Shown one piece after another: positions 1 through 64,000 of a stretch of 64,000 nucleotides of DNA. The position numbers were made by a program, and so were the translations under genes. A model generated the notes under the pieces. It saw only the letters and a program-made list of their open reading frames with translations. It was not told the origin of the DNA and searched no databases. Source of the stretch: Alphaproteobacteria bacterium (GTDB lineage: Bacteria; Pseudomonadota; Alphaproteobacteria; UBA6615); NCBI GenBank assembly GCA_009691025.1, contig SHWB01000008.1:1-64000 (forward strand), written 5' to 3'. Position 1 is the first letter of the stretch. The number at the start of each line of letters is the position of its first letter.

Positions 1-456
1 CTCGCCGTCGCCCGCGCGCACGCCGCAGAAAGCGGCCTCGCCGTCGACTACCGCGACGACGCGGTCGAGGCGCTGGCGGAATCCGGCGCGCGCTTCGACG
101 CCTTGCTGGCGCTGGAGGTGGTCGAGCATGTCGCCGACCTGCCCGCCTTCCTCGCCGCCTGCGCCGCCGTGCTGGCGCCCGGCGGGCTGCTGGTGCTGTC
201 GACCCTCAACCGCACGGCGAAGTCCTGGGCGCTGGGAATCGTCGCCGCCGAGCGCGTGCTGCGCTGGGTGCCGCGCGGCACGCACGACTGGAAGAAATTC
301 GTCAAGCCGGGCGAGCTGACACGCGCGCTGCGCAATGCGGGGCTGACCCCCGTGGAGCTGTGCGGCCTCGCCTACGACCCGATGGCGCGAAGCTGGCACC
401 CGGCGCCGCACGATCTCGCGGTCAATTATTTCTGCACGGCGACCAGGTCGGCCTAA
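1..456 (+). CDS. ubiG: UbiG, ubiquinone O-methyltransferase (5' end outside window)
   Basis: The window opens inside this gene; 151 codons are visible in frame from base 1 to a TAA at 454. UbiG is the SAM-dependent methyltransferase that makes both O-methylations of ubiquinone synthesis in the cytoplasm. The visible part has the methyltransferase core segment LEVVEHV (visible codons 38-44), the APGGLLVLSTLNR strand-loop, and a tail with THDWKKFVKPGEL and NYF that is typical of UbiG rather than of general methyltransferases. About 100 N-terminal residues, including the SAM-binding glycine loop, are missing because of the window edge. It converges on the DUF1178 gene 13 bases away. Identification is strong. 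Confidence 0.9.
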   Translation, partial: LAVARAHAAESGLAVDYRDDAVEALAESGARFDALLALEVVEHVADLPAFLAACAAVLAPGGLLVLSTLNRTAKSWALGIVAAERVLRWVPRGTHDWKKFVKPGELTRALRNAGLTPVELCGLAYDPMARSWHPAPHDLAVNYFCTATRSA

Positions 457-469
457 GGGGCCTGCAAGC

Positions 470-892
470 TCAGTTCTCGGTCTCCTCGATCCACGGGATC
501 TGGCCAACCTTGATGCCTTCCTCGACCAGCTCCTTGGCCTCGCCGGCCGTGGCGTCGCCGTAGATCGGCCGCTCCTCGGTCTCGCCATAATGGATGCGGC
601 GGGCCTCCTCGGCGAATTGCGGGCCGACATTGTCGAAATTCTTCTCGACGAAGCCGCGCATGGCGCGCATCGCCATGACCATGCGCACGGCCTTCTCGGC
701 CGGCGTCGCCTCGCCGGAATCGCCGCCGCGCGTCGCCACGGCCGGGGCCATCAGGGCCTTGTCTATGCCGGTGTCGCCGCAATCGGGGCAAACCACCAGC
801 TTCTTGCGGCGCTGGCGCTCGTAATCGTCGGACGAGCGGAACCAGCCCTCGAACTCGTGGTCCTTGCCGCAGCGGAGCGTGAAACTGATCAT
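470..892 (-). CDS. DUF1178 family protein
   Basis: A complete 140-residue protein of the DUF1178 family, common in alphaproteobacteria and of unknown function. Cys8, His12, Cys35 and Cys38 (the last two in CPDCGDTGIDKALMAP) are spaced like a small zinc ribbon, which is inference. The middle is helical with conserved KNFDNVG and the C-terminus IHYGETEERPIYGDATA followed by EGI. It ends in TGA. The neighbourhood (ubiG, nitrilase-like amidase, grxC, comF) is a usual setting for this gene in this class, which supports the start and the family call. Confidence 0.85.
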   Translation of the reverse strand: MISFTLRCGKDHEFEGWFRSSDDYERQRRKKLVVCPDCGDTGIDKALMAPAVATRGGDSGEATPAEKAVRMVMAMRAMRGFVEKNFDNVGPQFAEEARRIHYGETEERPIYGDATAGEAKELVEEGIKVGQIPWIEETEN

Positions 893-957
893 GCCCGTCC
901 GTCCGTGAGCGCGGGTAAACTCCCGCCCATCGGCAAAGATGTGAGTTTCCCCGGCGA

Positions 958-1422
958 ATGCAAGAAGATCATTGGCGCTCGGGCAAGGCGAGCGCCGAGC
1001 AACCCTCGGCCTGGATGGTCCGTTTCGTCGGCCTCGTGCCGGCGGGCGGCGCGGTGCTCGACCTCGCCTGCGGGCCCGGGCGGCATGCCTTTATGTTCGC
1101 CGCGCGCGGCCACCCCGTCACCGCCATCGGCCGCGACCTGGCGGCTCTGGCGTCCGGCGGCGCACTGCTGTGGGAGACCTTCGCCGCCGGCAACGAGAAA
1201 TTCGGCCGCCCGCGCAACCCGGATTTCCTGCTGCGGCCGGGCGAGCTGCTGGAGATGGTACGCGGCACGCTCGACGTGGTCGCCTTCGAGGACGGCCGGG
1301 TCGATACCCCGCGCCCGGCCATGGGGCAGCGAATCGCGTCCATGCGCCAGCCCTTCGATCGCGCGGCGGCGAGGCTGGACGACTACTCCGCCGCGGCGTC
1401 GCGGCGGGAGGGAGGGGCGTAG
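958..1422 (+). pseudogene. Class I SAM methyltransferase with internal deletion
   Basis: An open frame of 154 codons related to small SAM methyltransferases of roughly 200 residues. The N-terminus has the SAM loop VLDLACGPGRHAFMF and the C-terminus has the family block WETFAAGNEKFGRPRNPDFLL followed by RPGELL. Between them the chain jumps from GRDLAAL directly to GGALLWETF, so the central strands that normally carry an acidic residue for adenine and the NY/LHRPL-type segment, some 50 residues, are absent. The acidic end of strand 2, usually VDRD, reads IGRD. The deletion keeps the frame. An active enzyme is doubtful. Its last 40 bases overlap the convergent amidase gene. Confidence 0.6.
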
Positions 1423-2225
1423 GGGCGGTCGTGCTGGAGAGACGGCAGGCGGCGGCACGCGGCGTCGATCTCGGCGGTGTCGATGTCTATTGTGAGGATG
1501 CCGGTCTCGCCGCCGAGCAAGCCAATCACCTTGCCCCACGGGTCGACGGCCAGCGAATGGCCCCAGGTGCGGCGGCCGCGAGCATGTTCGCCGGTCTGCG
1601 CCGCCGCCAGCACATAGGCGCCGCATTCGATGGCGCGGGCGCGCAGCAGGGTCTCCCAATGCGCCTCGCCGGTCGGCACGGTGAAGGCCGAGGGGATCAG
1701 CAGCACGCCGGCGCCGGCGCGGGCGAGGTCGCGGTAGAGGTGCGGGAAGCGCAGATCGTAGCAGACCGTCAGGCCTAGCCGCGCCCAGGGCGTGTCGGCC
1801 CAGACCGCCGCGTCGCCCGGCGCCACCGTGCGCGATTCGCGGTAGGGCACGTCGAGGTCAACGTCGAACAGGTGGATCTTGTCGTAGCGCGCGGCGATGG
1901 CGCCGTCCGGCGACAGCAGGTAGCTGCGGTTCCAGATGCGCTTGCCGTCAGCGTGCAGCACGGCGAGGCTGCCGATGGCGAGCCAGGCGCCGGTCCCGCG
2001 GGCCAGCTCGCGGCAGGCGGCGAGCACCTCGTGCTGCGCCTCGGGCCTCGCCTTGGCGATCTTGGCCGCCTCGTCCGGCTCCAGCATGCCGGTGTTCTCC
2101 GGCGTACAGACGAGGTCGGCCCCGGCGGCGCGCGCCGCCGGCACCATGTCGCGCAACGCGGCGATGTTGGCGGCGGGCTCGGCCGCCGCGTTCATCTGCA
2201 GCAGGGCGGCGCGGAAGCGGCTCAC
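1383..2225 (-). CDS. Carbon-nitrogen hydrolase (Nit1/Nit2-like amidase)
   Basis: A 280-residue nitrilase-superfamily protein. The catalytic triad is visible: Glu43 in CTPENTG, Lys116 in RYDKIHLFD and Cys155 in TVCYDLRFP. Close relatives are Nit1 and Nit2 type enzymes that deaminate deaminated glutathione or alpha-ketoglutaramate as metabolite repair; which of the two is not decidable here. The start codon overlaps the stop of grxC by four bases, so the two are probably translated together, and the pairing with a glutathione-linked protein fits a glutathione repair role. It ends in TAG. Confidence 0.88.
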   Translation of the reverse strand: MSRFRAALLQMNAAAEPAANIAALRDMVPAARAAGADLVCTPENTGMLEPDEAAKIAKARPEAQHEVLAACRELARGTGAWLAIGSLAVLHADGKRIWNRSYLLSPDGAIAARYDKIHLFDVDLDVPYRESRTVAPGDAAVWADTPWARLGLTVCYDLRFPHLYRDLARAGAGVLLIPSAFTVPTGEAHWETLLRARAIECGAYVLAAAQTGEHARGRRTWGHSLAVDPWGKVIGLLGGETGILTIDIDTAEIDAACRRLPSLQHDRPYAPPSRRDAAAE

Positions 2226-2488
2226 CCGGCGGCGCGCCCCAGCCTCGCATCGAGGGCGCCGGCGCGGTCGAGCGCGTAGAGGTCGTCGCAGCCGCCGATA
2301 TGCTCGCCGTCGAAGAAGATCTGCGGCACGGTGCGGCTCCCGCCGGCGCGCTTCACCATCTCCTCGCGCTTGCCGGCCTCGGCATCGACCTCGATCTCCG
2401 TGAACTTCACGCCCTTCTGTGTCAGCAGCCGCTTGGCCGAGGCGCAGTAGCCGCAGAACATGCCGGTGTAGATTTCGACCTTCGCCAT
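2222..2488 (-). CDS. grxC: Glutaredoxin 3
   Basis: An 88-residue glutaredoxin starting at the second possible ATG (MAKVEIYTGMFCGYC), which is the usual start for the family. It has the dithiol active site CGYC (Cys12 and Cys15), the TVPQIF cis-proline motif and GGCDDLYAL for glutathione binding. It reduces protein and glutathione mixed disulfides in the cytoplasm. It lies directly downstream of comF and overlaps the amidase gene by four bases, the normal comF-grxC-amidase order of alphaproteobacteria. Confidence 0.92.
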   Translation of the reverse strand: MAKVEIYTGMFCGYCASAKRLLTQKGVKFTEIEVDAEAGKREEMVKRAGGSRTVPQIFFDGEHIGGCDDLYALDRAGALDARLGRAAG

Positions 2489-2552
2489 GAGCCGCATTCC
2501 CGTTGGTTCGCGCCAGGAATGTAGGTCGCCGGCCGGTGGCGCGCCAGTGGCC

Positions 2553-3347
2553 TCAGCCCGCGGGACCGGGCACGCGGGCGAGCGTCATAACGTCGACCCG
2601 CGCCGCGCCAGTGCGCAGCAGCACCTTGACGCATTAGCCGGCCGGCGCCCCGGTGGTCAGCACGTCGTCGACCGGCACGATGCGCCTTCCGGCGACCGCC
2701 TCGGCCCGGCGCTGGTCGAGCACGCAGGCGCCGGCGACGTTGCGCCGCCGCCCGGCTCGCCCGAGACCGCCCTGGGAGCACGTGCGGCGATGACGCACCA
2801 GCGCATCGGGCAGGGCGCGCTGGCCCGCCGGCGCCAGCAGCTTCTGCAGTTCGATCGCCAGCAGGGCCGACTGGTTGAAGCGTCGCCGCGCCAGCCGCCA
2901 GCGGTTGAGCGGCACCGGCACGATCAGATCGGCATCGGCCAGCATTTTGGCTCCGGCGCGCGCCAGCCAGCGCGCGAAGGACGGCGCGGCATGCGTCCGG
3001 TCGCCATGCTTGAAGCCGTGCACCAGGCGTCGCGCCACGTCGTCGTAGAGCATGGCGGCGCGTGCCCGCCGCCAGGGCGGCGGCCGGCGGGCGCCTTAGC
3101 CGCAGACGGCGTCGCGCCCCTGGTCCCATTCGAAAGGCAGGCCGCAGGCGGCGCAGCACGGCGCCCCCAGCCAGCCGATCCCCGCCCAGCACGGCGCACA
3201 GACCGCGCAGACCTCGCCGACCCCGGAACCGCAGGCGAGGCAGCGCGGCGGCAACAGCGTGTCGAGCGCCCGCCGGCCCGCCTGCCGCAGCACGGCGAAG
3301 CCGGCCGGCAGCCACTCGCTGTAACCGGCGAAGGGAAGCGCGCGCAT
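2553..3347 (-). pseudogene. comF: ComF family phosphoribosyltransferase, two in-frame TAA
   Basis: A complete ComF reading frame of about 264 codons interrupted by TAA at 3098-3096 and again at 2636-2634. The N-terminal part has the zinc-binding cysteines (CLACGSG, CAVC, CCAACGLPF), the middle LYDDVARRLVHGFKHGDR and LNRWRLARRRFNQSALLA, and the end the PRPP loop VDDVLTTGAPAG followed, after the second stop, by CVKVLLRTGAARVDVMTLAR. Both stops follow GGC, so GAA (Glu) to TAA by G to T is the simplest origin. ComF-type proteins serve DNA uptake and recombination. Loss is expected unless the stops are read through. Confidence 0.85.
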
Positions 3348-3400
3348 GAAGGGAATTGGCGGCGGCGCACTCTTGCGTGTCAACGGCGTTGCAGGAGTAT

Positions 3401-3518
3401 CCCCCACCTCACCCCGCCATCTCCGCCCCCGAGGGCGGAGAGGGAGAAGCGACGGGCGCTGTTCCACACCCACCCTCTCCGCCCCGCTTGGGGCGGAGAG
3501 GGTGGGGTGAGGTGGGGC
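3401..3518. repeat. Nested palindromic intergenic repeat
   Basis: Outer arms at 3401-3415 and 3504-3518 are near-perfect inverted copies. Inside are two hairpins, 3421-3440 and 3474-3502, both built on CTCCGCCCC and its complement. Shorter relatives occur at 7039-7093 and near 14405-14430. It lies between the divergent comF and a methyltransferase gene and could fold in RNA or single-stranded DNA. Confidence 0.75.
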
Positions 3519-3584
3519 GTTACCGCGAGATACGGCCGGACATGCGGACTTCCCCTGGACCGGCGCGCGGGTCATATAGGGGCG

Positions 3585-4541
3585 ATGGCCACGCAAGCCC
3601 CGCCAGCCACCGGACCCGTGCCGGCCCCGTTCGACCGCGCGCTGGTGCGCTGGCGGCGGCATCGCGCGGCGGCGACGCTCGCCCGAGCCGATTTCCTCTT
3701 CGCCGAGATCGCCGACCGGTTGGTCGAGCGCCTCGGCGACGTGAAGCGCGACTTCCCGCTTGCCCTCGACCTCGGCTGCCGCGACGGCGTGCTGTCGCGT
3801 GCCCTGCTGGCGAGCGGGCGCGTCGGCCATGCCGTGGCCGCCGATCTTGCCCCGGCGATGGCGCGCGCGGCACTGGCGGCAGGGATCACCGCGCTGGCGG
3901 CCGATGAGGAGGCGCTGCCCTTCGCCGACGGCGCCTTCGACCTCGTGGCCAGCCTCTGCACGCTGGATGCCACCAACGACCTGCCCGGCGCGCTGGTGCA
4001 GATCCGCCGCGCGCTCAAGCCCGACGGGCTGCTGCTCGCCGCGCTGTTCGGCGGCGAGACGCTGACGGAGCTGCGCGAGGCGTGGCTCGCCGCCGAGATC
4101 GCGGAGGAAGGCGGCGCCGGCCCGCGCATCTCGCCCTTCGTGACCCTCGACGTGGCGGCCGGCCTGCTGCAGCGCGCCGGCTTCGCGCTCCCCGTCGCCG
4201 ATCTTGACACCATCACCGTGACCTATTCCGACGCGCTGGCGCTGATGGCCGATCTGCGCGCCATGGGCGTGGCCGGCGCGCTGTCGCTGCGCCGCCGCAC
4301 GCCGACGCGGCGCGCCACCCTGGCCCGCGTTGTCGCCGAATACGCGTCCCGGCACGCGACGGAGGATGGCCGCGCGCGCGCGACCTTCCAGATCGTCTGG
4401 CTCGCCGGCTGGGCGCCGGCGCCGGGACAGCCGCAGCCAAAACCGCGCGGCAGTGCCTCGGCAAGCCTCGCCGGGGCACTCGGCGCCACCGAGCGCGGCA
4501 CGGGCGATCATACGGGCGGCACCGCGCCGCACAGGGGGTGA
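3585..4541 (+). CDS. SAM methyltransferase, NDUFAF5/BioC-like
   Basis: A 318-residue class I methyltransferase. The SAM loop is LALDLGCRDGVLSRALL near residue 60, followed by DLAPAMARAA, LPFADGAFDLVAS, and the C-terminal segments ETLTELREAW, SPFVTLDVAAGLLQRAGF and VTYSDALALMADLRAMG. These are typical of the alphaproteobacterial group related to mitochondrial NDUFAF5, a complex I assembly factor, and to BioC. The role here is inferred from family only. ATG at 3585 gives the normal N-terminus PAPFDRALVRWRRHRAA. The last codons overlap the following membrane protein gene by four bases. The tail beyond residue 270 is low complexity. Confidence 0.8.
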   Translation: MATQAPPATGPVPAPFDRALVRWRRHRAAATLARADFLFAEIADRLVERLGDVKRDFPLALDLGCRDGVLSRALLASGRVGHAVAADLAPAMARAALAAGITALAADEEALPFADGAFDLVASLCTLDATNDLPGALVQIRRALKPDGLLLAALFGGETLTELREAWLAAEIAEEGGAGPRISPFVTLDVAAGLLQRAGFALPVADLDTITVTYSDALALMADLRAMGVAGALSLRRRTPTRRATLARVVAEYASRHATEDGRARATFQIVWLAGWAPAPGQPQPKPRGSASASLAGALGATERGTGDHTGGTAPHRG

Positions 4542-5425
4542 CTTTGCAGCCGCTCGAAATCTTCGCCACCATCGGCGCCGCCTACCGCGATGTCTGGGCC
4601 ATCCGGCGCGACCTGTTTCTGCTCGCCTATGTGCCAGCGCTGGCGGCGGCCTTCGCCCAGCTCGCCATCCTCGGCCCCTACATCCCGACGCTGCGTCGCG
4701 TGATGCAGGCGCGGCCGACGCCAGACATGGATCCGGCGGCGATGGCGGCTCTGCAGGTCGACCTCGCGACGGCGATGGTGGTGATGCTCATCTACGGCCT
4801 CGTGTGGATCGTCTGCGGCGTGATCTTCGCGGTGGCGTGGTACCGGCGCACGCTGCTGCCCGGCGAGCAGCCGACCGTCGCCGCCTCCCTCGCCTGGCGC
4901 GCGCGGCACTGGCGCTTCCTCGGCCGCGTCGTGCAGCTCGGCCTCATCGGGATGCTGGTGATTTGGGTCGGCGGCGTGCTCGTCTCCACCATCGGCGGCG
5001 CCGTGCTGACGGCGGCCGGCGGCGGCAGCGGCGCCGCGCTGTTCGCGCTGGTGCTGTGGATGGCGACGGCGCTGGTCGTCATGCGCCTCGCCATGGTGTT
5101 TCCAGCCGCCGCCATCGACGTGCCGTGCAACCTGCAGCGCTCGTGTCGGATGACGCGCGGGCGGGCCGGCGCGCTGTTCATCATCGTGCTCGCCGCCGTG
5201 CTGCCAATGCTGGTCCTGCAGCTCACCTTCGAGCTGAACCTCGCCATCGCGATGGGCCCCGACACGCTCTACGAGACGCTGCCGCTATTCTTCGCCGTCT
5301 CGCTCGGCCAGCAGGCCATCGCCTTCATCGGCTGGGCCCTGCTCGCCTCCGCCCTGTCGATCGTCTGGCGCACCCTGGGCAGGGAGACGCCGGAAGGGGT
5401 GGCAGTGCCGGTGCCGCGGGAGTAA
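4538..5425 (+). CDS. Integral membrane protein of unknown function
   Basis: A 295-residue protein with about six hydrophobic segments (near residues 27-50, 78-103, 130-150, 160-185, 210-235, 250-275) and few charged residues in them. I recognise no catalytic motif. The start is GTG inside the GTGA overlap with the upstream methyltransferase gene, so the two are translationally coupled. A loop with RRTLLPGEQPTVAASL resembles the cytoplasmic loop of several uncharacterised bacterial membrane proteins. It ends in TAA. Confidence 0.7.
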   Translation: MTLQPLEIFATIGAAYRDVWAIRRDLFLLAYVPALAAAFAQLAILGPYIPTLRRVMQARPTPDMDPAAMAALQVDLATAMVVMLIYGLVWIVCGVIFAVAWYRRTLLPGEQPTVAASLAWRARHWRFLGRVVQLGLIGMLVIWVGGVLVSTIGGAVLTAAGGGSGAALFALVLWMATALVVMRLAMVFPAAAIDVPCNLQRSCRMTRGRAGALFIIVLAAVLPMLVLQLTFELNLAIAMGPDTLYETLPLFFAVSLGQQAIAFIGWALLASALSIVWRTLGRETPEGVAVPVPRE

Positions 5426-5607
5426 TCATGCCGCGCGGGGCTCCAGCGCCCCGCGACCCGCCTTCTTGCCCGCACCGCACAAAACGGCGTAACCAGCGCC
5501 TGGGCTCCGGTCCCGACCGAACGGAAGTTCAGGGGCCGATCGTCTTGCCTTCGACACATCAAGCAGGCCCTGACCGAAGTCAGTGCCGTGCCGGCCGGTA
5601 CGGATTC

Positions 5608-6909
5608 ATGAACGCTCCAGTTTCAGGCGATACCCCACGCGGCGATAGTCCAGGCGGCGCCGGCAACCCGGCGCCCGACAGCCGCTCCTATGCCGCGCTG
5701 CGGTATCCGTCCGCGCGTACCTATCTGCTGTTCGCGGCGATGGCGATGATGGCCGACCATGTTGAGCACGCCATCAGCTACTGGATCATCTTCGCCAAGT
5801 TCGACTCGCCAGCCCTGGCCGGGTTTGCGGTGATCTCGCATTGGGTACCGTTTCTGCTCGGCTCGATCTGGGCCGGAGCCCTGGCCGACCGGTTCGACCC
5901 GCGTCGCATCATCCAGGTCGGCATGGTGCTGTTCATGGCGGTATCGCTCGGCTGGGGCCTCCTGTTCGCCACCAACAGCCTGCAGCAATGGCACGCCGTC
6001 ATATTGCTGATCGCCCATGGCTGCGCGGGGGCCCTGTGGGCGCCCGCCGGCCAGGTGCTGATTCACCGGATCGTCGGCACAAGGCAATTGCAGAGTGGCA
6101 TTCGCCTGATGGCGACGTCGCTCACCCTGGGCATGCTGCTGGGGCCGGCGGTCGGCGGCGCGCTGCTGATCAATCTAGGCCCGGCCACCGGCATCGTCGT
6201 CAACGCCGCCATCTACCTGCCGCTGCTCGTCTGGCTGGTACGCAACCCCGCATGGACCGGCACCGCCGAAGCGCGGCCGGCAGCCGGTCGCATCACCTCC
6301 TACCGCGACATGATCGCCACCATACGGCAGATTTCGAGCGTGCCGGTGGTGCTGTCGATGACGCTGCTAGCGGGCCTTTCCGCGGCGCTGGTCGGCAATG
6401 GCTATCACCCAAACCTGCCGGAGTTTGCCCGCGATTTCGGCTTCGGCTTCGACGGCTTCCGCTACACGTTGCTGTTGACCGCCTACGCGGCAGGAGCCGT
6501 GATGGCGGGCCTCACGCTCGAGGCGCACGCCCTGCTGGCGACGCAGCCGCGAACCGCCATCATCCTCGCGATCTTCTGGTGCGCCGCCATCGGCGGCTTC
6601 GCCATCGTGTCCAACTACACTGTTGCCGTCATATTGCTGCTGTGCGCCGGCTTTTTCGAACTCTCCTTCGTCTCCATGGCACGCACCATGGCCCAACTCG
6701 GCGCGCCCGCCCACATGCGCGGACGCGCCATCGGCCTGTTCAACGTGGGATCGTTGGGGTTCCGTACGTTCAGCGGTGTGACCATCGGCTTCGGCGGCGG
6801 CATCATCGGCATCCACTGGTCGCTGGGGCTCAGTGCCGCGGCCCTGTTCGTGGTGCTGCTGGCGATGTTGGCCTGGACTTACCGTATGGCACACCCGGTA
6901 ACGACCTGA
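5608..6909 (+). CDS. MFS transporter, EntS-like exporter family
   Basis: A 433-residue major facilitator protein with about twelve membrane segments. The first half contains GSIWAGALADRFDPRRI, the family's cytoplasmic loop 2-3 motif (G-x3-D-R-x-D-x-R-R). The overall pattern matches the MFS_3 group, which includes the enterobactin exporter EntS. Substrate cannot be told from sequence. ATG at 5608 precedes a Pro/Gly-rich cytoplasmic N-terminus of about 30 residues. It stands alone between a membrane protein gene and a convergent mutT. Leu codons CTA occur before G at 6175 and 6366, examples of the silent substitutions noted in the findings. Confidence 0.82.
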   Translation: MNAPVSGDTPRGDSPGGAGNPAPDSRSYAALRYPSARTYLLFAAMAMMADHVEHAISYWIIFAKFDSPALAGFAVISHWVPFLLGSIWAGALADRFDPRRIIQVGMVLFMAVSLGWGLLFATNSLQQWHAVILLIAHGCAGALWAPAGQVLIHRIVGTRQLQSGIRLMATSLTLGMLLGPAVGGALLINLGPATGIVVNAAIYLPLLVWLVRNPAWTGTAEARPAAGRITSYRDMIATIRQISSVPVVLSMTLLAGLSAALVGNGYHPNLPEFARDFGFGFDGFRYTLLLTAYAAGAVMAGLTLEAHALLATQPRTAIILAIFWCAAIGGFAIVSNYTVAVILLLCAGFFELSFVSMARTMAQLGAPAHMRGRAIGLFNVGSLGFRTFSGVTIGFGGGIIGIHWSLGLSAAALFVVLLAMLAWTYRMAHPVTT

Positions 6910-7038
6910 CGTCCGTATTCGTCTTCCGCCTCGACAAGGACCGCCATGGACCGCTTCACGCTCCATGACGCAGGTTAGGCATTGGCGAAGTCGCCGGAAG
7001 CACGGAGACAGCGACGTCGTCGCGACGGGCAGCGCCCA

Positions 7039-7108
7039 TCACCTCACCCCGCCCTCTCCCCTCCCGCGAGCGGGGCTCGTAGAGGGGGTGATTGGCGCGT
7101 GAACCAAT
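7039..7108. repeat. Palindromic repeat related to 3401-3518
   Basis: The arms ATCACCTCACCCC and GGGGGTGATT flank a hairpin CCTCCCGCGAGCGGGG. A second small inverted repeat ATTGG...CCAAT lies at 7091-7108. It sits between the convergent MFS and mutT genes and could act as a transcript end, but there is no T-run. Confidence 0.55.
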
Positions 7109-7158
7109 CGTTCTCTTCTCTCCCAGAGGGAGAGATGAAAGTTCAAGGAGAGGAAAAC

Positions 7159-7638
7159 TCAGAGCAGATCGCGCAACTGCGCCACCAGCGGCACGTCGGC
7201 GGGGGGCATAGGGTAGTCGGCGAGGCGGGCGGGGCGGACCCAGGCGAGAGTCTGGCCCTCGCGGGCGACTGGCGTGCCCTGCCAGATGCGGCAGACATAG
7301 AGCGGCATCAGCAGGTGGCAATTGGCATAGGGGTGGCTGGCGAAGCCGATGGGGGCGAGGCAGCTCGCGCGGGTGTCGATGCCGAGTTCCTCGGCGAGTT
7401 CGCGGATCAGCGCCGCTTCGGGCGTCTCGCCCGCCTGCACCTTGCCGCCGGGAAACTCCCACAGGCCCGCCATCGTCTTGCCTTCCGGGCGGCGCGCCAG
7501 CAGCACGCGGCCATCGGCGTCGAGCAGCGCCACGGCGACGACGAGGACGACCGGGACATCGCGCGCTAAGGCCGTGCCGTCGGCGGCGGCGCAGCCGGTG
7601 TCAGCTGCGGTAATCGGCATTGATGTCGATGTAGCCAT
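7159..7638 (-). CDS. mutT: MutT, 8-oxo-dGTP diphosphatase
   Basis: A 159-residue Nudix hydrolase. The Nudix box is complete: G-x5-E-x7-REL-x-EE-LGI beginning at GGKVQAGETPEAAL. LLARRPEGKTMAGLWEFPGG in front of it is the MutT signature. It sanitises oxidised dGTP so that A:T to C:G errors are avoided. The annotated ATG overlaps the end of argJ by 38 bases; an internal start close to VPVVLVVAVAL is equally possible and would leave the core whole. Its intactness matters because the window shows an excess of G:C to T:A changes, which MutT loss would not cause. Confidence 0.88.
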   Translation of the reverse strand: MATSTSMPITAADTGCAAADGTALARDVPVVLVVAVALLDADGRVLLARRPEGKTMAGLWEFPGGKVQAGETPEAALIRELAEELGIDTRASCLAPIGFASHPYANCHLLMPLYVCRIWQGTPVAREGQTLAWVRPARLADYPMPPADVPLVAQLRDLL

Positions 7639-8839
7639 GCGTCAGGTCGCAGGTCCACACGGTGGACCTGCCGCGGCCTAGGCCGAGATCGACGTCGATG
7701 GTAATCTCCTGCCCCTTCATGTGCGCGGCGACCGGCGTTTCGTCGTATCCGGGCACGATCTGGCCTTCGCGCGTGATGGCGACGCCGCCGATGGCGATAC
7801 CCAGGAGATCACGGTCGGCCGGCTCGCCTGACTTGCCGATCGCGGCGACGATGCGGCCCCAATTGGCGTCCTCGCCGGCGATGGCTGTCTTCACCAGCGG
7901 AGAATTGCCGATGGTGAGGCCGATTTTCCGTGCCGAGGCGGCGGAGACCGCGCCCTTCACGTTGATGGTGACGAACTTCCGCGCGCCCTCGCCGTCGCGC
8001 ACGATCTGGCGCGCGAGGTCGCCGCACACCGCTTCCAGCGCGCGGGCGAAATCCTGCCAGTCGGTCGTCGCCACGGCTCTGTTGCCGGCCTTGCCGGTGG
8101 CGCAGAGCAGCACGGTGTCGGAGGTCGAGGTGTCGCCGTCGACGGTGGTGGCGTTGAAGGTGCGGTCGCTGGCGCGGCGCAGCAGGCGGCGCAGCACAGT
8201 GTCCGGCACCTTTGCGTCGGTGAAGACGAAGCCGAGCATCGTCGCCATGTCGGGCGCGATCATGCCCGAGCCCTTGGCGAATCCGGCGACCGTCACCGTC
8301 TTCCCACCGACGAGGGCGGTGGCCTGCGCGCCCTTGGGGAAAGTGTCGGTGGTCATGATCGCCGCGGCGGCGTCTGCCCAGCCATCGGCGCGTGCTGCCT
8401 TGAAGGCAGCGGGAACATGCCTGCCGATATGGTCGGGCGGCACCGGCACGCCAATCACGCCGGTCGAGGCGATGAACACCTCGGAGGGCCGGCATTTCAG
8501 CACCTGCGCGGCGGCACGCGCGGTGCGCTCCACCGTGGTGTCGCCGGCATTGCCGGTGAAGGCGTTGGCATTGCCGGAATTGACGACGATGGCGCGCGCC
8601 TTGCCCTTCGGCAGGTTGGCGCGGCACCAGTCGACCGGCGCCGAGGGGCATTTCGAGCGCGTCAGCACGCCGGCGATCGTCGTGCCCGGGTCGAGCACGG
8701 CGACCATCAGATCCTTCACCCCCGGGCGAAGCTTGAGGCCGGCATGCAGCCCGGCCAGCCTGACGCCGGCGATGGGGCCCAGTGAGGGAAACCGGGCCGG
8801 AGCCAGCGGCGATACCGGCAGCGGCAACTTGCCCGCCAT
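7601..8839 (-). CDS. argJ: ArgJ, bifunctional ornithine acetyltransferase / N-acetylglutamate synthase
   Basis: A 412-residue ArgJ that recycles the acetyl group from N-acetylornithine to glutamate in arginine synthesis. The self-cleavage site MATMLGF, with Thr200 as the new N-terminal nucleophile, is present, as are STGVIG, TTDTFPK and the C-terminal LTHGYIDINADYRS. ATG at 8839 gives the normal N-terminus MAGKLPLPVSPLAP; longer starts would run into repeat DNA. It precedes mutT and follows the parvulin and secA region in the order usual for Rhodospirillales. Confidence 0.95.
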   Translation of the reverse strand: MAGKLPLPVSPLAPARFPSLGPIAGVRLAGLHAGLKLRPGVKDLMVAVLDPGTTIAGVLTRSKCPSAPVDWCRANLPKGKARAIVVNSGNANAFTGNAGDTTVERTARAAAQVLKCRPSEVFIASTGVIGVPVPPDHIGRHVPAAFKAARADGWADAAAAIMTTDTFPKGAQATALVGGKTVTVAGFAKGSGMIAPDMATMLGFVFTDAKVPDTVLRRLLRRASDRTFNATTVDGDTSTSDTVLLCATGKAGNRAVATTDWQDFARALEAVCGDLARQIVRDGEGARKFVTINVKGAVSAASARKIGLTIGNSPLVKTAIAGEDANWGRIVAAIGKSGEPADRDLLGIAIGGVAITREGQIVPGYDETPVAAHMKGQEITIDVDLGLGRGRSTVWTCDLTHGYIDINADYRS

Positions 8840-8939
8840 GACGACCTCTTTCCTCGCGACGACGACCGCGCCCTGTCTAGCGTGCCGGCCGCCGCGCCGA
8901 CAACCGTCGGGCGGCGGCAACGACACCATCACCGCCGTT

Positions 8940-9165
8940 CCCCACGCGCCTCACCCTGAGGAGCCCGCCCCAGCGGACGTCTCGAATGGCGAGGGGCGTC
9001 GGCCGCGACCGGCCCGCCTCGCCACCACGGGCCTCGTCCTTCGAGACGCGGCCTGACGGCCGCTCCTCAGGATGAGGCCATTGAGGACTGAACGAACGCA
9101 GGCAACGGCGGCTCATCCTTCGTCCCTCGACAAGCTCGGGATGAGGAGACTCAGGATGAGGAATT
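8940..9165. repeat. Cluster of dispersed repeats between argJ and parvulin gene
   Basis: The stretch is made of copies of a family with cores such as CTTCGAGACG, CTCCTCAGGATGAG and CTCGACAAGCTCGGGATGAG. The segment 8977-9042 is nearly identical, in reverse complement, to about 29143-29207. No coding potential was seen. Confidence 0.75.
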
Positions 9166-9175
9166 TTTTCAGGGG

Positions 9176-10153
9176 CTACCGCAGCGGCGTGATGCCGCCG
9201 TGGCGGGCCGGGCCGGCGGGGGTGCCTGGGACGCCCGGCGGCGGCTGGCTGGGATCGAGTTTCGTGCCGTCGATGTTGAACATCTCAATCTTGGCGGCGC
9301 CCTTCAGCTTGTTGACCTCGGCGAGGATCAGCTCGCGGGCGACCTGCTGGGACAACTCGTCGCGCGCCTCGTCGAAGGTCGGCGGCGCGGCCTCGCGTTT
9401 GCCCGTCATTTTGATGATGTGGAAGCCGAAGCGGGAGCGCACCGTCTCCTTCGTCACCTGCCCGTCGGTCATGGCGAAGGCCGCGTCCGAGAATTCCCCG
9501 GCCATCTGCTCGTGCCGGAAAAAGCCGAGATCGCCGCCGCGCGCGGCCGAACCGTCGATCGAGCGCTCGCGCGCCAGCTTGGCGAAATCGGCGCCCTTGG
9601 CCAGCTCGGCCAGCACGGCGCGCGCCGCCGCCTCGGTCTCCACCAGGATATGGCTGGCGCGGACCTCGAATTCCTTGGGCCGTTTGGCCATCGCCGCGGC
9701 AAAACGCTTCTTCAACAGGGCGTCGGTCACGCTCGCGTCGACCAGCTTTTCCAGGTAGCGCTGCTGGATCGCCGTGTCCTCGAAACGCGCCACCCGCGCC
9801 TTGACCTCGGCATCGTCCTGCAGCTTCGCCTTGCGGCCCTGCACGGTGAGCAGTCGGTAGCCGGCGAGCTGCTGCAGTATCTGCGGGTATATCAGTGGCA
9901 TCGGCATCTCCTGCACCTCGGGCGGCAGGCGCGCGAAGGCCGCCGCCACGTCGGATTGGCGCAGTTCGAAGCCGTCGACCCGGGCGGCGACCGGGTCGGC
10001 CGGCTGGCCGGCGGCCGGGCCAGCGGGTGTTTGGGCGGCGGGCGCCTTGGTAGCCGGTGCCTGCGGCGGCGGTGCCGCCGGGGCCTGCTGGGCCGTGGCC
10101 GTGCCGGCGGCCAGCGCCCCGGCGAGGGCGACGGCGATTGCCACAAAGCGCAT
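9176..10153 (-). CDS. Periplasmic parvulin-type peptidyl-prolyl isomerase
   Basis: A 325-residue exported protein. Residues 1-22 form a signal peptide ending in TATAQQ, then a Pro/Ala linker to about residue 55, a SurA/PrsA-like N-terminal helical part, and a PPIC (parvulin) domain at about 161-255 with VRASHILVETE, GGDLGFF, MAGEFSDAAF and RFGFHIIKM. It helps fold envelope proteins. ATG at 10153 is chosen because it starts the signal peptide; the longer frame is arginine-rich and runs into the secA promoter region. It is divergent from secA, so exporter and periplasmic foldase are neighbours. It ends in TAG. Confidence 0.88.
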   Translation of the reverse strand: MRFVAIAVALAGALAAGTATAQQAPAAPPPQAPATKAPAAQTPAGPAAGQPADPVAARVDGFELRQSDVAAAFARLPPEVQEMPMPLIYPQILQQLAGYRLLTVQGRKAKLQDDAEVKARVARFEDTAIQQRYLEKLVDASVTDALLKKRFAAAMAKRPKEFEVRASHILVETEAAARAVLAELAKGADFAKLARERSIDGSAARGGDLGFFRHEQMAGEFSDAAFAMTDGQVTKETVRSRFGFHIIKMTGKREAAPPTFDEARDELSQQVARELILAEVNKLKGAAKIEMFNIDGTKLDPSQPPPGVPGTPAGPARHGGITPLR

Positions 10154-10458
10154 CTCTGGAAAACCTCCGCTGGCCTGCCGGCGGAATGCGGCCGGGCGCG
10201 CGAAAGCTGGCCGACGGCGACAGGCGCGCCACCATGCGCCGCGGCCACGTCGCACTCAAGGGCCACGGTCGCCCCGGCATGCGACCCCGCCCGCCGTTGA
10301 CAGGGCGGGGCCGCGGCCCCTAGAGAGGGCTGCCGCGGTGGAACGGCGCCGCGCGCGCCCCAAATGAACGGGGGGCGGTCGATGGCGGGCACCCCGCCCG
10401 CCGCGCCCGGCGGCGGCGGGGTATTGTGCCGTCCGGCCCGGATCACCGGGGACATTGC
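10154..10458. other. Divergent promoter region of parvulin gene and secA
   Basis: This 305-base gap holds no gene. It contains a GC-rich palindromic patch around 10303-10320 and a candidate promoter facing secA (separate entry). No riboswitch or protein-binding repeat was recognised. Confidence 0.6.
10297..10326 (+). promoter_or_regulatory. Candidate sigma-70 promoter for secA
   Basis: A perfect -35 box TTGACA at 10297-10302 is followed after 18 bases by TAGAGA at 10321-10326, which matches the -10 consensus only in part. It lies about 130 bases before the secA start. This is a sequence match only. Confidence 0.4.
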
Positions 10459-13173
<2,715 letters not shown>

Positions 13174-13189
13174 TGGCGCGGCGTCATTG

Positions 13190-13262
13190 CGGTCCCCATC
13201 CTTCGCCCTTCGAGACGCCGCCTCGCGGCGGCTCCCCGGGGTGAGGAGGCTCAGGATGAGGA
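13190..13262. repeat. Dispersed repeat copy downstream of secA
   Basis: This copy reads CCTTCGCCCTTCGAGACG, then GCCGCCTCGCGGCGGCTCC, then GTGAGGAGGCTCAGGATGAG. Close copies are at 32166-32235 and 37252-37320. The 37 kb copy has TAG in place of TCG at two positions (37260-37262 against 13203-13205, and 37280-37282 against 13223-13225). A fragment of the same family follows at 13328-13355. Confidence 0.75.
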
Positions 13263-13406
13263 CTTGGGAATGGCACGGCTGAAGCGCCCCCGATGGTGTC
13301 GCGGGCAAAGCCGGCTTTTTCCAGTAGCCTCACCCTGAGCCTGTCGAATGGCTAGGCGGTCCCGCACCGCCCCTGCTAGGCTCTCAGGGCTTCAGGGGGA
13401 TGGGGC

Positions 13407-14400
13407 ATGCTTTCCTTCGGCGTCTTCGGTCATCTCGACCGGCGGCCGGGCGTCGCCATCGCCGATGTCTACGAGGACCGCCTGCGGCTGATCGAGCGCT
13501 ACGACGCCGCCGGCTTCCATTTCTGGCACCTCGCCGAGCACCACGCGACGCCGCTCGGCCTCACACCCTAGCCAGCCGTGTTCCTCGCCGCCGCCGCGCA
13601 GCGCACGCGGCGCCTCCGGCTCGGCTCGATGGTGTTCTGCCTGCCGCTCTACGATCCGCTGCGGCTGATCGAGGAGCTGTGCATGCTCGATAATCTGTCG
13701 GGCGGGCGTCTGGAGATCGGCGTCGGCCGCGGCGTGTTGCCCTGGGAGGTCGCCGCCTTCGGCGTCGATCCGGCCGAAGCGCAGGCGATGTACATGGAAG
13801 CGTTCCAGGTGATCCTCGGCGGTCGGCGCGACGGCCGCGTCGATCATGCCGGCAAGCACTACACCTATCGCGACGTGCCGCTGCCCTTCGCGCCGCTGCA
13901 GCGCCCGCATCCGCCTCTGTGGTATGGCGTCGCCTCGCCGGACGGCGCCGGCTGGCCGGCGCAGAACGCCGTCAACGTCATCTCCAACGCCCCATGCCCG
14001 GTCGCCCGCAGCGCCACCGACCAGTATCGCGTGGTCTGGTCCGCGACGCATGGCGGCGCGCCGTTGCCGCGCCCCGGCATCGCCCGCCACCTCTATATCG
14101 GCGCACCGATTCCGAAGCTGAAGCGAGCGCCGCATACGCCTGGGGTGCCTGGTACGACAGCTTCGGCTGGCTGTGGCAGCGGCACGGCACCAGCCCCGGC
14201 GTCTACGCCCACGACTTCGCCACCGCGCGCAGCCACGGTGTTGATCGCCGGCGCGCCCAACACCGTGGCGGCAGAGATCGCGCGCCAGGTCGAGGCCGCC
14301 GGTGTGAACTACTTCGTCTGCCGCTTCGCCTTCGGCGACCTCGGCTTTGCCAAATCGGCGCACTCTCTGGCGCGGTTCGTCGGGCAGGTATCGCCCCGAT
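13407..14400 (+). pseudogene. Luciferase-like (LLM class) flavin monooxygenase, TAG plus two frameshifts
   Basis: The start MLSFGVFGHLDRR and the block DAAGFHFWHLAEHH are those of an F420- or FMN-dependent LLM oxidoreductase. An in-frame TAG at 13569-13571 follows PLGLTP, where relatives have Ser (LTPSPAVFLAA), so TCG to TAG is the likely change. The reading frame then runs to about 14104, shifts by an apparent one-base loss (the expected TDSEAEA appears in another frame), and returns near 14233-14240 to give VLIAGAPNTVAAEIARQ. The conserved DNLSGGRLEIGVGRG is intact. The function is presumably lost. It converges on accA. Confidence 0.82.
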
Positions 14401-14442
14401 CTCTACCCTATCCGCCACGGGGGGCGGAGAGGGTAAGCGAAC

Positions 14443-15399
14443 TTAGACCAGCCCCTGCCGTCCCATGGCGAGGAAGCGTTCGCGGCGTTCGCGGCGCAGC
14501 GTGTCGCCATCCTTGCCGCGCAGCTCCGCGAGCGCGTCGGCCAGCGCCTCTCCGAGGCGTCGGGCGGCGTCCTCGCGGCCGCGATGGGCGCCGCCCAGCG
14601 GCTCCTCGACGATCGTGTCGATGACGCCCAGAGAATCGAGATCCTGCGCCGTCAGTTTCAGCGCCTCCGCCGCGTCTGGCGCACGCTCGCCCTCGCGCCA
14701 CAGAATGGCGGCGCAGCCCTCGGGCGAGATCACCGAGTAGACGGCGTGCTCCAGCATCAGCACGCGGTCGGCGACGGCCAGAGCGATGGCGCCGCCCGAG
14801 CCGCCCTCGCCGATGACAGCGGCGACCAGCGGCACGCGCACGTCGAGGCAGGTCGTGATGGAGCGGGCGATGGCCTCGGCCGCGCCGCGCTCCTCGGCGC
14901 CGACGCCCGGATAGGCGCCCGCCGTATCCACCAGGGTCACGATAGGCAGGCCGAAGCGCGCCGCCAGGAGCATCAGACGGCGCGCCTTGCGGTAGCCCTC
15001 TGGGCGCGCCATGCCGAAATTATGGGCGATGCGCGAGGTCGTGTCAGCGCCCTTCTCGTGGCCGATCAGCATCACCGAATGGCCGCCCAGCCGCGCCGGT
15101 CCACCGATGATGGCTCGGTCCTCGGCGAAGGAGCGGTCGCCGGCCAGCGGCGTGAACTCGGTGAACAGCGCCTGCGCATAGTCGAGGAAATGCGGCCGGT
15201 CGGGATGGCGGGCGACCTGCACCTTCTGCCACGCGCCCAGCCTGCCGTAGGACTGGCGCAGCATGCGGTCGACGCGCGACTGCAGGCGGTCGACCTCCTC
15301 GGCAATGTTGAGGTCGCCGCCGGCGGAGAAATGGCGCAGCTCCTCGATCTTGCCTTCCAGCTTGGCGATCGGCTTTTCGAAATCGAGAAACTGACGCAT
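14443..15399 (-). CDS. accA: AccA, acetyl-CoA carboxylase carboxyltransferase alpha subunit
   Basis: A complete 318-residue AccA, which with AccD transfers the carboxyl group from biotin to acetyl-CoA in the first step of fatty acid synthesis. It begins [20 protein letters not shown] and contains [32 protein letters not shown], the oxyanion-hole segment [10 protein letters not shown] and [14 protein letters not shown]. It follows xerD on the same strand with 58 bases between. The stop is TAA. No internal stop occurs. Confidence 0.96.
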
Positions 15400-15457
15400 C
15401 TCTCGCGCCGTGGGGTCGCGGGGGGGGCGGTCATATGGCGGGCTCCCCGTGTGGCTG

Positions 15458-16399
15458 TCAACCGGCCGGCGGGCGGCCGGGCGGCCGGGCGCGGGCCAGC
15501 GGATGCGCTTCCTGCACCAGCTTGCGCAGGCGCTCGTCGAGAACATGGGTGTAGATCTGCGTCGTCGAGATGTCGGCATGGCCGAGCATCTGCTGCACGG
15601 CGCGCAGATCGGCGCCTCGCGCGACGAGGTGCGTGGCGAAGGCATGGCGCAGCACATGCGGCGACACCTTCGCCGGATCGAGTCCAGCCCCGCTGGCCAG
15701 CATCTTGAGCATTTGCGCAAAGCGATGGCGCGTAAGATGGCCGCGCGCATAGCCGGGAAACAGCCAAGGCTGCTCGTGGACGGCTTCCTTGCCGCTCTCG
15801 CGCACGGCGAGCCAGGCGCGCACCGCCTCGCGTGCTGCGTCGCCCAGCGGCACCATGCGCTCGCGGCCGCCCTTGCCCCTGACCACCATAAGGCGCGGGT
15901 CGCGCGCCACGGCGGCCAACGGCAGGCTGACCAGCTCCGACACGCGCAGGCCGGTGGCGTAGGCCAGTTCGACCAGCGCCGCCAGCCTCAACCCGGCCGG
16001 GCCCGGGCGGGCATGCGCGGCGGCGAGCAGGCGGTCGACATCGGCCTCGTCGAGAATCTTCGGCAGGGTGCGGCCGCGGCGCGGCCCGTCTAGGGTGGAG
16101 GTCGGATCGACATCGCGCACGCCCTCGCCGGCGAGGAAGCGGAAGAACTGCCGCAGGGCCGAAAGGCGGCGAGCGGAGGTGCGCGGCGCCATGCCGGCGC
16201 GCGCCATGTCGGCGAGGAAGGCGACGAGGTCGTCGCCGGTGGCGTCGTGCAGCGCCCGCGCGCGCCGCGCGAGGAAGCTCGCGCATTGGGCGAGGTCGCG
16301 GTTATAGGCGGCCAGCGTGTTGGCCGAGGCGCCGCGTTCGGCCGCCAGCATTTCAAGAAAGGCTTCGACGTGGCGGGCTGAGGGGTGCGGCGTCGCCAT
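15458..16399 (-). CDS. xerD: XerD-type tyrosine recombinase
   Basis: A complete 313-residue site-specific recombinase that resolves chromosome dimers at dif with XerC and FtsK. The N-terminal SAM-like core-binding domain (residues 8-95) is followed by the catalytic domain with Arg152 (ATGLRVSEL), Lys176 (GKGGRE), His248 and Arg251 ([11 protein letters not shown]), His274 ([15 protein letters not shown]) and nucleophile Tyr283. The position upstream of accA and close to aroK-aroB is conserved for XerD in this class, favouring XerD over XerC. Confidence 0.9.
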
Positions 16400-16411
16400 C
16401 TTACGCTCCGC

Positions 16412-18322
16412 CTACAGCCCGGCGGCGAGCGCCGCCTCGACGGCGATGCGCCGCGCCTCGGCATGCAGATCGACGGCGGCGAGGTCGGCCACGACGCGGT
16501 GCAGGACCACCGGCGATGCCGTCCCCAACTCGCCCTCGGCCAGCAGCGCCAGCGCCAGCAGCACCGTCTCGCCGCCGCGCCCGGCAAGCGCCGCTTCGTC
16601 CATCGCGAACCACATCGCGCTGTCGGGCATGGCGACCGGTGCGGTCGCCGGCGCGCGCGCGGCGGCGGCCGCCGCTTCACGCCAGCGCTCCGGCCCCACC
16701 GGCTCGCCGAGCGCGGCGAACAGCGCCAGCAGCACGCCGCGCTGGCGTGCCGCCACGGCAGGGTCTGCCTTGTAGCGGGCGGCGAGCCAGCGGTCGAGAC
16801 GAGCATCGGTCCAGCCGAACAGCGGATCGACAGAAGGCGCCGCGGGCAAGGGCGTCGGCTGCGAGGCCAGCGCGCCCGTGCCGGCGACGCGCAGATCGAA
16901 CGGTGCCGGCGCAGCGGTCGAGGCAGCGCCCTCGCGCTCGGGGTCGCCGGCAAGGCGAATCAACGGCCACAAATCGGTCACGGCAGCGGTGGCCGCCTCG
17001 TCGCGCGCGGCGACGCCGGCGGCGATGCGCAGCCATTCGCGCGCCCGCTCGGTGCGGCCGGCCAGCAGCGCGGCCCGCGCGGCCTCGCCGGCGAACCAGG
17101 CGAGGTTGGGACCCGGCTCGATGCGGACGAGCAACGGCTCCGCCAGCATCGCGGCGAGCGCGCCATCGCCGTTTGTCCGCGCCAGCGTCCAGCCGCGCCG
17201 CAGCGCCTCGGCCTGGGCGGCCGGCACCGTCTGCTGCGAGGCGACCATCCAGCCGGCTGCGAGGACGAGGCCGGGCGAGGGCTTGGCTCCCGCCGCCAGC
17301 GCGGCCAGCGCGTCGTCGCGTCCAATGCCTAGGGCACCGTAAAGGTCGCGCAACGCCGCCGGCGACAGCGTGCCGGCACGGCCGGCGGCGCGCGCGGCAG
17401 CCAGACGCATCTCCCGCGGCGCATTGGTCGAGCCGGCAATGGCGCGCTGCATCGCCGGGGTCGCCTTGTCGGCGAGCCATTGCGGCACCTCGACACCGGC
17501 GGCCCTCAGCGTAGCCAGATTGAGGGGCGAGGCTTCGCCGGTGGCCTTGGTCGTCGCCTTCTGCCTAGCGGCCAGAGCCTCGACGAGGTCGAGGAACAGC
17601 GCGTCGTCGTTCAGGGCCCCTTGCTCGCGCAGCAGGTCGAGGCCGAACTGGACCTCGGCCTTGCGGCCCTGCAGCGCCTGGCAGAAGACGAGCGTCTTCT
17701 GCCAGAAGGCATCGGTGCCGGTCGTCGCTTGCGCGTCGACCTCGTTGCAGGCCGCAGCGAAATCGTAGCGCAGCAGGTGGCCCTCGGCAACGGCCCGCGC
17801 GGTCGCGCCGGAGCGGGTGCCCGTAGCGGCACCGACGAGCTTAGCCGCATCTTCGCTTTCGCCCATGGCAACCAGCAGGCGCGCGCGCAGCGCCACCAGC
17901 CCCGGCTCGGCGGCAGGGCCGCCAGGGGGCTTTGCCGTGGTCAGCAACAGGCGGCGCTGCAGCTCGCGCAGCGACGGTGCCGCGGGCACGTCCGGCAGGC
18001 GCGACAGCACGCCGGCGACGAAGGCCCTCGACGTCCCCGACCACATTTCCAGGGGCAGACCGCCCTCCCCGGCGCGCAGGAGGCCGACCGCGTCGGGATC
18101 GATCTGTCCCAGCCGCTCGACACGAATGCTGTCGTCCGCCGGCACGGCGCCGGGCGGTACCGCGCCGGGCGACGCCTCCGTGGCGACCGGCGTCACGGCG
18201 GCGGGCATTTGGGCATTGGGATCGAACAGGCGGCGCGGTTCACCCTGGGCGACGGCCGCACCGGCCAGCACACAGAGCGCCAGCACCGCCGTGGCGACGG
18301 TACTAGCGCGGCAGGCGATCAT
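16412..18322 (-). CDS. Secreted alanine-rich helical protein, function unknown
   Basis: A 636-residue protein with a signal peptide (MIACRASTVATAVLALCVLAG then AAVAQ) and a long Ala/Leu-rich, repeat-poor helical body that looks like irregular TPR or HEAT-type helices. No catalytic motif was recognised. ATG at 18322 is chosen because it begins the signal peptide. Genes of this size and composition are found between xerD and aroK in related alphaproteobacteria, so the conserved neighbourhood is the best clue; the role is unknown. The start overlaps the stop of the small membrane peptide gene by 20 bases. Confidence 0.65.
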   Translation of the reverse strand: MIACRASTVATAVLALCVLAGAAVAQGEPRRLFDPNAQMPAAVTPVATEASPGAVPPGAVPADDSIRVERLGQIDPDAVGLLRAGEGGLPLEMWSGTSRAFVAGVLSRLPDVPAAPSLRELQRRLLLTTAKPPGGPAAEPGLVALRARLLVAMGESEDAAKLVGAATGTRSGATARAVAEGHLLRYDFAAACNEVDAQATTGTDAFWQKTLVFCQALQGRKAEVQFGLDLLREQGALNDDALFLDLVEALAARQKATTKATGEASPLNLATLRAAGVEVPQWLADKATPAMQRAIAGSTNAPREMRLAAARAAGRAGTLSPAALRDLYGALGIGRDDALAALAAGAKPSPGLVLAAGWMVASQQTVPAAQAEALRRGWTLARTNGDGALAAMLAEPLLVRIEPGPNLAWFAGEAARAALLAGRTERAREWLRIAAGVAARDEAATAAVTDLWPLIRLAGDPEREGAASTAAPAPFDLRVAGTGALASQPTPLPAAPSVDPLFGWTDARLDRWLAARYKADPAVAARQRGVLLALFAALGEPVGPERWREAAAAAARAPATAPVAMPDSAMWFAMDEAALAGRGGETVLLALALLAEGELGTASPVVLHRVVADLAAVDLHAEARRIAVEAALAAGL

Positions 18323-18434
18323 CTGGGATGACCTTTTCGACCGGATGCGTCGGCGCGGGAATGTCGCGCGTGGAGAGCCAGCCGGCGACCGCAACCACCA
18401 GCACGGCGACAATGACGAGGGCAATGCGCAGCAA
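18303..18434 (-). CDS. 43-residue single-span membrane peptide
   Basis: A short frame starting at TTG (18434), preceded by GGGGAG. It encodes one hydrophobic segment (LRIALVIVAVLVVAVAGWLS) and a short polar tail with APTHPVEKVIPDDRLPR. It overlaps the start of the following secreted-protein gene by 20 bases, which suggests coupled translation. I recall similar peptides ending in EKVIP-[ND]-DR at this locus in relatives, but could not verify this. The function is unknown; it may anchor or assist the secreted protein. It is too short for routine gene finding. Confidence 0.55.
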   Translation of the reverse strand: MLRIALVIVAVLVVAVAGWLSTRDIPAPTHPVEKVIPDDRLPR

Positions 18435-18599
18435 GGGAACTCCCCGGGTAAGCGGACCGGCGGGTCGGGGCCCGCGCGAACCGGGCGCAAAGGCCGACGA
18501 CAAGATGCGCCGGGCTGTGGTAGGGTCGAAACATGGCGAATTCACGGCGGCCTGTAAACTCGCTAGCGCGGGCTGCCGGCGCGTGATTACCGATAGGTC

Positions 18600-19208
18600 A
18601 TGACCGCCCTCAGTTCCGATCACGACCCCGCGACGGGGGCACGCGCCGATCTCGCGGCACGGCCCGCCGGCGCACGCTCGATCGTGATGGTGGGCATGAT
18701 GGGAGCCGGCAAGACCGCCGTGGGGCGGCGGCTGGCGGCTCGACTCGGCTGGCACTTCGTCGATGCCGACCAGGCGATCGAGGAAGCGGCCGGCCTCCCC
18801 ATCGAGGAAATCTTCGCCCGCCACGGCGAGCCGCATTTCCGCTCCGGCGAGCGCAACGTGATCGCCCGCCTGCTGGCCGAAGGCCCGATGGTGCTGGCGA
18901 CCGGCGGCGGCGCCTACATGGACCCCGATACGCGGGCGCGCATCGCCGCGTCCGGCCTGTCGGTCTGGCTGCGCGCCAATGTCGAGACGCTGGTGCGGCG
19001 CACCGGGCGGCGTACCGACCGGCCGTTTCTGAAGGCCGGCGACCGGCGCGAGACCATCGCGCGGCTGGTGGCCCAGCGCTATCCCGTCTATGCCGGCGCC
19101 GATATCGTCGTCGATACCGACGACGGGCCGCCCGAGGAGACCGTGGAGCGCGTGCTCGCCGCGCTCGCCGGGCATGGCATCCCCCCTGCCCGCGAGACGC
19201 TGCGATGA
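18600..19208 (+). CDS. aroK: Shikimate kinase
   Basis: A 202-residue shikimate kinase for the fifth step of chorismate synthesis. Walker A is GMMGAGKTAVG (residues 32-42), the shikimate-binding Asp is in HFVDADQAIEE, FRSGERNV supplies the Arg contact, and TGGGAY follows. The LID holds RTDRP. The N-terminus has a 25-residue variable extension before SIVMVGMMG. It overlaps aroB by four bases (ATGA) and is therefore co-translated. Confidence 0.94.
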   Translation: MTALSSDHDPATGARADLAARPAGARSIVMVGMMGAGKTAVGRRLAARLGWHFVDADQAIEEAAGLPIEEIFARHGEPHFRSGERNVIARLLAEGPMVLATGGGAYMDPDTRARIAASGLSVWLRANVETLVRRTGRRTDRPFLKAGDRRETIARLVAQRYPVYAGADIVVDTDDGPPEETVERVLAALAGHGIPPARETLR

Positions 19209-20335
19209 CGCCGACCGCCACTCCCGCCCGCCTCGGCGTCGCCCTAGGTGCGCGCGCCTACGACATCGTCATAGGCCCCGGCGCGCTGGCCGGGACCGGC
19301 CGCGAGATGGTCGCCGCCGGGCTGGCGCGGCGCGCCCATGTCGTCACCGACAGCAATGTGGCGCCCCTCCATCTCGACCGCCTGCTGGCGGCGCTCGACG
19401 CCGCCGGCATCGCCAGCGACTCCGTGACCGTGCCGGCCGGCGAGGAGAGCAAGACCTTCGACGGGCTGCAGGGTCTGCTGTCGGCGCTGCTCGACCGGCG
19501 CATCGAGCGCCGCGACTGCGTCGTGGCGCTCGGCGGCGGCGTCGTCGGCGATCTCGCGGGACTGGCGGCGGCGCTGGTGCTGCGCGGCGTCGACTACGTC
19601 CAGGTGCCGACGACCCTGCTGGCCCAGGTCGATTCGAGTGTCGGCGGCAAGACCGCGGTCGACACGCCCCACGGCAAGAACCTCGTCGGCGCCTTCTACC
19701 AGCCGCGCCTCGTCGTCGCCGATACTGATGTGCTCGACACCCTACCACGCCGCGAGTTGCTGGCCGGCTACGCCGAGACGGCAAAGTACGGCGTGCTCGG
19801 CGACGCCGAATTCTTCGCCTGGCTGGAGCGCAACGGCGCTGCCCTGGTGGCGGGCGATGCCGCCGCGCGCATCCATGCGGTGCGCCGCAGCTGCGAGATG
19901 AAGGCGGCCATCGTCGCCGCCGACGAACGCGAGACCGGCGACGAACGGGCGCTGCTCAACCTCGGCCACACCTTCGCGCATGCCTTCGAAGCGGCGACCG
20001 GCTTCGGCGCGGCGCTGCTGCATGGCGAGGCGGTGGCCGCCGGTATGGCGATGGCCTGCGAACTGTCCGCGCGACTCGGCCTCTGCCCGCCCGGGGATGC
20101 GGCGCGCGTGCGCCGCCACCTCGGGGCTATGGGCCTGCCCGCCGGCCTGCCGCCCCCGCCGCCCGGCGGCTGGAACGCCGAGACGCTGGTGCGCCTGATG
20201 GGCCACGACAAGAAGGTCGAGGGCGGCCGGGTGCGATTCATCCTCGTGCGCGGCATCGGCAAGGCCTTCGTCTCCCGCGACGTACCGCCGGCGATCGTGG
20301 CGTCCCTGCTGGCGGACGCCGCGCAGGCAGTCTGA
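19205..20335 (+). CDS. aroB: 3-dehydroquinate synthase
   Basis: A 376-residue AroB that converts DAHP to 3-dehydroquinate. The NAD-binding segments VALGGGVVGDLAGLAAA and VPTTLLAQVDSSVGGKTAVD are complete, as are the metal ligands in the LLNLGHTFAHAFE region and the HGEAVAAGMAMA helix. It overlaps aroK by four bases and precedes the CorC-like gene by 23 bases, so all three probably share one transcript. Confidence 0.95.
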   Translation: MTPTATPARLGVALGARAYDIVIGPGALAGTGREMVAAGLARRAHVVTDSNVAPLHLDRLLAALDAAGIASDSVTVPAGEESKTFDGLQGLLSALLDRRIERRDCVVALGGGVVGDLAGLAAALVLRGVDYVQVPTTLLAQVDSSVGGKTAVDTPHGKNLVGAFYQPRLVVADTDVLDTLPRRELLAGYAETAKYGVLGDAEFFAWLERNGAALVAGDAAARIHAVRRSCEMKAAIVAADERETGDERALLNLGHTFAHAFEAATGFGAALLHGEAVAAGMAMACELSARLGLCPPGDAARVRRHLGAMGLPAGLPPPPPGGWNAETLVRLMGHDKKVEGGRVRFILVRGIGKAFVSRDVPPAIVASLLADAAQAV

Positions 20336-20358
20336 AAAGAGCGAACGCGAGCCCAATA

Positions 20359-21645
20359 ATGGACACTCTTTACCTGATCGTCGCCGTCATTGCCGTGCTG
20401 CTGGTCCTGTCGGCCTTTTTCTCCGGCTCCGAGACGGCTGTGACGGCGGCGTCGCGGCCGCGCCTGCACCAGCTCGAGAAGGACGGGAACAAGCGGGCGC
20501 ATATCGTCAACCGGTTGCGCAATCGCCCCGAGCGCCTGATCGGCTCCCTGCTGGTCGGCAACAACATCGTCAACATCCTCGCTTCGGCGCTGGCCACCAG
20601 CGTACTGATCGCGCTGTTCGGCGATGCCGGCGTCGCCTACTCCACGGTCGCGATGACCCTGCTCGTGATCGTGTTCTCCGAAGTGCTGCCGAAGACCTAC
20701 GCCATCAGGAATCCCGACAAGCTGGCGCTGGCCGTGGCGCCGTTGGTGCGAATCGTGGTCGCCGTGCTGACACCGCTGACGATCGCGATCGATGCCGTGG
20801 TGTGCGGCCTCCTGGCGCTCGGCGGCAAGCGTGGCACCGGCGGCGGCGGCGAGGCGCGCGAGGAGGAATTGCGCGGTGCAATCGACCTGCATGCCGTAAC
20901 CGATGACGAGTCCGCGCATGAAGGCCACATGCTGCGCAGCATCCTCGACCTTGCCGAAGTCGAGGTCGGCGAGGTGCTGACCCACCGCACCGATGTGCAG
21001 ACGATCGACGCCGCGCTGCCGCCGCGAGAGATCCTGCGGCGCGTGCTCGACAGCCCCTATTCCCGCCTGCCGCTCTACCGCGACGAATCCGACAACATCA
21101 TCGGCGTGATCCATGCCAAGGCCCTGTACCGCGCGCTGGACGCGGCCGGCGGCGATATCGACAAGATCGACGTCGCCGCGGCGGCGAATGCGCCGTGGTT
21201 CATCCCCGAGCAGACCGGGCTGCTCGCCCAGCTCGGAGCCTTCCGCCGCCGCCACGAGCATTTCGCCATCGTCGTCGAGGAGTACGGCGCCGTCATGGGC
21301 ATCGTGACGCTGGAGGACATCGTCGAGGAGATTGTCGGCCAGATCCACGACGAGCACGACGTGCCGGTGGCCGGCGCGCGGGCGCAGGGTGACGGCAGCT
21401 GGATCGTCACCGGCACCGCGACGATCCGCGACCTCAACCGCGAACTCGGCTGGAACCTGCCCGACGAAGAGGCGACGACGATCGCCGGGCTGGTGCTGCA
21501 CGCGGCGCGCGTCATCCCCGACGAAGGGCAGAGCTTCGTATTCCACGATTACCGGTTCGACGTGCTGCGCCGCCGGGCCAACCAGATCCGCACGCTGCGC
21601 GTCACGCCGCCCGGCGGCGGCGCGGCGCGGACCGGCGCGGCTTGA
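20359..21645 (+). CDS. CNNM/CorC-family membrane protein (HlyC/CorC type)
   Basis: A 428-residue protein: an N-terminal CNNM (DUF21) membrane domain of about 150 residues with FFSGSETAVTAASRPRLHQL and LVGNNIVNILASALAT, a pair of CBS domains at about 210-330 (VLTHRTDVQTID, VEEYGAVMGIVTLEDIVEEI), and a C-terminal CorC_HlyC transporter-associated domain (WIVTGTATIRDLNRELGW). Family members affect magnesium and cobalt movement, though direct transport by this one is inference. The last gene of the aroK-aroB unit. Confidence 0.9.
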   Translation: MDTLYLIVAVIAVLLVLSAFFSGSETAVTAASRPRLHQLEKDGNKRAHIVNRLRNRPERLIGSLLVGNNIVNILASALATSVLIALFGDAGVAYSTVAMTLLVIVFSEVLPKTYAIRNPDKLALAVAPLVRIVVAVLTPLTIAIDAVVCGLLALGGKRGTGGGGEAREEELRGAIDLHAVTDDESAHEGHMLRSILDLAEVEVGEVLTHRTDVQTIDAALPPREILRRVLDSPYSRLPLYRDESDNIIGVIHAKALYRALDAAGGDIDKIDVAAAANAPWFIPEQTGLLAQLGAFRRRHEHFAIVVEEYGAVMGIVTLEDIVEEIVGQIHDEHDVPVAGARAQGDGSWIVTGTATIRDLNRELGWNLPDEEATTIAGLVLHAARVIPDEGQSFVFHDYRFDVLRRRANQIRTLRVTPPGGGAARTGAA

Positions 21646-21707
21646 CCGCGGCGCCACCCGGCCCCATTTTCCGCCCGCCCTCCAACGCATCCAAGGATTC
21701 GCGCGCC

Positions 21708-22289
21708 ATGCCATTGTCCGCGCCCGCCCCGCGCGAGCACATTCACACCCGCCGGATCGAATGCACCGGCTATCTGCGCGCCGACGGCATGTGGGACATC
21801 GAAGGCACGCTCGCCGACACCAAGACCTATGCCTTCGAGAACCGCGAGCGCGGCGCCATCGTGCCGGGCGACCCGATCCACGGCATGGCGATACGCATCA
21901 CGGTCGACGGCGGCTTCGTCATCCGCGCCGTCGAGGCCGTGTCGGACAAGACGCCATTCGCCATGTGCAAGGAGGTCGGGCCCAATTTCGAGCGGCTGGT
22001 CGGCCTTACCATCGGCCCCGGCTTTCGCGGCGAGGTGAGGAGGCGCGTCGGCGGCGTCGAAGGCTGCACGCATCTGGTCGAGCTGCTCGGGCCGCTGGCA
22101 ACCACCGCCTTCCAGACGATCTATCCCTACCGCAACAAACAGGCCAGCCTCGACCGGCCGGAAGGCACGGCCTCGGCGAAGACGCGTCCGATGCTGCTCG
22201 ACACGTGCCACGCCTTCCGCAGCGATGGCCCCAAGGTGAAGGAGCTGTGGCCAGACCACTGGCGCGGACCGGCGGCGGGTGAGAATTAG
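21708..22289 (+). CDS. DUF2889 family protein
   Basis: A 193-residue DUF2889 protein. It starts MPLSAPAPREHIHTRRIECT and contains RADGMWDIEGTLADTKTYAF, PGDPIHGMAIRITVD, GCTHLVELL and the terminal DTCHAFRSDGPKVKELWPDHW. Members are common in proteobacteria that degrade unusual carbon sources and are of unknown function. The conserved Cys and His residues in GCTHL and CHAF suggest a metal or small-molecule site, which is inference. It ends in TAG. Confidence 0.85.
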   Translation: MPLSAPAPREHIHTRRIECTGYLRADGMWDIEGTLADTKTYAFENRERGAIVPGDPIHGMAIRITVDGGFVIRAVEAVSDKTPFAMCKEVGPNFERLVGLTIGPGFRGEVRRRVGGVEGCTHLVELLGPLATTAFQTIYPYRNKQASLDRPEGTASAKTRPMLLDTCHAFRSDGPKVKELWPDHWRGPAAGEN

Positions 22290-22322
22290 CTGGAATGGTG
22301 TGGGATATAGAGCCTCGGTCCG

Positions 22323-23807
22323 TCACGGCGCCGCGGGCAAGGGCGGGATGACCTCGCCCGGAATGTCCGCCACCAGTTCCTCGCACGTCTGGGCGAAGGC
22401 GGCGCGGTAATGCGCCTCCCTGTCGGCACCGAACAGGGCGCTACCGACGGCGTCGACCAGCTTCGGCACGCTCACCCGAAGGGCATTGAGCGAGGAGCCC
22501 GAGCCGCCCAGAGAGACCATGGTGCCGAAGGTGAAGTTGCGGACATGCGCGAGCCACGGCGCGGTTCCCGGCACGCGCTCGGTGAAGGCGTAATCGTCGG
22601 CTAGGTAGGGGTGCGCGGCTAGATAGTCGTTCTCCTCCCCCAGCGGCGGCGTGAAGCGGTAGCGCCATAGTGCCGCGTCGTGGGCGATGGCGGCTAGTTC
22701 CGGCCGCGCGGCGAGGTCCATCGCCGCGTCGACGGAGACGATGACGGCGTCGTGCCGGCGCCGCTCGCCGGCCGCCGTCTCGATCTCGATTTCGTCGCCG
22801 ACCATCCTGCAACTCTTCCGGCCGGCCGCGAGATGCAGCCGCCAGTTAGGATGGACGGCGCAACGCTCCCACGTCTCCTGCGGCGGCGGCTGGTGGACCG
22901 CGAAGATGTGGCGGACGGCGCGCCATTTCTGGAGGTCGGTGAAGGCGCCTAAATGCCCGAGCACATGCGTGCCGTCGGCCCAGCGCCACGCATTGACGCG
23001 GGGAATTGAGCGGCGGCGCACATACTGGTCGACCGACGCCGCGCCGGCCTCCAGCACCGCGCCGACATGGTCGAAGGCCGAGGTGCCGCCGCCAAGCACG
23101 GCGACGCGCTGCCCGGCGAACCGTCCTGCATCGTATGTCTAGGCGCTGTGCACCCAGCGGTCGCGCGGCAGGTTGTCGCGCACGAGGGCCGGCACGACCC
23201 AGTCGCCATTTCCCTACAGCCCCGTCGCCAGCACGATCTCGCGCGCATCCAGCGTCTCGGATGCGACGCCGGCACCGCGCAGCCGCAGGCGGATCGGCGC
23301 ATCGGCATCGGTGGCGCCTTCCGGATCGATGGCGATCACCGCGGTGTCATGCCGCACCGGCAGGTAGAGGACCTCCCGGTACCATTCGAGATAGGCCTGG
23401 TAGTCGTCCTTCGGCATGCGCTCCATGCGCGCGAAGGCGTCCGCCCCGTACATCGCCTCGAACCAGGCGCGCGGCGTCAGCGACGGAATGCCGAGATCGG
23501 GCCCGGTATTCTCCTTCAGCGTCCGCATCGTGCGCATGCGCGCGAAGGTGGACCACTGGTTCGTGCGCCCGGCCGGATTGCGGTCGATGACCAGCACATT
23601 GTCGATCTGCGCGCGGATCAGGCCGAAGGCGGCCGTGAGACCGGCATGCCCGGCGCCGATGACGACCACGTCCAGCAACGCTGCGCCGCCGGCATGGCGG
23701 CGCAGCACTACCCAGCCCGGGCGGCGACGCCAGTTGAGCAGGTCGAGATCGGCCCGCACCAGCGCCGTCAGCGCCGCCACGCTCGCGCCCGAACTCTCCG
23801 CCGCCAT
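22323..23807 (-). pseudogene. Flavin-containing monooxygenase-like oxidoreductase, two in-frame TAG
   Basis: About 495 codons of an FAD/NADP-dependent monooxygenase. The FAD Rossmann motif VVVIGAGHAGLTAA, the ATGxxG motif (IVLATGL then TAG then GNGDW) and the NADP motif VAVLGGGTSAFDHV are all readable. TAG at 23216-23214 interrupts the ATG-G motif, and TAG at 23141-23139 follows HSA, where relatives have an acidic residue. Start MAAESSGASVAAL at 23807 avoids crowding the divergent aldolase gene. The remaining frame is otherwise undisturbed, so inactivation looks recent. Confidence 0.85.
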
Positions 23808-23921
23808 CGCCCGCTCCGGTAACCCGCTCCACGCCCGCCTAACATCGCGGCCCGCGGCCGCTGGCACAAGCTCGCCGGAGCGTGCCAAGATCGCCGCCAT
23901 TTCGCGGGAAGGAAACGACGC

Positions 23922-24701
23922 ATGCGTCCCAATCGGGTGAAGGAATTATGGCGGGCCGGAAAACCGGTGCTCAACGGCTGGTGCGCGCTGCCGTGCTCGC
24001 TGTCGGCCGAGATGGTCGCGCGCCAGGGCTGGGACACGGTGCTGGTCGATCTGCAGCATGGCGGCATCGACGAGGCGACGGCGCTGCACATGCTGCAGGC
24101 GATCTCCACCACTGACGCGGTGCCGTTCGTGCGCCCGCCGTGGCTGGAGCCGGGCGTCATCATGCGGCTGCTCGATGCCGGCGCCTATGGCGTGGTTTGC
24201 CCGATGGTGAATACGCGCGCCGATGCTGAACTGCTCGTCTCGGCCTGCCGCTACCCGCCGCAGGGCATGCGCTCCAACGGCGCCTTTCGCGGCGTGATGT
24301 ACGGTGGCGCGGACTACGTGCAGAAGGCCAACGACGAGATCGTCGTGCTGGCCATGATCGAGACGAAGGAAGCTCTGGCGAACGTCGCCGAGATCGTCGC
24401 CACGCCCGGTCTCGACGGCGTCTATGTCGGACCGACCGATCTCGCCATCTCGCTCGGCCACGGGCCGCGCATCGACGTGGCCGACGGCCCCATCGGCGAG
24501 GCCATCGCCCATATCCGCAAGACCGCGCACGCCGCCGGCAAGGTCTCCGGCGCGCACGGCACGCAGACCGGATATGCCGTGCAGATGCTGACCGAAGGCT
24601 TCAACTTCATTACGCCGACGGCCGATTTCCGCGCGCTGCAGATGGGCATGGCCGCCACGCTGTCAGGCATTCGCGACAAGATACCCGGCGCGCGGCGCTA
24701 G
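23922..24701 (+). CDS. HpcH/HpaI family aldolase
   Basis: A 259-residue class II, metal-dependent aldolase of the HpcH/HpaI type, which cleaves 2-keto-3-deoxy-hydroxy diacids to pyruvate and an aldehyde. The family blocks are LVDLQHGGIDEATA (catalytic His), VRPPWLEPGVIMRLLDAGAY, the metal Glu in AMIETKEAL, and VYVGPTDLAISLG with the second metal ligand. Relatives include 2-dehydro-3-deoxyglucarate aldolase and 4-hydroxy-2-oxoheptanedioate aldolase; the substrate is undecided. It is intact although surrounded by broken genes. Confidence 0.88.
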   Translation: MRPNRVKELWRAGKPVLNGWCALPCSLSAEMVARQGWDTVLVDLQHGGIDEATALHMLQAISTTDAVPFVRPPWLEPGVIMRLLDAGAYGVVCPMVNTRADAELLVSACRYPPQGMRSNGAFRGVMYGGADYVQKANDEIVVLAMIETKEALANVAEIVATPGLDGVYVGPTDLAISLGHGPRIDVADGPIGEAIAHIRKTAHAAGKVSGAHGTQTGYAVQMLTEGFNFITPTADFRALQMGMAATLSGIRDKIPGARR

Positions 24702-25289
24702 TCAGCGGATGGGAAACGCCTCCGCCTCGGCCGTCTGGACGAGGCGGTCGACCAGTCGCGGCAGCATCTGCCTGTAGATGCGATAGGGGTCCGTGCCGCG
24801 CGTCGTCGTCTCGGCGCGGCCGGACCAGGCGACATTGTCCGCGGCGTCGCGCAATTAGAGTTCCAGCCGCAGCAGCCTTTCCAGCGTCGCCGTCTCGGCG
24901 CCGGTGCGCCAGCCGAGCACGCTGTCGCGCGTCGACGACCACAAATTCATGCGCGTTCGCATGATGTCGTTGTCGACGCGCACCTCGCCGAGCGACGAGC
25001 CGGGCGCGTCGCCGGTCACTTCGGTTGTCGTGATGGTGAGGGTCCAGGCCGGTCCCCTGTTCGACGTCCAGCCACGCGACGCCAGCAATTCGCGCAGTTC
25101 GCCTTCCAGGCGCAGGTCGATTTCCGCGTTGTCCGCGAGTTCGACCTTGAGCGCGACATCCTTCGAGACCGGCTCCAGCGTCACCGCGCCCATCCGGGCC
25201 TCGCCCGTGGAAGCCGGCTGCGCCGCCGCCGGCCCGATCACTAGCAGCAGCGCCGCGACGGCAATCGGCAGGGTCCGGATATGGATCAT
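24702..25289 (-). pseudogene. Exported protein of unknown family, one in-frame TAA
   Basis: Starts at MIHIRTLPIAVAALLLVIGP with a clear signal peptide ending near AAAQ. The mature part has LEPVSKDVALKVELADN, RGPAWTLTITTTEVTGD and SSLGEVRVDNDIMRTRMNLW. TAA at 24857-24855 interrupts LRLEL / LRDAADNVAWSGRAE; the codon before is CTC, so GAA (Glu) to TAA is the simplest change. After the stop, 50 more in-frame codons end in TEAEAFPIR and a TGA. The family is not recognised; the layout suggests a periplasmic lipoprotein-like or LPS-assembly-like small protein. Confidence 0.65.
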
Positions 25290-25303
25290 GGGGCGATGCG
25301 ACC

Positions 25304-25890
25304 TCAACTGCGCGGCGCGGTGCCGGAACCGTAAATGATCGTACCGTCCGTGTGCTGCACCGTCACCTTCACTTCGGTACCGGCGGCGATGGTTCCGGCG
25401 GCGACGTTGTTGAAGATGCGCGGCTCCATCTTGATCACGTCGCCGCCCGCGATGGTGGTGAACTTCGACGCGTGACTGGTGTCGTTCGAGGCCATGGTCT
25501 TCTGCGCAAGCCCCATATTGTTCGCATAGCTGGCTGCCTGGTCGTTGAACGTCACATTCGCCGCATTCGGGTTGTTGGGATTAGGCGGCACAATGAAGCC
25601 GTAGTTGATAGTCACGTTGAGGTTGATCGTGCGGGCGCCTAAATTGACGGTCGCCGTGGCGTCAAACTCGCCGGCGCTGTTGGAGCTCGCGCCGCTGACA
25701 TAGGTCAGGGGCACATCGTTCATCGTGTAGGTGCCGGCGACGGTCTGCAGGCTGCGTACCTAGGCCCAGGTCGCGGGCGGGCCGAGTTGCGGGCGGAGAT
25801 TGGCGGCGACGCGTTCCGCCACATTGTTGCCCTGCTGCTGGGTTTCACCGGTCGCGGCGATGGAGATGTCGCGGAGCGCGGCGCAGTCGC
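25304..25890 (-). pseudogene. Truncated secreted FecR-like C-terminal region, one in-frame TAG
   Basis: A frame of about 195 codons without a credible start. It begins at a deletion junction near 25885-25895, continues through DISIAATGETQQQGNNVAERV, hits TAG at 25762-25760 (WA / VRSLQTVAGTYT) and ends with an Asn/Ala-rich beta-type part containing NLGARTINLNVTINYGF and FNDQAASYANNMGLA. This composition is like the C-terminal region of secreted FecR-domain proteins in alphaproteobacteria, but I am not certain. The N-terminal half appears to have been removed by the same deletion that beheaded the amidohydrolase next door. Confidence 0.5.
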
Positions 25891-26738
25891 GCGGGCAAAA
25901 CGTCCACATCCAGATTCCCTGCCGGCCGCTGACCTTCGACCTCACCTTGGCCAACGCCTACCCGTTCCATAGCCACGATGACTTCGGCGCGATCAAGGGC
26001 TACACGATCGAGCAGCTCATGGCGACCTACCGCGACGCCTCTTTCCGCGACCGCTTCCGTGCCAACCTCGCGAGCCTCAAGCCCGGCGCGCTGTTCCACG
26101 GCAACTGGGAGCACATGATCGTCGGCGAGACGGCGCTGGCGAAGAACGCCGGCCTGACTGGCAAGTCCGTCCGCGACATCGCCGCCGAACAGGTCCGCGA
26201 CCCGATCGATTTCGCCTTCGACCTCGGCCGCGAGGAGAACCTCGAGACCGGCTTCCTTGGCCATTTCCTCAATGTCGGAGAATAGGACGCCGGCCGTCTG
26301 ATGCGCCATCCTGCCGGCGTCGTCTCGCTGTCGGGTGCCAGCGCGCATCTGATCTACATGTGCGATGCCGGATACGGGCTGCACTTCCTCGCCCGCTGGG
26401 TACGCGAACTCGTCGTCTTTGACCTCGCCGAGGGCGTCCGCCGCCTCACCAGCCACCCGGCCGACCTCTACGGCATCGAAGGGCGCGGCCGCATCGCCAT
26501 CGGTGCCACCGCCGACCTGCTGCTGTTCGACCCCACCACCGTCGGGATCACACCGCCCGAGCGCATCCGCGACCTGCCCGGCGGCGGCCGACGCACCATC
26601 CGCCGCCCACCCGGCGTGCACGGCGTCTGGGTCAACGGCGTGAAGGTGTTCGATGGCGCCGACTATGTGAAGCACGCCAAAGGGCCGGGGCAGGTACTCG
26701 ATCGATTTTCCCGCTCGCGGCCACGAGCGGAGGCATAG
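25886..26738 (+). pseudogene. N-acyl-D-amino-acid deacylase family amidohydrolase, 5' deleted, one TAG
   Basis: Only the C-terminal half of a metal-dependent amidohydrolase (D-aminoacylase group) remains. Readable parts are QIPCRPLTFDLTLANAYPF, GKSVRDIAAEQVRDP, HPAGVVSLSGASAHLIYMCD (relatives have SDAGAHL; here the Asp reads Gly), TSHPADLYGIEGRG and IGATADLLLFDP. TAG at 26283-26285 follows NVGE. The first 300 or so residues with the HxH metal site are absent, so it cannot function. The upstream edge is the junction with the FecR-like remnant. Confidence 0.8.
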
Positions 26739-26799
26739 CTGGCAACCTGACGCCACCGAGGCCTTTCCCGAATAATATATACTCACCGGCCGTCGCCCC

Positions 26800-26892
26800 G
26801 GCCGGAGCCCGCATGGCGAAGAGCCGGGGTCCATGAACACCGGAGGGCGCCAGAAGGCCAGGGTCCGGTGTTCATGTCTCCCGGATTGCGCC
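26800..26892. repeat. Dispersed repeat of the ATGAACACC...GGTGTTCAT type
   Basis: It reads GAGCCGGGGTCCATGAACACC and, after a spacer, GGTGTTCATGTCTCCCGG, with inverted ends. A second copy is at 41800-41900. An AT-rich stretch AATAATATATACT lies just before it at 26771-26783. Confidence 0.65.
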
Positions 26893-26947
26893 TGCGGCGC
26901 GTCCTGGATGACATCCGAAGTGCGATTCAAATCGGAGGGATTCCGCC

Positions 26948-27646
26948 CTAGAACTGCTCGCGCACCGCCTCGACCAGAGGCGCCATATTTGCCACGTCGG
27001 AGACGGACATAGCATCGCGTTCGCGCGTCACCAGCCCCTGGCGGGAGAGATCGCCCAGCACGCGCGACGCCGTCTCTAGCGTCGTCGAGGCGCGGGCGGC
27101 GATGTCGCTGTGCACGGGGATCGTCGTGATCGCGGCGGTGTTGGCTCCGGTCATCGCCGCGCGCGTCTCGAGTAGGATCTCGGCGTGGACGCGGTTGTGC
27201 GCGTCGAGCGTCGACAGATCCATGATGCGGTCGGTCGCTGTGCGCACGATGCGGGCGAGAGCGCGCGTGACGCGCAACGCGATGTCGGGATTGTCGTGCA
27301 GCATGGCGAGGAAGGTCTGCGGCGCGCAGGCGGCGGTGCGCGTCTCTCCGAGCGCCACCACGCTGGCCGAGCGCGGCGCTCCGTCGAGCGCGGCGAGGTC
27401 GCGTAAATGGCCGCCGGCGCCTACCTCGTCGAAGGCTATCTCGCGGCCGGCCGGCGAGAAATTGACGACGCGCACGAGCCCATCGGCGACGAAGTAGACG
27501 TCGCGCGCCTCGCTGTGCCGGTCGATGATCGTCGCGCCGGCATCCCAGAGATGCCCGCGGCAGCGCAATTATAGATCGGCGCGGCGACGCGCCTCCAGCC
27601 CCTCGAGCAGGGCTATTCCGACGAGACATCGTTGCGGATCGGCCAT
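26948..27646 (-). pseudogene. Crp/Fnr family regulator, one in-frame TAA
   Basis: Full length would be about 232 residues: cyclic-nucleotide-binding fold (GATIIDRHSEARDVYFVADG, REIAFDEVGAGGHLRDLAALDG) and a C-terminal HTH_Crp domain (IAARASTTLETASRVLGDLSRQG). The start MADPQRCLVGIALLEGL at 27646 is followed after ADL by TAA at 27571-27569, where relatives have Glu (AELEARCR). The local bases CTATAA could be CTCGAA with both the C and the G changed. A TTG directly after the stop could in principle restart translation, removing 26 residues and sparing the core domains. Confidence 0.8.
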
Positions 27647-27744
27647 CGCTCGCGCTCCCCCCGTTGCGCAGCGCCGGCCCATCGTGGCGCCGCGCTCGGC
27701 GAAGTCAACTGGCCTGCCGGCGCCGGGCACGCTATGACTGGCCC

Positions 27745-28674
27745 ATGACGACGCTGCTGTACACCCATACGGCCTGCCTCGAGCACGATCCGTCGCCGCG
27801 CCATCCCGAGGCGCCGGCTCGCCTGCGCGCGGTGCTGGCGGCTCTGGAGGAGGAGCGCTTCGCCATGCTGGAACGCCGCGAGGCGCCGCTGGCCGAGCGC
27901 GCCTGGATCGCCCGCGTCCATCCGGCCGAATTCGTCGACGCCCTGCTCGCCGCCATCCCGCGCGAGGGCTACGCGGCGATCGATGCCGACACGCTGGTCT
28001 CGCCCGGCTCGGGCGAGGCGGCGCTGCGCGCGGCTGGTGCCGTAGTCGCCGCGGTCGATGCGGTGGCCAATGGCGAGGCCGACAACGCCTTCTGCGCCGT
28101 CCGGCCGCCCGGCCACCATGCCGAGCCGACGCGCTCCATGGGCTTCTGCCTGTTCAACAACGTCGCTGTCGGCGCGCTGCATGCGCGCGCGGCGCACGGG
28201 CACCGGCGGGTCGCGGTGGTCGATTTCGACGTCCACCATGGCAACGGCACGCAGGCCATGTTTGTGGCCGATGCCGACCTGTTCTACGCCTCGACGCATC
28301 AGATGCCGCTGTATCCGGGCACGGGCGAGGCCGGCGAGACGGGCGTGGCCGGCAACATCGTCAACGTGCCGCTGCCGCCCGGCGCCGGCACGGTGCAGTT
28401 CCGCGCGGCGATGGAGCGCATCGTGCTGCCGGCGCTCGACGAATTCGCACCCGATTTCCTGCTGATCTCGGCCGGCTTCGACGCGCATGCCGCCGATCCG
28501 CTGGCCAATCTGCGGCTGACCACCGGGGATTTCGCCTGGGCGACGACGGAATTGCTGGCCGTGGCGCAGCGCCATTGCGGCGGACGGGTCGTGTCGACTC
28601 TCGAAGGCGGCTACGATCTCGGTGCGCTGGGCAAGGCTTCGGCCGCGCATGTCCATGCGTTGATGACCGCCTGA
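27745..28674 (+). CDS. Histone deacetylase family protein (acetoin-utilisation/HDAC-like)
   Basis: A 309-residue zinc deacetylase of the arginase/HDAC fold. The active-site segment RPPGHHAEPTRSMGFCLFNN has His124 and His125; the zinc ligands lie in VVDFDVHHGNG (Asp162, His164) and in SAGFDAHAADP; EGGYDL closes the pocket. Bacterial members remove acetyl groups from polyamines or proteins; the substrate is undecided. The order HDAC-like, xseB, ispA, dxs is conserved in Rhodospirillales. Start MTTLLYTHTACLEHDPSPRH is the family norm. Confidence 0.9.
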   Translation: MTTLLYTHTACLEHDPSPRHPEAPARLRAVLAALEEERFAMLERREAPLAERAWIARVHPAEFVDALLAAIPREGYAAIDADTLVSPGSGEAALRAAGAVVAAVDAVANGEADNAFCAVRPPGHHAEPTRSMGFCLFNNVAVGALHARAAHGHRRVAVVDFDVHHGNGTQAMFVADADLFYASTHQMPLYPGTGEAGETGVAGNIVNVPLPPGAGTVQFRAAMERIVLPALDEFAPDFLLISAGFDAHAADPLANLRLTTGDFAWATTELLAVAQRHCGGRVVSTLEGGYDLGALGKASAAHVHALMTA

Positions 28675-28694
28675 AATGATCTAGAGTCGCAGAC

Positions 28695-28958
28695 ATGGCC
28701 AAGGACAGCGGCGAGGCCCGCATTCCCGACGACATCGCGAAACTGACCTTCGAGCAGGCGCTGGCCGAGCTGGAGGCGATCGTCCGCCGCCTGGAGACGG
28801 GCGAAGCGGCGCTCGACAAGGCGATCGACGATTACGAGCGCGGTGCGCATCTGAAGCGTTATTGCGAGGACAAGCTGCGACAGGCCCAGGCGCGCGTCGA
28901 ACGCATCGCGCTGGCCCCGGACGGCACGCCGGGCACCGAGCCCGCCGGCATCGGGTAA
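28695..28958 (+). CDS. xseB: Exodeoxyribonuclease VII small subunit
   Basis: An 87-residue XseB, the helical small subunit that binds the XseA catalytic subunit for single-strand DNA degradation in repair. The signature LTFEQALAELEAIVRRLETGE and ALDKAIDDYERGAHLKRYCEDKL is complete. It lies 20 bases after the HDAC-like gene and upstream of ispA, the usual place. XseA is not in the window. Confidence 0.93.
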   Translation: MAKDSGEARIPDDIAKLTFEQALAELEAIVRRLETGEAALDKAIDDYERGAHLKRYCEDKLRQAQARVERIALAPDGTPGTEPAGIG

Positions 28959-29297
28959 ACGGCCCCATGCTTCGACAGGCGCGGCATGAGGTCCCTGTCC
29001 CGGGCCTCCTCATCCACGGAGCCTGGCCGGACATGGCTCGTGGAAATCGCTCGTTCATCCTCAAGGGCCTCATCCTGAGGAGCCGGGCCCCTTCGGGACG
29101 CCCGCTTCGCGAGCTCCTCATGGTGAGGGCCCGGCGTCTCGAAGGACGAGGCCCGTGGTGGCGAGGCTGGCCGATCGCGGCCGACGCCCCTCGCCATTCG
29201 AGACGGCGCTTCACGCCTCCCCAGGGTGAGGTGCGTGGGGAACCGGGTTGGCGTCTCGAAGGGCGAAGGACGAAACGGCGCGCTTCTCAGGTGCGGC
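28959..29297. repeat. Repeat-filled gap between xseB and ispA
   Basis: This 339-base gap holds no gene. It contains several partial copies of the dispersed family seen at 8940 and 13190. The part 29143-29207 is the near-identical inverted partner of 8977-9042. The xseB-ispA spacing is normally much shorter, so the repeats probably expanded here. Confidence 0.7.
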
Positions 29298-30194
29298 ATG
29301 ACCGATAACCCGCTGGCCGCCGCGATGGCCGCCGCCGCCTCGAGAGTCGAGGACGCGCTGGCCGCCCTGCTGCCCGATCCGGCCGGCGCGCCGGCGCCGC
29401 GCCTCGCCGAGGCCATGCGCTACGCGGTGCTGGGCGGCGGCAAGCGGCTGCGCCCATTCCTCATCCTCGAAGGCGCACGCATCTGCGGCGTGCCCGCCGG
29501 GCGTGCGCTGCGCTCCGCCGCCGCGGTCGAATTAGTCCATTGCTACTCGCTGGTGCATGACGATCTGCCGGCGATGGACGACGACGATCTGCGGCGCGGC
29601 CGGCCGACGGTGCACAAGGCGTTCGACGAGGCGACCGCCATCCTCGCCGGCGATGCCCTCCTGACTTTCGCCTTCGAGGTGCTGGCCGATCCGGCGACGC
29701 ACCCGGACGGCGCGGTGCGGGCGGCGCTGGTGGCCGGGCTCGCGCGGGCGGCCGGCGGCGCCGGCATGTGCGCCGGCCAGGCTCTCGACCTCGCGGCCGA
29801 GCGGGCCGAGATACTGCCCGAATCGGCGCTGGAACGGCTGGCCCGCCTGAAGACCGGCGCACTGATCGCCTTCTCGGCCCAGGCCGGCGCCATCCTGGCC
29901 GCCGACGAGGCGGCCCGCGCCGCGCTCGCCGCCTATGGCGAGGATATCGGCCTCGCCTTCCAGATCGCCGACGACCTGCTCGATGTCATCGGCGATGCCG
30001 CCACTGTCGGCAAGGGCGTGGGCAGGGACGCGGCGCGCGGCAAGCAGACGCTGGTCGGCCATCGCGGCGTCGCCCGGGCCCGGGCGGAGGCCGCCGGGCT
30101 GGCCGAAAGCGCCGCCCGCCGCCTTGACTTGTTCGGCGATAAAGCCGAGCACTTGCGCCGGGTTGCCCATTTCACGGTATCCCGGCGTGCTTGA
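29298..30194 (+). CDS. ispA: Farnesyl (polyprenyl) diphosphate synthase
   Basis: A 298-residue trans-prenyl synthase that builds geranyl and farnesyl diphosphate from IPP and DMAPP. It contains [10 protein letters not shown], the first aspartate-rich motif [15 protein letters not shown], the [13 protein letters not shown] block and the second aspartate motif [10 protein letters not shown], followed by [17 protein letters not shown] at 29298 is preferred over an upstream ATG inside repeat DNA. The codon pair before HCYSLVHDD reads GAA TTA GTC; TTA is very rare here and may come from TTC. It is followed by dxs at 22 bases. Confidence 0.95.
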
Positions 30195-30216
30195 GACACC
30201 AGAGGACGGAACGCCA

Positions 30217-32136
30217 GTGAACGCTAAGGCGCCGACCCCGCTGCTCGACACGGTGAACGAGCCAGCGGATGTCCGCGGCTTCTCGCCCGAGCATCTGCGC
30301 CAGCTTGCCGACGAGCTGCGCAGCGAGACCATCGCCGCGGTCGCCCATACGGGCGGCCATCTCGGCGCCGGCCTCGGCGTCGTCGAATTGTCGGTGGCCC
30401 TGCACCATGTTTTCGAGACGCCGCGCGACCGGCTGATCTGGGATGTCGGCCACCAGGCCTATCCGCACAAGATCCTCACCGGACGGCGCGACCGCATCCG
30501 CACCCTGCGCCAGGGCGGCGGCCTGTCCGGCTTCACCCGCCGGGCCGAGAGCATCTACGACCCGTTCGGCGCCGGCCACAGCTCGACCTCCATCTCCGCC
30601 GGCCTCGGCATGGCCGTGGCGCGCGACCTGTCGGGCGGCAGCAACAACGTCATCTGCGTCATCGGCGATGGTTCGATGAGCGCCGGCATGGCCTACGAGG
30701 CGATGAACAATGCCGGCTCCAGACGCTCGCGCCTGATCGTCATCCTCAACGACAACGACATGTCGATCGCCCCGCCGGTCGGCGCCATGAGCGCCTATCT
30801 GTCGCGGCTGATCTCGTCGAAGAGCTACCGCTCGCTGCGCCAGGTGGCGAAGGACGTGGCGCACCACTTCCCCCGGCCGCTGGAACAGGCGGCCAAACGC
30901 GCGGAGGAATACGCGCGCGGCCTCGTGACCGGCGGCACGCTGTTCGAGGAGCTGGGCTTCTACTATGTCGGCCCGCTCGACGGGCACAACATCGACCACC
31001 TCCTGCCGGTGCTGAAGAATGTGCGCGACAGCCGCGAGCCGCGCCCGGTGCTGATCCATGTGGTCACGCAGAAGGGCAAGGGCTTCGAGAGCGACAGCGG
31101 CGGCCACGAGAAATACCACTCGGTCGCGAAATTCGACCTCGTCACCGGTACCCAGGTGAAGGCACGTCCCAACGCGCCTTCCTATACCGGCGTCTTCGGC
31201 GGGGCGCTGATCGCCGAGGCCGAGCACGACGAGAAGATCGTCGCCATCACCGCCGCCATGCCGTCGGGCACCGGCCTCGACAAGTTCGCCGCGCGCTTTC
31301 CCGAGCGCAGCTTCGATGTCGGCATCGCAGAGCAACATGCCGTCACCTTCGCCGCCGGTCTCGCCAGCGAGGGCTACAAGCCGTTCTGCGCCATCTACTC
31401 GACCTTCCTGCAGCGCGCTTACGACCAGGTGGTGCACGACGTCGCCGTGCAGGGCCTGCCGGTACGCTTCGCCATCGACCGCGCCGGCTATGTCGGCGCC
31501 GACGGCCCGACCCACCATGGCTCCTTCGACATCGCCTGTCTCGGCGCGCTGCCCGGCATGGTGCTGATGGCGCCGGCCGACGAGGCCGAGCTGGTGCATA
31601 TGGTAGCGACGGCAGCCGCCATCGACGACCGCCCATCGGCCATCCGCTACCCGCGCGGCGAGGGCATCGGCATCGAATTGCCGGCGCGCGGCACGCCCCT
31701 GCCGGTCGGCAAGGGCCGCGTGCTGCGCGAGGGCTCGACGGTGGCGATCCTGTCCTACGGCACGCGGCTCGCCGACGCGCTCAAGGCCGCCGACGAGCTG
31801 GCGGCGCGCGGCCTGTCCACCACCGTCGCCGATGCCCGCTTCGCCAAGCCGCTCGACGAGGAGCTGATCCGCCGCCTCGCCCGCGGGCACGCGGTGCTGC
31901 TAACCGTCGAGGAAGGCGCCGTCAACGGCTTCGCCGCCCTCGTGATGGCGTTTCTCGCCCGCGGGGGCCTGCTCGACAACGGCCTGCGCTTCCGCCCGAT
32001 GGCCATGCCCGACGTGTTCCTCGAGCACGACAAGCCCGAAGTGCAGCTTGCGCTGGCCGGCCTCGATTCCGCCGGCATCGTCGCCGCCGCGCTCGCCGCG
32101 CTGGGCCGCTCCGAGGCGTCGCCGGCACGGGCGTAG
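30217..32136 (+). CDS. dxs: 1-deoxy-D-xylulose-5-phosphate synthase
   Basis: A complete 639-residue DXS that starts the MEP isoprenoid pathway by condensing pyruvate and glyceraldehyde phosphate with thiamine diphosphate. GTG at 30217 is chosen, preceded by AGAGGA at a fitting distance, and gives [20 protein letters not shown]. Visible are [15 protein letters not shown], the thiamine site [35 protein letters not shown] with the catalytic Glu, and [15 protein letters not shown]. The partner of ispA in one unit. No premature stops. Confidence 0.96.
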
Positions 32137-32491
32137 GTCTCGATCACGCAACCGGGCTGCTGTCCTCGTCCTTCGCGCTTCGAGACGCCGCCTGACGGCG
32201 GCTCCTCAGGGTGAGGAGGCTCAGGATGAGGACAGGGGTAACAGCCGCGCCGATCGGCCGACGCGCGCGTCGCCATCACCAATCGCCCTCATCCTGAGCC
32301 TGTCGAAGGACGATGGCGACCGTAATTGCCGCGCTGATCCCCATCCTTAGACAGGCTCATGATGAGGATGCGTGGGGACAGCGCTTTTGTTGGTTCACGC
32401 GCGCGCCGCCATTCCCAATCGTCCTCATCCTGAGCCTGTCGAAGGACGAGGGCGACGCACGGCGCTCCGATTCGTGTACTTCCGCCTCCGA
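32137..32491. repeat. Repeat-filled gap after dxs
   Basis: This 355-base gap holds at least four copies of the dispersed family: one long form at 32166-32235, CCTGAGCCTGTCGAAGGACGA cores near 32293 and 32430, and a reverse form at 32341-32370. The last reads CCTTAGACAGGCTCATGATG, whereas its near copy at 36741-36768 reads CCTTCGACAGG. No gene was seen. Confidence 0.75.
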
Positions 32492-33529
32492 TCAGAACAG
32501 GAAGTGGTCGTTGGTCAGCGCGTTCATGTCGACGCCGCTCAGCGTTAGCTGATCGCCGCCGCCGAAATATATCACCGTGTCGGCGCCGGACTGGGTCGAG
32601 ATCGCCTGCACGTCGCCAACATCGTCGAAGCCGAAGCCGAACAGGTCGAGCAAATCCTCGCCGAGGTCGAAGTCGCCGACCGTGTCCTGCCCGCCGGCCG
32701 GGCCGAAGACGAAGGTGTTGGCCCCCGCGCCGCCGATCATGAAGTCGGTGCCTTCCCCGCCGCCGATGACGTCGGCGCCGTCGCCGCCCTCGATCGCATT
32801 GTCACCCCCGTCGCCGATGAGGGTGTCGCCGTAGGCGCTGCCGACGAGGTTCTCGATGCCGCTGACGATGTTGTCCTCGGCCGCGCCGCCGACGCCCGGT
32901 ATTCCGCCCGGCAAGAAGACATCGATCCAGGTGGCGAAGCCCGAGAAATCGAGCGTGTCGACGCCGTCGCTGCCGTCGAATTAGTTGCCGCTCATCGTGA
33001 TGTCTGGGACGATGGGCCCGCTGTACGAGACGGACACCGAGATCACGTCGTTGACGAGGCCGCCATAGAACGAGTTGAAGACGATCGACACCTCGGAACC
33101 GCCGAGGACACCCGCGGCGCCCGCGGCTCCGGCCGTACCGGCGCCATAGCTGTAGAACGTATCGCCGTCCTAAAAACTCGTCGGAGCCGGGAAGGCCTGG
33201 GCACCGCCGGTGCCGCCGGTGCTGCCCGCGCCGCCGACCAGAGCGATATCGAGCGCGATGGTATCGTCTCCGTCGCCGGCATCGACGTAGCTGCCGTCGA
33301 TGCGGGCCGACGCCATCCCGCCGGCACCACCGGCGCCGCCATCGCCACCGTCGCCGCCGCTATAGGTGTCGGTCCAGGCATCGCCGGCGCCCGGCGTCGC
33401 ATCGAGGGTGTGGGTCAGGGTGAGGCCGTAACCCGCCGCGCCACCCGCGCCGCCATTGCCGGCCTGCGCCGTCGCGTGCGCAAATGAAACAGAGGCGGGC
33501 CCCTGTCCGAAGGCCGGTGTTTCAACCAC
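32492..33529 (-). pseudogene. RTX-type calcium-binding repeat protein, TAG and TAA in frame
   Basis: A frame of 345 codons, Gly/Asp-rich throughout. The C-terminal part carries RTX nonapeptides (GDTLIGDGGDNAIEGGDGAD followed by VIGGGEG) and the peptidase-M10-like C-terminal block IGGAGANTFVFGPAGGQDTV ending DFDLGEDLLDLFGF. TAG at 33172-33170 (TSF / DGDTF) and TAA at 32983-32981 (SGN / FDGSDG) interrupt it. Ser (TCG) and Glu (GAA) respectively would fit. Such proteins leave by type I secretion; no HlyB/HlyD-type genes are near. The N-terminus lacks a signal peptide, as expected for type I substrates. Confidence 0.75.
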
Positions 33530-33541
33530 GGCGAAGCGGCC

Positions 33542-35380
<1,839 letters not shown>

Positions 35381-35389
35381 GGGGGCAGT

Positions 35390-36697
35390 TTACACCCCCC
35401 GCGACCCCGCGAGATACCGGCGCGCCAGCACCTTGCCGTCCTCGACCGCCGGCTGGTCGTAGGGGTCGACGCCGAGCAGATGCGCGGCGACGATCGTCTC
35501 CAGCATGTAATGCATCATCAGCGCGCCCATGGTCGGCGCGTCGACGCGCCCGAGCGCGATGGTGCGCGTCGGCCGGCCGTGGCCTACCAGCGTGTCAACG
35601 GTCGCCTGCGCCATCGCCTCCAGCAGATCGCCTGGCGTCCGTCCGCCGAGGTAGTCCGAGCCTATGGCCGTCGCCAGCACCGGGTCGAGGCGCTCGCCGA
35701 GATTGGCGGTCGGGCTGGTCAGCACCGTCATCATCTTGTCGGCCGGCCCGTCGAGCCAGAGCTGCAGCTGGCTGTGCTGGTCGACCGTGCCCAGCGCGTC
35801 GACCGGCGTCATGCCGAGCCCGCCCTTGCCGAGGCTCTCGGCCCAGAGCTGGCGCCACCACTGGCCGAGCGGCCGCAGCCGGTCGCTGTAGGGCAGGAAG
35901 ACGCTGGTGGCGACGCCGTGGTGGCGCGCCAGCGCGACGGAAACGGCGGCGCCGAGGGCGGGCGGTGCCTCGGCGGGATCCTTGGCGCCGAGCGTGGCAT
36001 CGAGCACGAAGGCGGCACCCTCGCGGATGGCGACCGGATCGAGGCCGGCGAGGATGGCCGGCAGCATGCCGACGAGCGAAAGGACCGCGTAGCGCCCGCC
36101 GATCCCCGGATCGTGGTCGAGCACACGCGCGCCCCATTGCCCGGCGAAGCGGCGCAGCGGCCGGTCGCCCGGCTCGGTGATCGCCACCAGCGAGCGGGCC
36201 AGCGCGCCCTTGCCCTGGTAATGCTCCATCCAGCCGGTCAGCGCGAGAAGCTGTGCCAGCGTCTCGGCCGTGCCGCCGGATTTGGAGATGGCCAGCAGGC
36301 AGGCGCGTTCGAGATCGACGCGCGCCACCAGCATTTCCAGCGTCGCCGGATCGATGTTGTCGAGGAAGACCAGCCGCGGCGCGCCCTGGCGCGGCCCGAA
36401 GCCCCAATCCGACAGCGTCGTCAGCGTGCGCCCGCCGAGCGAGGAGCCGCCGGTGCCGAGCACGATGACGGTATCGAAGCGCTCGCGCATCCCGCGCGCC
36501 ACCTCCGCCAGTTCCTGCAGATCGTCGCGCTTGCCCGGTAGCGCCAGCAACGGCAGCGTCGCCTTGTCGCGCGCCGTGCGCAGGCTCGCCAGGGCCGGAA
36601 CGGTGGCCTTGAGCGTCGCCGCGAGTTCGGCCCGCGTCAGGCCGCCCGCGCCGGCGGCATCGGCAAGGCAGCCGTCGATCGACTGGCGGTAGAGCAT
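35390..36697 (-). CDS. pgi: Glucose-6-phosphate isomerase
   Basis: A 435-residue SIS-fold phosphoglucose isomerase, shorter than the 550-residue enterobacterial form but usual for this class. The sugar-phosphate site is in VLGTGGSSLGGRTL and ISKSGGTAETLAQ; GGRYAVLSLVGMLPA and the catalytic Glu region QWWRQLWAESLGKGG follow; DQHSQLQLWLDGP and PYDQPAVEDGK close the domain. ATG at 36697 gives MLYRQSIDGCL; the longer frame runs through repeat DNA. It forms one unit with mutL. Confidence 0.9.
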   Translation of the reverse strand: MLYRQSIDGCLADAAGAGGLTRAELAATLKATVPALASLRTARDKATLPLLALPGKRDDLQELAEVARGMRERFDTVIVLGTGGSSLGGRTLTTLSDWGFGPRQGAPRLVFLDNIDPATLEMLVARVDLERACLLAISKSGGTAETLAQLLALTGWMEHYQGKGALARSLVAITEPGDRPLRRFAGQWGARVLDHDPGIGGRYAVLSLVGMLPAILAGLDPVAIREGAAFVLDATLGAKDPAEAPPALGAAVSVALARHHGVATSVFLPYSDRLRPLGQWWRQLWAESLGKGGLGMTPVDALGTVDQHSQLQLWLDGPADKMMTVLTSPTANLGERLDPVLATAIGSDYLGGRTPGDLLEAMAQATVDTLVGHGRPTRTIALGRVDAPTMGALMMHYMLETIVAAHLLGVDPYDQPAVEDGKVLARRYLAGSRGV

Positions 36698-36734
36698 CGG
36701 TGGTTCTCCGTGGCGTTCACCCGGCGGGCCTGCC

Positions 36735-36945
36735 TCCTCATCCTTCGACAGGCTCATGATGAGGATGGGGGAATGGCCTGGGGACTTCGAATGGCTATGT
36801 GGATTTCGCCAGAATAAACTCGTTACTCCCAATCGTCCTCATCCTGAGCCTGTCGAAGGATAGAATCTTCACGCAACTCCAATATTTCCATCGGCCGACA
36901 CATTCCCCCACAATCCTCATCCTGAGCCTGTCGAATGACGAGGAT
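36735..36945. repeat. Three dispersed repeat cores between pgi and GIY-YIG gene
   Basis: Cores lie at 36738-36768 (forward form), 36834-36862 and 36915-36943 (both CCTCATCCTGAGCCTGTCGA). The last one runs into the 3' end of the GIY-YIG gene and supplies its final codons and stop. Confidence 0.75.
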
Positions 36946-37231
36946 TGTCAGCCCGGTGGCGCGACCGCGCCTGCAAGGCTTCCCAATCCTTTCGGACGAT
37001 GGGCTCCTTCTTCGCCCTTGACCACCCCTTGATCTGGCGTCCGGCCGTTATGGCGTCAGTAATGCGCTGGAACGCCTGGTGCCAGACGAGGACCACGTGT
37101 CGTCGTCGCTTCGTGAAGCCTTCGACAGCGCCCTCGTTGTGCTGTGCGACGCGTAGCTCGAGCGAGCCGAGTGTGGAGCCGACGCAGTAGCGTCCGTCCG
37201 CGCATCGCAGCATGTAGACGGTTGCGGTCAT
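36917..37231 (-). CDS. GIY-YIG nuclease family protein
   Basis: A 104-residue protein with a single GIY-YIG domain: VYMLRCADGRYCVGST corresponds to the GIY and YIG strands, then LRVAQHNEG, TKRRRHVVLVW, the helix FQRITDAITAGRQIKGWSRAKK and the terminal KDWEALQ. Members cut DNA or are of unknown role. The final residues ADNPRHSTGSG are encoded by a dispersed repeat, so the original C-terminus has been replaced or extended. The catalytic Glu of the family is not obvious; Glu in the helix region may be Gln or absent, so activity is uncertain. Confidence 0.8.
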   Translation of the reverse strand: MTATVYMLRCADGRYCVGSTLGSLELRVAQHNEGAVEGFTKRRRHVVLVWHQAFQRITDAITAGRQIKGWSRAKKEPIVRKDWEALQARSRHRADNPRHSTGSG

Positions 37232-37249
37232 GTGTTGCGCCGTGCGTCG

Positions 37250-37325
37250 TCCTCGTCCTTAGCCCTTCGAGACGCCGCCTAGCGGCGGCTCCTCAGGGTG
37301 AGGAGGCTCAGGATGAGGACGATTG
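37250..37325. repeat. Dispersed repeat copy with two TAG in place of TCG
   Basis: Nearly the same as 13197-13262, but reads CCTTAGCCCTTCGAGACG and GCCGCCTAGCGGCGGCTCC where the other reads CCTTCGCCC and GCCTCGCGG. The second change breaks the symmetry of the GCCGCCTCGCGGCGGC hairpin loop only, not its stem. Confidence 0.75.
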
Positions 37326-37369
37326 GGAATGGTGACCGACTTCCGGAGGTTTCAAGGTCCAGGTTCCCA

Positions 37370-37930
37370 TCACCCGTTGAACGGCACGAACTTCACCTCG
37401 GGCTCCAGCGTCAACCCCATGACGCGGCAGAACGAGCCGACGAGCTGGTAGTAGCCGACCATCACCGTCAGATCAACGAGGCCGGCATCGCCGAGGCTAT
37501 CGCGGATGTCCTCGATCAGCGCGTCGGGCACCGTCTCGTTGGCGGCGACGAGGCGCGAGAAGCGGGCGACGGGGCCGGTCGGCGCCTTCTCCGACAGGAT
37601 CGCGTCGGTGCCGACCTTGCGCTGGATATCCCCCGGCAGGCGCCAGATGTGGTGGCACCACTCGTAGGGATTGTTGACGATTTGCGCCACCTCGCAGATC
37701 ACTATTTCGCGCAGATCTAGGTCGAGCACCGAGTGGAAGCGCACATGCTCGCCGACCGAGGCGGCGGCCTCCATCGAGCCGGGGCTGTGCGCCATCGCCG
37801 AGAACAGGCCGGGGATGTAGTTGAGCTTGCGCGAGGCGACGATGTGGTCGTAGGCGCGCTGGCCTTCCGCGCTCATCTCCGCGCGCGCCACGAGGCGCAG
37901 CTTCGCCGTCTTCGCGTAGGCACCTGCCAT
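37370..37930 (-). CDS. Carboxymuconolactone decarboxylase (AhpD-like) family protein
   Basis: A 186-residue all-helical CMD-fold protein beginning MAGAYAKTAKLRLVARAEMS. It contains IPGLFSAMAHSPGSME, LDLREIVICEVAQIVNNPYEWCHHIW and YYQLVGSFCRVMGLTLEPE. The NNPYEWxHH motif is typical of a CMD subgroup in which His and Glu replace the AhpD CxxC pair. Members are gamma-carboxymuconolactone decarboxylases or peroxide-linked proteins; the substrate is unknown. It is divergent from the SAF-domain dehydrogenase gene. Confidence 0.85.
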   Translation of the reverse strand: MAGAYAKTAKLRLVARAEMSAEGQRAYDHIVASRKLNYIPGLFSAMAHSPGSMEAAASVGEHVRFHSVLDLDLREIVICEVAQIVNNPYEWCHHIWRLPGDIQRKVGTDAILSEKAPTGPVARFSRLVAANETVPDALIEDIRDSLGDAGLVDLTVMVGYYQLVGSFCRVMGLTLEPEVKFVPFNG

Positions 37931-38089
37931 CGTCTCGATCCTTCCCTGCGTCGCGGTCTGCCGCCGCTCGCGTAGCTCTAGCGCGCCCGGACGGGAACGG
38001 GCAACCGGGCTTGGCCCCGGAGGCCCGGTTTCGCTACAGTGGGCCAGCGCCGCCGGCGAGGCAGGGCGCCACATGCCAGGGAGAGATGC

Positions 38090-39448
38090 ATGAACCTGTC
38101 GCGACTGCTGGGCGCGCGCGCCGCCGCCGGCAAGCCGGTCGCCGTGGCTCTGATTGGCACCGGCAAGTTCGGCACCATGTTCCTCGCCCAGGCCCGGCGC
38201 ACCGCCGGCATGCATGTCGCCGCCGTCATAGACCTCGCGCCCGAGCGCGCGCATGCGGCGCTCACCGCCACCGGCCACACGCCGGGCGCGCGCAGCGTCG
38301 CCGCGGCGCTGGCCGCCGGCCCCGGCGCCGTGCATGTCAGCGACGACGCCGACGCCACCATCGCCGCCGACGGCATCGAGGTGGTGGTCGACGCCACCGG
38401 CAATCCGGCCGCCGGCATCCGCCACGCGCTGGCCTGCTTCCGCCACGGCCGCCACGTCGTCATGGTCAATGTCGAGGCCGATGCGCTGGCCGGGCCGCTG
38501 CTCGCCGAGCGGGCGCGCGAGGCCGGCGTCGTCTACTCGCTCGCCTGGGGCGACCAGCCGGCGCTGATCTGCGAGATGGTCGACTGGGCGCGCACCGCCG
38601 GATTCGAGGTCGTCGCGGCCGGCAAGGGCACCAAATACCTGCCAGGATTTCACCATGTGACGCCCGACGAGGTGTGGCAACACTACGGTCTCACGCCGGA
38701 ACAGGCTAAGGCCGGCGGCATGAACGCGCAGATGTTCAACTCCTTCCTAGACGGCACCAAATCGGCGATCGAGATGACGGCGGTGGCCAATGCCACCGGA
38801 CTGGTCCCGGCGCCCGACGGTCTCTCCTTCCCGGCCTGCGGAGTGCACGACCTCGCCCATGTCATGCGGCCGCGCGAGATCGGCGGCCATCTGCACCATG
38901 TCGGCCAGGTCGAGGTCATTTCCAGCGAGGAGCGAGACGGCCGCCACGTCGCCGGCGATCTGCGCTGGGGCGTGTACGTCGTGTTCCGTGCGGAGACCGA
39001 GTATGTGGCGCGCTGCTTCGCCGAGTACGGCCTGATCACCGACAAGACGGGCCGCTACTCGGCGCTGTGGAAGCCCTATCACCTCATCGGCCTCGAACTC
39101 GGCATCTCGGTGGCTAGCGCCGCGCTGCGCGGCGAGCCGACCGGCGCCGCCGACGGCTTCCGCGCCGACGCCGTGGCGACCGCCAAGCGCGACCTCAAGC
39201 CGGGCGAGACGCTCGACGGCGAGGGTGGCTGGACCGTCTACGGCCGCCTCATGCCGGCCGCCGACAGCCTGCGCATGGGCGGCCTGCCGATCGGCCTCGC
39301 CCATGGCGTCAAGCTGCAGAACGCCGTGCCGATGGACCGGCCGGTGACGTGGTCCGATATCGAGGTCGGCGCGCTGAGCGAGGCCGCCGCCTTCCGCCGC
39401 GAGATGGAACGCCGCTTCGCACCGGCGACGGCGCGCGCGGCCGCGTGA
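38090..39448 (+). CDS. NAD(P)-dependent dehydrogenase with C-terminal SAF-like domain
   Basis: A 452-residue protein of the homoserine-dehydrogenase-like group. The Rossmann motif ALIGTGKFGTMFLAQAR is near residue 20, followed by EVVVDATGNPAAGIRHAL, VMVNVEADALAG, SLAWGDQPALICEMVDWA and GKGTKYLPGFH. The last 100 residues (ATAKRDLKPGETLDGEGG, GLPIGLAHGVKLQNAVPM) form a SAF domain as found in sugar-acid dehydratases and D-apionate-type oxidoisomerases. A role in sugar-acid breakdown is inferred. ATG at 38090 follows AGGGAGAG. It is upstream of the nitronate monooxygenase gene. Confidence 0.8.
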   Translation: MNLSRLLGARAAAGKPVAVALIGTGKFGTMFLAQARRTAGMHVAAVIDLAPERAHAALTATGHTPGARSVAAALAAGPGAVHVSDDADATIAADGIEVVVDATGNPAAGIRHALACFRHGRHVVMVNVEADALAGPLLAERAREAGVVYSLAWGDQPALICEMVDWARTAGFEVVAAGKGTKYLPGFHHVTPDEVWQHYGLTPEQAKAGGMNAQMFNSFLDGTKSAIEMTAVANATGLVPAPDGLSFPACGVHDLAHVMRPREIGGHLHHVGQVEVISSEERDGRHVAGDLRWGVYVVFRAETEYVARCFAEYGLITDKTGRYSALWKPYHLIGLELGISVASAALRGEPTGAADGFRADAVATAKRDLKPGETLDGEGGWTVYGRLMPAADSLRMGGLPIGLAHGVKLQNAVPMDRPVTWSDIEVGALSEAAAFRREMERRFAPATARAAA

Positions 39449-39452
39449 TGGC

Positions 39453-39480
39453 GGCCCCCCCCTTGCGGGGGGAGGGCCGG
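39453..39480 (+). terminator. GC hairpin after the SAF-domain dehydrogenase
   Basis: A run GGCCCCCCCC pairs with GGGGGGAGGGCC around a TTGC loop. There is no T-run, so it may be either a weak terminator or another dispersed palindrome. Confidence 0.3.
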
Positions 39481-39521
39481 GGTGTGGGTGCTACCGACAC
39501 GACGATACACGGCACAGCCGC

Positions 39522-40525
39522 ATGAGCATCGAAACACCCCTCACGCAATTGCTCAACATCGAGCATCCGGTGATGCTTGCGCCGATGGGCGGCGTGGCGG
39601 GCGGCGCGCTGGCCGGCGCGGTCGGCCATGCCGGCGGCTTCGGCGTCATCGGTGCCGGCTACGCCGACCCTTCCCTAGGCTTCGGCGACGACTGGCTGGA
39701 GGCGCAGTTCGCCGCCGCCGGCAATGCGCGCATCGGCATCGGCTTCATCACCTGGTCGCTGGCGCGCCGGCCGCGCGCGCTCGACGTGGCGCTGTCCCAC
39801 GAGCCGCGCGCGGTGTTCCTCTCCTTCGGCGACGCGCGGCGCTTCGCCGGGCCGGTGAAGGCAGCTGGCGTGAAGCTGATCTTGCAGGTCCAGTCGGTCG
39901 CCGGGGCGCGCGAGGCGGCGGCGCTGGGCGCCGATTTGATCGTCGCGCAGGGCGGCGAGTCCGGCGGCCACGGCCATGTCCGCGCGACGCTGCCGCTGGT
40001 GTCGGCCGTGGTCGACGCCGTGGCACCGGTGCCGGTGGTGGCGGCCGGCGGCATCGCCGACGGGCGCGGCCTAGCGGCGGCGTTGATGCTGGGCGCCTGC
40101 GGCGCACTGATCGGCACCGGCTTCTATGCCGCAAGCGAGGCGCTGGCGCATCCGACCGCGAAGGCACGGCTGGTCGCCGCCGCCGGCGACCGCACGCGGC
40201 GCGGCCGCAGCGTCGCTCGGCGCGCGGGATCACCTGGCCAGCCGACTGGACGATCCGCACCCTCGAAAACGACTTCACCGCGCGCTGGAGCGACGACGAT
40301 GCGGGCCTGCAGGCAGCCCTGCCAGCCGAGGCCAAACGCTACGCCGCCGCCGCCGCGCGGGGCGACTTCGACACCGCCATCGTCATCGCCGGAGAGGCCG
40401 CCGACCTCGTGCGCGAAGAGGCGCCGGCTGCCGCCATCCTCGCCCGCATCACCGGCGAGGCCGAGGCGCTGCTGGCCGGCGCGCCGGGCCTGCTGGCGCG
40501 GGCGCGCGGCCAAGCGGCGCGTTGA
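39522..40525 (+). pseudogene. Nitronate monooxygenase family enzyme, frameshifted near its C-terminus
   Basis: The first 225 codons encode a good 2-nitropropane dioxygenase/NMO TIM barrel: PVMLAPMGGVAGGALAGAVG, QVQSVAGAREAAALGADLIV, QGGESGGHGH with the catalytic His, VVAAGGIADGRGLAAALMLGA and the GTGFYAASEA phosphate loop. Near 40205-40235 the frame breaks; the expected ARGITWPADWTIRTLENDF is found in another frame that runs to a TGA at 40525. One missing base between AGDRTRR and SARGIT would explain it. The unshifted frame instead adds about 110 arginine-rich residues and ends at 40550. Flavin-dependent oxidation of nitronates is the expected role. Confidence 0.75.
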
Positions 40526-40592
40526 CATCGCCGACGGCACCGTTATCTAGGGCGGACGGACTCCCGCCACAGCCCTGTCCACAGCGCACCCC

Positions 40593-41735
40593 ATGCCCCC
40601 CGATTCCGGCATCCCCGAAGCGGCCCCCGGACCGCTCGCCGAATGGCACGCCCGTGCGCGCGCCGGCACGCTGGCCGACGATGCGATGCAGGAGGCGGCC
40701 GCCTTGCGGCTGCAGGCGCTGCACGATGCGCTGGCGGCCCGCGCCCCGGCGGCCGGCGGCGGCTGGGCCGCGCGCCTCGGCCTCGCCAGGCGGCACGAGG
40801 AGGGGCTGGCGCCGCGCGGCCTCTACATCCACGGGCCGGTCGGGCGCGGCAAGTCGTTGCTGATGGACATGTTCATGGCCTCGGCGCCGGTCACGCGCAA
40901 ACGCCGCGTCCATTTCCACGCCTTCATGATCGATGTGCACGAGCGCCTGCACGCGCTGCGCCGCAAGGGCGCCGGCAGCGACCCGCTTATGACGGTGGCC
41001 GGCGACATCGCCCGTGAAGTGCGGCTGCTCTGCTTCGACGAGTTCCGCGTCATCAACATAGCCGACGCGATGATTTTAGGCCGCCTGTTCCGGGGCCTGT
41101 TCGAGCGCGGCGTCGTCATCGTCGCCACCTCCAACGTCGCGCCGCGCGACCTTTACGCCAACGGCCTGCAGCTCGAGCGCTTCGTGCCCTTCATAGATTT
41201 TCTGCTGGCTCGCATGGAGGTGCTCGATATCGGCGCCGGCGCCGATTACCGCCTCGCCCGGCTGCGCGGCCGCGCGGTCTGGCACTCGCCGCCCGGCGAT
41301 CTGTCTCGGCGGAAAGTGGACGAGTCATTCGCCGAGCTGGCCGACGGCGAAGCCGGCGCGCCGGAAACCATAGAGGTGCAGGGCCGCACGCTGGCGGTGC
41401 CTCTCGCCGCACGCGGCGTCGCCCGTTTTTCCTTCGAGGCGCTGTGCTTCCGCGCCCTCGGCCCGGCCGACTACATAGCGCTGGCGCGGCGCTACCACAC
41501 CCTCGTCATCGACGACATTCCGCGCCTGACGCCGGAGCGGCGCGACGTGGCGCTGCGCTTCGTCGCCCTCGTCGACGCGCTGTACGAACACAAGACCAAG
41601 CTGATCGCCAGCGCCGCCGCCCGCCCCGATTCGATCTGCCCGGCAGGCGACGCCGCCTTCGAATACAAACGCACCGCCTCGCGCCTCGCCGAGATGCAGG
41701 CCGCCGACTACTGGGACGCGGCGCATATCGGATGA
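40593..41735 (+). CDS. zapE: ZapE/AFG1-like ATPase
   Basis: A 380-residue AFG1-type P-loop ATPase. Walker A is YIHGPVGRGKSLLMDMF, Walker B is LLCFDEFRV, then IADAMILGRLFRGLFERGVV, the sensor IVATSNVAPRDLYANGLQLE and the C-terminal LVIDDIPRLTPERRDVALRF. ZapE in E. coli acts on the division ring; mitochondrial AFG1 on respiratory complexes. It commonly sits upstream of mdh in alphaproteobacteria; here parD and an MFS remnant lie between. Several Ile codons are ATA before G (41056, 41190, 41370, 41473), plus TTA at 41073. Confidence 0.9.
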   Translation: MPPDSGIPEAAPGPLAEWHARARAGTLADDAMQEAAALRLQALHDALAARAPAAGGGWAARLGLARRHEEGLAPRGLYIHGPVGRGKSLLMDMFMASAPVTRKRRVHFHAFMIDVHERLHALRRKGAGSDPLMTVAGDIAREVRLLCFDEFRVINIADAMILGRLFRGLFERGVVIVATSNVAPRDLYANGLQLERFVPFIDFLLARMEVLDIGAGADYRLARLRGRAVWHSPPGDLSRRKVDESFAELADGEAGAPETIEVQGRTLAVPLAARGVARFSFEALCFRALGPADYIALARRYHTLVIDDIPRLTPERRDVALRFVALVDALYEHKTKLIASAAARPDSICPAGDAAFEYKRTASRLAEMQAADYWDAAHIG

Positions 41736-41784
41736 ACGACGGCCCGCGTCGCACCCGTCTATCCACAAACGGAACTGTCGCCCC

Positions 41785-41903
41785 AGCCAAGCGGCGCAGC
41801 CGCGCGAGCCGGGGCCCATGAACACGGGCCGCGCACGACCTTGCACAGTCCGGTGTTCATGGGTCCCGGGTCTGCACGCTCCGCGCGCCGCCCGGGACGA
41901 CAA
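41785..41903. repeat. Second copy of the ATGAACAC...GTGTTCATGG repeat
   Basis: It reads GAGCCGGGGCCCATGAACAC, a spacer, and GGTGTTCATGGGTCCCGG, with inverted ends that match 26815-26880. It occupies the space directly after the orphan parD stop, where a toxin gene would be expected. Confidence 0.65.
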
Positions 41904-42227
41904 TCAAGTATTTCGGGAATTCCTAAGCGGTGAAGATTGCGGGTCATTGGCGTAGGTCGACAGGCCTCTGCCAAACGCAAGTCTCGCGCCCGTCTCCACA
42001 TCGAGGTGGGCATTGAGCCGGTCGAACGAAAAGCCTGCGGCCAGTCTGCTGGTCTCGCCCTCGACAAGGGCACGACGAAGCACGTCCAGGCGCATCGCTT
42101 CGGCTTCGTCCCGCGCCGCCAGCAATCGCAGGGCGTCGCGCACCACGTCGCTCGCGTCTACGTAGAGGCCGGACCCGACCTTGCGCCGGATCAGCGCTTC
42201 GAGGGCGAGGGTCAACGTCACCTGCAT
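41904..42227 (-). CDS. ParD-like antitoxin without a toxin partner
   Basis: A 107-residue protein whose first 80 residues match ParD/CopG-like antitoxins: a ribbon-helix-helix start (MQVTLTLALEALIRRKV), then SGLYVDASDVVRDALRLLA and the helical toxin-binding tail ARDEAEAMRLDVLRRALVEG. The last 25 residues (RLAFGRGLSTYANDPQSSP) are unlike the family and abut repeat DNA. ParD normally precedes parE; here no parE, intact or broken, follows, only the repeat at 41785. It is an orphan antitoxin or a remnant. ATG at 42227 is preferred to an upstream ATG. Confidence 0.75.
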   Translation of the reverse strand: MQVTLTLALEALIRRKVGSGLYVDASDVVRDALRLLAARDEAEAMRLDVLRRALVEGETSRLAAGFSFDRLNAHLDVETGARLAFGRGLSTYANDPQSSPLRNSRNT

Positions 42228-42339
42228 CGGTCGCACCTCATCGCCTGGGACACGTTGTGCCATCCGGCGGGCCCAAAGACAAAATGGCCAACCCGCCCGC
42301 GTCGTTGCCCCTGCCCGGTCGCGCCGTTAGGGTCGTGCC

Positions 42340-43581
42340 ATGCTGCCACTGTTCCTACCACTCGCCGCGCTGTTCGCCGGCGCGGCGATCTATCTCGCCG
42401 GTCACGGGCTGCTGACGGTTATCGTGCCGGTGCGGCTGGCCATTCTCAACGCGCCGGTGGTGGCGGTTGGCCTGGTCGGCGACGGCTATTATTTCGGCCT
42501 GATGGTCGGCGCGCTCTGGTGCCCGGTGTTCATCCGCCGCGTCGGCCATGTGCGGTCCTTCGCCGGCTTCGCCGCCCTGCTCGACGCGCTGTCGCTGGCG
42601 CCGGCGCTGGTGCCCGACCCCCGGGCCTAGCTGGCGCTGCGGCTGGCCTCCGGCATCGTCATCTCCGGCATCAACCTGACCTTCGAGAGCTGGCTGACCG
42701 CCGCCACGCGGGCGGACTGGCGCGGGCGCGTGCTCGCCACCTACATGGTGGTCTATTACGCGGCCTTCGGCGGCGGCCCGTTCCTGCTCGAGACATGTCC
42801 GGTCGACGGCTTCCAGCTCTTTTCGCTCGGCGCTCTCCTCATCGCGCTGGCCATCGTGCCGGTGGTGCTCACGCGCATAGAGGCGCCGGTGCTGGGCGAG
42901 CAGACGCCGATGACCCTCGCCTCCCTCGCCCGCCTGTCGCCGCTCGCCTTCGCCACCGCCATCGCCACCGGCCTGCTGCTCGGCCCCTTCTACGGCCTTC
43001 CCCCGGTCTGGCTGATCGAGGAAGGCATACCGCCGGCCGAGACCGGCACCCACATCGCCGCCGCAGTGTTCGGCGGTCTCGCCCTGCAATGGCCGATCGG
43101 CTTGCTGTCGGACCACATCGACCGCCGCATCGTCATCGTCGGCACGGCCGGCGCGGCCGGCGTGCTGGCGGCGGGCGTGGCCGTCGTCGGCGCCGACGAC
43201 CCGCTGGCGCTGGCCCTCCTGCTCGCCGGCCTCGGCGGGGCGATGTTTACCCTGTGGCCGGTGGCGCTGGCCCATGCGGCCGAGTTCCTGCGCGGCGCCG
43301 GGGCGATGATCGGCCTGTCCTCGGGCATCCTGCTCGTCTACAGCATCGCCGCCGTGGCCGGCCCGATCGTCGGCGGCCTCGCCCAGAGCGAACCGGGCGG
43401 CGGGGCGCTGTTCTGGTTCATGGCCGCCGTGGCGCTGGCGCTGGCGGCGTTCGGCGCCTGGCGATCGATCCGCCGGCCGACGGCACCGGCCGCCGAAAGG
43501 GTGCCCTACGTCGCCATGCCGCACACCACGCCGACCGTCGGCGAACTCGATCCGCGGGCCGACGAGCCGCGGGCGCCCTGA
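42340..43581 (+). pseudogene. MFS transporter, YcaD-like, one in-frame TAG
   Basis: About 413 codons of a twelve-helix MFS protein. TAG at 42628-42630 lies in PDPRA / LALRLASGIVISGINLTFES, between the third and fourth helices, where relatives have Trp or a small residue. The motif NLTFESWLTAATRADWRGRV after the stop matches the YcaD group (ESWL). Later parts, including GLALQWPIGLLSDHIDRRIV, are undisturbed. The stop could come from TCG (Ser) or from TGG (Trp) by a different change, so it is the weakest support for the TCG model. A second start after the stop would give a protein lacking three helices. Confidence 0.78.
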
Positions 43582-44709
<1,128 letters not shown>

Positions 44710-44854
44710 GGCGCCACGCAATGACCCGCTTTCCCGCGGCGGCGCGCCCCGGCCTCGTTGTTGCGCTGCAGCAAGCGGGTGATAGAGTGGCGCCCGCCGC
44801 AGCCGGCCGAGACCGGCGCGGCTGGCGGTGGGCAGTGGGCGTACGGGTGCCATT

Positions 44855-46054
44855 ATGAATATCCACGAGTATCAGGCGAAGGCCCTGCTGGCGCGCTTCG
44901 GCGTCGCCGTGCCGCGCGGCACGATCGCCTACACGGCCGACGAGGCGCGCCGCGCCGCCGCCGCCCTCGGCGGCAGCGGGCCCTGGGTGGTGAAGTCGCA
45001 GATCCATGCCGGTGGCCGCGGCGCCGGCCGCTTCGCCGACGATCCCGGCGGCAAGGGCGGCGTGCGGCTGGCGCGCTCGCTCGACGAGGTGGCCGCCTTC
45101 GCCGGCGCCATGCTCGGCCATGTGCTGGTGACGAAGCAGACCGGCCCCGACGGCCGCGAGGTGCGGCGCGTCTACATCGAGGAAGGCGTCGACATCGCGC
45201 GCGAGCTGTACACCAGCCTGCTGGTCGACCGCCGCTCGGGCCGCGTCACGATCATCGCCTCGACCGAGGGCGGCATGGATATCGAGGAGGTGGCGGCGAA
45301 GACGCCCGAGCGCATCCGCTCGGTCATCGTCGACCCCGCCTCCGGCTTCATGCCCTTCCACGGCCGCGCGCTGGCCTTCGGCCTCGGCCTGTCGGGCCCG
45401 CAGGTGGCCGAGGCGGGCAATCTCTTCGCCGCCCTCTACCGCGCCTTCATCGACCTCGACGCCACGATGGTCGAGGTCAACCCGCTGATCGTCACCGGCG
45501 CCGGCAAGCTGATGGCGATCGACGCCAAGCTCGCCTTCGACGACAACGCCCTCTACCGTCAGGCCGAAGTGCTGGCGCTGCGCGACGAGGACGAGGAAGA
45601 CCCGATGGAGCTGGCGGCCTCGCGTCACCAGCTCAACTACGTCAAGCTCGACGGCACCATCGGCTGCATGGTCAACGGCGCCGGCCTCGCCATGGCGACG
45701 ATGGACATCGTCAAGCTGTACGGCGCGGCGCCGGCCAATTTCCTCGATGTCGGCGGCGGTGCGACGCGCGACCGCGTCATCGCCGCCTTCAAGATCATCC
45801 TGTCCGATCCGGCGGTCGAGGGCATCCTCGTCAACATCTTCGGCGGCATCATGCGCTGCGACGTGATCGCCGAGGGCATCGTGGCGGCGGCGCGCGAAGT
45901 GTCGCTGCACGTTCCCCTCGTGGTCCGCCTCGAGGGCACGAACGTGGAACTCGGCAAGCGCATCCTAGCCGATTCGGGCCTGCCCATCGTCGCCGCAGAC
46001 AATCTGGCCGACGCCGCCGAAAAGGTGGTCAACGCCGTACAGGAGGCCGCGTAG
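44855..46054 (+). CDS. sucC: Succinyl-CoA synthetase beta subunit
   Basis: A 399-residue SucC with ATP-grasp fold. [20 protein letters not shown] starts the protein; [14 protein letters not shown], the ADP-binding [40 protein letters not shown] and [13 protein letters not shown] are all present. With SucD it makes ATP or GTP from succinyl-CoA. It ends in TAG three bases before sucD. sucA and sucB, usual downstream partners in this class, are not in the window. Leu CTA before GCC at 45966. Confidence 0.96.
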
Positions 46055-46057
46055 TCC

Positions 46058-46933
46058 ATGGCCGTGCTCGTCGACCGCAACACCCGCGTCATCTGCCAGG
46101 GCTTCACCGGCGCCCAGGGCACCTTCCATTCCGAGCAGGCCATCGCCTACGGCACCCGCATGGTCGGCGGCGTGACGCCGGGCAAGGGCGGCCAGACGCA
46201 TCTCGAACTGCCGGTGTTCGACACCGTCGGCGAGGCGCTCGAGAAGACCGGCGCCGACGCCTCCGTCATCTATGTGCCGCCGGCCTATGCCGCCGACGCC
46301 ATCCTAGAGGCGATCGACGCCGAAGTGCCGCTAGTCGTCTGCATCACCGAGGGCATCCCGGTGCTCGACATGGCGCGCGTCAAGCGCGCTCTCACCGGCT
46401 CGCGGACCAGGCTGATCGGCCCCAACTGCCCGGGCGTCATCACGCCCGGCGAATGCAAGATCGGCATCATGCCGGGCCATATCCACCAGCGCGGCCAGAT
46501 CGGCATTGTTTCGCGCTCGGGGACACTTACATACGAGGCCGTGGCGCAGACCACGGCCGCCGGGCTGGGGCAGACGACCTGCATCGGCATCGGCGGCGAC
46601 CCCGTGAACGGCACGAATTTCATCGATGTGCTCGACCTGTTCCTCGGCGACGACGAAACCCGGGCGATCATCATGATCGGCGAGATCGGCGGCAGCGCGG
46701 AGGAAGAGGCGGCGGATTTCCTCGGCCGGGCAAGGAAAAAGAAACCGGTCGTCGGCTTTATTGCCGGCGTCACGGCACCGCCGGGCCGGCGCATGGGCCA
46801 TGCCGGCGCCATCGTGTTCGGCGGGCAGGGAACGGCGGAGTCGAAGATCGCGGCGATGCGGGCGGCCGGCATGACGGTCGCGGAATCGCCCGCCGCGCTG
46901 GGCAGCACCATGCGCAAGGTGCTGGGCGGCTGA
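46058..46933 (+). CDS. sucD: Succinyl-CoA synthetase alpha subunit
   Basis: A 291-residue SucD. The CoA-binding N-terminus reads [50 protein letters not shown] and [19 protein letters not shown] follow. The phosphorylated His is in [19 protein letters not shown]. It starts three bases after sucC. Downstream is a DUF924 gene on the other strand instead of sucA. Confidence 0.96.
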
Positions 46934-47077
46934 GGCCGCCGCGCCGGGACGGTCGTCGAGATTTTCGAGGTTGAAGCTGGCAATGCGGAAGGTGGTGGCC
47001 ACGGGATGCCCGATCGGATGGGGACGACGCGTGCGCAATGCCATGATCGGCCCCATCGGCGAGGACGTGTCGACTCC

Positions 47078-47635
47078 TCAGAACGACGAATTAGGCTCCG
47101 CGAGGAAAGCCCATTCCTCCGCCGTGCCGGTGCGGCCGAGAATGGCATTGCGGTGCGGAAAACGGCCGAAGCGGGCGACGATCTCGTAATGCCGCAGCGC
47201 CGATTCGTGTGCTTTTCCGCCCATCTCCCCGCCGGCGAAAGGCGCCAGCAACGCCACGCACCGCTCCTGGTCCTCCAGCCCCTCGCTATGCATCAGCGGC
47301 ATCCAGAGGAACAGCCGCCGCTCCAGCGGCCAGCCCTCCCCGACCCCCTCGGCCGCGGCCCGCCGCGCCAGCGGCAAGGCATTGAAATCGCCGGCATAAC
47401 TGTGCGGGCTGCCGCGATGGATGTTGCGCGGAAACTGGTCGAGCACGATGGTCTGCGCCAGCATCGCATCGGCCGAGCCGCTCCAGCCGGCAAGCCCGCC
47501 GGCGCAGGCCCGCGCCACGGTGCGGCCGAAGCGGTCGGCGATCAGCGCATCGAAGCGCGGTTCCTTGCCGAACCAGTCCTCGGCGCCATGGTCGACGAAC
47601 CAGAAATCGAGCACGTCGGCGGGCCCTTCGGCCAT
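47078..47635 (-). CDS. DUF924 family protein
   Basis: A 185-residue DUF924 protein of the TPR-like helical type. It contains LDFWFVDHGAEDWFGKEPRFD, IVLDQFPRNIHRGSPHSYAGD, FLWMPLMHSEGLEDQERCV and HYEIVARFGRFPHRNAILGR, all family signatures. The function is unknown; relatives are found in all kingdoms. ATG at 47635 gives MAEGPADVLDFWF. It ends in TGA just after AEPNSSF; the Pro codon CCT before AAT looks like a silent CGA to CTA change. Confidence 0.9.
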   Translation of the reverse strand: MAEGPADVLDFWFVDHGAEDWFGKEPRFDALIADRFGRTVARACAGGLAGWSGSADAMLAQTIVLDQFPRNIHRGSPHSYAGDFNALPLARRAAAEGVGEGWPLERRLFLWMPLMHSEGLEDQERCVALLAPFAGGEMGGKAHESALRHYEIVARFGRFPHRNAILGRTGTAEEWAFLAEPNSSF

Positions 47636-47756
47636 TCGAGACTCCCCGGTGAACGACGCGACCTTAGCACGCGGGCACCGTGGCATGCCTTGCCGCTCCG
47701 CCCGCCGGGCGCTAACGTCGCAGGTCTGTTTCCGGCGATCCGATGGAGTACCCGCC

Positions 47757-47936
47757 ATGGCCCGTGCCCGAACCGCCGCGTCGACGAATACCGCTCGCCT
47801 GGCGGCGCTGCCAGCCGCGATCTTCGCCGCCCTGCTGGGAACGATGTTCATCTTCGGCGCCGGATTCGCGGCACCGGAAGTTCTGCACAACGCCGCCCAC
47901 GACGTGCGCCACTCCTTCGCCTTCCCCTGCCACTGA
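47757..47936 (+). CDS. cbtB: CbtB, small subunit of predicted cobalt transporter
   Basis: A 59-residue single-span protein. After a basic N-terminus, one hydrophobic helix (AIFAALLGTMFIFGAGF) is followed by the CbtB signature HNAAHDVRHSFAFPCH, whose His and Cys residues probably bind metal. CbtB is encoded with CbtA and is linked to cobalt uptake for cobalamin in other bacteria. No B12 riboswitch was recognised in the short leader (47636-47756). Confidence 0.85.
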   Translation: MARARTAASTNTARLAALPAAIFAALLGTMFIFGAGFAAPEVLHNAAHDVRHSFAFPCH

Positions 47937-47946
47937 GCACGCCGCC

Positions 47947-48672
47947 TTGCTGCGCCGCCTGCTGATCACCGCCCTCGTCGCCGGCCTCGCGACCGGCGTC
48001 GCCATCACCGCGCTGCACGGCGTCACCACCGTGCCGCTGATCCTCGAGGCGGAGACCTACGAGAATGGCGGCGGCCACGGCCATGCCGCCGCGTCGGCGC
48101 ACGGCGCGAAACTGGTTCTGGCGCACGGCCACGAGGCCGGGCCGGCCGCCGCTGAGAACGAGGGTTGGGCACCCGCCGACGGCATCGAGCGCATTGGTTT
48201 CACCCTGCTCGCCAACCTCGTCGTCGCCACCGGATTCGGCCTGCTGCTGGCCGCCGCCTTCGCGCTGCGCGGCCAGCCGGTCGACCTGCGCAGTGGGCTG
48301 TTGTGGGGCATCGCCGGCTTCGCCGTCTTCCAGCTCGCCCCGGCCGCCGGCCTACCGCCGGAACTGCCCGGCAACGTCGCGGCCGAGCTTGGCGCTCGCC
48401 AGATGTGGTGGCTGGGTGCCGCCGCCGGGGCCGCCACCGGCCTCGCCTTGCTGGCGTTCGGCAAAAACTGGGCGTGGCTGGCGGGCGGCATCGCCCTGAT
48501 CGCCCTGCCGCACATCGTAGGCGCGCCGCACCTGCAGGGCGCGACCGGCGCGGTGCCGCCGGAGCTGGCAGCACGCTATGTCGCACTCTCGCTCGCCGTC
48601 GGCGCCGTGTTCTGGGCCCTGCTCGGCGGTCTCGCCGGCGCGGTCTGGCAGCGGCTGGAGCGCGACGCCTGA
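47947..48672 (+). CDS. cbtA: CbtA, predicted cobalt transporter subunit
   Basis: A 241-residue membrane protein with five to six helices. It begins at TTG (47947) with LRRLLITALVAGLATGVAIT, the family's N-terminus. A His-rich loop (GGGHGHAAASAHG, LAHGHEAG) is suited to metal binding. SGLLWGIAGFAVFQLAPAAG and PHIVGAPHLQG are CbtA signatures. It follows cbtB by ten bases. Substrate cobalt is inferred from the family. Confidence 0.85.
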   Translation: MLRRLLITALVAGLATGVAITALHGVTTVPLILEAETYENGGGHGHAAASAHGAKLVLAHGHEAGPAAAENEGWAPADGIERIGFTLLANLVVATGFGLLLAAAFALRGQPVDLRSGLLWGIAGFAVFQLAPAAGLPPELPGNVAAELGARQMWWLGAAAGAATGLALLAFGKNWAWLAGGIALIALPHIVGAPHLQGATGAVPPELAARYVALSLAVGAVFWALLGGLAGAVWQRLERDA

Positions 48673-48746
48673 GCGATCTGACCTGCCTTACTGTTGTGCT
48701 CCGCCGGCCGGTTGCATCGGCGGCCCCCTTCCCCTACATCTGAGCC

Positions 48747-49412
48747 ATGCTCGACCGCGAATCGATCCGCAACGGCACGACGCTTGACCTTGTCCGCGAG
48801 GGCCAGCGGCTCGGCCTCGTCGACCCGGTCAGCACCGAGGAACGCGACGCCTCGCGCCGCGCCACGCTGGCGGCCGCGCCGGGACCGGATGTCTGGGTCT
48901 TCGGCTACGGCTCGCTGATGTGGAACCCGGCCTTCCACTTCGCCGAACAGCGCGGCGGCCGCATTCATGGCTGGCACCGCCGCTTCTGCCTGTGGACGCC
49001 GCTCGGCCGCGGCACGCCGGATAATCCCGGCCTGATGCTGGGCCTCGACCGCGGCGGCGCCTGCCGCGGCGTCGCCTTCCGCATCGCCCCCGAACAGGTC
49101 GAGGAAGAAACCACGATCCTGTGGACGCGCGAGATGCCGTCGAGCTCCTACACGCCGCGCTGGCTGCCGGTGGCGACCGATGCCGGCATCGTGCACGCCA
49201 TCGCCTTCACCGTGCGGCGCGACCACCCGCGCTACGCCGGCGACATCGACACCGACACAATGGCCAAGGCTATCGCCACGGCGAGCGGCCGGCTGGGCAG
49301 CTGCGCCGACTATTTGCGCAACACCGTCGCGCATATGGACACGCTTAGCGCGCGCGACAGCGCCATGCACCGGCTGCTGGCGCGCATCGAGGCGATCTGC
49401 GCTGGCGGGTAG
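48747..49412 (+). CDS. Gamma-glutamylcyclotransferase, ChaC-like
   Basis: A 221-residue GGCT-fold protein. The glycine-rich binding loop is VWVFGYGSLMWNPAF, the RIHGWHRRFCLWTPLGRGTP segment follows, and the catalytic Glu is expected in VEEETTILWTREM. ChaC-type enzymes split glutathione to 5-oxoproline and Cys-Gly. ATG at 48747 gives an N-terminal helix of about 45 residues typical of alphaproteobacterial members. It converges on the PhyH gene over a repeat. Confidence 0.88.
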   Translation: MLDRESIRNGTTLDLVREGQRLGLVDPVSTEERDASRRATLAAAPGPDVWVFGYGSLMWNPAFHFAEQRGGRIHGWHRRFCLWTPLGRGTPDNPGLMLGLDRGGACRGVAFRIAPEQVEEETTILWTREMPSSSYTPRWLPVATDAGIVHAIAFTVRRDHPRYAGDIDTDTMAKAIATASGRLGSCADYLRNTVAHMDTLSARDSAMHRLLARIEAICAGG

Positions 49413-49424
49413 CCGGTCACGACG

Positions 49425-49535
49425 CCTCGTCCTTCGACAGGCTCAGGATGAGGCTGTGAATTGAGACGAGGCTGCCATTAAGTCCGCCCGCGCGCCGCTA
49501 CCGCGTCCTCATCCTGAGCCTGTCGAAGGATGAAG
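49425..49535. repeat. Inverted pair of dispersed repeat cores
   Basis: CGTCCTTCGACAGGCTCAGGATGAGG at about 49428-49453 is in two parts of a common core and faces its inverse CCTCATCCTGAGCCTGTCGA near 49506-49525, between two convergent genes. The pair can form a large hairpin that may end both transcripts. Confidence 0.65.
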
Positions 49536-49548
49536 TCCGCACAGTCCA

Positions 49549-50436
49549 CTACTCCGCCGCCTCCCGCGACTGCGCGGCGAAGATCGAGGTATAGCCGCCC
49601 GACCAGTCCGGCGGTATCGGGCAGGGCCGCGGGTCGTGATGCGCGTGCGTAGCCCGCTTGCCGCGCAACAGCTCGTAGGCATGAACCGACGGATCGGGAT
49701 GCGGCGTGTAGGCGATGGCGTCGGCCGAACTGTAGGCGTGCAGCAGCAACGGCCGCCCGCCTGCGCGCTGCGAGGGCGGGGTCGCGTGCAAGGTGCGGCT
49801 GTTGTGGATGGTGATGGTGCCCGCCGGCCCTTCCACATAGTCGACGCGCGACAGATCGAGCGTCGCCGTCTCCGCCTCGGTCAGGCAGCCCGTCCAGTTG
49901 CCCCTGGCATCTCGGTGGTCGAACACCGGCCCCTCATGGCTACCCGGCAGCACCGACAGCGCGCCGCTGGCGATGTCGGTGTCGTGCAGGTAGATGCCGA
50001 TGGTCAGAGGGCTGTAATTGGTGTGCGGATAGAATGTAATGTCCTGGTGCCATTCCACCTTGTCGTCGCCGTCATGCCATTTGAAGTTGAGCTTGGAGTG
50101 GTGATAGATCAAATCCGGCCCGACGAGGTCGGCCGCCACTTCGGCGAGCGCGCCCTTCGCGATGTCCCAGTAGAGCGGGTGCTGCTCATCCGGGCGCTTG
50201 AGGCGCCGCAGCAGCGGCTTCGCCGCGGTATGGCCCGGCGCCACGTCGAACTTGCGCCCCGACTGCGTGACGAAGCGGCTCTCGTCGATGAAGGCACGGG
50301 TGACGGCCAGCAGCGCCGCCACGGTATCGGCGTCGACGAAGCGCTGAATGCCGAGATAGCCGTTGGCGAAGTAGAATTCGCGCTGGGAACGGGTGAGCAC
50401 ACGCGGTGCGTGCGACAGAACCAGTTCCGGCTTCAT
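49549..50436 (-). CDS. Phytanoyl-CoA dioxygenase (PhyH) family protein
   Basis: A 295-residue Fe(II)/2-oxoglutarate-dependent oxygenase. The iron triad is visible: His and Asp in KVEWHQDITFYPHTNY and the distal His in the TITIHNSRTLHATPP region, with the following Arg (SQRAGGRPLL) for 2-oxoglutarate. TIGIYLHDTDIASGALSVLP and GSHEGPVFDH are typical of the bacterial PhyH group. The substrate is unknown. ATG at 50436 gives MKPELVLSHAPRVLTRSQ. Upstream on the same strand is tRNA-Gln. Confidence 0.88.
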   Translation of the reverse strand: MKPELVLSHAPRVLTRSQREFYFANGYLGIQRFVDADTVAALLAVTRAFIDESRFVTQSGRKFDVAPGHTAAKPLLRRLKRPDEQHPLYWDIAKGALAEVAADLVGPDLIYHHSKLNFKWHDGDDKVEWHQDITFYPHTNYSPLTIGIYLHDTDIASGALSVLPGSHEGPVFDHRDARGNWTGCLTEAETATLDLSRVDYVEGPAGTITIHNSRTLHATPPSQRAGGRPLLLHAYSSADAIAYTPHPDPSVHAYELLRGKRATHAHHDPRPCPIPPDWSGGYTSIFAAQSREAAE

Positions 50437-50502
50437 GGCGGCACCTCGGCGGGTTGGCTGGAGCATCCTAGCGTCGGGCGCACGCAATAGACAGAGACCG
50501 GC

Positions 50503-50576
50503 TGGCTGGGGCGGCAGGATTCGAACCTGCGATCACGGGACCAAAGCCCGTTGCCTTACCGCTTGGCCACGCCCCA
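50503..50576 (-). tRNA. tRNA-Gln (anticodon TTG)
   Basis: On the minus strand the cloverleaf reads from TGGGGCGTGGCCAAGC, through the anticodon arm CGGGCTTTGGTCCCG with TTG in the loop, to the T-arm GCAGGTTCGAATCCTGC, acceptor 3' strand CGCCCCA, discriminator G and an encoded CCA. It reads CAA and CAG. It is the only tRNA seen in the window. Nothing in the anticodon suggests a nonsense suppressor. Confidence 0.95.
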
Positions 50577-50589
50577 ACCGGCGGCGGAC

Positions 50590-50617
50590 CATATATGCGG
50601 GCGGCCGGGCCGGGCAA
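50590..50617 (-). promoter_or_regulatory. Candidate promoter for tRNA-Gln
   Basis: Read on the minus strand, TTGCCC (50617-50612) is separated by 16 bases from TATATG (50595-50590), which lies 13 bases before the tRNA 5' end. The AT-rich -10 stands out in a very GC-rich region. Confidence 0.5.
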
Positions 50618-50725
50618 CCTTGCGAGGCGGGCAGCGGGCGGCAACGGCAAAATCGACCGCAAGCATTCCTATCTGCTAATATTAGGTCCCGCCGCCGGCG
50701 CCTTGTGGCCGTAGGGATATAGGAT

Positions 50726-51412
50726 GTGACGCTCGATCCCAACCGCCCCGACAGTGCAACGGCCGGCGAGCCGCCGGCGGTCGGCGTGTCCGGCGCACCC
50801 TTCGCCAAAGGCCGGCGCCTGTCCGAGGTGCTCGACGCGATCGCGACCGCAGACACTAGCGACCGCATTTCGGTCGGAGAACTCGCCGATATCCTGAGCG
50901 ACCGCGCCTTCGCTGCGCTGATCCTCCTTTTCGCGATCCCCAACGTGCTGCCGACGCCGCCCGGCACGTCGGCCGTCCTCGGCTTCCCGCTGATCTTCCT
51001 CACCCTGCAGCTGATGTTTGGCCGGCAGCGCCTCTGGCTGCCCGCCTTCATCGCCGAGCGCACGCTCTCGCGGAACGACTTCCGTGTCGTCGTCGGTCGG
51101 CTGATGCCATGGCTGAAAAGGGTCGAGATCCTGCTGAAACCCCGCCTGCGCGTCTTCGTCAGGCCGCCCGCAGAGTATTTCATCGGGGCGATCAGCCTGC
51201 TACTCGCGATCATCCTGTTTCTGCCGATACCGTTCGGCAACATGCTGCCGGCGGCCGCGATCTGCCTGTTCGCGCTGGCAATTCTGGAACGCGACGGCCT
51301 GTTCGCCTTGTTCGGGATGGCCGTCACGACGGGGGCGATCTCCATCGTCGCCGGCATCGTCTATGCAACGGTGCGGGTCGGGGCCCACCTGCTGCTGCAC
51401 GCCTTCGACTGA
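50726..51412 (+). CDS. exoD: ExoD family exopolysaccharide-synthesis protein
   Basis: A 228-residue membrane protein of the ExoD family, needed for normal exopolysaccharide in rhizobia. It has a cytoplasmic N-terminus with RLSEVLDAIATADTSDRISVGEL, then ALILLFAIPNVLPTPPGTSAV, FGRQRLWLPAFI and hydrophobic helices near residues 150-220 including ILFLPIPFGNMLPAAAICL. The start is GTG at 50726. The exact biochemical role is unknown. It converges with terC. Confidence 0.85.
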   Translation: MTLDPNRPDSATAGEPPAVGVSGAPFAKGRRLSEVLDAIATADTSDRISVGELADILSDRAFAALILLFAIPNVLPTPPGTSAVLGFPLIFLTLQLMFGRQRLWLPAFIAERTLSRNDFRVVVGRLMPWLKRVEILLKPRLRVFVRPPAEYFIGAISLLLAIILFLPIPFGNMLPAAAICLFALAILERDGLFALFGMAVTTGAISIVAGIVYATVRVGAHLLLHAFD

Positions 51413-51428
51413 CTCGGCAGGCAACCCC

Positions 51429-52091
51429 TTAGCCCAGCGTTCCGGCGAGCGATGGCCACACTTCCTGGGCGCCCTTCCAGATCATCGCGCCGGCCACATA
51501 GAAGATCACGACGAGGCCGACATAGGCGATCCAGCGGTGGCGGTGCAGCAAATTGGCGATCAGGCCGGCCGCCGCGCCCATCAACGCGATCGACAGGACG
51601 AGGCCGAAGATCAGCACCACCGGGTGCTCGCGCGCCGCACCGGCGACCGCCAGCACGTTGTCGAGCGACATCGACACGTCGGCGATGACGATCTGCCACG
51701 CCGCCTGGGCGAAGCTCTTGCGCGGCACGCCGCCGGCGATGGTGCCATCGGCATCGAGGTCCTGGTTGGCCAGCGCTTCTGCCGCCGCCTCCTCACGGGT
51801 CGAGATACGCAGTTCGCGCCACATCTTCCAGCAGACCCAGAGCAGCAGGATGCCGCCGGCCAGCAGCAGGCCGACGATCTGCAGCAGCTGGGTGGTCAGG
51901 CCGGCAAAGACGATGCGCAGCACGGTCGCCACGATGATGCCGACGACGATGGCGCGGGCGCGCTGTTTCGCCGGCAGGCCGGCGGCGGCTAGGCCGATGA
52001 CGATGGCATTGTCGCCGGCCAGCACCAGGTCGATCATGACGACCTGGGCGAAAGCCGTCAGGGCCTCGGGTATCAGGAGGTTATCGAACAA
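51429..52091 (-). CDS. TerC/YkoY family membrane protein
   Basis: A 220-residue TerC protein with seven hydrophobic helices. The two family motifs are MIDLVLAGDNAIVIGLA near residue 19 and IVIADVSMSLDNVLAVAGAA near 135, each with an acidic residue inside the membrane, suggesting metal ion transport. Relatives export manganese or are linked to tellurite resistance. No yybP-ykoY riboswitch was recognised upstream (52092-52325). Confidence 0.9.
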   Translation of the reverse strand: MFDNLLIPEALTAFAQVVMIDLVLAGDNAIVIGLAAAGLPAKQRARAIVVGIIVATVLRIVFAGLTTQLLQIVGLLLAGGILLLWVCWKMWRELRISTREEAAAEALANQDLDADGTIAGGVPRKSFAQAAWQIVIADVSMSLDNVLAVAGAAREHPVVLIFGLVLSIALMGAAAGLIANLLHRHRWIAYVGLVVIFYVAGAMIWKGAQEVWPSLAGTLG

Positions 52092-52325
52092 TGGCGCGCC
52101 CCGTACCGTGCTGCGGTTGCCGGCCGCCCCGCGCGATCCATATGCCTTCGGCCGGCGGGGCGTCGCTGTAGCGCAAGCGCGAGCATACCATTACGGGGCA
52201 TGACGCCCCGGGCCCGGTTACATATAGGCACGGGACGCCATCGTTAAAGGGGGGAGGCGGCTCACCGGCGGGTTATGCCATTCTGGGCCACCGCGACGAC
52301 CTTCGAGGCCCTGGTGGACTGCCTA

Positions 52326-53393
52326 TTAGGCGCTGTTGTTCGTCGTCCCGATGCGGCGCATCTGCACGAGGTCGGAGACCACCATTTCGTGCACCAGTTC
52401 GTCGAGCGTCGCGCGCGCCTGCCAGCCTAGCACGCGCCGCGCCTTCGACGGATCGCCGAGCAGCAGGTCCACCTCGGTCGGGCGGAAATAGCGCTGGTCG
52501 ATCGCCACCAGCACCGCACCGGTCGCGACATCGACGCCCTGCTCATCGACGCCGCCGCCCCGCCACTCGATGCGGCGCCCGGTCTCGGCGAAGGCCCGCT
52601 CGACGAAGTCGCGCACCGAAACCGCCTGACCCGTCGCGAGGACGTAGTCGTCCGGCACGGCCTGCTGCAGCATCAGCCACATGCCCTCGACATAATCGCG
52701 CGCATGGCCCCAGTCGCGCTTGGCGTCGAGGTTTCCGAGGTAGAGGCGCTGCTGCAGGCCGAGTTCTATGGCGGCCACGGCGCGCGTAATCTTGCGCGTC
52801 ACGAAAGTCTCGCCCCGCACCGGGCTTTCGTGGTTGAACAGGATACCGTTCGAGGCGTGCAGGCCATAGGCCTCACGGTAATTGACGGTGATCCAGTAGG
52901 CATAGACCTTGGCCGCCGCGTACGGGCTGCGCGGATAGAAGGGCGTCGTCTCGGACTGCGGCACCTCGCGCACCTTGCCGTACAGCTCCGAAGTCGAGGC
53001 CTGGTAGAATCGGCAGGTTGCGCCGAGTTCGAGGATGCGGATCGCCTCCAGCAGGCGCAACGCGCCGAGCGCGTCGGCATTGGCGGTGTACTCCGGCGTC
53101 TCGAACGAAACCTGCACGTGGCTCTGCGCGGCAAGGTTGTAAAGTTCGGTCGGCTTCACCTGCTGGATCAGCCTGATCAGATTGGTGGCGTCCGTCATGT
53201 CGCCGTAATGCATGAAGAAGCGCACGCCGCTTTCGTGCGGGTCGCGATAGAGATGGTCGACGCGGCCGGTGTTGAAGGAGGAGGAGCGTCGCTTGATGCC
53301 ATGCACCTCGTAGCCCCTGGCGAGCAGGAACTCGGCCATATAGGAACCATCCTGGCCGGTAACGCCGGTAATCAGGGCGACCTTGCGGTCCAT
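52326..53393 (-). CDS. gmd: GDP-mannose 4,6-dehydratase
   Basis: A 355-residue extended SDR enzyme that makes GDP-4-keto-6-deoxymannose for fucose, rhamnose or perosamine in surface polysaccharide. NADP motif: [35 protein letters not shown]; catalytic [10 protein letters not shown] and YxxxK in [33 protein letters not shown] binds the nucleotide. ATG at 53393 gives [10 protein letters not shown]. The gene ends GCC TAA TAG; if TAA was GAA, one extra residue preceded the original TAG. No partner sugar genes are nearby. Confidence 0.95.
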
Positions 53394-53535
53394 CGGGTAG
53401 TCTCTGCTCGCCGGTGCCGGGGCGCGGCGGCGCCACAACCCTGCCGCGACGCGGCTGCGGCGACTATACTGACCGTGTCGCTGCCGGCACAAGTTGCCGG
53501 CGCGGCTGAACGGTTGGGTGGCTGACGGGACGGAC

Positions 53536-53865
53536 ATGAACGAACGGAAGACCCCCTGGAGCATCAAGGGCGTCGCCGACGACGCCCGCGAGGGGGCGCG
53601 CGCCGCCGCCGAGGCCGGCGGCCTGACGGTCGGCGCCTGGCTCGACCTCGCCATTCGCAACGCGGCCGGCCGCAAACTGGGCGCTAGCGACGGCAGCGGC
53701 GAGGGCAAAACCGAACAGGCCGGCGACGGGCCGGTCGCGCCCGCCCCACCGGCCGACGGCATTCCCGGCTCGCAGACGAAGCTGGCGATCCGCCGTTACC
53801 AGCAGGATTTGGGCTTGAATGTGACGGGCTAGCCGACGGCGGATCCGCTCGCCCACCTGAGGACC
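53536..53865 (+). pseudogene. Peptidoglycan-binding domain protein, interrupted by TAG and joined to AT-rich DNA
   Basis: Begins [20 protein letters not shown] with the KTPWSIKGV and [17 protein letters not shown] start found in alphaproteobacterial proteins related to PodJ or SEL1/peptidoglycan-binding regulators. The C-terminal part is a PF01471-type domain ([20 protein letters not shown]). TAG at 53830-53832 stands in NVTG / PTADPLAHL, where the family has Glu (VTGEPT); GAG to TAG after C fits. The normal end LAHLR is followed at once by the AT-rich patch, in the same frame. The gene is much shorter than relatives, so the middle may also be deleted. Confidence 0.65.
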
Positions 53866-54245
53866 GTGGTACCGCGCGATGACGAACCGACTACTAGATC
53901 CTCACCGAGCCAGCGCGGTGTCACGACTGAGGAAACTCCAATAGCGGCCGTAAGTTTCACGGTCACAAAATTTAGTAGGGTAGAGTTAGCTGCAACAGCT
54001 ATTGCTGTACAGTCCGCACAGTATGAATATGAAAATGTAAGAAAAGTGGAGAACATGATTAAGAATGGTGAAAACAGTGGAGTTCTTCGCGTTTTCTGTT
54101 CTTGGAACAAGATTTTTTAGGCAGCCACAATTGTGTCCCGTGTATTTATAAAACCCTGGGCAGATATTATTTTTGGAAACTGAATCTTATTCATATTCAT
54201 TTCTCACTATTTACCATTCTCACGACGGCAGATTTTTTGGTTATA
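53866..54245. other. AT-rich patch of foreign or decayed DNA
   Basis: Between the peptidoglycan-binding remnant and the ispE end lies about 370 bases of strongly AT-rich DNA (for example AAAATTTAGTAGGGTAGAG, ATGAATATGAAAATG, TTTATAAAACC). The rest of the window has nothing like it. The longest frame, 53866-54120, would give 84 residues with no recognisable domain and is unlikely to be a gene. No terminal inverted repeat, target duplication, transposase or att site was found. Its right edge falls inside the ispE tail. Origin unknown: integrated foreign DNA or an assembly join. Confidence 0.6.
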
Positions 54246-55108
54246 GCGCTCGAGCGGACCCACCAACGGGGCTCAGCGGCAGCAATCCAGTTGGCGGCGG
54301 CCCAAGCAGCCACTGCATCCTTGAATAATCCGAAGCAGGTCGCGCCGCTGCCGCTCATGCGTGCCAGCAGGCAGCCTTCGCGCGCCGACAGCGAGGCTAG
54401 CACGGTGGCGATGTCCGGCACCAACGCCATCGCCGCCGGTTCGAGGTCGTTGCCGCGCGCCGCCAGCAGGCGGGCCAGCGCGCGTACGTCGTCGACGGGG
54501 CCGGCGAAGCGCGCCGCCGTGCCGTGCCGTGCCAGGCCCGATGCCGCATGGCGCGCGAACACCTGCGCGGTCGGCAGGGGAATCCCGGGATTCACGAGGA
54601 CGATGTGGACAGGCGGCAAGGCCGGCGCCGGCGCCAATACCTCCCCGGCACCGCCCGCGAAGGCTGCGCGCCCGACAAGGCACATCGGCACGTCGGCACC
54701 GAGCGCGGCGGCAATGCCCGCGAATTCGCGCGCATCGCGGCGCCACAGCCGCGCGGCGAGACGCAGCGCCGCCGCCGCGTCGGCCGAGCCGCCGCCGATG
54801 CCGGAGGCGACCGGCAGGCGCTTGTCGAGCGACAGCGACAGGTCCGGCGCGCGGCCGAGATGGCGGGCGGCGGCGCGCACCGCGCGCAATACGAGGTCGT
54901 CCTCGCCAGCCGGCAGATCGGCGGCGAAAGGACCCTCGCGATGCAGGGCGAGGCGCGGCGCCGGCCGCACTGTCATCCGGTCGCCGAGGGTGGCGAACGC
55001 GACGAGGCTGTCGAGCAGATGGTAGCCGTCGGCGCGGCGGCCGAGGACGTGCAAATAGAGGTTGATCTTGGCCCGCGCGGTGACGGCCAGTGCCGCCGGT
55101 GCGTCCAT
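54197..55108 (-). CDS. ispE: 4-diphosphocytidyl-2-C-methyl-D-erythritol kinase
   Basis: A 303-residue GHMP kinase of the MEP pathway. [20 protein letters not shown] has the substrate Lys and His; the ATP loop is [31 protein letters not shown] is the third motif. ATG at 55108 gives [17 protein letters not shown]. The normal end is near EPRWWVRS; the last 15 or so residues ([16 protein letters not shown]) come from the AT-rich patch, so the natural C-terminus and stop are replaced. Activity may be kept because this tail is not conserved. It follows the TPR gene by four bases on the same strand. Confidence 0.9.
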
Positions 55109-55112
55109 CCGC

Positions 55113-56867
55113 TCAGATGTCGCGGCGTCCCGCCGGCGCGGCCTTCGCCGCCGGCAGGTCGCGGCCGTCGAGCTTGGCGCGGATTTTTTTCTCGAGGTCG
55201 TCCGCCGGCTCCTGCGATAGCGCGCGCTGCCACTGGAAACTGGCCTCGTTGCGGCGGCCGACGAGCCAGTAGAGGTCACCCAGGTGATCGTTGATCACCG
55301 GATCGTCGGGCACCAGCGCCACAGCCCGTTCGAGCTGCGCAACGGCACCGGCACGATCGCCCAGCAGGTACAGAACCCAGCCCAGCGAGTCGACGATGTA
55401 GCCGTCGAGCGGGCGCTCGCCGACCGCCTTCTCGATCATGGCTCGGGCCCGGTCAAGATTACGGCCCATCTCGACCCAGCTATAGCCGAGATAGTTGAGC
55501 ACCAGTGGCTGGTCCGGCTCGAGTTCCAGCGCGCGCAGGAAATCGGCCTCGGCGCGGTCCCATTTATTGGCGCGTTCCAGCGCGATGCCGCGGCCGTAAT
55601 GCAGTGACCAGTCGCGCACCGGCTCCGGCGTTCGTTCCATCGCCGTGTCGTAGGCGCTCACCGCCTCGTCGAAGCGCTTGCGCGCCCTCATCAGGTCGCC
55701 CAGCGCGCGCGCCGCGTCGGCTCGCTCCGGCCGCTCGGCCATCATCGCGCGCAGCAGCGCGGCCGAGCCATCGACATCCTCCTTGCGCTGCAGCCCATCG
55801 GCGATGGCCAGCCGCGCGAACCAGTGCCACGGCGATCTGGCCTCGATGGTGCGATAGGCGGCGATGGCATCGTCGGTGCGGTCAAGCCGCTCGAAGATCT
55901 GGCCGAGCAGCAAGGCCAGCCGGCCCGATTTCGGCCGCAGCGCCTGCGCCAGGCGCACATACATAAGGGCCGAGGCCGAGACGTCCTCGCGATTGAGCCG
56001 GCCGGCGATAGCGTGCAGCGCGTCGGCCACGCCGTCCGCGGCATTGGCGACAGGCGGCGCCGGCTTGTCGCCGCGCGCGAGGGCGGCGCGCATGGCGGCG
56101 AGCGGCAGCCGCTCGCCCGAGCCGGCCATGTAGCCGTCGACCAGCGCCAGCGCCTCCTTGCCCTTGCCGATCCCGGCGAGGAAGGCCGCGCGAGCCTCGA
56201 TCAGCGGCAGCGGCGGCCTGTCGCCGGTGGCAGCGAGGGCGCGGGCATAGCCGGCCTGCGCCGCCTCGACATCGCCCAGCAGGCCGGCGATGAGAGCCGA
56301 GTGCAGGCCCTCGATGACCTCGAAGCCGCCGACCCCGGACAGCGAGGTGATTTCCGCCAGTGCCTCGTCCTTGGATTTCGCGCCGGCCAGCGCCCAGCCG
56401 CGCAGCAGCGGCACCAGCAGCCGGTTGGCGCCGCGGCGGTCGAGCTTGGCGAGCAATTTGGCGGCCTGCCGGAACTTTCCGTCGCGGATGTCGCGGATGG
56501 CGAGGGTGAGATTGGCCGACGGCGTGGCGGCATCCTTCGCCACGAGGCGCTCGGCCAGCGCCACCGCGTCGGCGAAGCGGCCGCTCGCCCCGAGCAGGAA
56601 CTGCGTGCGCTCCATCAGGGCGGGATCGTCGGGACGCGCCTTGAGCAGGGCCTCGAAATGGGTCGCCGCCGTCGACAGATCGTTGGTCCTTTCGGCCTGG
56701 CGGCCGATCAGGTAATGCGACGACAGGTTGTTCGCCGCCGCGGCGAGGGCGGGCGTCAGCTCGCGCGCCGCCGCGACCGGGCTGGCCAAGGCCACCGCCA
56801 CGAGCCCGGCGAACGCCAGGCCCCGTATCGTCGTCGCTGACAAGCTGCTTGCCTCCGCCCGCGTCAT
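55113..56867 (-). CDS. Exported TPR repeat protein
   Basis: A 584-residue protein with a signal peptide (to about VAAAREL, residue 36) and many tetratricopeptide repeats from residue 50 to the end, clearest at [40 protein letters not shown] and [20 protein letters not shown]. Such proteins are encoded next to ispE in many alphaproteobacteria and are thought to be periplasmic scaffolds; some are lipoproteins, but no lipobox Cys is visible here. ATG at 56867. The downstream gene is ispE, four bases away. Confidence 0.85.
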
Positions 56868-56918
56868 GGCAGGCACTGTACTGCGGATTGCACGCCCGGG
56901 TCACCGCGCCACGGCGCC

Positions 56919-58568
56919 TCACATGTTGGGGTAGTTCGGACCGCCGCCCCCCTCGGGCGTCACCCAGTCGATGTTCTGCGTCGGATCCTTGATGTCGCAG
57001 GTCTTGCAGTGGACACAGTTCTGCGCGTTGATCTGCAGTCGGGCCCGCCCGCCCTCTTCGACAATCTCGTAGACACCGGCCGGACAGTAGCGCTGCTCCG
57101 GCGTATCCCAGCGCGCGAGGTTGACCTCGACCGGAATGCGCTCGTCGGCGAGGCGCAGGTGAACCGGCTGGTCTTCCTCGTGATTGGTGTTGGAAACGAA
57201 CACCGAGGACAGGCGGTCGAAGGTGACGACGCCGTCCGGCTTCGGATAGGCGATCTTCCGCGCCCGCCTCTTGTCGACCAGCGCCTCGTGATCGGCGTGG
57301 CGATGGTGCAGCGTCCACGGCGCGCGACCGCGCAGCACAACCTGGTCGAGGCCCGCCAGCAACGTGCCGGCGACGAGGCCCCAGCGGAAGGAGGGACGGA
57401 AATTACGCGCGACGTGCAGATCCTTCCACACCCAGGAGCGGCGCAGGGCGTCACCATAGGCCGCCGGCTCGGCCGGCGGCGCGACTTCGCCCAGCGCCGC
57501 GAAGAGCGTCTCGGCGGCGACCATGCCAGATTTCATCGCCGTGTGCGTGCCCTTGATCTTCGACACCACAAGGGTACCGGCCTCGCAGCCGACCAGCAGG
57601 CCGCCGGGGAAGGTCAGCTTCGGAAGCGACTGAAGCCCGCCCTCGTTGAGCGCGCGCGCGCCATAGGAGATGCGCCTTCCTCCCTCGAAGGTCGGGCGGA
57701 TGGCCGGGTGGGTCTTGAAGCGCTGGAACTCCTCGAAGGGCGAGAGATGCGGGTTGCTGTAGTCGAGCCCGACGACGAAGCCGACCGCTACCTGGTTGTT
57801 GTCGAGGTGATAGAGGAACGAGCCGCCATAGGTGTCGTTGCCCAGCGGCCAGCCGACGCTGTGCACGACGAGGCCGGGGCGATGCTGCGCCGGGTCGACC
57901 TCCCACAATTCCTTGAGGCCGATGCCGTAGGTCTGCGGATCGGCACCCTCGCGCAGGCCGAAATGCGCCATCAGCCGCTTGCCGAGGCTGCCGCGGCAAC
58001 CCTCGGCGAAGACCGTGTAGGTCGCACGCAACTCCATGCCCGGCTGGTAGTTGGGGCCGGGCTCGCCGTCGCGCCCGACGCCCATGTCGCCGGTGACGAC
58101 ACCGAAGATGCGGCCATCCTCGGCGAGGATCAGGTCGGCGGCCGGAAAGCCCGGATAGATCTCGACGCCCAGCGCCTCGGCCTGCTGGCCGAGCCAGCGG
58201 CACAGATTACCGAGCGAGATGACCCAGTTGCCGTGGTTCTTCAGCGCCGGCGGCAGGATGAAATTGGGCAGCGTCACGACCCCGGCCGGTCCGAGGACGA
58301 GGAACTTTTCCTCGCGCACCGGCGTCGTTACCGGCGCACCCTGCGCCTGCCAGTCGGGGATCAGCTCGTCGAGAGCGCGCGGCTCCAGGACGGCACCGGA
58401 CAAGATATGCGCGCCGACCTCCGCGCCCTTCTCCAGCACGCAGACCGAAATATCGCGACCGGATTCGGCGGCGAGCTGCTTGAGACGGATCGCCGTCGCG
58501 AGGCCGCCCGGCCCAGCGCCAACCACGACCACGTCGTATTCCATGCGCTCGCGCTCGGCCGCCGCCAT
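56919..58568 (-). CDS. Electron transfer flavoprotein-ubiquinone oxidoreductase
   Basis: A 549-residue ETF-QO that passes electrons from ETF (fatty acid and amino acid oxidation) to ubiquinone at the inner membrane. The FAD motif VVVVGAGPGGLATAIRLKQL is at the start; GAHILSGAVLEPRALDELI and GIGLKELWEVD follow; the 4Fe-4S cluster ligands are in RYCPAGVYEI and CVHCKTCDIKDPTQNIDWV. ATG at 58568 gives MAAAERERMEYD. It is divergent from the uracil-DNA glycosylase gene. Confidence 0.95.
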   Translation of the reverse strand: MAAAERERMEYDVVVVGAGPGGLATAIRLKQLAAESGRDISVCVLEKGAEVGAHILSGAVLEPRALDELIPDWQAQGAPVTTPVREEKFLVLGPAGVVTLPNFILPPALKNHGNWVISLGNLCRWLGQQAEALGVEIYPGFPAADLILAEDGRIFGVVTGDMGVGRDGEPGPNYQPGMELRATYTVFAEGCRGSLGKRLMAHFGLREGADPQTYGIGLKELWEVDPAQHRPGLVVHSVGWPLGNDTYGGSFLYHLDNNQVAVGFVVGLDYSNPHLSPFEEFQRFKTHPAIRPTFEGGRRISYGARALNEGGLQSLPKLTFPGGLLVGCEAGTLVVSKIKGTHTAMKSGMVAAETLFAALGEVAPPAEPAAYGDALRRSWVWKDLHVARNFRPSFRWGLVAGTLLAGLDQVVLRGRAPWTLHHRHADHEALVDKRRARKIAYPKPDGVVTFDRLSSVFVSNTNHEEDQPVHLRLADERIPVEVNLARWDTPEQRYCPAGVYEIVEEGGRARLQINAQNCVHCKTCDIKDPTQNIDWVTPEGGGGPNYPNM

Positions 58569-58678
58569 CGCCCTCTCCCCGGTTAGCTGCCTTGCCGGAA
58601 CGGTTATAGCCCGCCTTGTCCCCAACCCGGCAAGCCCGGGCGGCTGCGCCCGAGCCGCCCGGCCGGTATAGTCCGGCC

Positions 58679-59497
58679 ATGATCTTCGATGCCGAAGACC
58701 GCGCCTCCCTGCTCGCCGCCCTGGCCTTCCATGTCGCGGCCGGCGCCGACGAGGCCATCGCCGACGGGCCGGTCGACCGATTCGCGGCGCGCGCCATGCC
58801 CGCGCCATCGCCGCAGGCCGCCGTTTCTGCGGCTCCCCGCACGCCGGCCGCCCCGCCGCCGACCGTTTCCCTCGCGCCCACCGCCGTGGTCGATGCCGCG
58901 GCCCGGTCGGCCGCGGCTTCGGCGGGCACGCTGGAGGAGTTGCGCGCGGCGCTCGCCGCCTTCAACGGCTGCCCCCTGAAGGCGACGGCGACCAACATGG
59001 TTTTCGGCGCCGGTGCCAGCCCGGCCGAGGTGATGCTAGTCGGCGAGGCCCCCGGCGCCGACGAGGACCGCCAGGGCCTGCCCTTCGTCGGCGCCAGCGG
59101 CAAGCTGCTCGACATCATGCTCGGCTGGATCGGCCTCGACCGGGCGACCAACGCCTACATCTCCAACATCCTGCCGTGGCGCCCGCCCGGCAACCGCCAG
59201 CCAACCCAGGCCGAGGTCGCCGCCTGCCTGCCCTTTATCGAGCGGCATGTGGCGCTGGTGGCGCCGAAGGTCGTGGTCTTCCTCGGCGGTACCTCGGCCA
59301 AGACCATGCTGTGCCGGGCCGATGGCATCACCCGCCTGCGCGGGCGCTGGTACGACTACCGGCCGGCAGGCCTGGACCGTCCGATCCCGGCCATGGCGAC
59401 GCTGCACCCGGCCTATCTGCTGCGCCAGCCGGCGATGAAAAGGCAGGCTTGGCGGGACCTTCTGGCCATCCGCGAGCGGCTCGACGGCGGCGGCTGA
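58679..59497 (+). CDS. Uracil-DNA glycosylase, family 4-like
   Basis: A 272-residue enzyme that removes uracil from DNA. After a Pro/Ala-rich linker to about residue 80, the catalytic part has [12 protein letters not shown], motif [32 protein letters not shown] and motif [11 protein letters not shown]. Family 4 enzymes hold a 4Fe-4S cluster; Cys in NGCPLK and MLCRADG could be ligands, but the full four-Cys set is not obvious. ATG at 58679 follows a 110-base divergent gap with etf-QO, a conserved arrangement. Confidence 0.88.
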
Positions 59498-59573
59498 CGG
59501 GCTGGCCGGACAGCGGGTTGCCGGCAGCCGGAAGGGCCTGTAGGGTCGGCCCCTCACAAGGGCGGGGACGGCG

Positions 59574-61364
<1,791 letters not shown>

Positions 61365-61400
61365 AACCGGAGCGCGGGCGAAGGCTCGCGAACGAATTCC

Positions 61401-61937
61401 GTGCCGATTGACGAAAGCCGCCCTTTCCAGCCGGTCAACATCGCAATCCTCACCGTGTCGGACACGCGCACGACGGCCGACGACCGGTCCGGCGAGACGC
61501 TGATCGACCGCCTGCTCGCCGCCGGCCACCGCCTCGCCGCGCGCGCCATCGTGCGCGACGACCGCGCCGCCATCGCCGCGCAGATGCGGCGCTGGGCCGA
61601 CGATCCGATGATCGAGGTGATCGTCACCACCGGCGGCACAGGCGTGACCGGCCGCGACGTGACGCCGGAGGCGATGCGCGACGTCGCGGAGAAGCGCATC
61701 GAGGGTTTCGGCGAATTGTTCCGCTGGCAGTCCCACCAGAAGATCGGCACTTCGACCGTGCAGTCGCGCGCCGATGCCGGCGTGCTCAACGGCACCTACA
61801 TCTTCTGCCTGCCCGGCTCGCCTTCGGCCTGCCGCGACGGCTGGGACGGCATCCTCAAGGACCAGCTCGACATCCGCCACCGGCCCTGCAACTTCGCCGA
61901 GCTGCTGCCGCGGCTGAACGAGCACAAGACGGGCTGA
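61401..61937 (+). CDS. moaB: Molybdenum cofactor biosynthesis protein B
   Basis: A 178-residue MoaB. It contains VNIAILTVSDTRTTADDRSG, TTGGTGVTGRDVTPEAMRDV and FCLPGSPSACRDGWDGILKDQ, the family's nucleotide and molybdopterin site. The protein adenylates molybdopterin before metal insertion; some members are structural only. The start is GTG at 61401. It precedes a phosphotransferase by 11 bases. Confidence 0.92.
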   Translation: MPIDESRPFQPVNIAILTVSDTRTTADDRSGETLIDRLLAAGHRLAARAIVRDDRAAIAAQMRRWADDPMIEVIVTTGGTGVTGRDVTPEAMRDVAEKRIEGFGELFRWQSHQKIGTSTVQSRADAGVLNGTYIFCLPGSPSACRDGWDGILKDQLDIRHRPCNFAELLPRLNEHKTG

Positions 61938-61948
61938 CGCCAGCCAGC

Positions 61949-62989
61949 ATGGACGCGGACCTGCTCTCTCGTCTGCACCGAGCGCTCTCGGCGCAGCCCG
62001 GATTCGCGGAGCTGCCGCGCGGCGCGCTCGCGCCGATGCCGGAGGCGACGGGCGTATCGCACGACCATCTGCGCATCGCCGGGCGCGAGCTGGTGCTGCG
62101 CGTGCCACGCTTCCGCCAGTCCGGCGCCACCGCCACCGCCTTCCTCACCACGCAGGCGGCGGCCTTCGCGCGCGCCGCCGCATCGGGCCATGTGCCGGCT
62201 CTCGCCGCCATCCTCGCCTGCTCCGACGATCTACCCGGCGGCGCCCTCGTCGTCGCCGAGATCGCCGGCCGCAAGCCGGCGCTGGACGGCGCGACACGCG
62301 ACGCCGATCTCGCCGCGATGGCACGGGCGCTGGCGGCGATGCACACCCTACTGGTGCCGCCCGATGCCGCGCGCGCGCCGCTGCCGGTGCAGGCCAGCCC
62401 CTTCGCCGAAACACTGACGGTCATCGAGGCGCAGGCGGCGTTTATCGAGCACGCCGGCCTCGCCCCGGCGTCGCGCCGCGCGCTGCTGGAGGAGCTGGAC
62501 TGGGCCCGTGGCGCTGCTGCGGACGCGCCGGCGCCGGAGCCGGTGCTCGTCGGCAGCGACACGCATCCCGGCAATTTCCTCATCGACGCCGCCGGCAAGG
62601 CGTGGTTCGTCGACCTCGAAAAGGCGGCCTACGGCGCCGCCGCCATCGACCTCGCGCACGCCACCCTGCCGACCTCGACCGGCTGGGATCCGGACGTGGC
62701 GACAGCTTTGCCGGCGGACGCCGTCGCCGTCTTCGAGGGCGCCTGGGCCACGGCCGCAAGACCGGCACTCGCCGCCCCCGTGATGGCGCACCGCACCGCC
62801 TTCCGCCGCCTCACCTGGCTGCGCACCATCACCTGGTTAGCGCGCTGGAAGGCCTCCTGGTCGCAGGATGCCGGCGGCGCAGCGCGCGACGCCCGCCTTG
62901 CCGCGCATGTCGGCCGCCATGTCGCGCGCTGCTTCCTGCCGGCCAGCATCGCCCGCCAGCGCGCGGAATGGCTGGACGAGCCGGCCTAG
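61949..62989 (+). CDS. APH-like phosphotransferase of unknown substrate
   Basis: A 346-residue kinase-like protein. The catalytic loop is VLVGSDTHPGNFLIDAAGKA (His-Pro-x-Asn with an upstream Asp), the metal site WFVDLEKAAYGAAAIDLAHA. The N-lobe has LVLRVPRFRQSG. Relatives phosphorylate aminoglycosides, choline, thiamine or homoserine; none can be chosen from sequence. The ATG is preceded by a moaB stop 11 bases away, so a shared transcript is likely. It ends in TAG. Confidence 0.8.
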   Translation: MDADLLSRLHRALSAQPGFAELPRGALAPMPEATGVSHDHLRIAGRELVLRVPRFRQSGATATAFLTTQAAAFARAAASGHVPALAAILACSDDLPGGALVVAEIAGRKPALDGATRDADLAAMARALAAMHTLLVPPDAARAPLPVQASPFAETLTVIEAQAAFIEHAGLAPASRRALLEELDWARGAAADAPAPEPVLVGSDTHPGNFLIDAAGKAWFVDLEKAAYGAAAIDLAHATLPTSTGWDPDVATALPADAVAVFEGAWATAARPALAAPVMAHRTAFRRLTWLRTITWLARWKASWSQDAGGAARDARLAAHVGRHVARCFLPASIARQRAEWLDEPA

Positions 62990-63036
62990 TCACATTCGTT
63001 CTTGTTATGTTCTGAAACGCAGGCTAGGTTCGCCGC

Positions 63037-63724
63037 ATGCTGGCGCCCGAAACCCTGCCGTATGGCGATCTCGACAGCCGCCCGCGCAAGGCGCGCGGCA
63101 CGGTGTCGAACCGCGACGGGCGGTTCGAGCCCTTCGTCCACGAGCTGGTCGACGATGGCTGTGGCTCTGTCGAGAGCGAAGACCTCGAAGGCCGCGTGCC
63201 GACCACCGTGTCCATCGATGCCAGCCTCACGGTGATCGCCCGCAACGATTCTCCCGATATCCCCTTCGACCGTTCGATCAACCCCTATCGCGGCTGCGAG
63301 CATGGCTGCGTCTACTGCTTCGCGAGCCCGACGCACGCCTTCCTCGGCCTGTCGCCGGGCCTCGATTTCGAAACCAGGCTGCTGGCCAAGCCGGAGGCGG
63401 CGAAGCTGCTGCGCGCGGCGGGCCGGCTGGATCTTGCTGCGCCTCGCGCTGGGGGTGCGCGGCCTGTCCGAGGAATGGCTCGGCGTGCACGCGCCGGACC
63501 GCAAGGCGCGCGTGCTCGCCCGCCTCAAGGCGATGCGCAGCGGCGCCGTCTACCTGAGCGATTTCGGCATCCGCATGACAGGCTCCGGCCCAGACACCTA
63601 ATTGCTCGGCAAGCGCTTCGCCATGGCCTGCCGCCGGCTGGGCTACGAGAGCGGCGCCTGGCGGGTGGAGACCGGCCTGTTCCGGCCGCCCGCCGCCTAT
63701 ACGCGGCAACTGTCGCTGCTGTAG
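63037..63724 (+). pseudogene. Radical SAM protein of the PA0069 type, internal deletion, frameshift and TAA
   Basis: The N-terminus PYGDLDSRPRKARGTVSNRD and the radical SAM cluster motif YRGCEHGCVYCFASPTHAFL are intact. At about 63420-63430 the chain jumps, in another frame, to LLRLALGVRGLSEEWL, which belongs near the C-terminus of relatives (LLRLP...EWL), so over 100 codons of the barrel are missing. TAA at 63599-63601 then interrupts SGPDT / LLGKRFAMACRRLG, where relatives have Glu; GAA after C changed to TAA fits. The final RPPAAYTRQLSLL is the family's end. It is certainly inactive. Confidence 0.85.
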
Positions 63725-63727
63725 TTT

Positions 63728-63828
63728 CGCTGCGTCATTGCGAGCCGCAGGCAAAGCAATCTAGATTTCCTGCCGGCACGCTGGTTTGCTTCGTCGGCCA
63801 CGCCTCCTCGCAATGACGATCTTTCGGG
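63728..63828. repeat. Inverted repeat of the CGTCATTGCGAG type
   Basis: TGCGTCATTGCGAGCC and GCAAAGCAATC face GGTTTGCTTCGTCGG and CTCCTCGCAATGACGA, forming a long imperfect hairpin of a repeat type widespread in proteobacterial gaps. It lies between the radical SAM remnant and the antiporter gene. Confidence 0.7.
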
Positions 63829-63875
63829 ATCGCCACACCACGACGCGCCGGCACGCGTGCTATCGTCGGCGCGCC

Positions 63876-64000
63876 ATGTTCGGCCATGACCGTCTTATCC
63901 CCGTCGCCGTCTTCACGCTCGTCGCCGTGATGTGCGGCCTCGCCCTTGCGCGCCTGAATCAGCCGGCCATCGTCGGCTACATCGTCGCGGGCGTGGTGCT
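63876..64000 (+). CDS. CPA2 family cation:proton antiporter (3' end outside window)
   Basis: The first 41 codons of a membrane protein: MFGHDRLIPVAVFTLVAVMC then GLALARLNQPAIVGYIVAGVVL. The pattern LxQPAIVGYIxAGVVLGP at the end of the first helices is that of KefB/KefC-type sodium or potassium:proton antiporters. The rest is beyond the window edge. Confidence 0.7.
   Translation, partial: MFGHDRLIPVAVFTLVAVMCGLALARLNQPAIVGYIVAGVV

Follow-up and report, generated by a model that had tools for sequence, protein, structure and literature searches.

The window, which is the whole 64,000-nucleotide stretch of the alphaproteobacterial contig that was analyzed, contained an AT-rich insert of 295 bp (53951..54245; 36% GC) that had no detectable relative and was located between the remnant of a broken gene ending in a peptidoglycan-binding (PGB) domain and ispE. 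The insert is probably a foreign or mobile-element-derived fragment that was inserted by illegitimate recombination, specific to this lineage, beside a gene that was already broken, and its DNA is most likely without function. The GC content of the window averaged 70.3% (SD 4.4), and the lowest 300-bp stretch in a scan of the window (37%) fell at the insert. The maximal-scoring AT-rich segment placed the borders at 53951 and 54245, where the drop in composition was abrupt. An earlier note on this DNA described approximately 370 bp of AT-rich sequence with abrupt edges; this is indeed the strongest AT-rich stretch in the window and it is sharply bounded, but only 53951-54245 forms its core, whereas the left 85 bp or so of the described interval (53866-53949) has a GC content of 61% and is host-like, comprising the end of the PGB domain and probably the old spacer. 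The presumed old spacer and former ispE tail (53883..53950) are host-like in composition, and their extent was deduced from the spacer lengths of relatives and from reading frames that cross the edge.

The genes on both sides of the insert were recognizable. The left neighbor was gmd, encoding GDP-mannose 4,6-dehydratase (52329..53393, minus strand; Pfam GDP_Man_Dehyd, E 6e-155), in a conserved order. It was followed by the PGB gene remnant of 97 residues (53539..53829, plus strand), which contained an N-terminal motif and a C-terminal PG_binding_1 domain (Pfam E 4e-7) and lacked the internal part that is present in the long gene of relatives. A TAG at 53830-53832 interrupts this frame, and translation of the remnant therefore ends before the insert; the earlier proposal that the edge of the insert continues the remnant's frame needs correction in this respect. 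Behind this stop, residues similar to the C-terminal ends of the relatives' proteins were found (53833..53882, plus strand), likely representing the old gene end, although the homology reached only approximately 53873-53882; a second frame in this region terminates at 53880-53882. On the right, ispE (54200..55108, minus strand; NCBIfam NF011202, 336 bits vs. a cut-off of 204) was adjacent to a gene encoding a TPR protein (55116..56876, minus strand), which was identified by a profile match and whose position is conserved by synteny. Alignment with three relatives indicated that IspE is conserved up to WWV and that its tail differs from theirs beyond this point. Both the reading frames and the alignment bore out the observation that the final residues and stop of ispE are supplied by the AT-rich stretch.

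The succession of genes from gmd through the long PGB-ended gene and ispE to the TPR gene was common to relatives. The ispE loci of 21 relatives were fetched, with several of the other contigs or stretches ending early, and gmd was located beside ispE in the same arrangement on the same fetched stretch in seven of these; no other congeneric species was returned by the search. Convergent stops were compared in 10 loci. The distance from the stop of the PGB frame to that of ispE was -4, 17, 25, 25, 33, and 42 bp in six loci (L083, L092, L095, L098, L101, and L126), and in a seventh (L100) the PGB-ended frame, as judged by eye, stopped approximately 22 bp from the ispE stop. The remaining three (L091, L097, and L137) did not show an opposing PGB-ended frame. 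Because relatives keep the order and have the PGB end separated from the ispE stop by -4 to +42 bp, the flanks of the insert are genuine neighbors. A chimeric join of two unrelated loci, which had been raised previously, was thus rejected, as relatives have gmd, the PGB-ended gene, and ispE side by side, arranged and oriented as in the window. The genes of relatives are spaced by a few dozen bases, and the window therefore has approximately 300 extra bases; measured between PGB residue 97 and IspE residue 284, the distance was approximately 95-109 bp in three relatives vs. 427 bp here.

Five of the six measured loci had a PGB-ended frame open over 582-832 aa, and only the C-terminal end of the gene (54 aa) was left in the sixth, L098. 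In L091 and L097, ispE was separated from gmd by 594 and 220 bp, respectively, and an intact PGB gene was absent. Compared with L092, L095, and L101, the gene between gmd and ispE was shortened or lost in L091, L097, and L098. The open frames in five loci, the 54-aa remainder in L098, and the lack of such a frame in L091, L097, and L137 indicate that decay of the middle gene is a recurrent event among these genomes.

A direct repeat of 6 bp (ATAGCG) was present at both edges of the insert (53941..53946 and 54243..54248) and was weakly above chance: in shuffled edges, a shared 6-mer occurred in a similar register in 0.9% of cases (~0.01) and anywhere in the two edge zones in 11% (0.11). The earlier statement that transposase, inverted ends, and target duplication were all missing was upheld for the first two and needs qualification for the third because of this repeat. 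No transposase was recognizable in the insert, no inverted match of at least 5 bp was found between the edge zones, and the sole inverted similarity inside the insert was weak, being equaled in 4 of 200 shuffles. Two other candidates were discarded because they lay off the edges and shuffles frequently scored as high, namely an inverted similarity in the flanks (53833-53851 and 54251-54269; 32/300 shuffles) and an 11-bp direct similarity (53834 and 54223; 64/300 shuffles). When the flanks were joined in silico and ispE was read through, the outcome depended on the precise edge: two frames stopped early, 20 or 39 bp from 53882, giving a short, relative-like tail, whereas the third gave a long tail running into the PGB gene. 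The joined version that retained a single ATAGCG was the one with this long tail, unlike the short tail of relatives. The frame test therefore cannot fix the edge, which is uncertain by several bases, and it speaks partly against a clean target duplication.

A low-GC piece of foreign DNA of approximately 295-302 bp, either a decayed mobile-element fragment or another captured piece, probably entered the short spacer where the 3' ends of ispE and the PGB-ended gene converge. The probable route would be illegitimate recombination, with a few bases of direct repeat either serving the event or arising from it. Through the insertion, ispE would have exchanged its variable tail, stop included, for a new tail of approximately a dozen residues. 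Since the insertion struck this variable tail, the conserved core of the enzyme was kept, and the insertion would have been tolerated because the neighboring gene was broken and is dispensable in other lineages. Ku was not found in this 61%-complete genome, and neither was ComEC; Ku was present in 3 of the 24 genomes searched and, within the family, in 1 of 14 other genomes. End-joining and natural uptake thus have no positive support, and neither end-joining nor competence is claimed for this incomplete genome.

No source for the insert was found in any collection searched. The searches covered plasmids, phages, viral contigs, E. coli, and bacterial genomes. The best matches were at E 1 among plasmid DNA and at E 0.03 over 48 bases among phage DNA, neither of which was convincing, and tblastn of the insert frames against plasmids and phages remained at chance level. 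The E. coli search was likewise unconvincing, as were searches for an exact 24-mer of the insert in GTDB and viral contigs and peptide patterns in viral contigs (only a 56-residue inner part for the first frame). Nothing convincing was obtained with the insert DNA in 289 genomes sampled from the class, where a 37-bp match of 84% in one genome (E 6e-4) was regarded as chance, or with both frames in 398 genomes sampled from the phylum. Literature searches yielded nothing on inserts of this type. Captured foreign DNA or the remnant of a small element, as the earlier note suggested, is still the best reading, although it lacks a source in these collections.

GC-rich bacterial genomes can carry AT-rich insertions that are orphans, as well as scars left by decayed mobile elements. 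The insert resembles these in being short and AT-rich with abrupt edges, in adjoining a broken gene, and in having no visible function, but it differs from them in having no recognizable transposase, ends, or family and only the 6-bp direct repeat. MITE-like elements, which are non-autonomous, are similar in that the insert is approximately 300 bp long and AT-rich with a possible short target duplication; on the other hand, the insert has neither terminal inverted repeats nor a second copy in the available genome. Identity as a repeat or MITE was rejected, since the insert is inverted-end-free and occurs once in its own draft genome (27 contigs, 1.67 Mb, 61% complete).

Other explanations were weighed against insertion. 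A short functional element, such as a small RNA, a small protein, or a regulatory region, is the least probable of these. Two open frames of 84 and 93 aa, on opposite strands across part of the insert, would favor it, but neither belonged to a family in Pfam, PDB, or PHROGs beyond chance level, weak matches to TRASH_ZMYM4 (E 0.05), Tail_tube (E 0.23), and PHROGs (~0.1) were regarded as chance, and a coding role was rejected because the frames had no relatives in protein or genome searches. Furthermore, the insert was unmatched in Rfam even at E 10, its folding on both strands was no better than that of shuffles (z 1.03 and -1.23), and it contained no promoter or terminator pattern. Decay in place, by which a non-coding leftover of the broken middle gene would have drifted to AT under mutation bias, is improbable. 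The adjacent gene is indeed broken, the same genome has further AT-rich islands, and bacterial mutation is reported to be generally AT-biased (PMC2936535). However, the PGB end alongside the insert is still alignable and GC-rich, the insert edges are abrupt, and the spacer of relatives is just -4 to 42 bp, so that no 295 bp existed there to decay.

A local assembly or gap-filling error, in which a read or pair of reads of foreign origin was put into a correct spacer, is unlikely but deserves more weight. At approximately 295 bp, the insert is about as long as a merged short-read pair, and its lack of any relative in the collections, in a draft genome this fragmented and incomplete, would fit such an error. 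The flanks that are true neighbors in relatives and the lack of any run of N in the stretch count against it, and neither is decisive. It is very unlikely that the insert represents eukaryotic DNA, e.g., of a host animal, captured in the bacterial chromosome. Candidate signs are the AT-richness, a CpG ratio of 0.73 vs. 0.96-1.09 in three sampled AT-rich islands of the same genome, and a GTAAGT at 53950 with TTTTTTAG approximately 170 bases on, which look splice-signal-like by eye.

Although the insert is isolated within the window, as previously described, it is not so in the genome. A survey of other contigs of the same draft genome, covering 20 stretches and 382,955 bases in all, revealed five further islands with a 200-bp GC minimum of ≤44% and a sixth, borderline one (0.495). 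Two of the five (L189 and L196) resembled upstream regions of genes by eye. The island at the start of contig 4 (G000; L186:112-600) consisted of approximately 490 bp of AT-rich orphan DNA between a gene fragment and an intact frame, which presumably encodes isoleucyl-tRNA synthetase (ileS), and shared no sequence with the insert. The gene fragment in this arrangement (L186:1-700 as a whole) was truncated after approximately 37 residues of homology; in its relatives the open frames are far longer (402-444 aa; five aligned), with the match at residues 38-108. The layout of a broken gene, orphan AT-rich DNA, and an intact gene therefore recurs at least once, although this comparison is weakened because the fragment sits at a contig end. 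The idea that islands lie at contig ends was set aside: one occurred within the first 750 bases in 3 of the 20 sampled contig starts, and none below 45% GC was found in 14 further contig ends and six further starts (3 kb each). The last 3 kb of contig 4 (L205) had a GC content of approximately 56%, far below the rest of the genome. A lower-GC spot in the window (36691-36990) carried several copies of a TCATCCTGAGCCTGTCGAA-like motif in both orientations, apparently a dispersed repeat, and a near-perfect long inverted repeat with approximately 45 bases per arm was seen by eye shortly before a tRNA-like sequence (L201:12840-12950).

The importance of the insert is probably modest. It does warn against trusting the ispE end annotated in this draft assembly. 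If the source of the insert were eukaryotic, it would exemplify an uncommon kind of transfer, from a eukaryote to a bacterium. If the insertion of a foreign or mobile-element-derived fragment is real, it would represent a small case in which foreign DNA became established where a site was decaying, with the adjacent essential gene unharmed and with relatives supplying the arrangement of the site before insertion.
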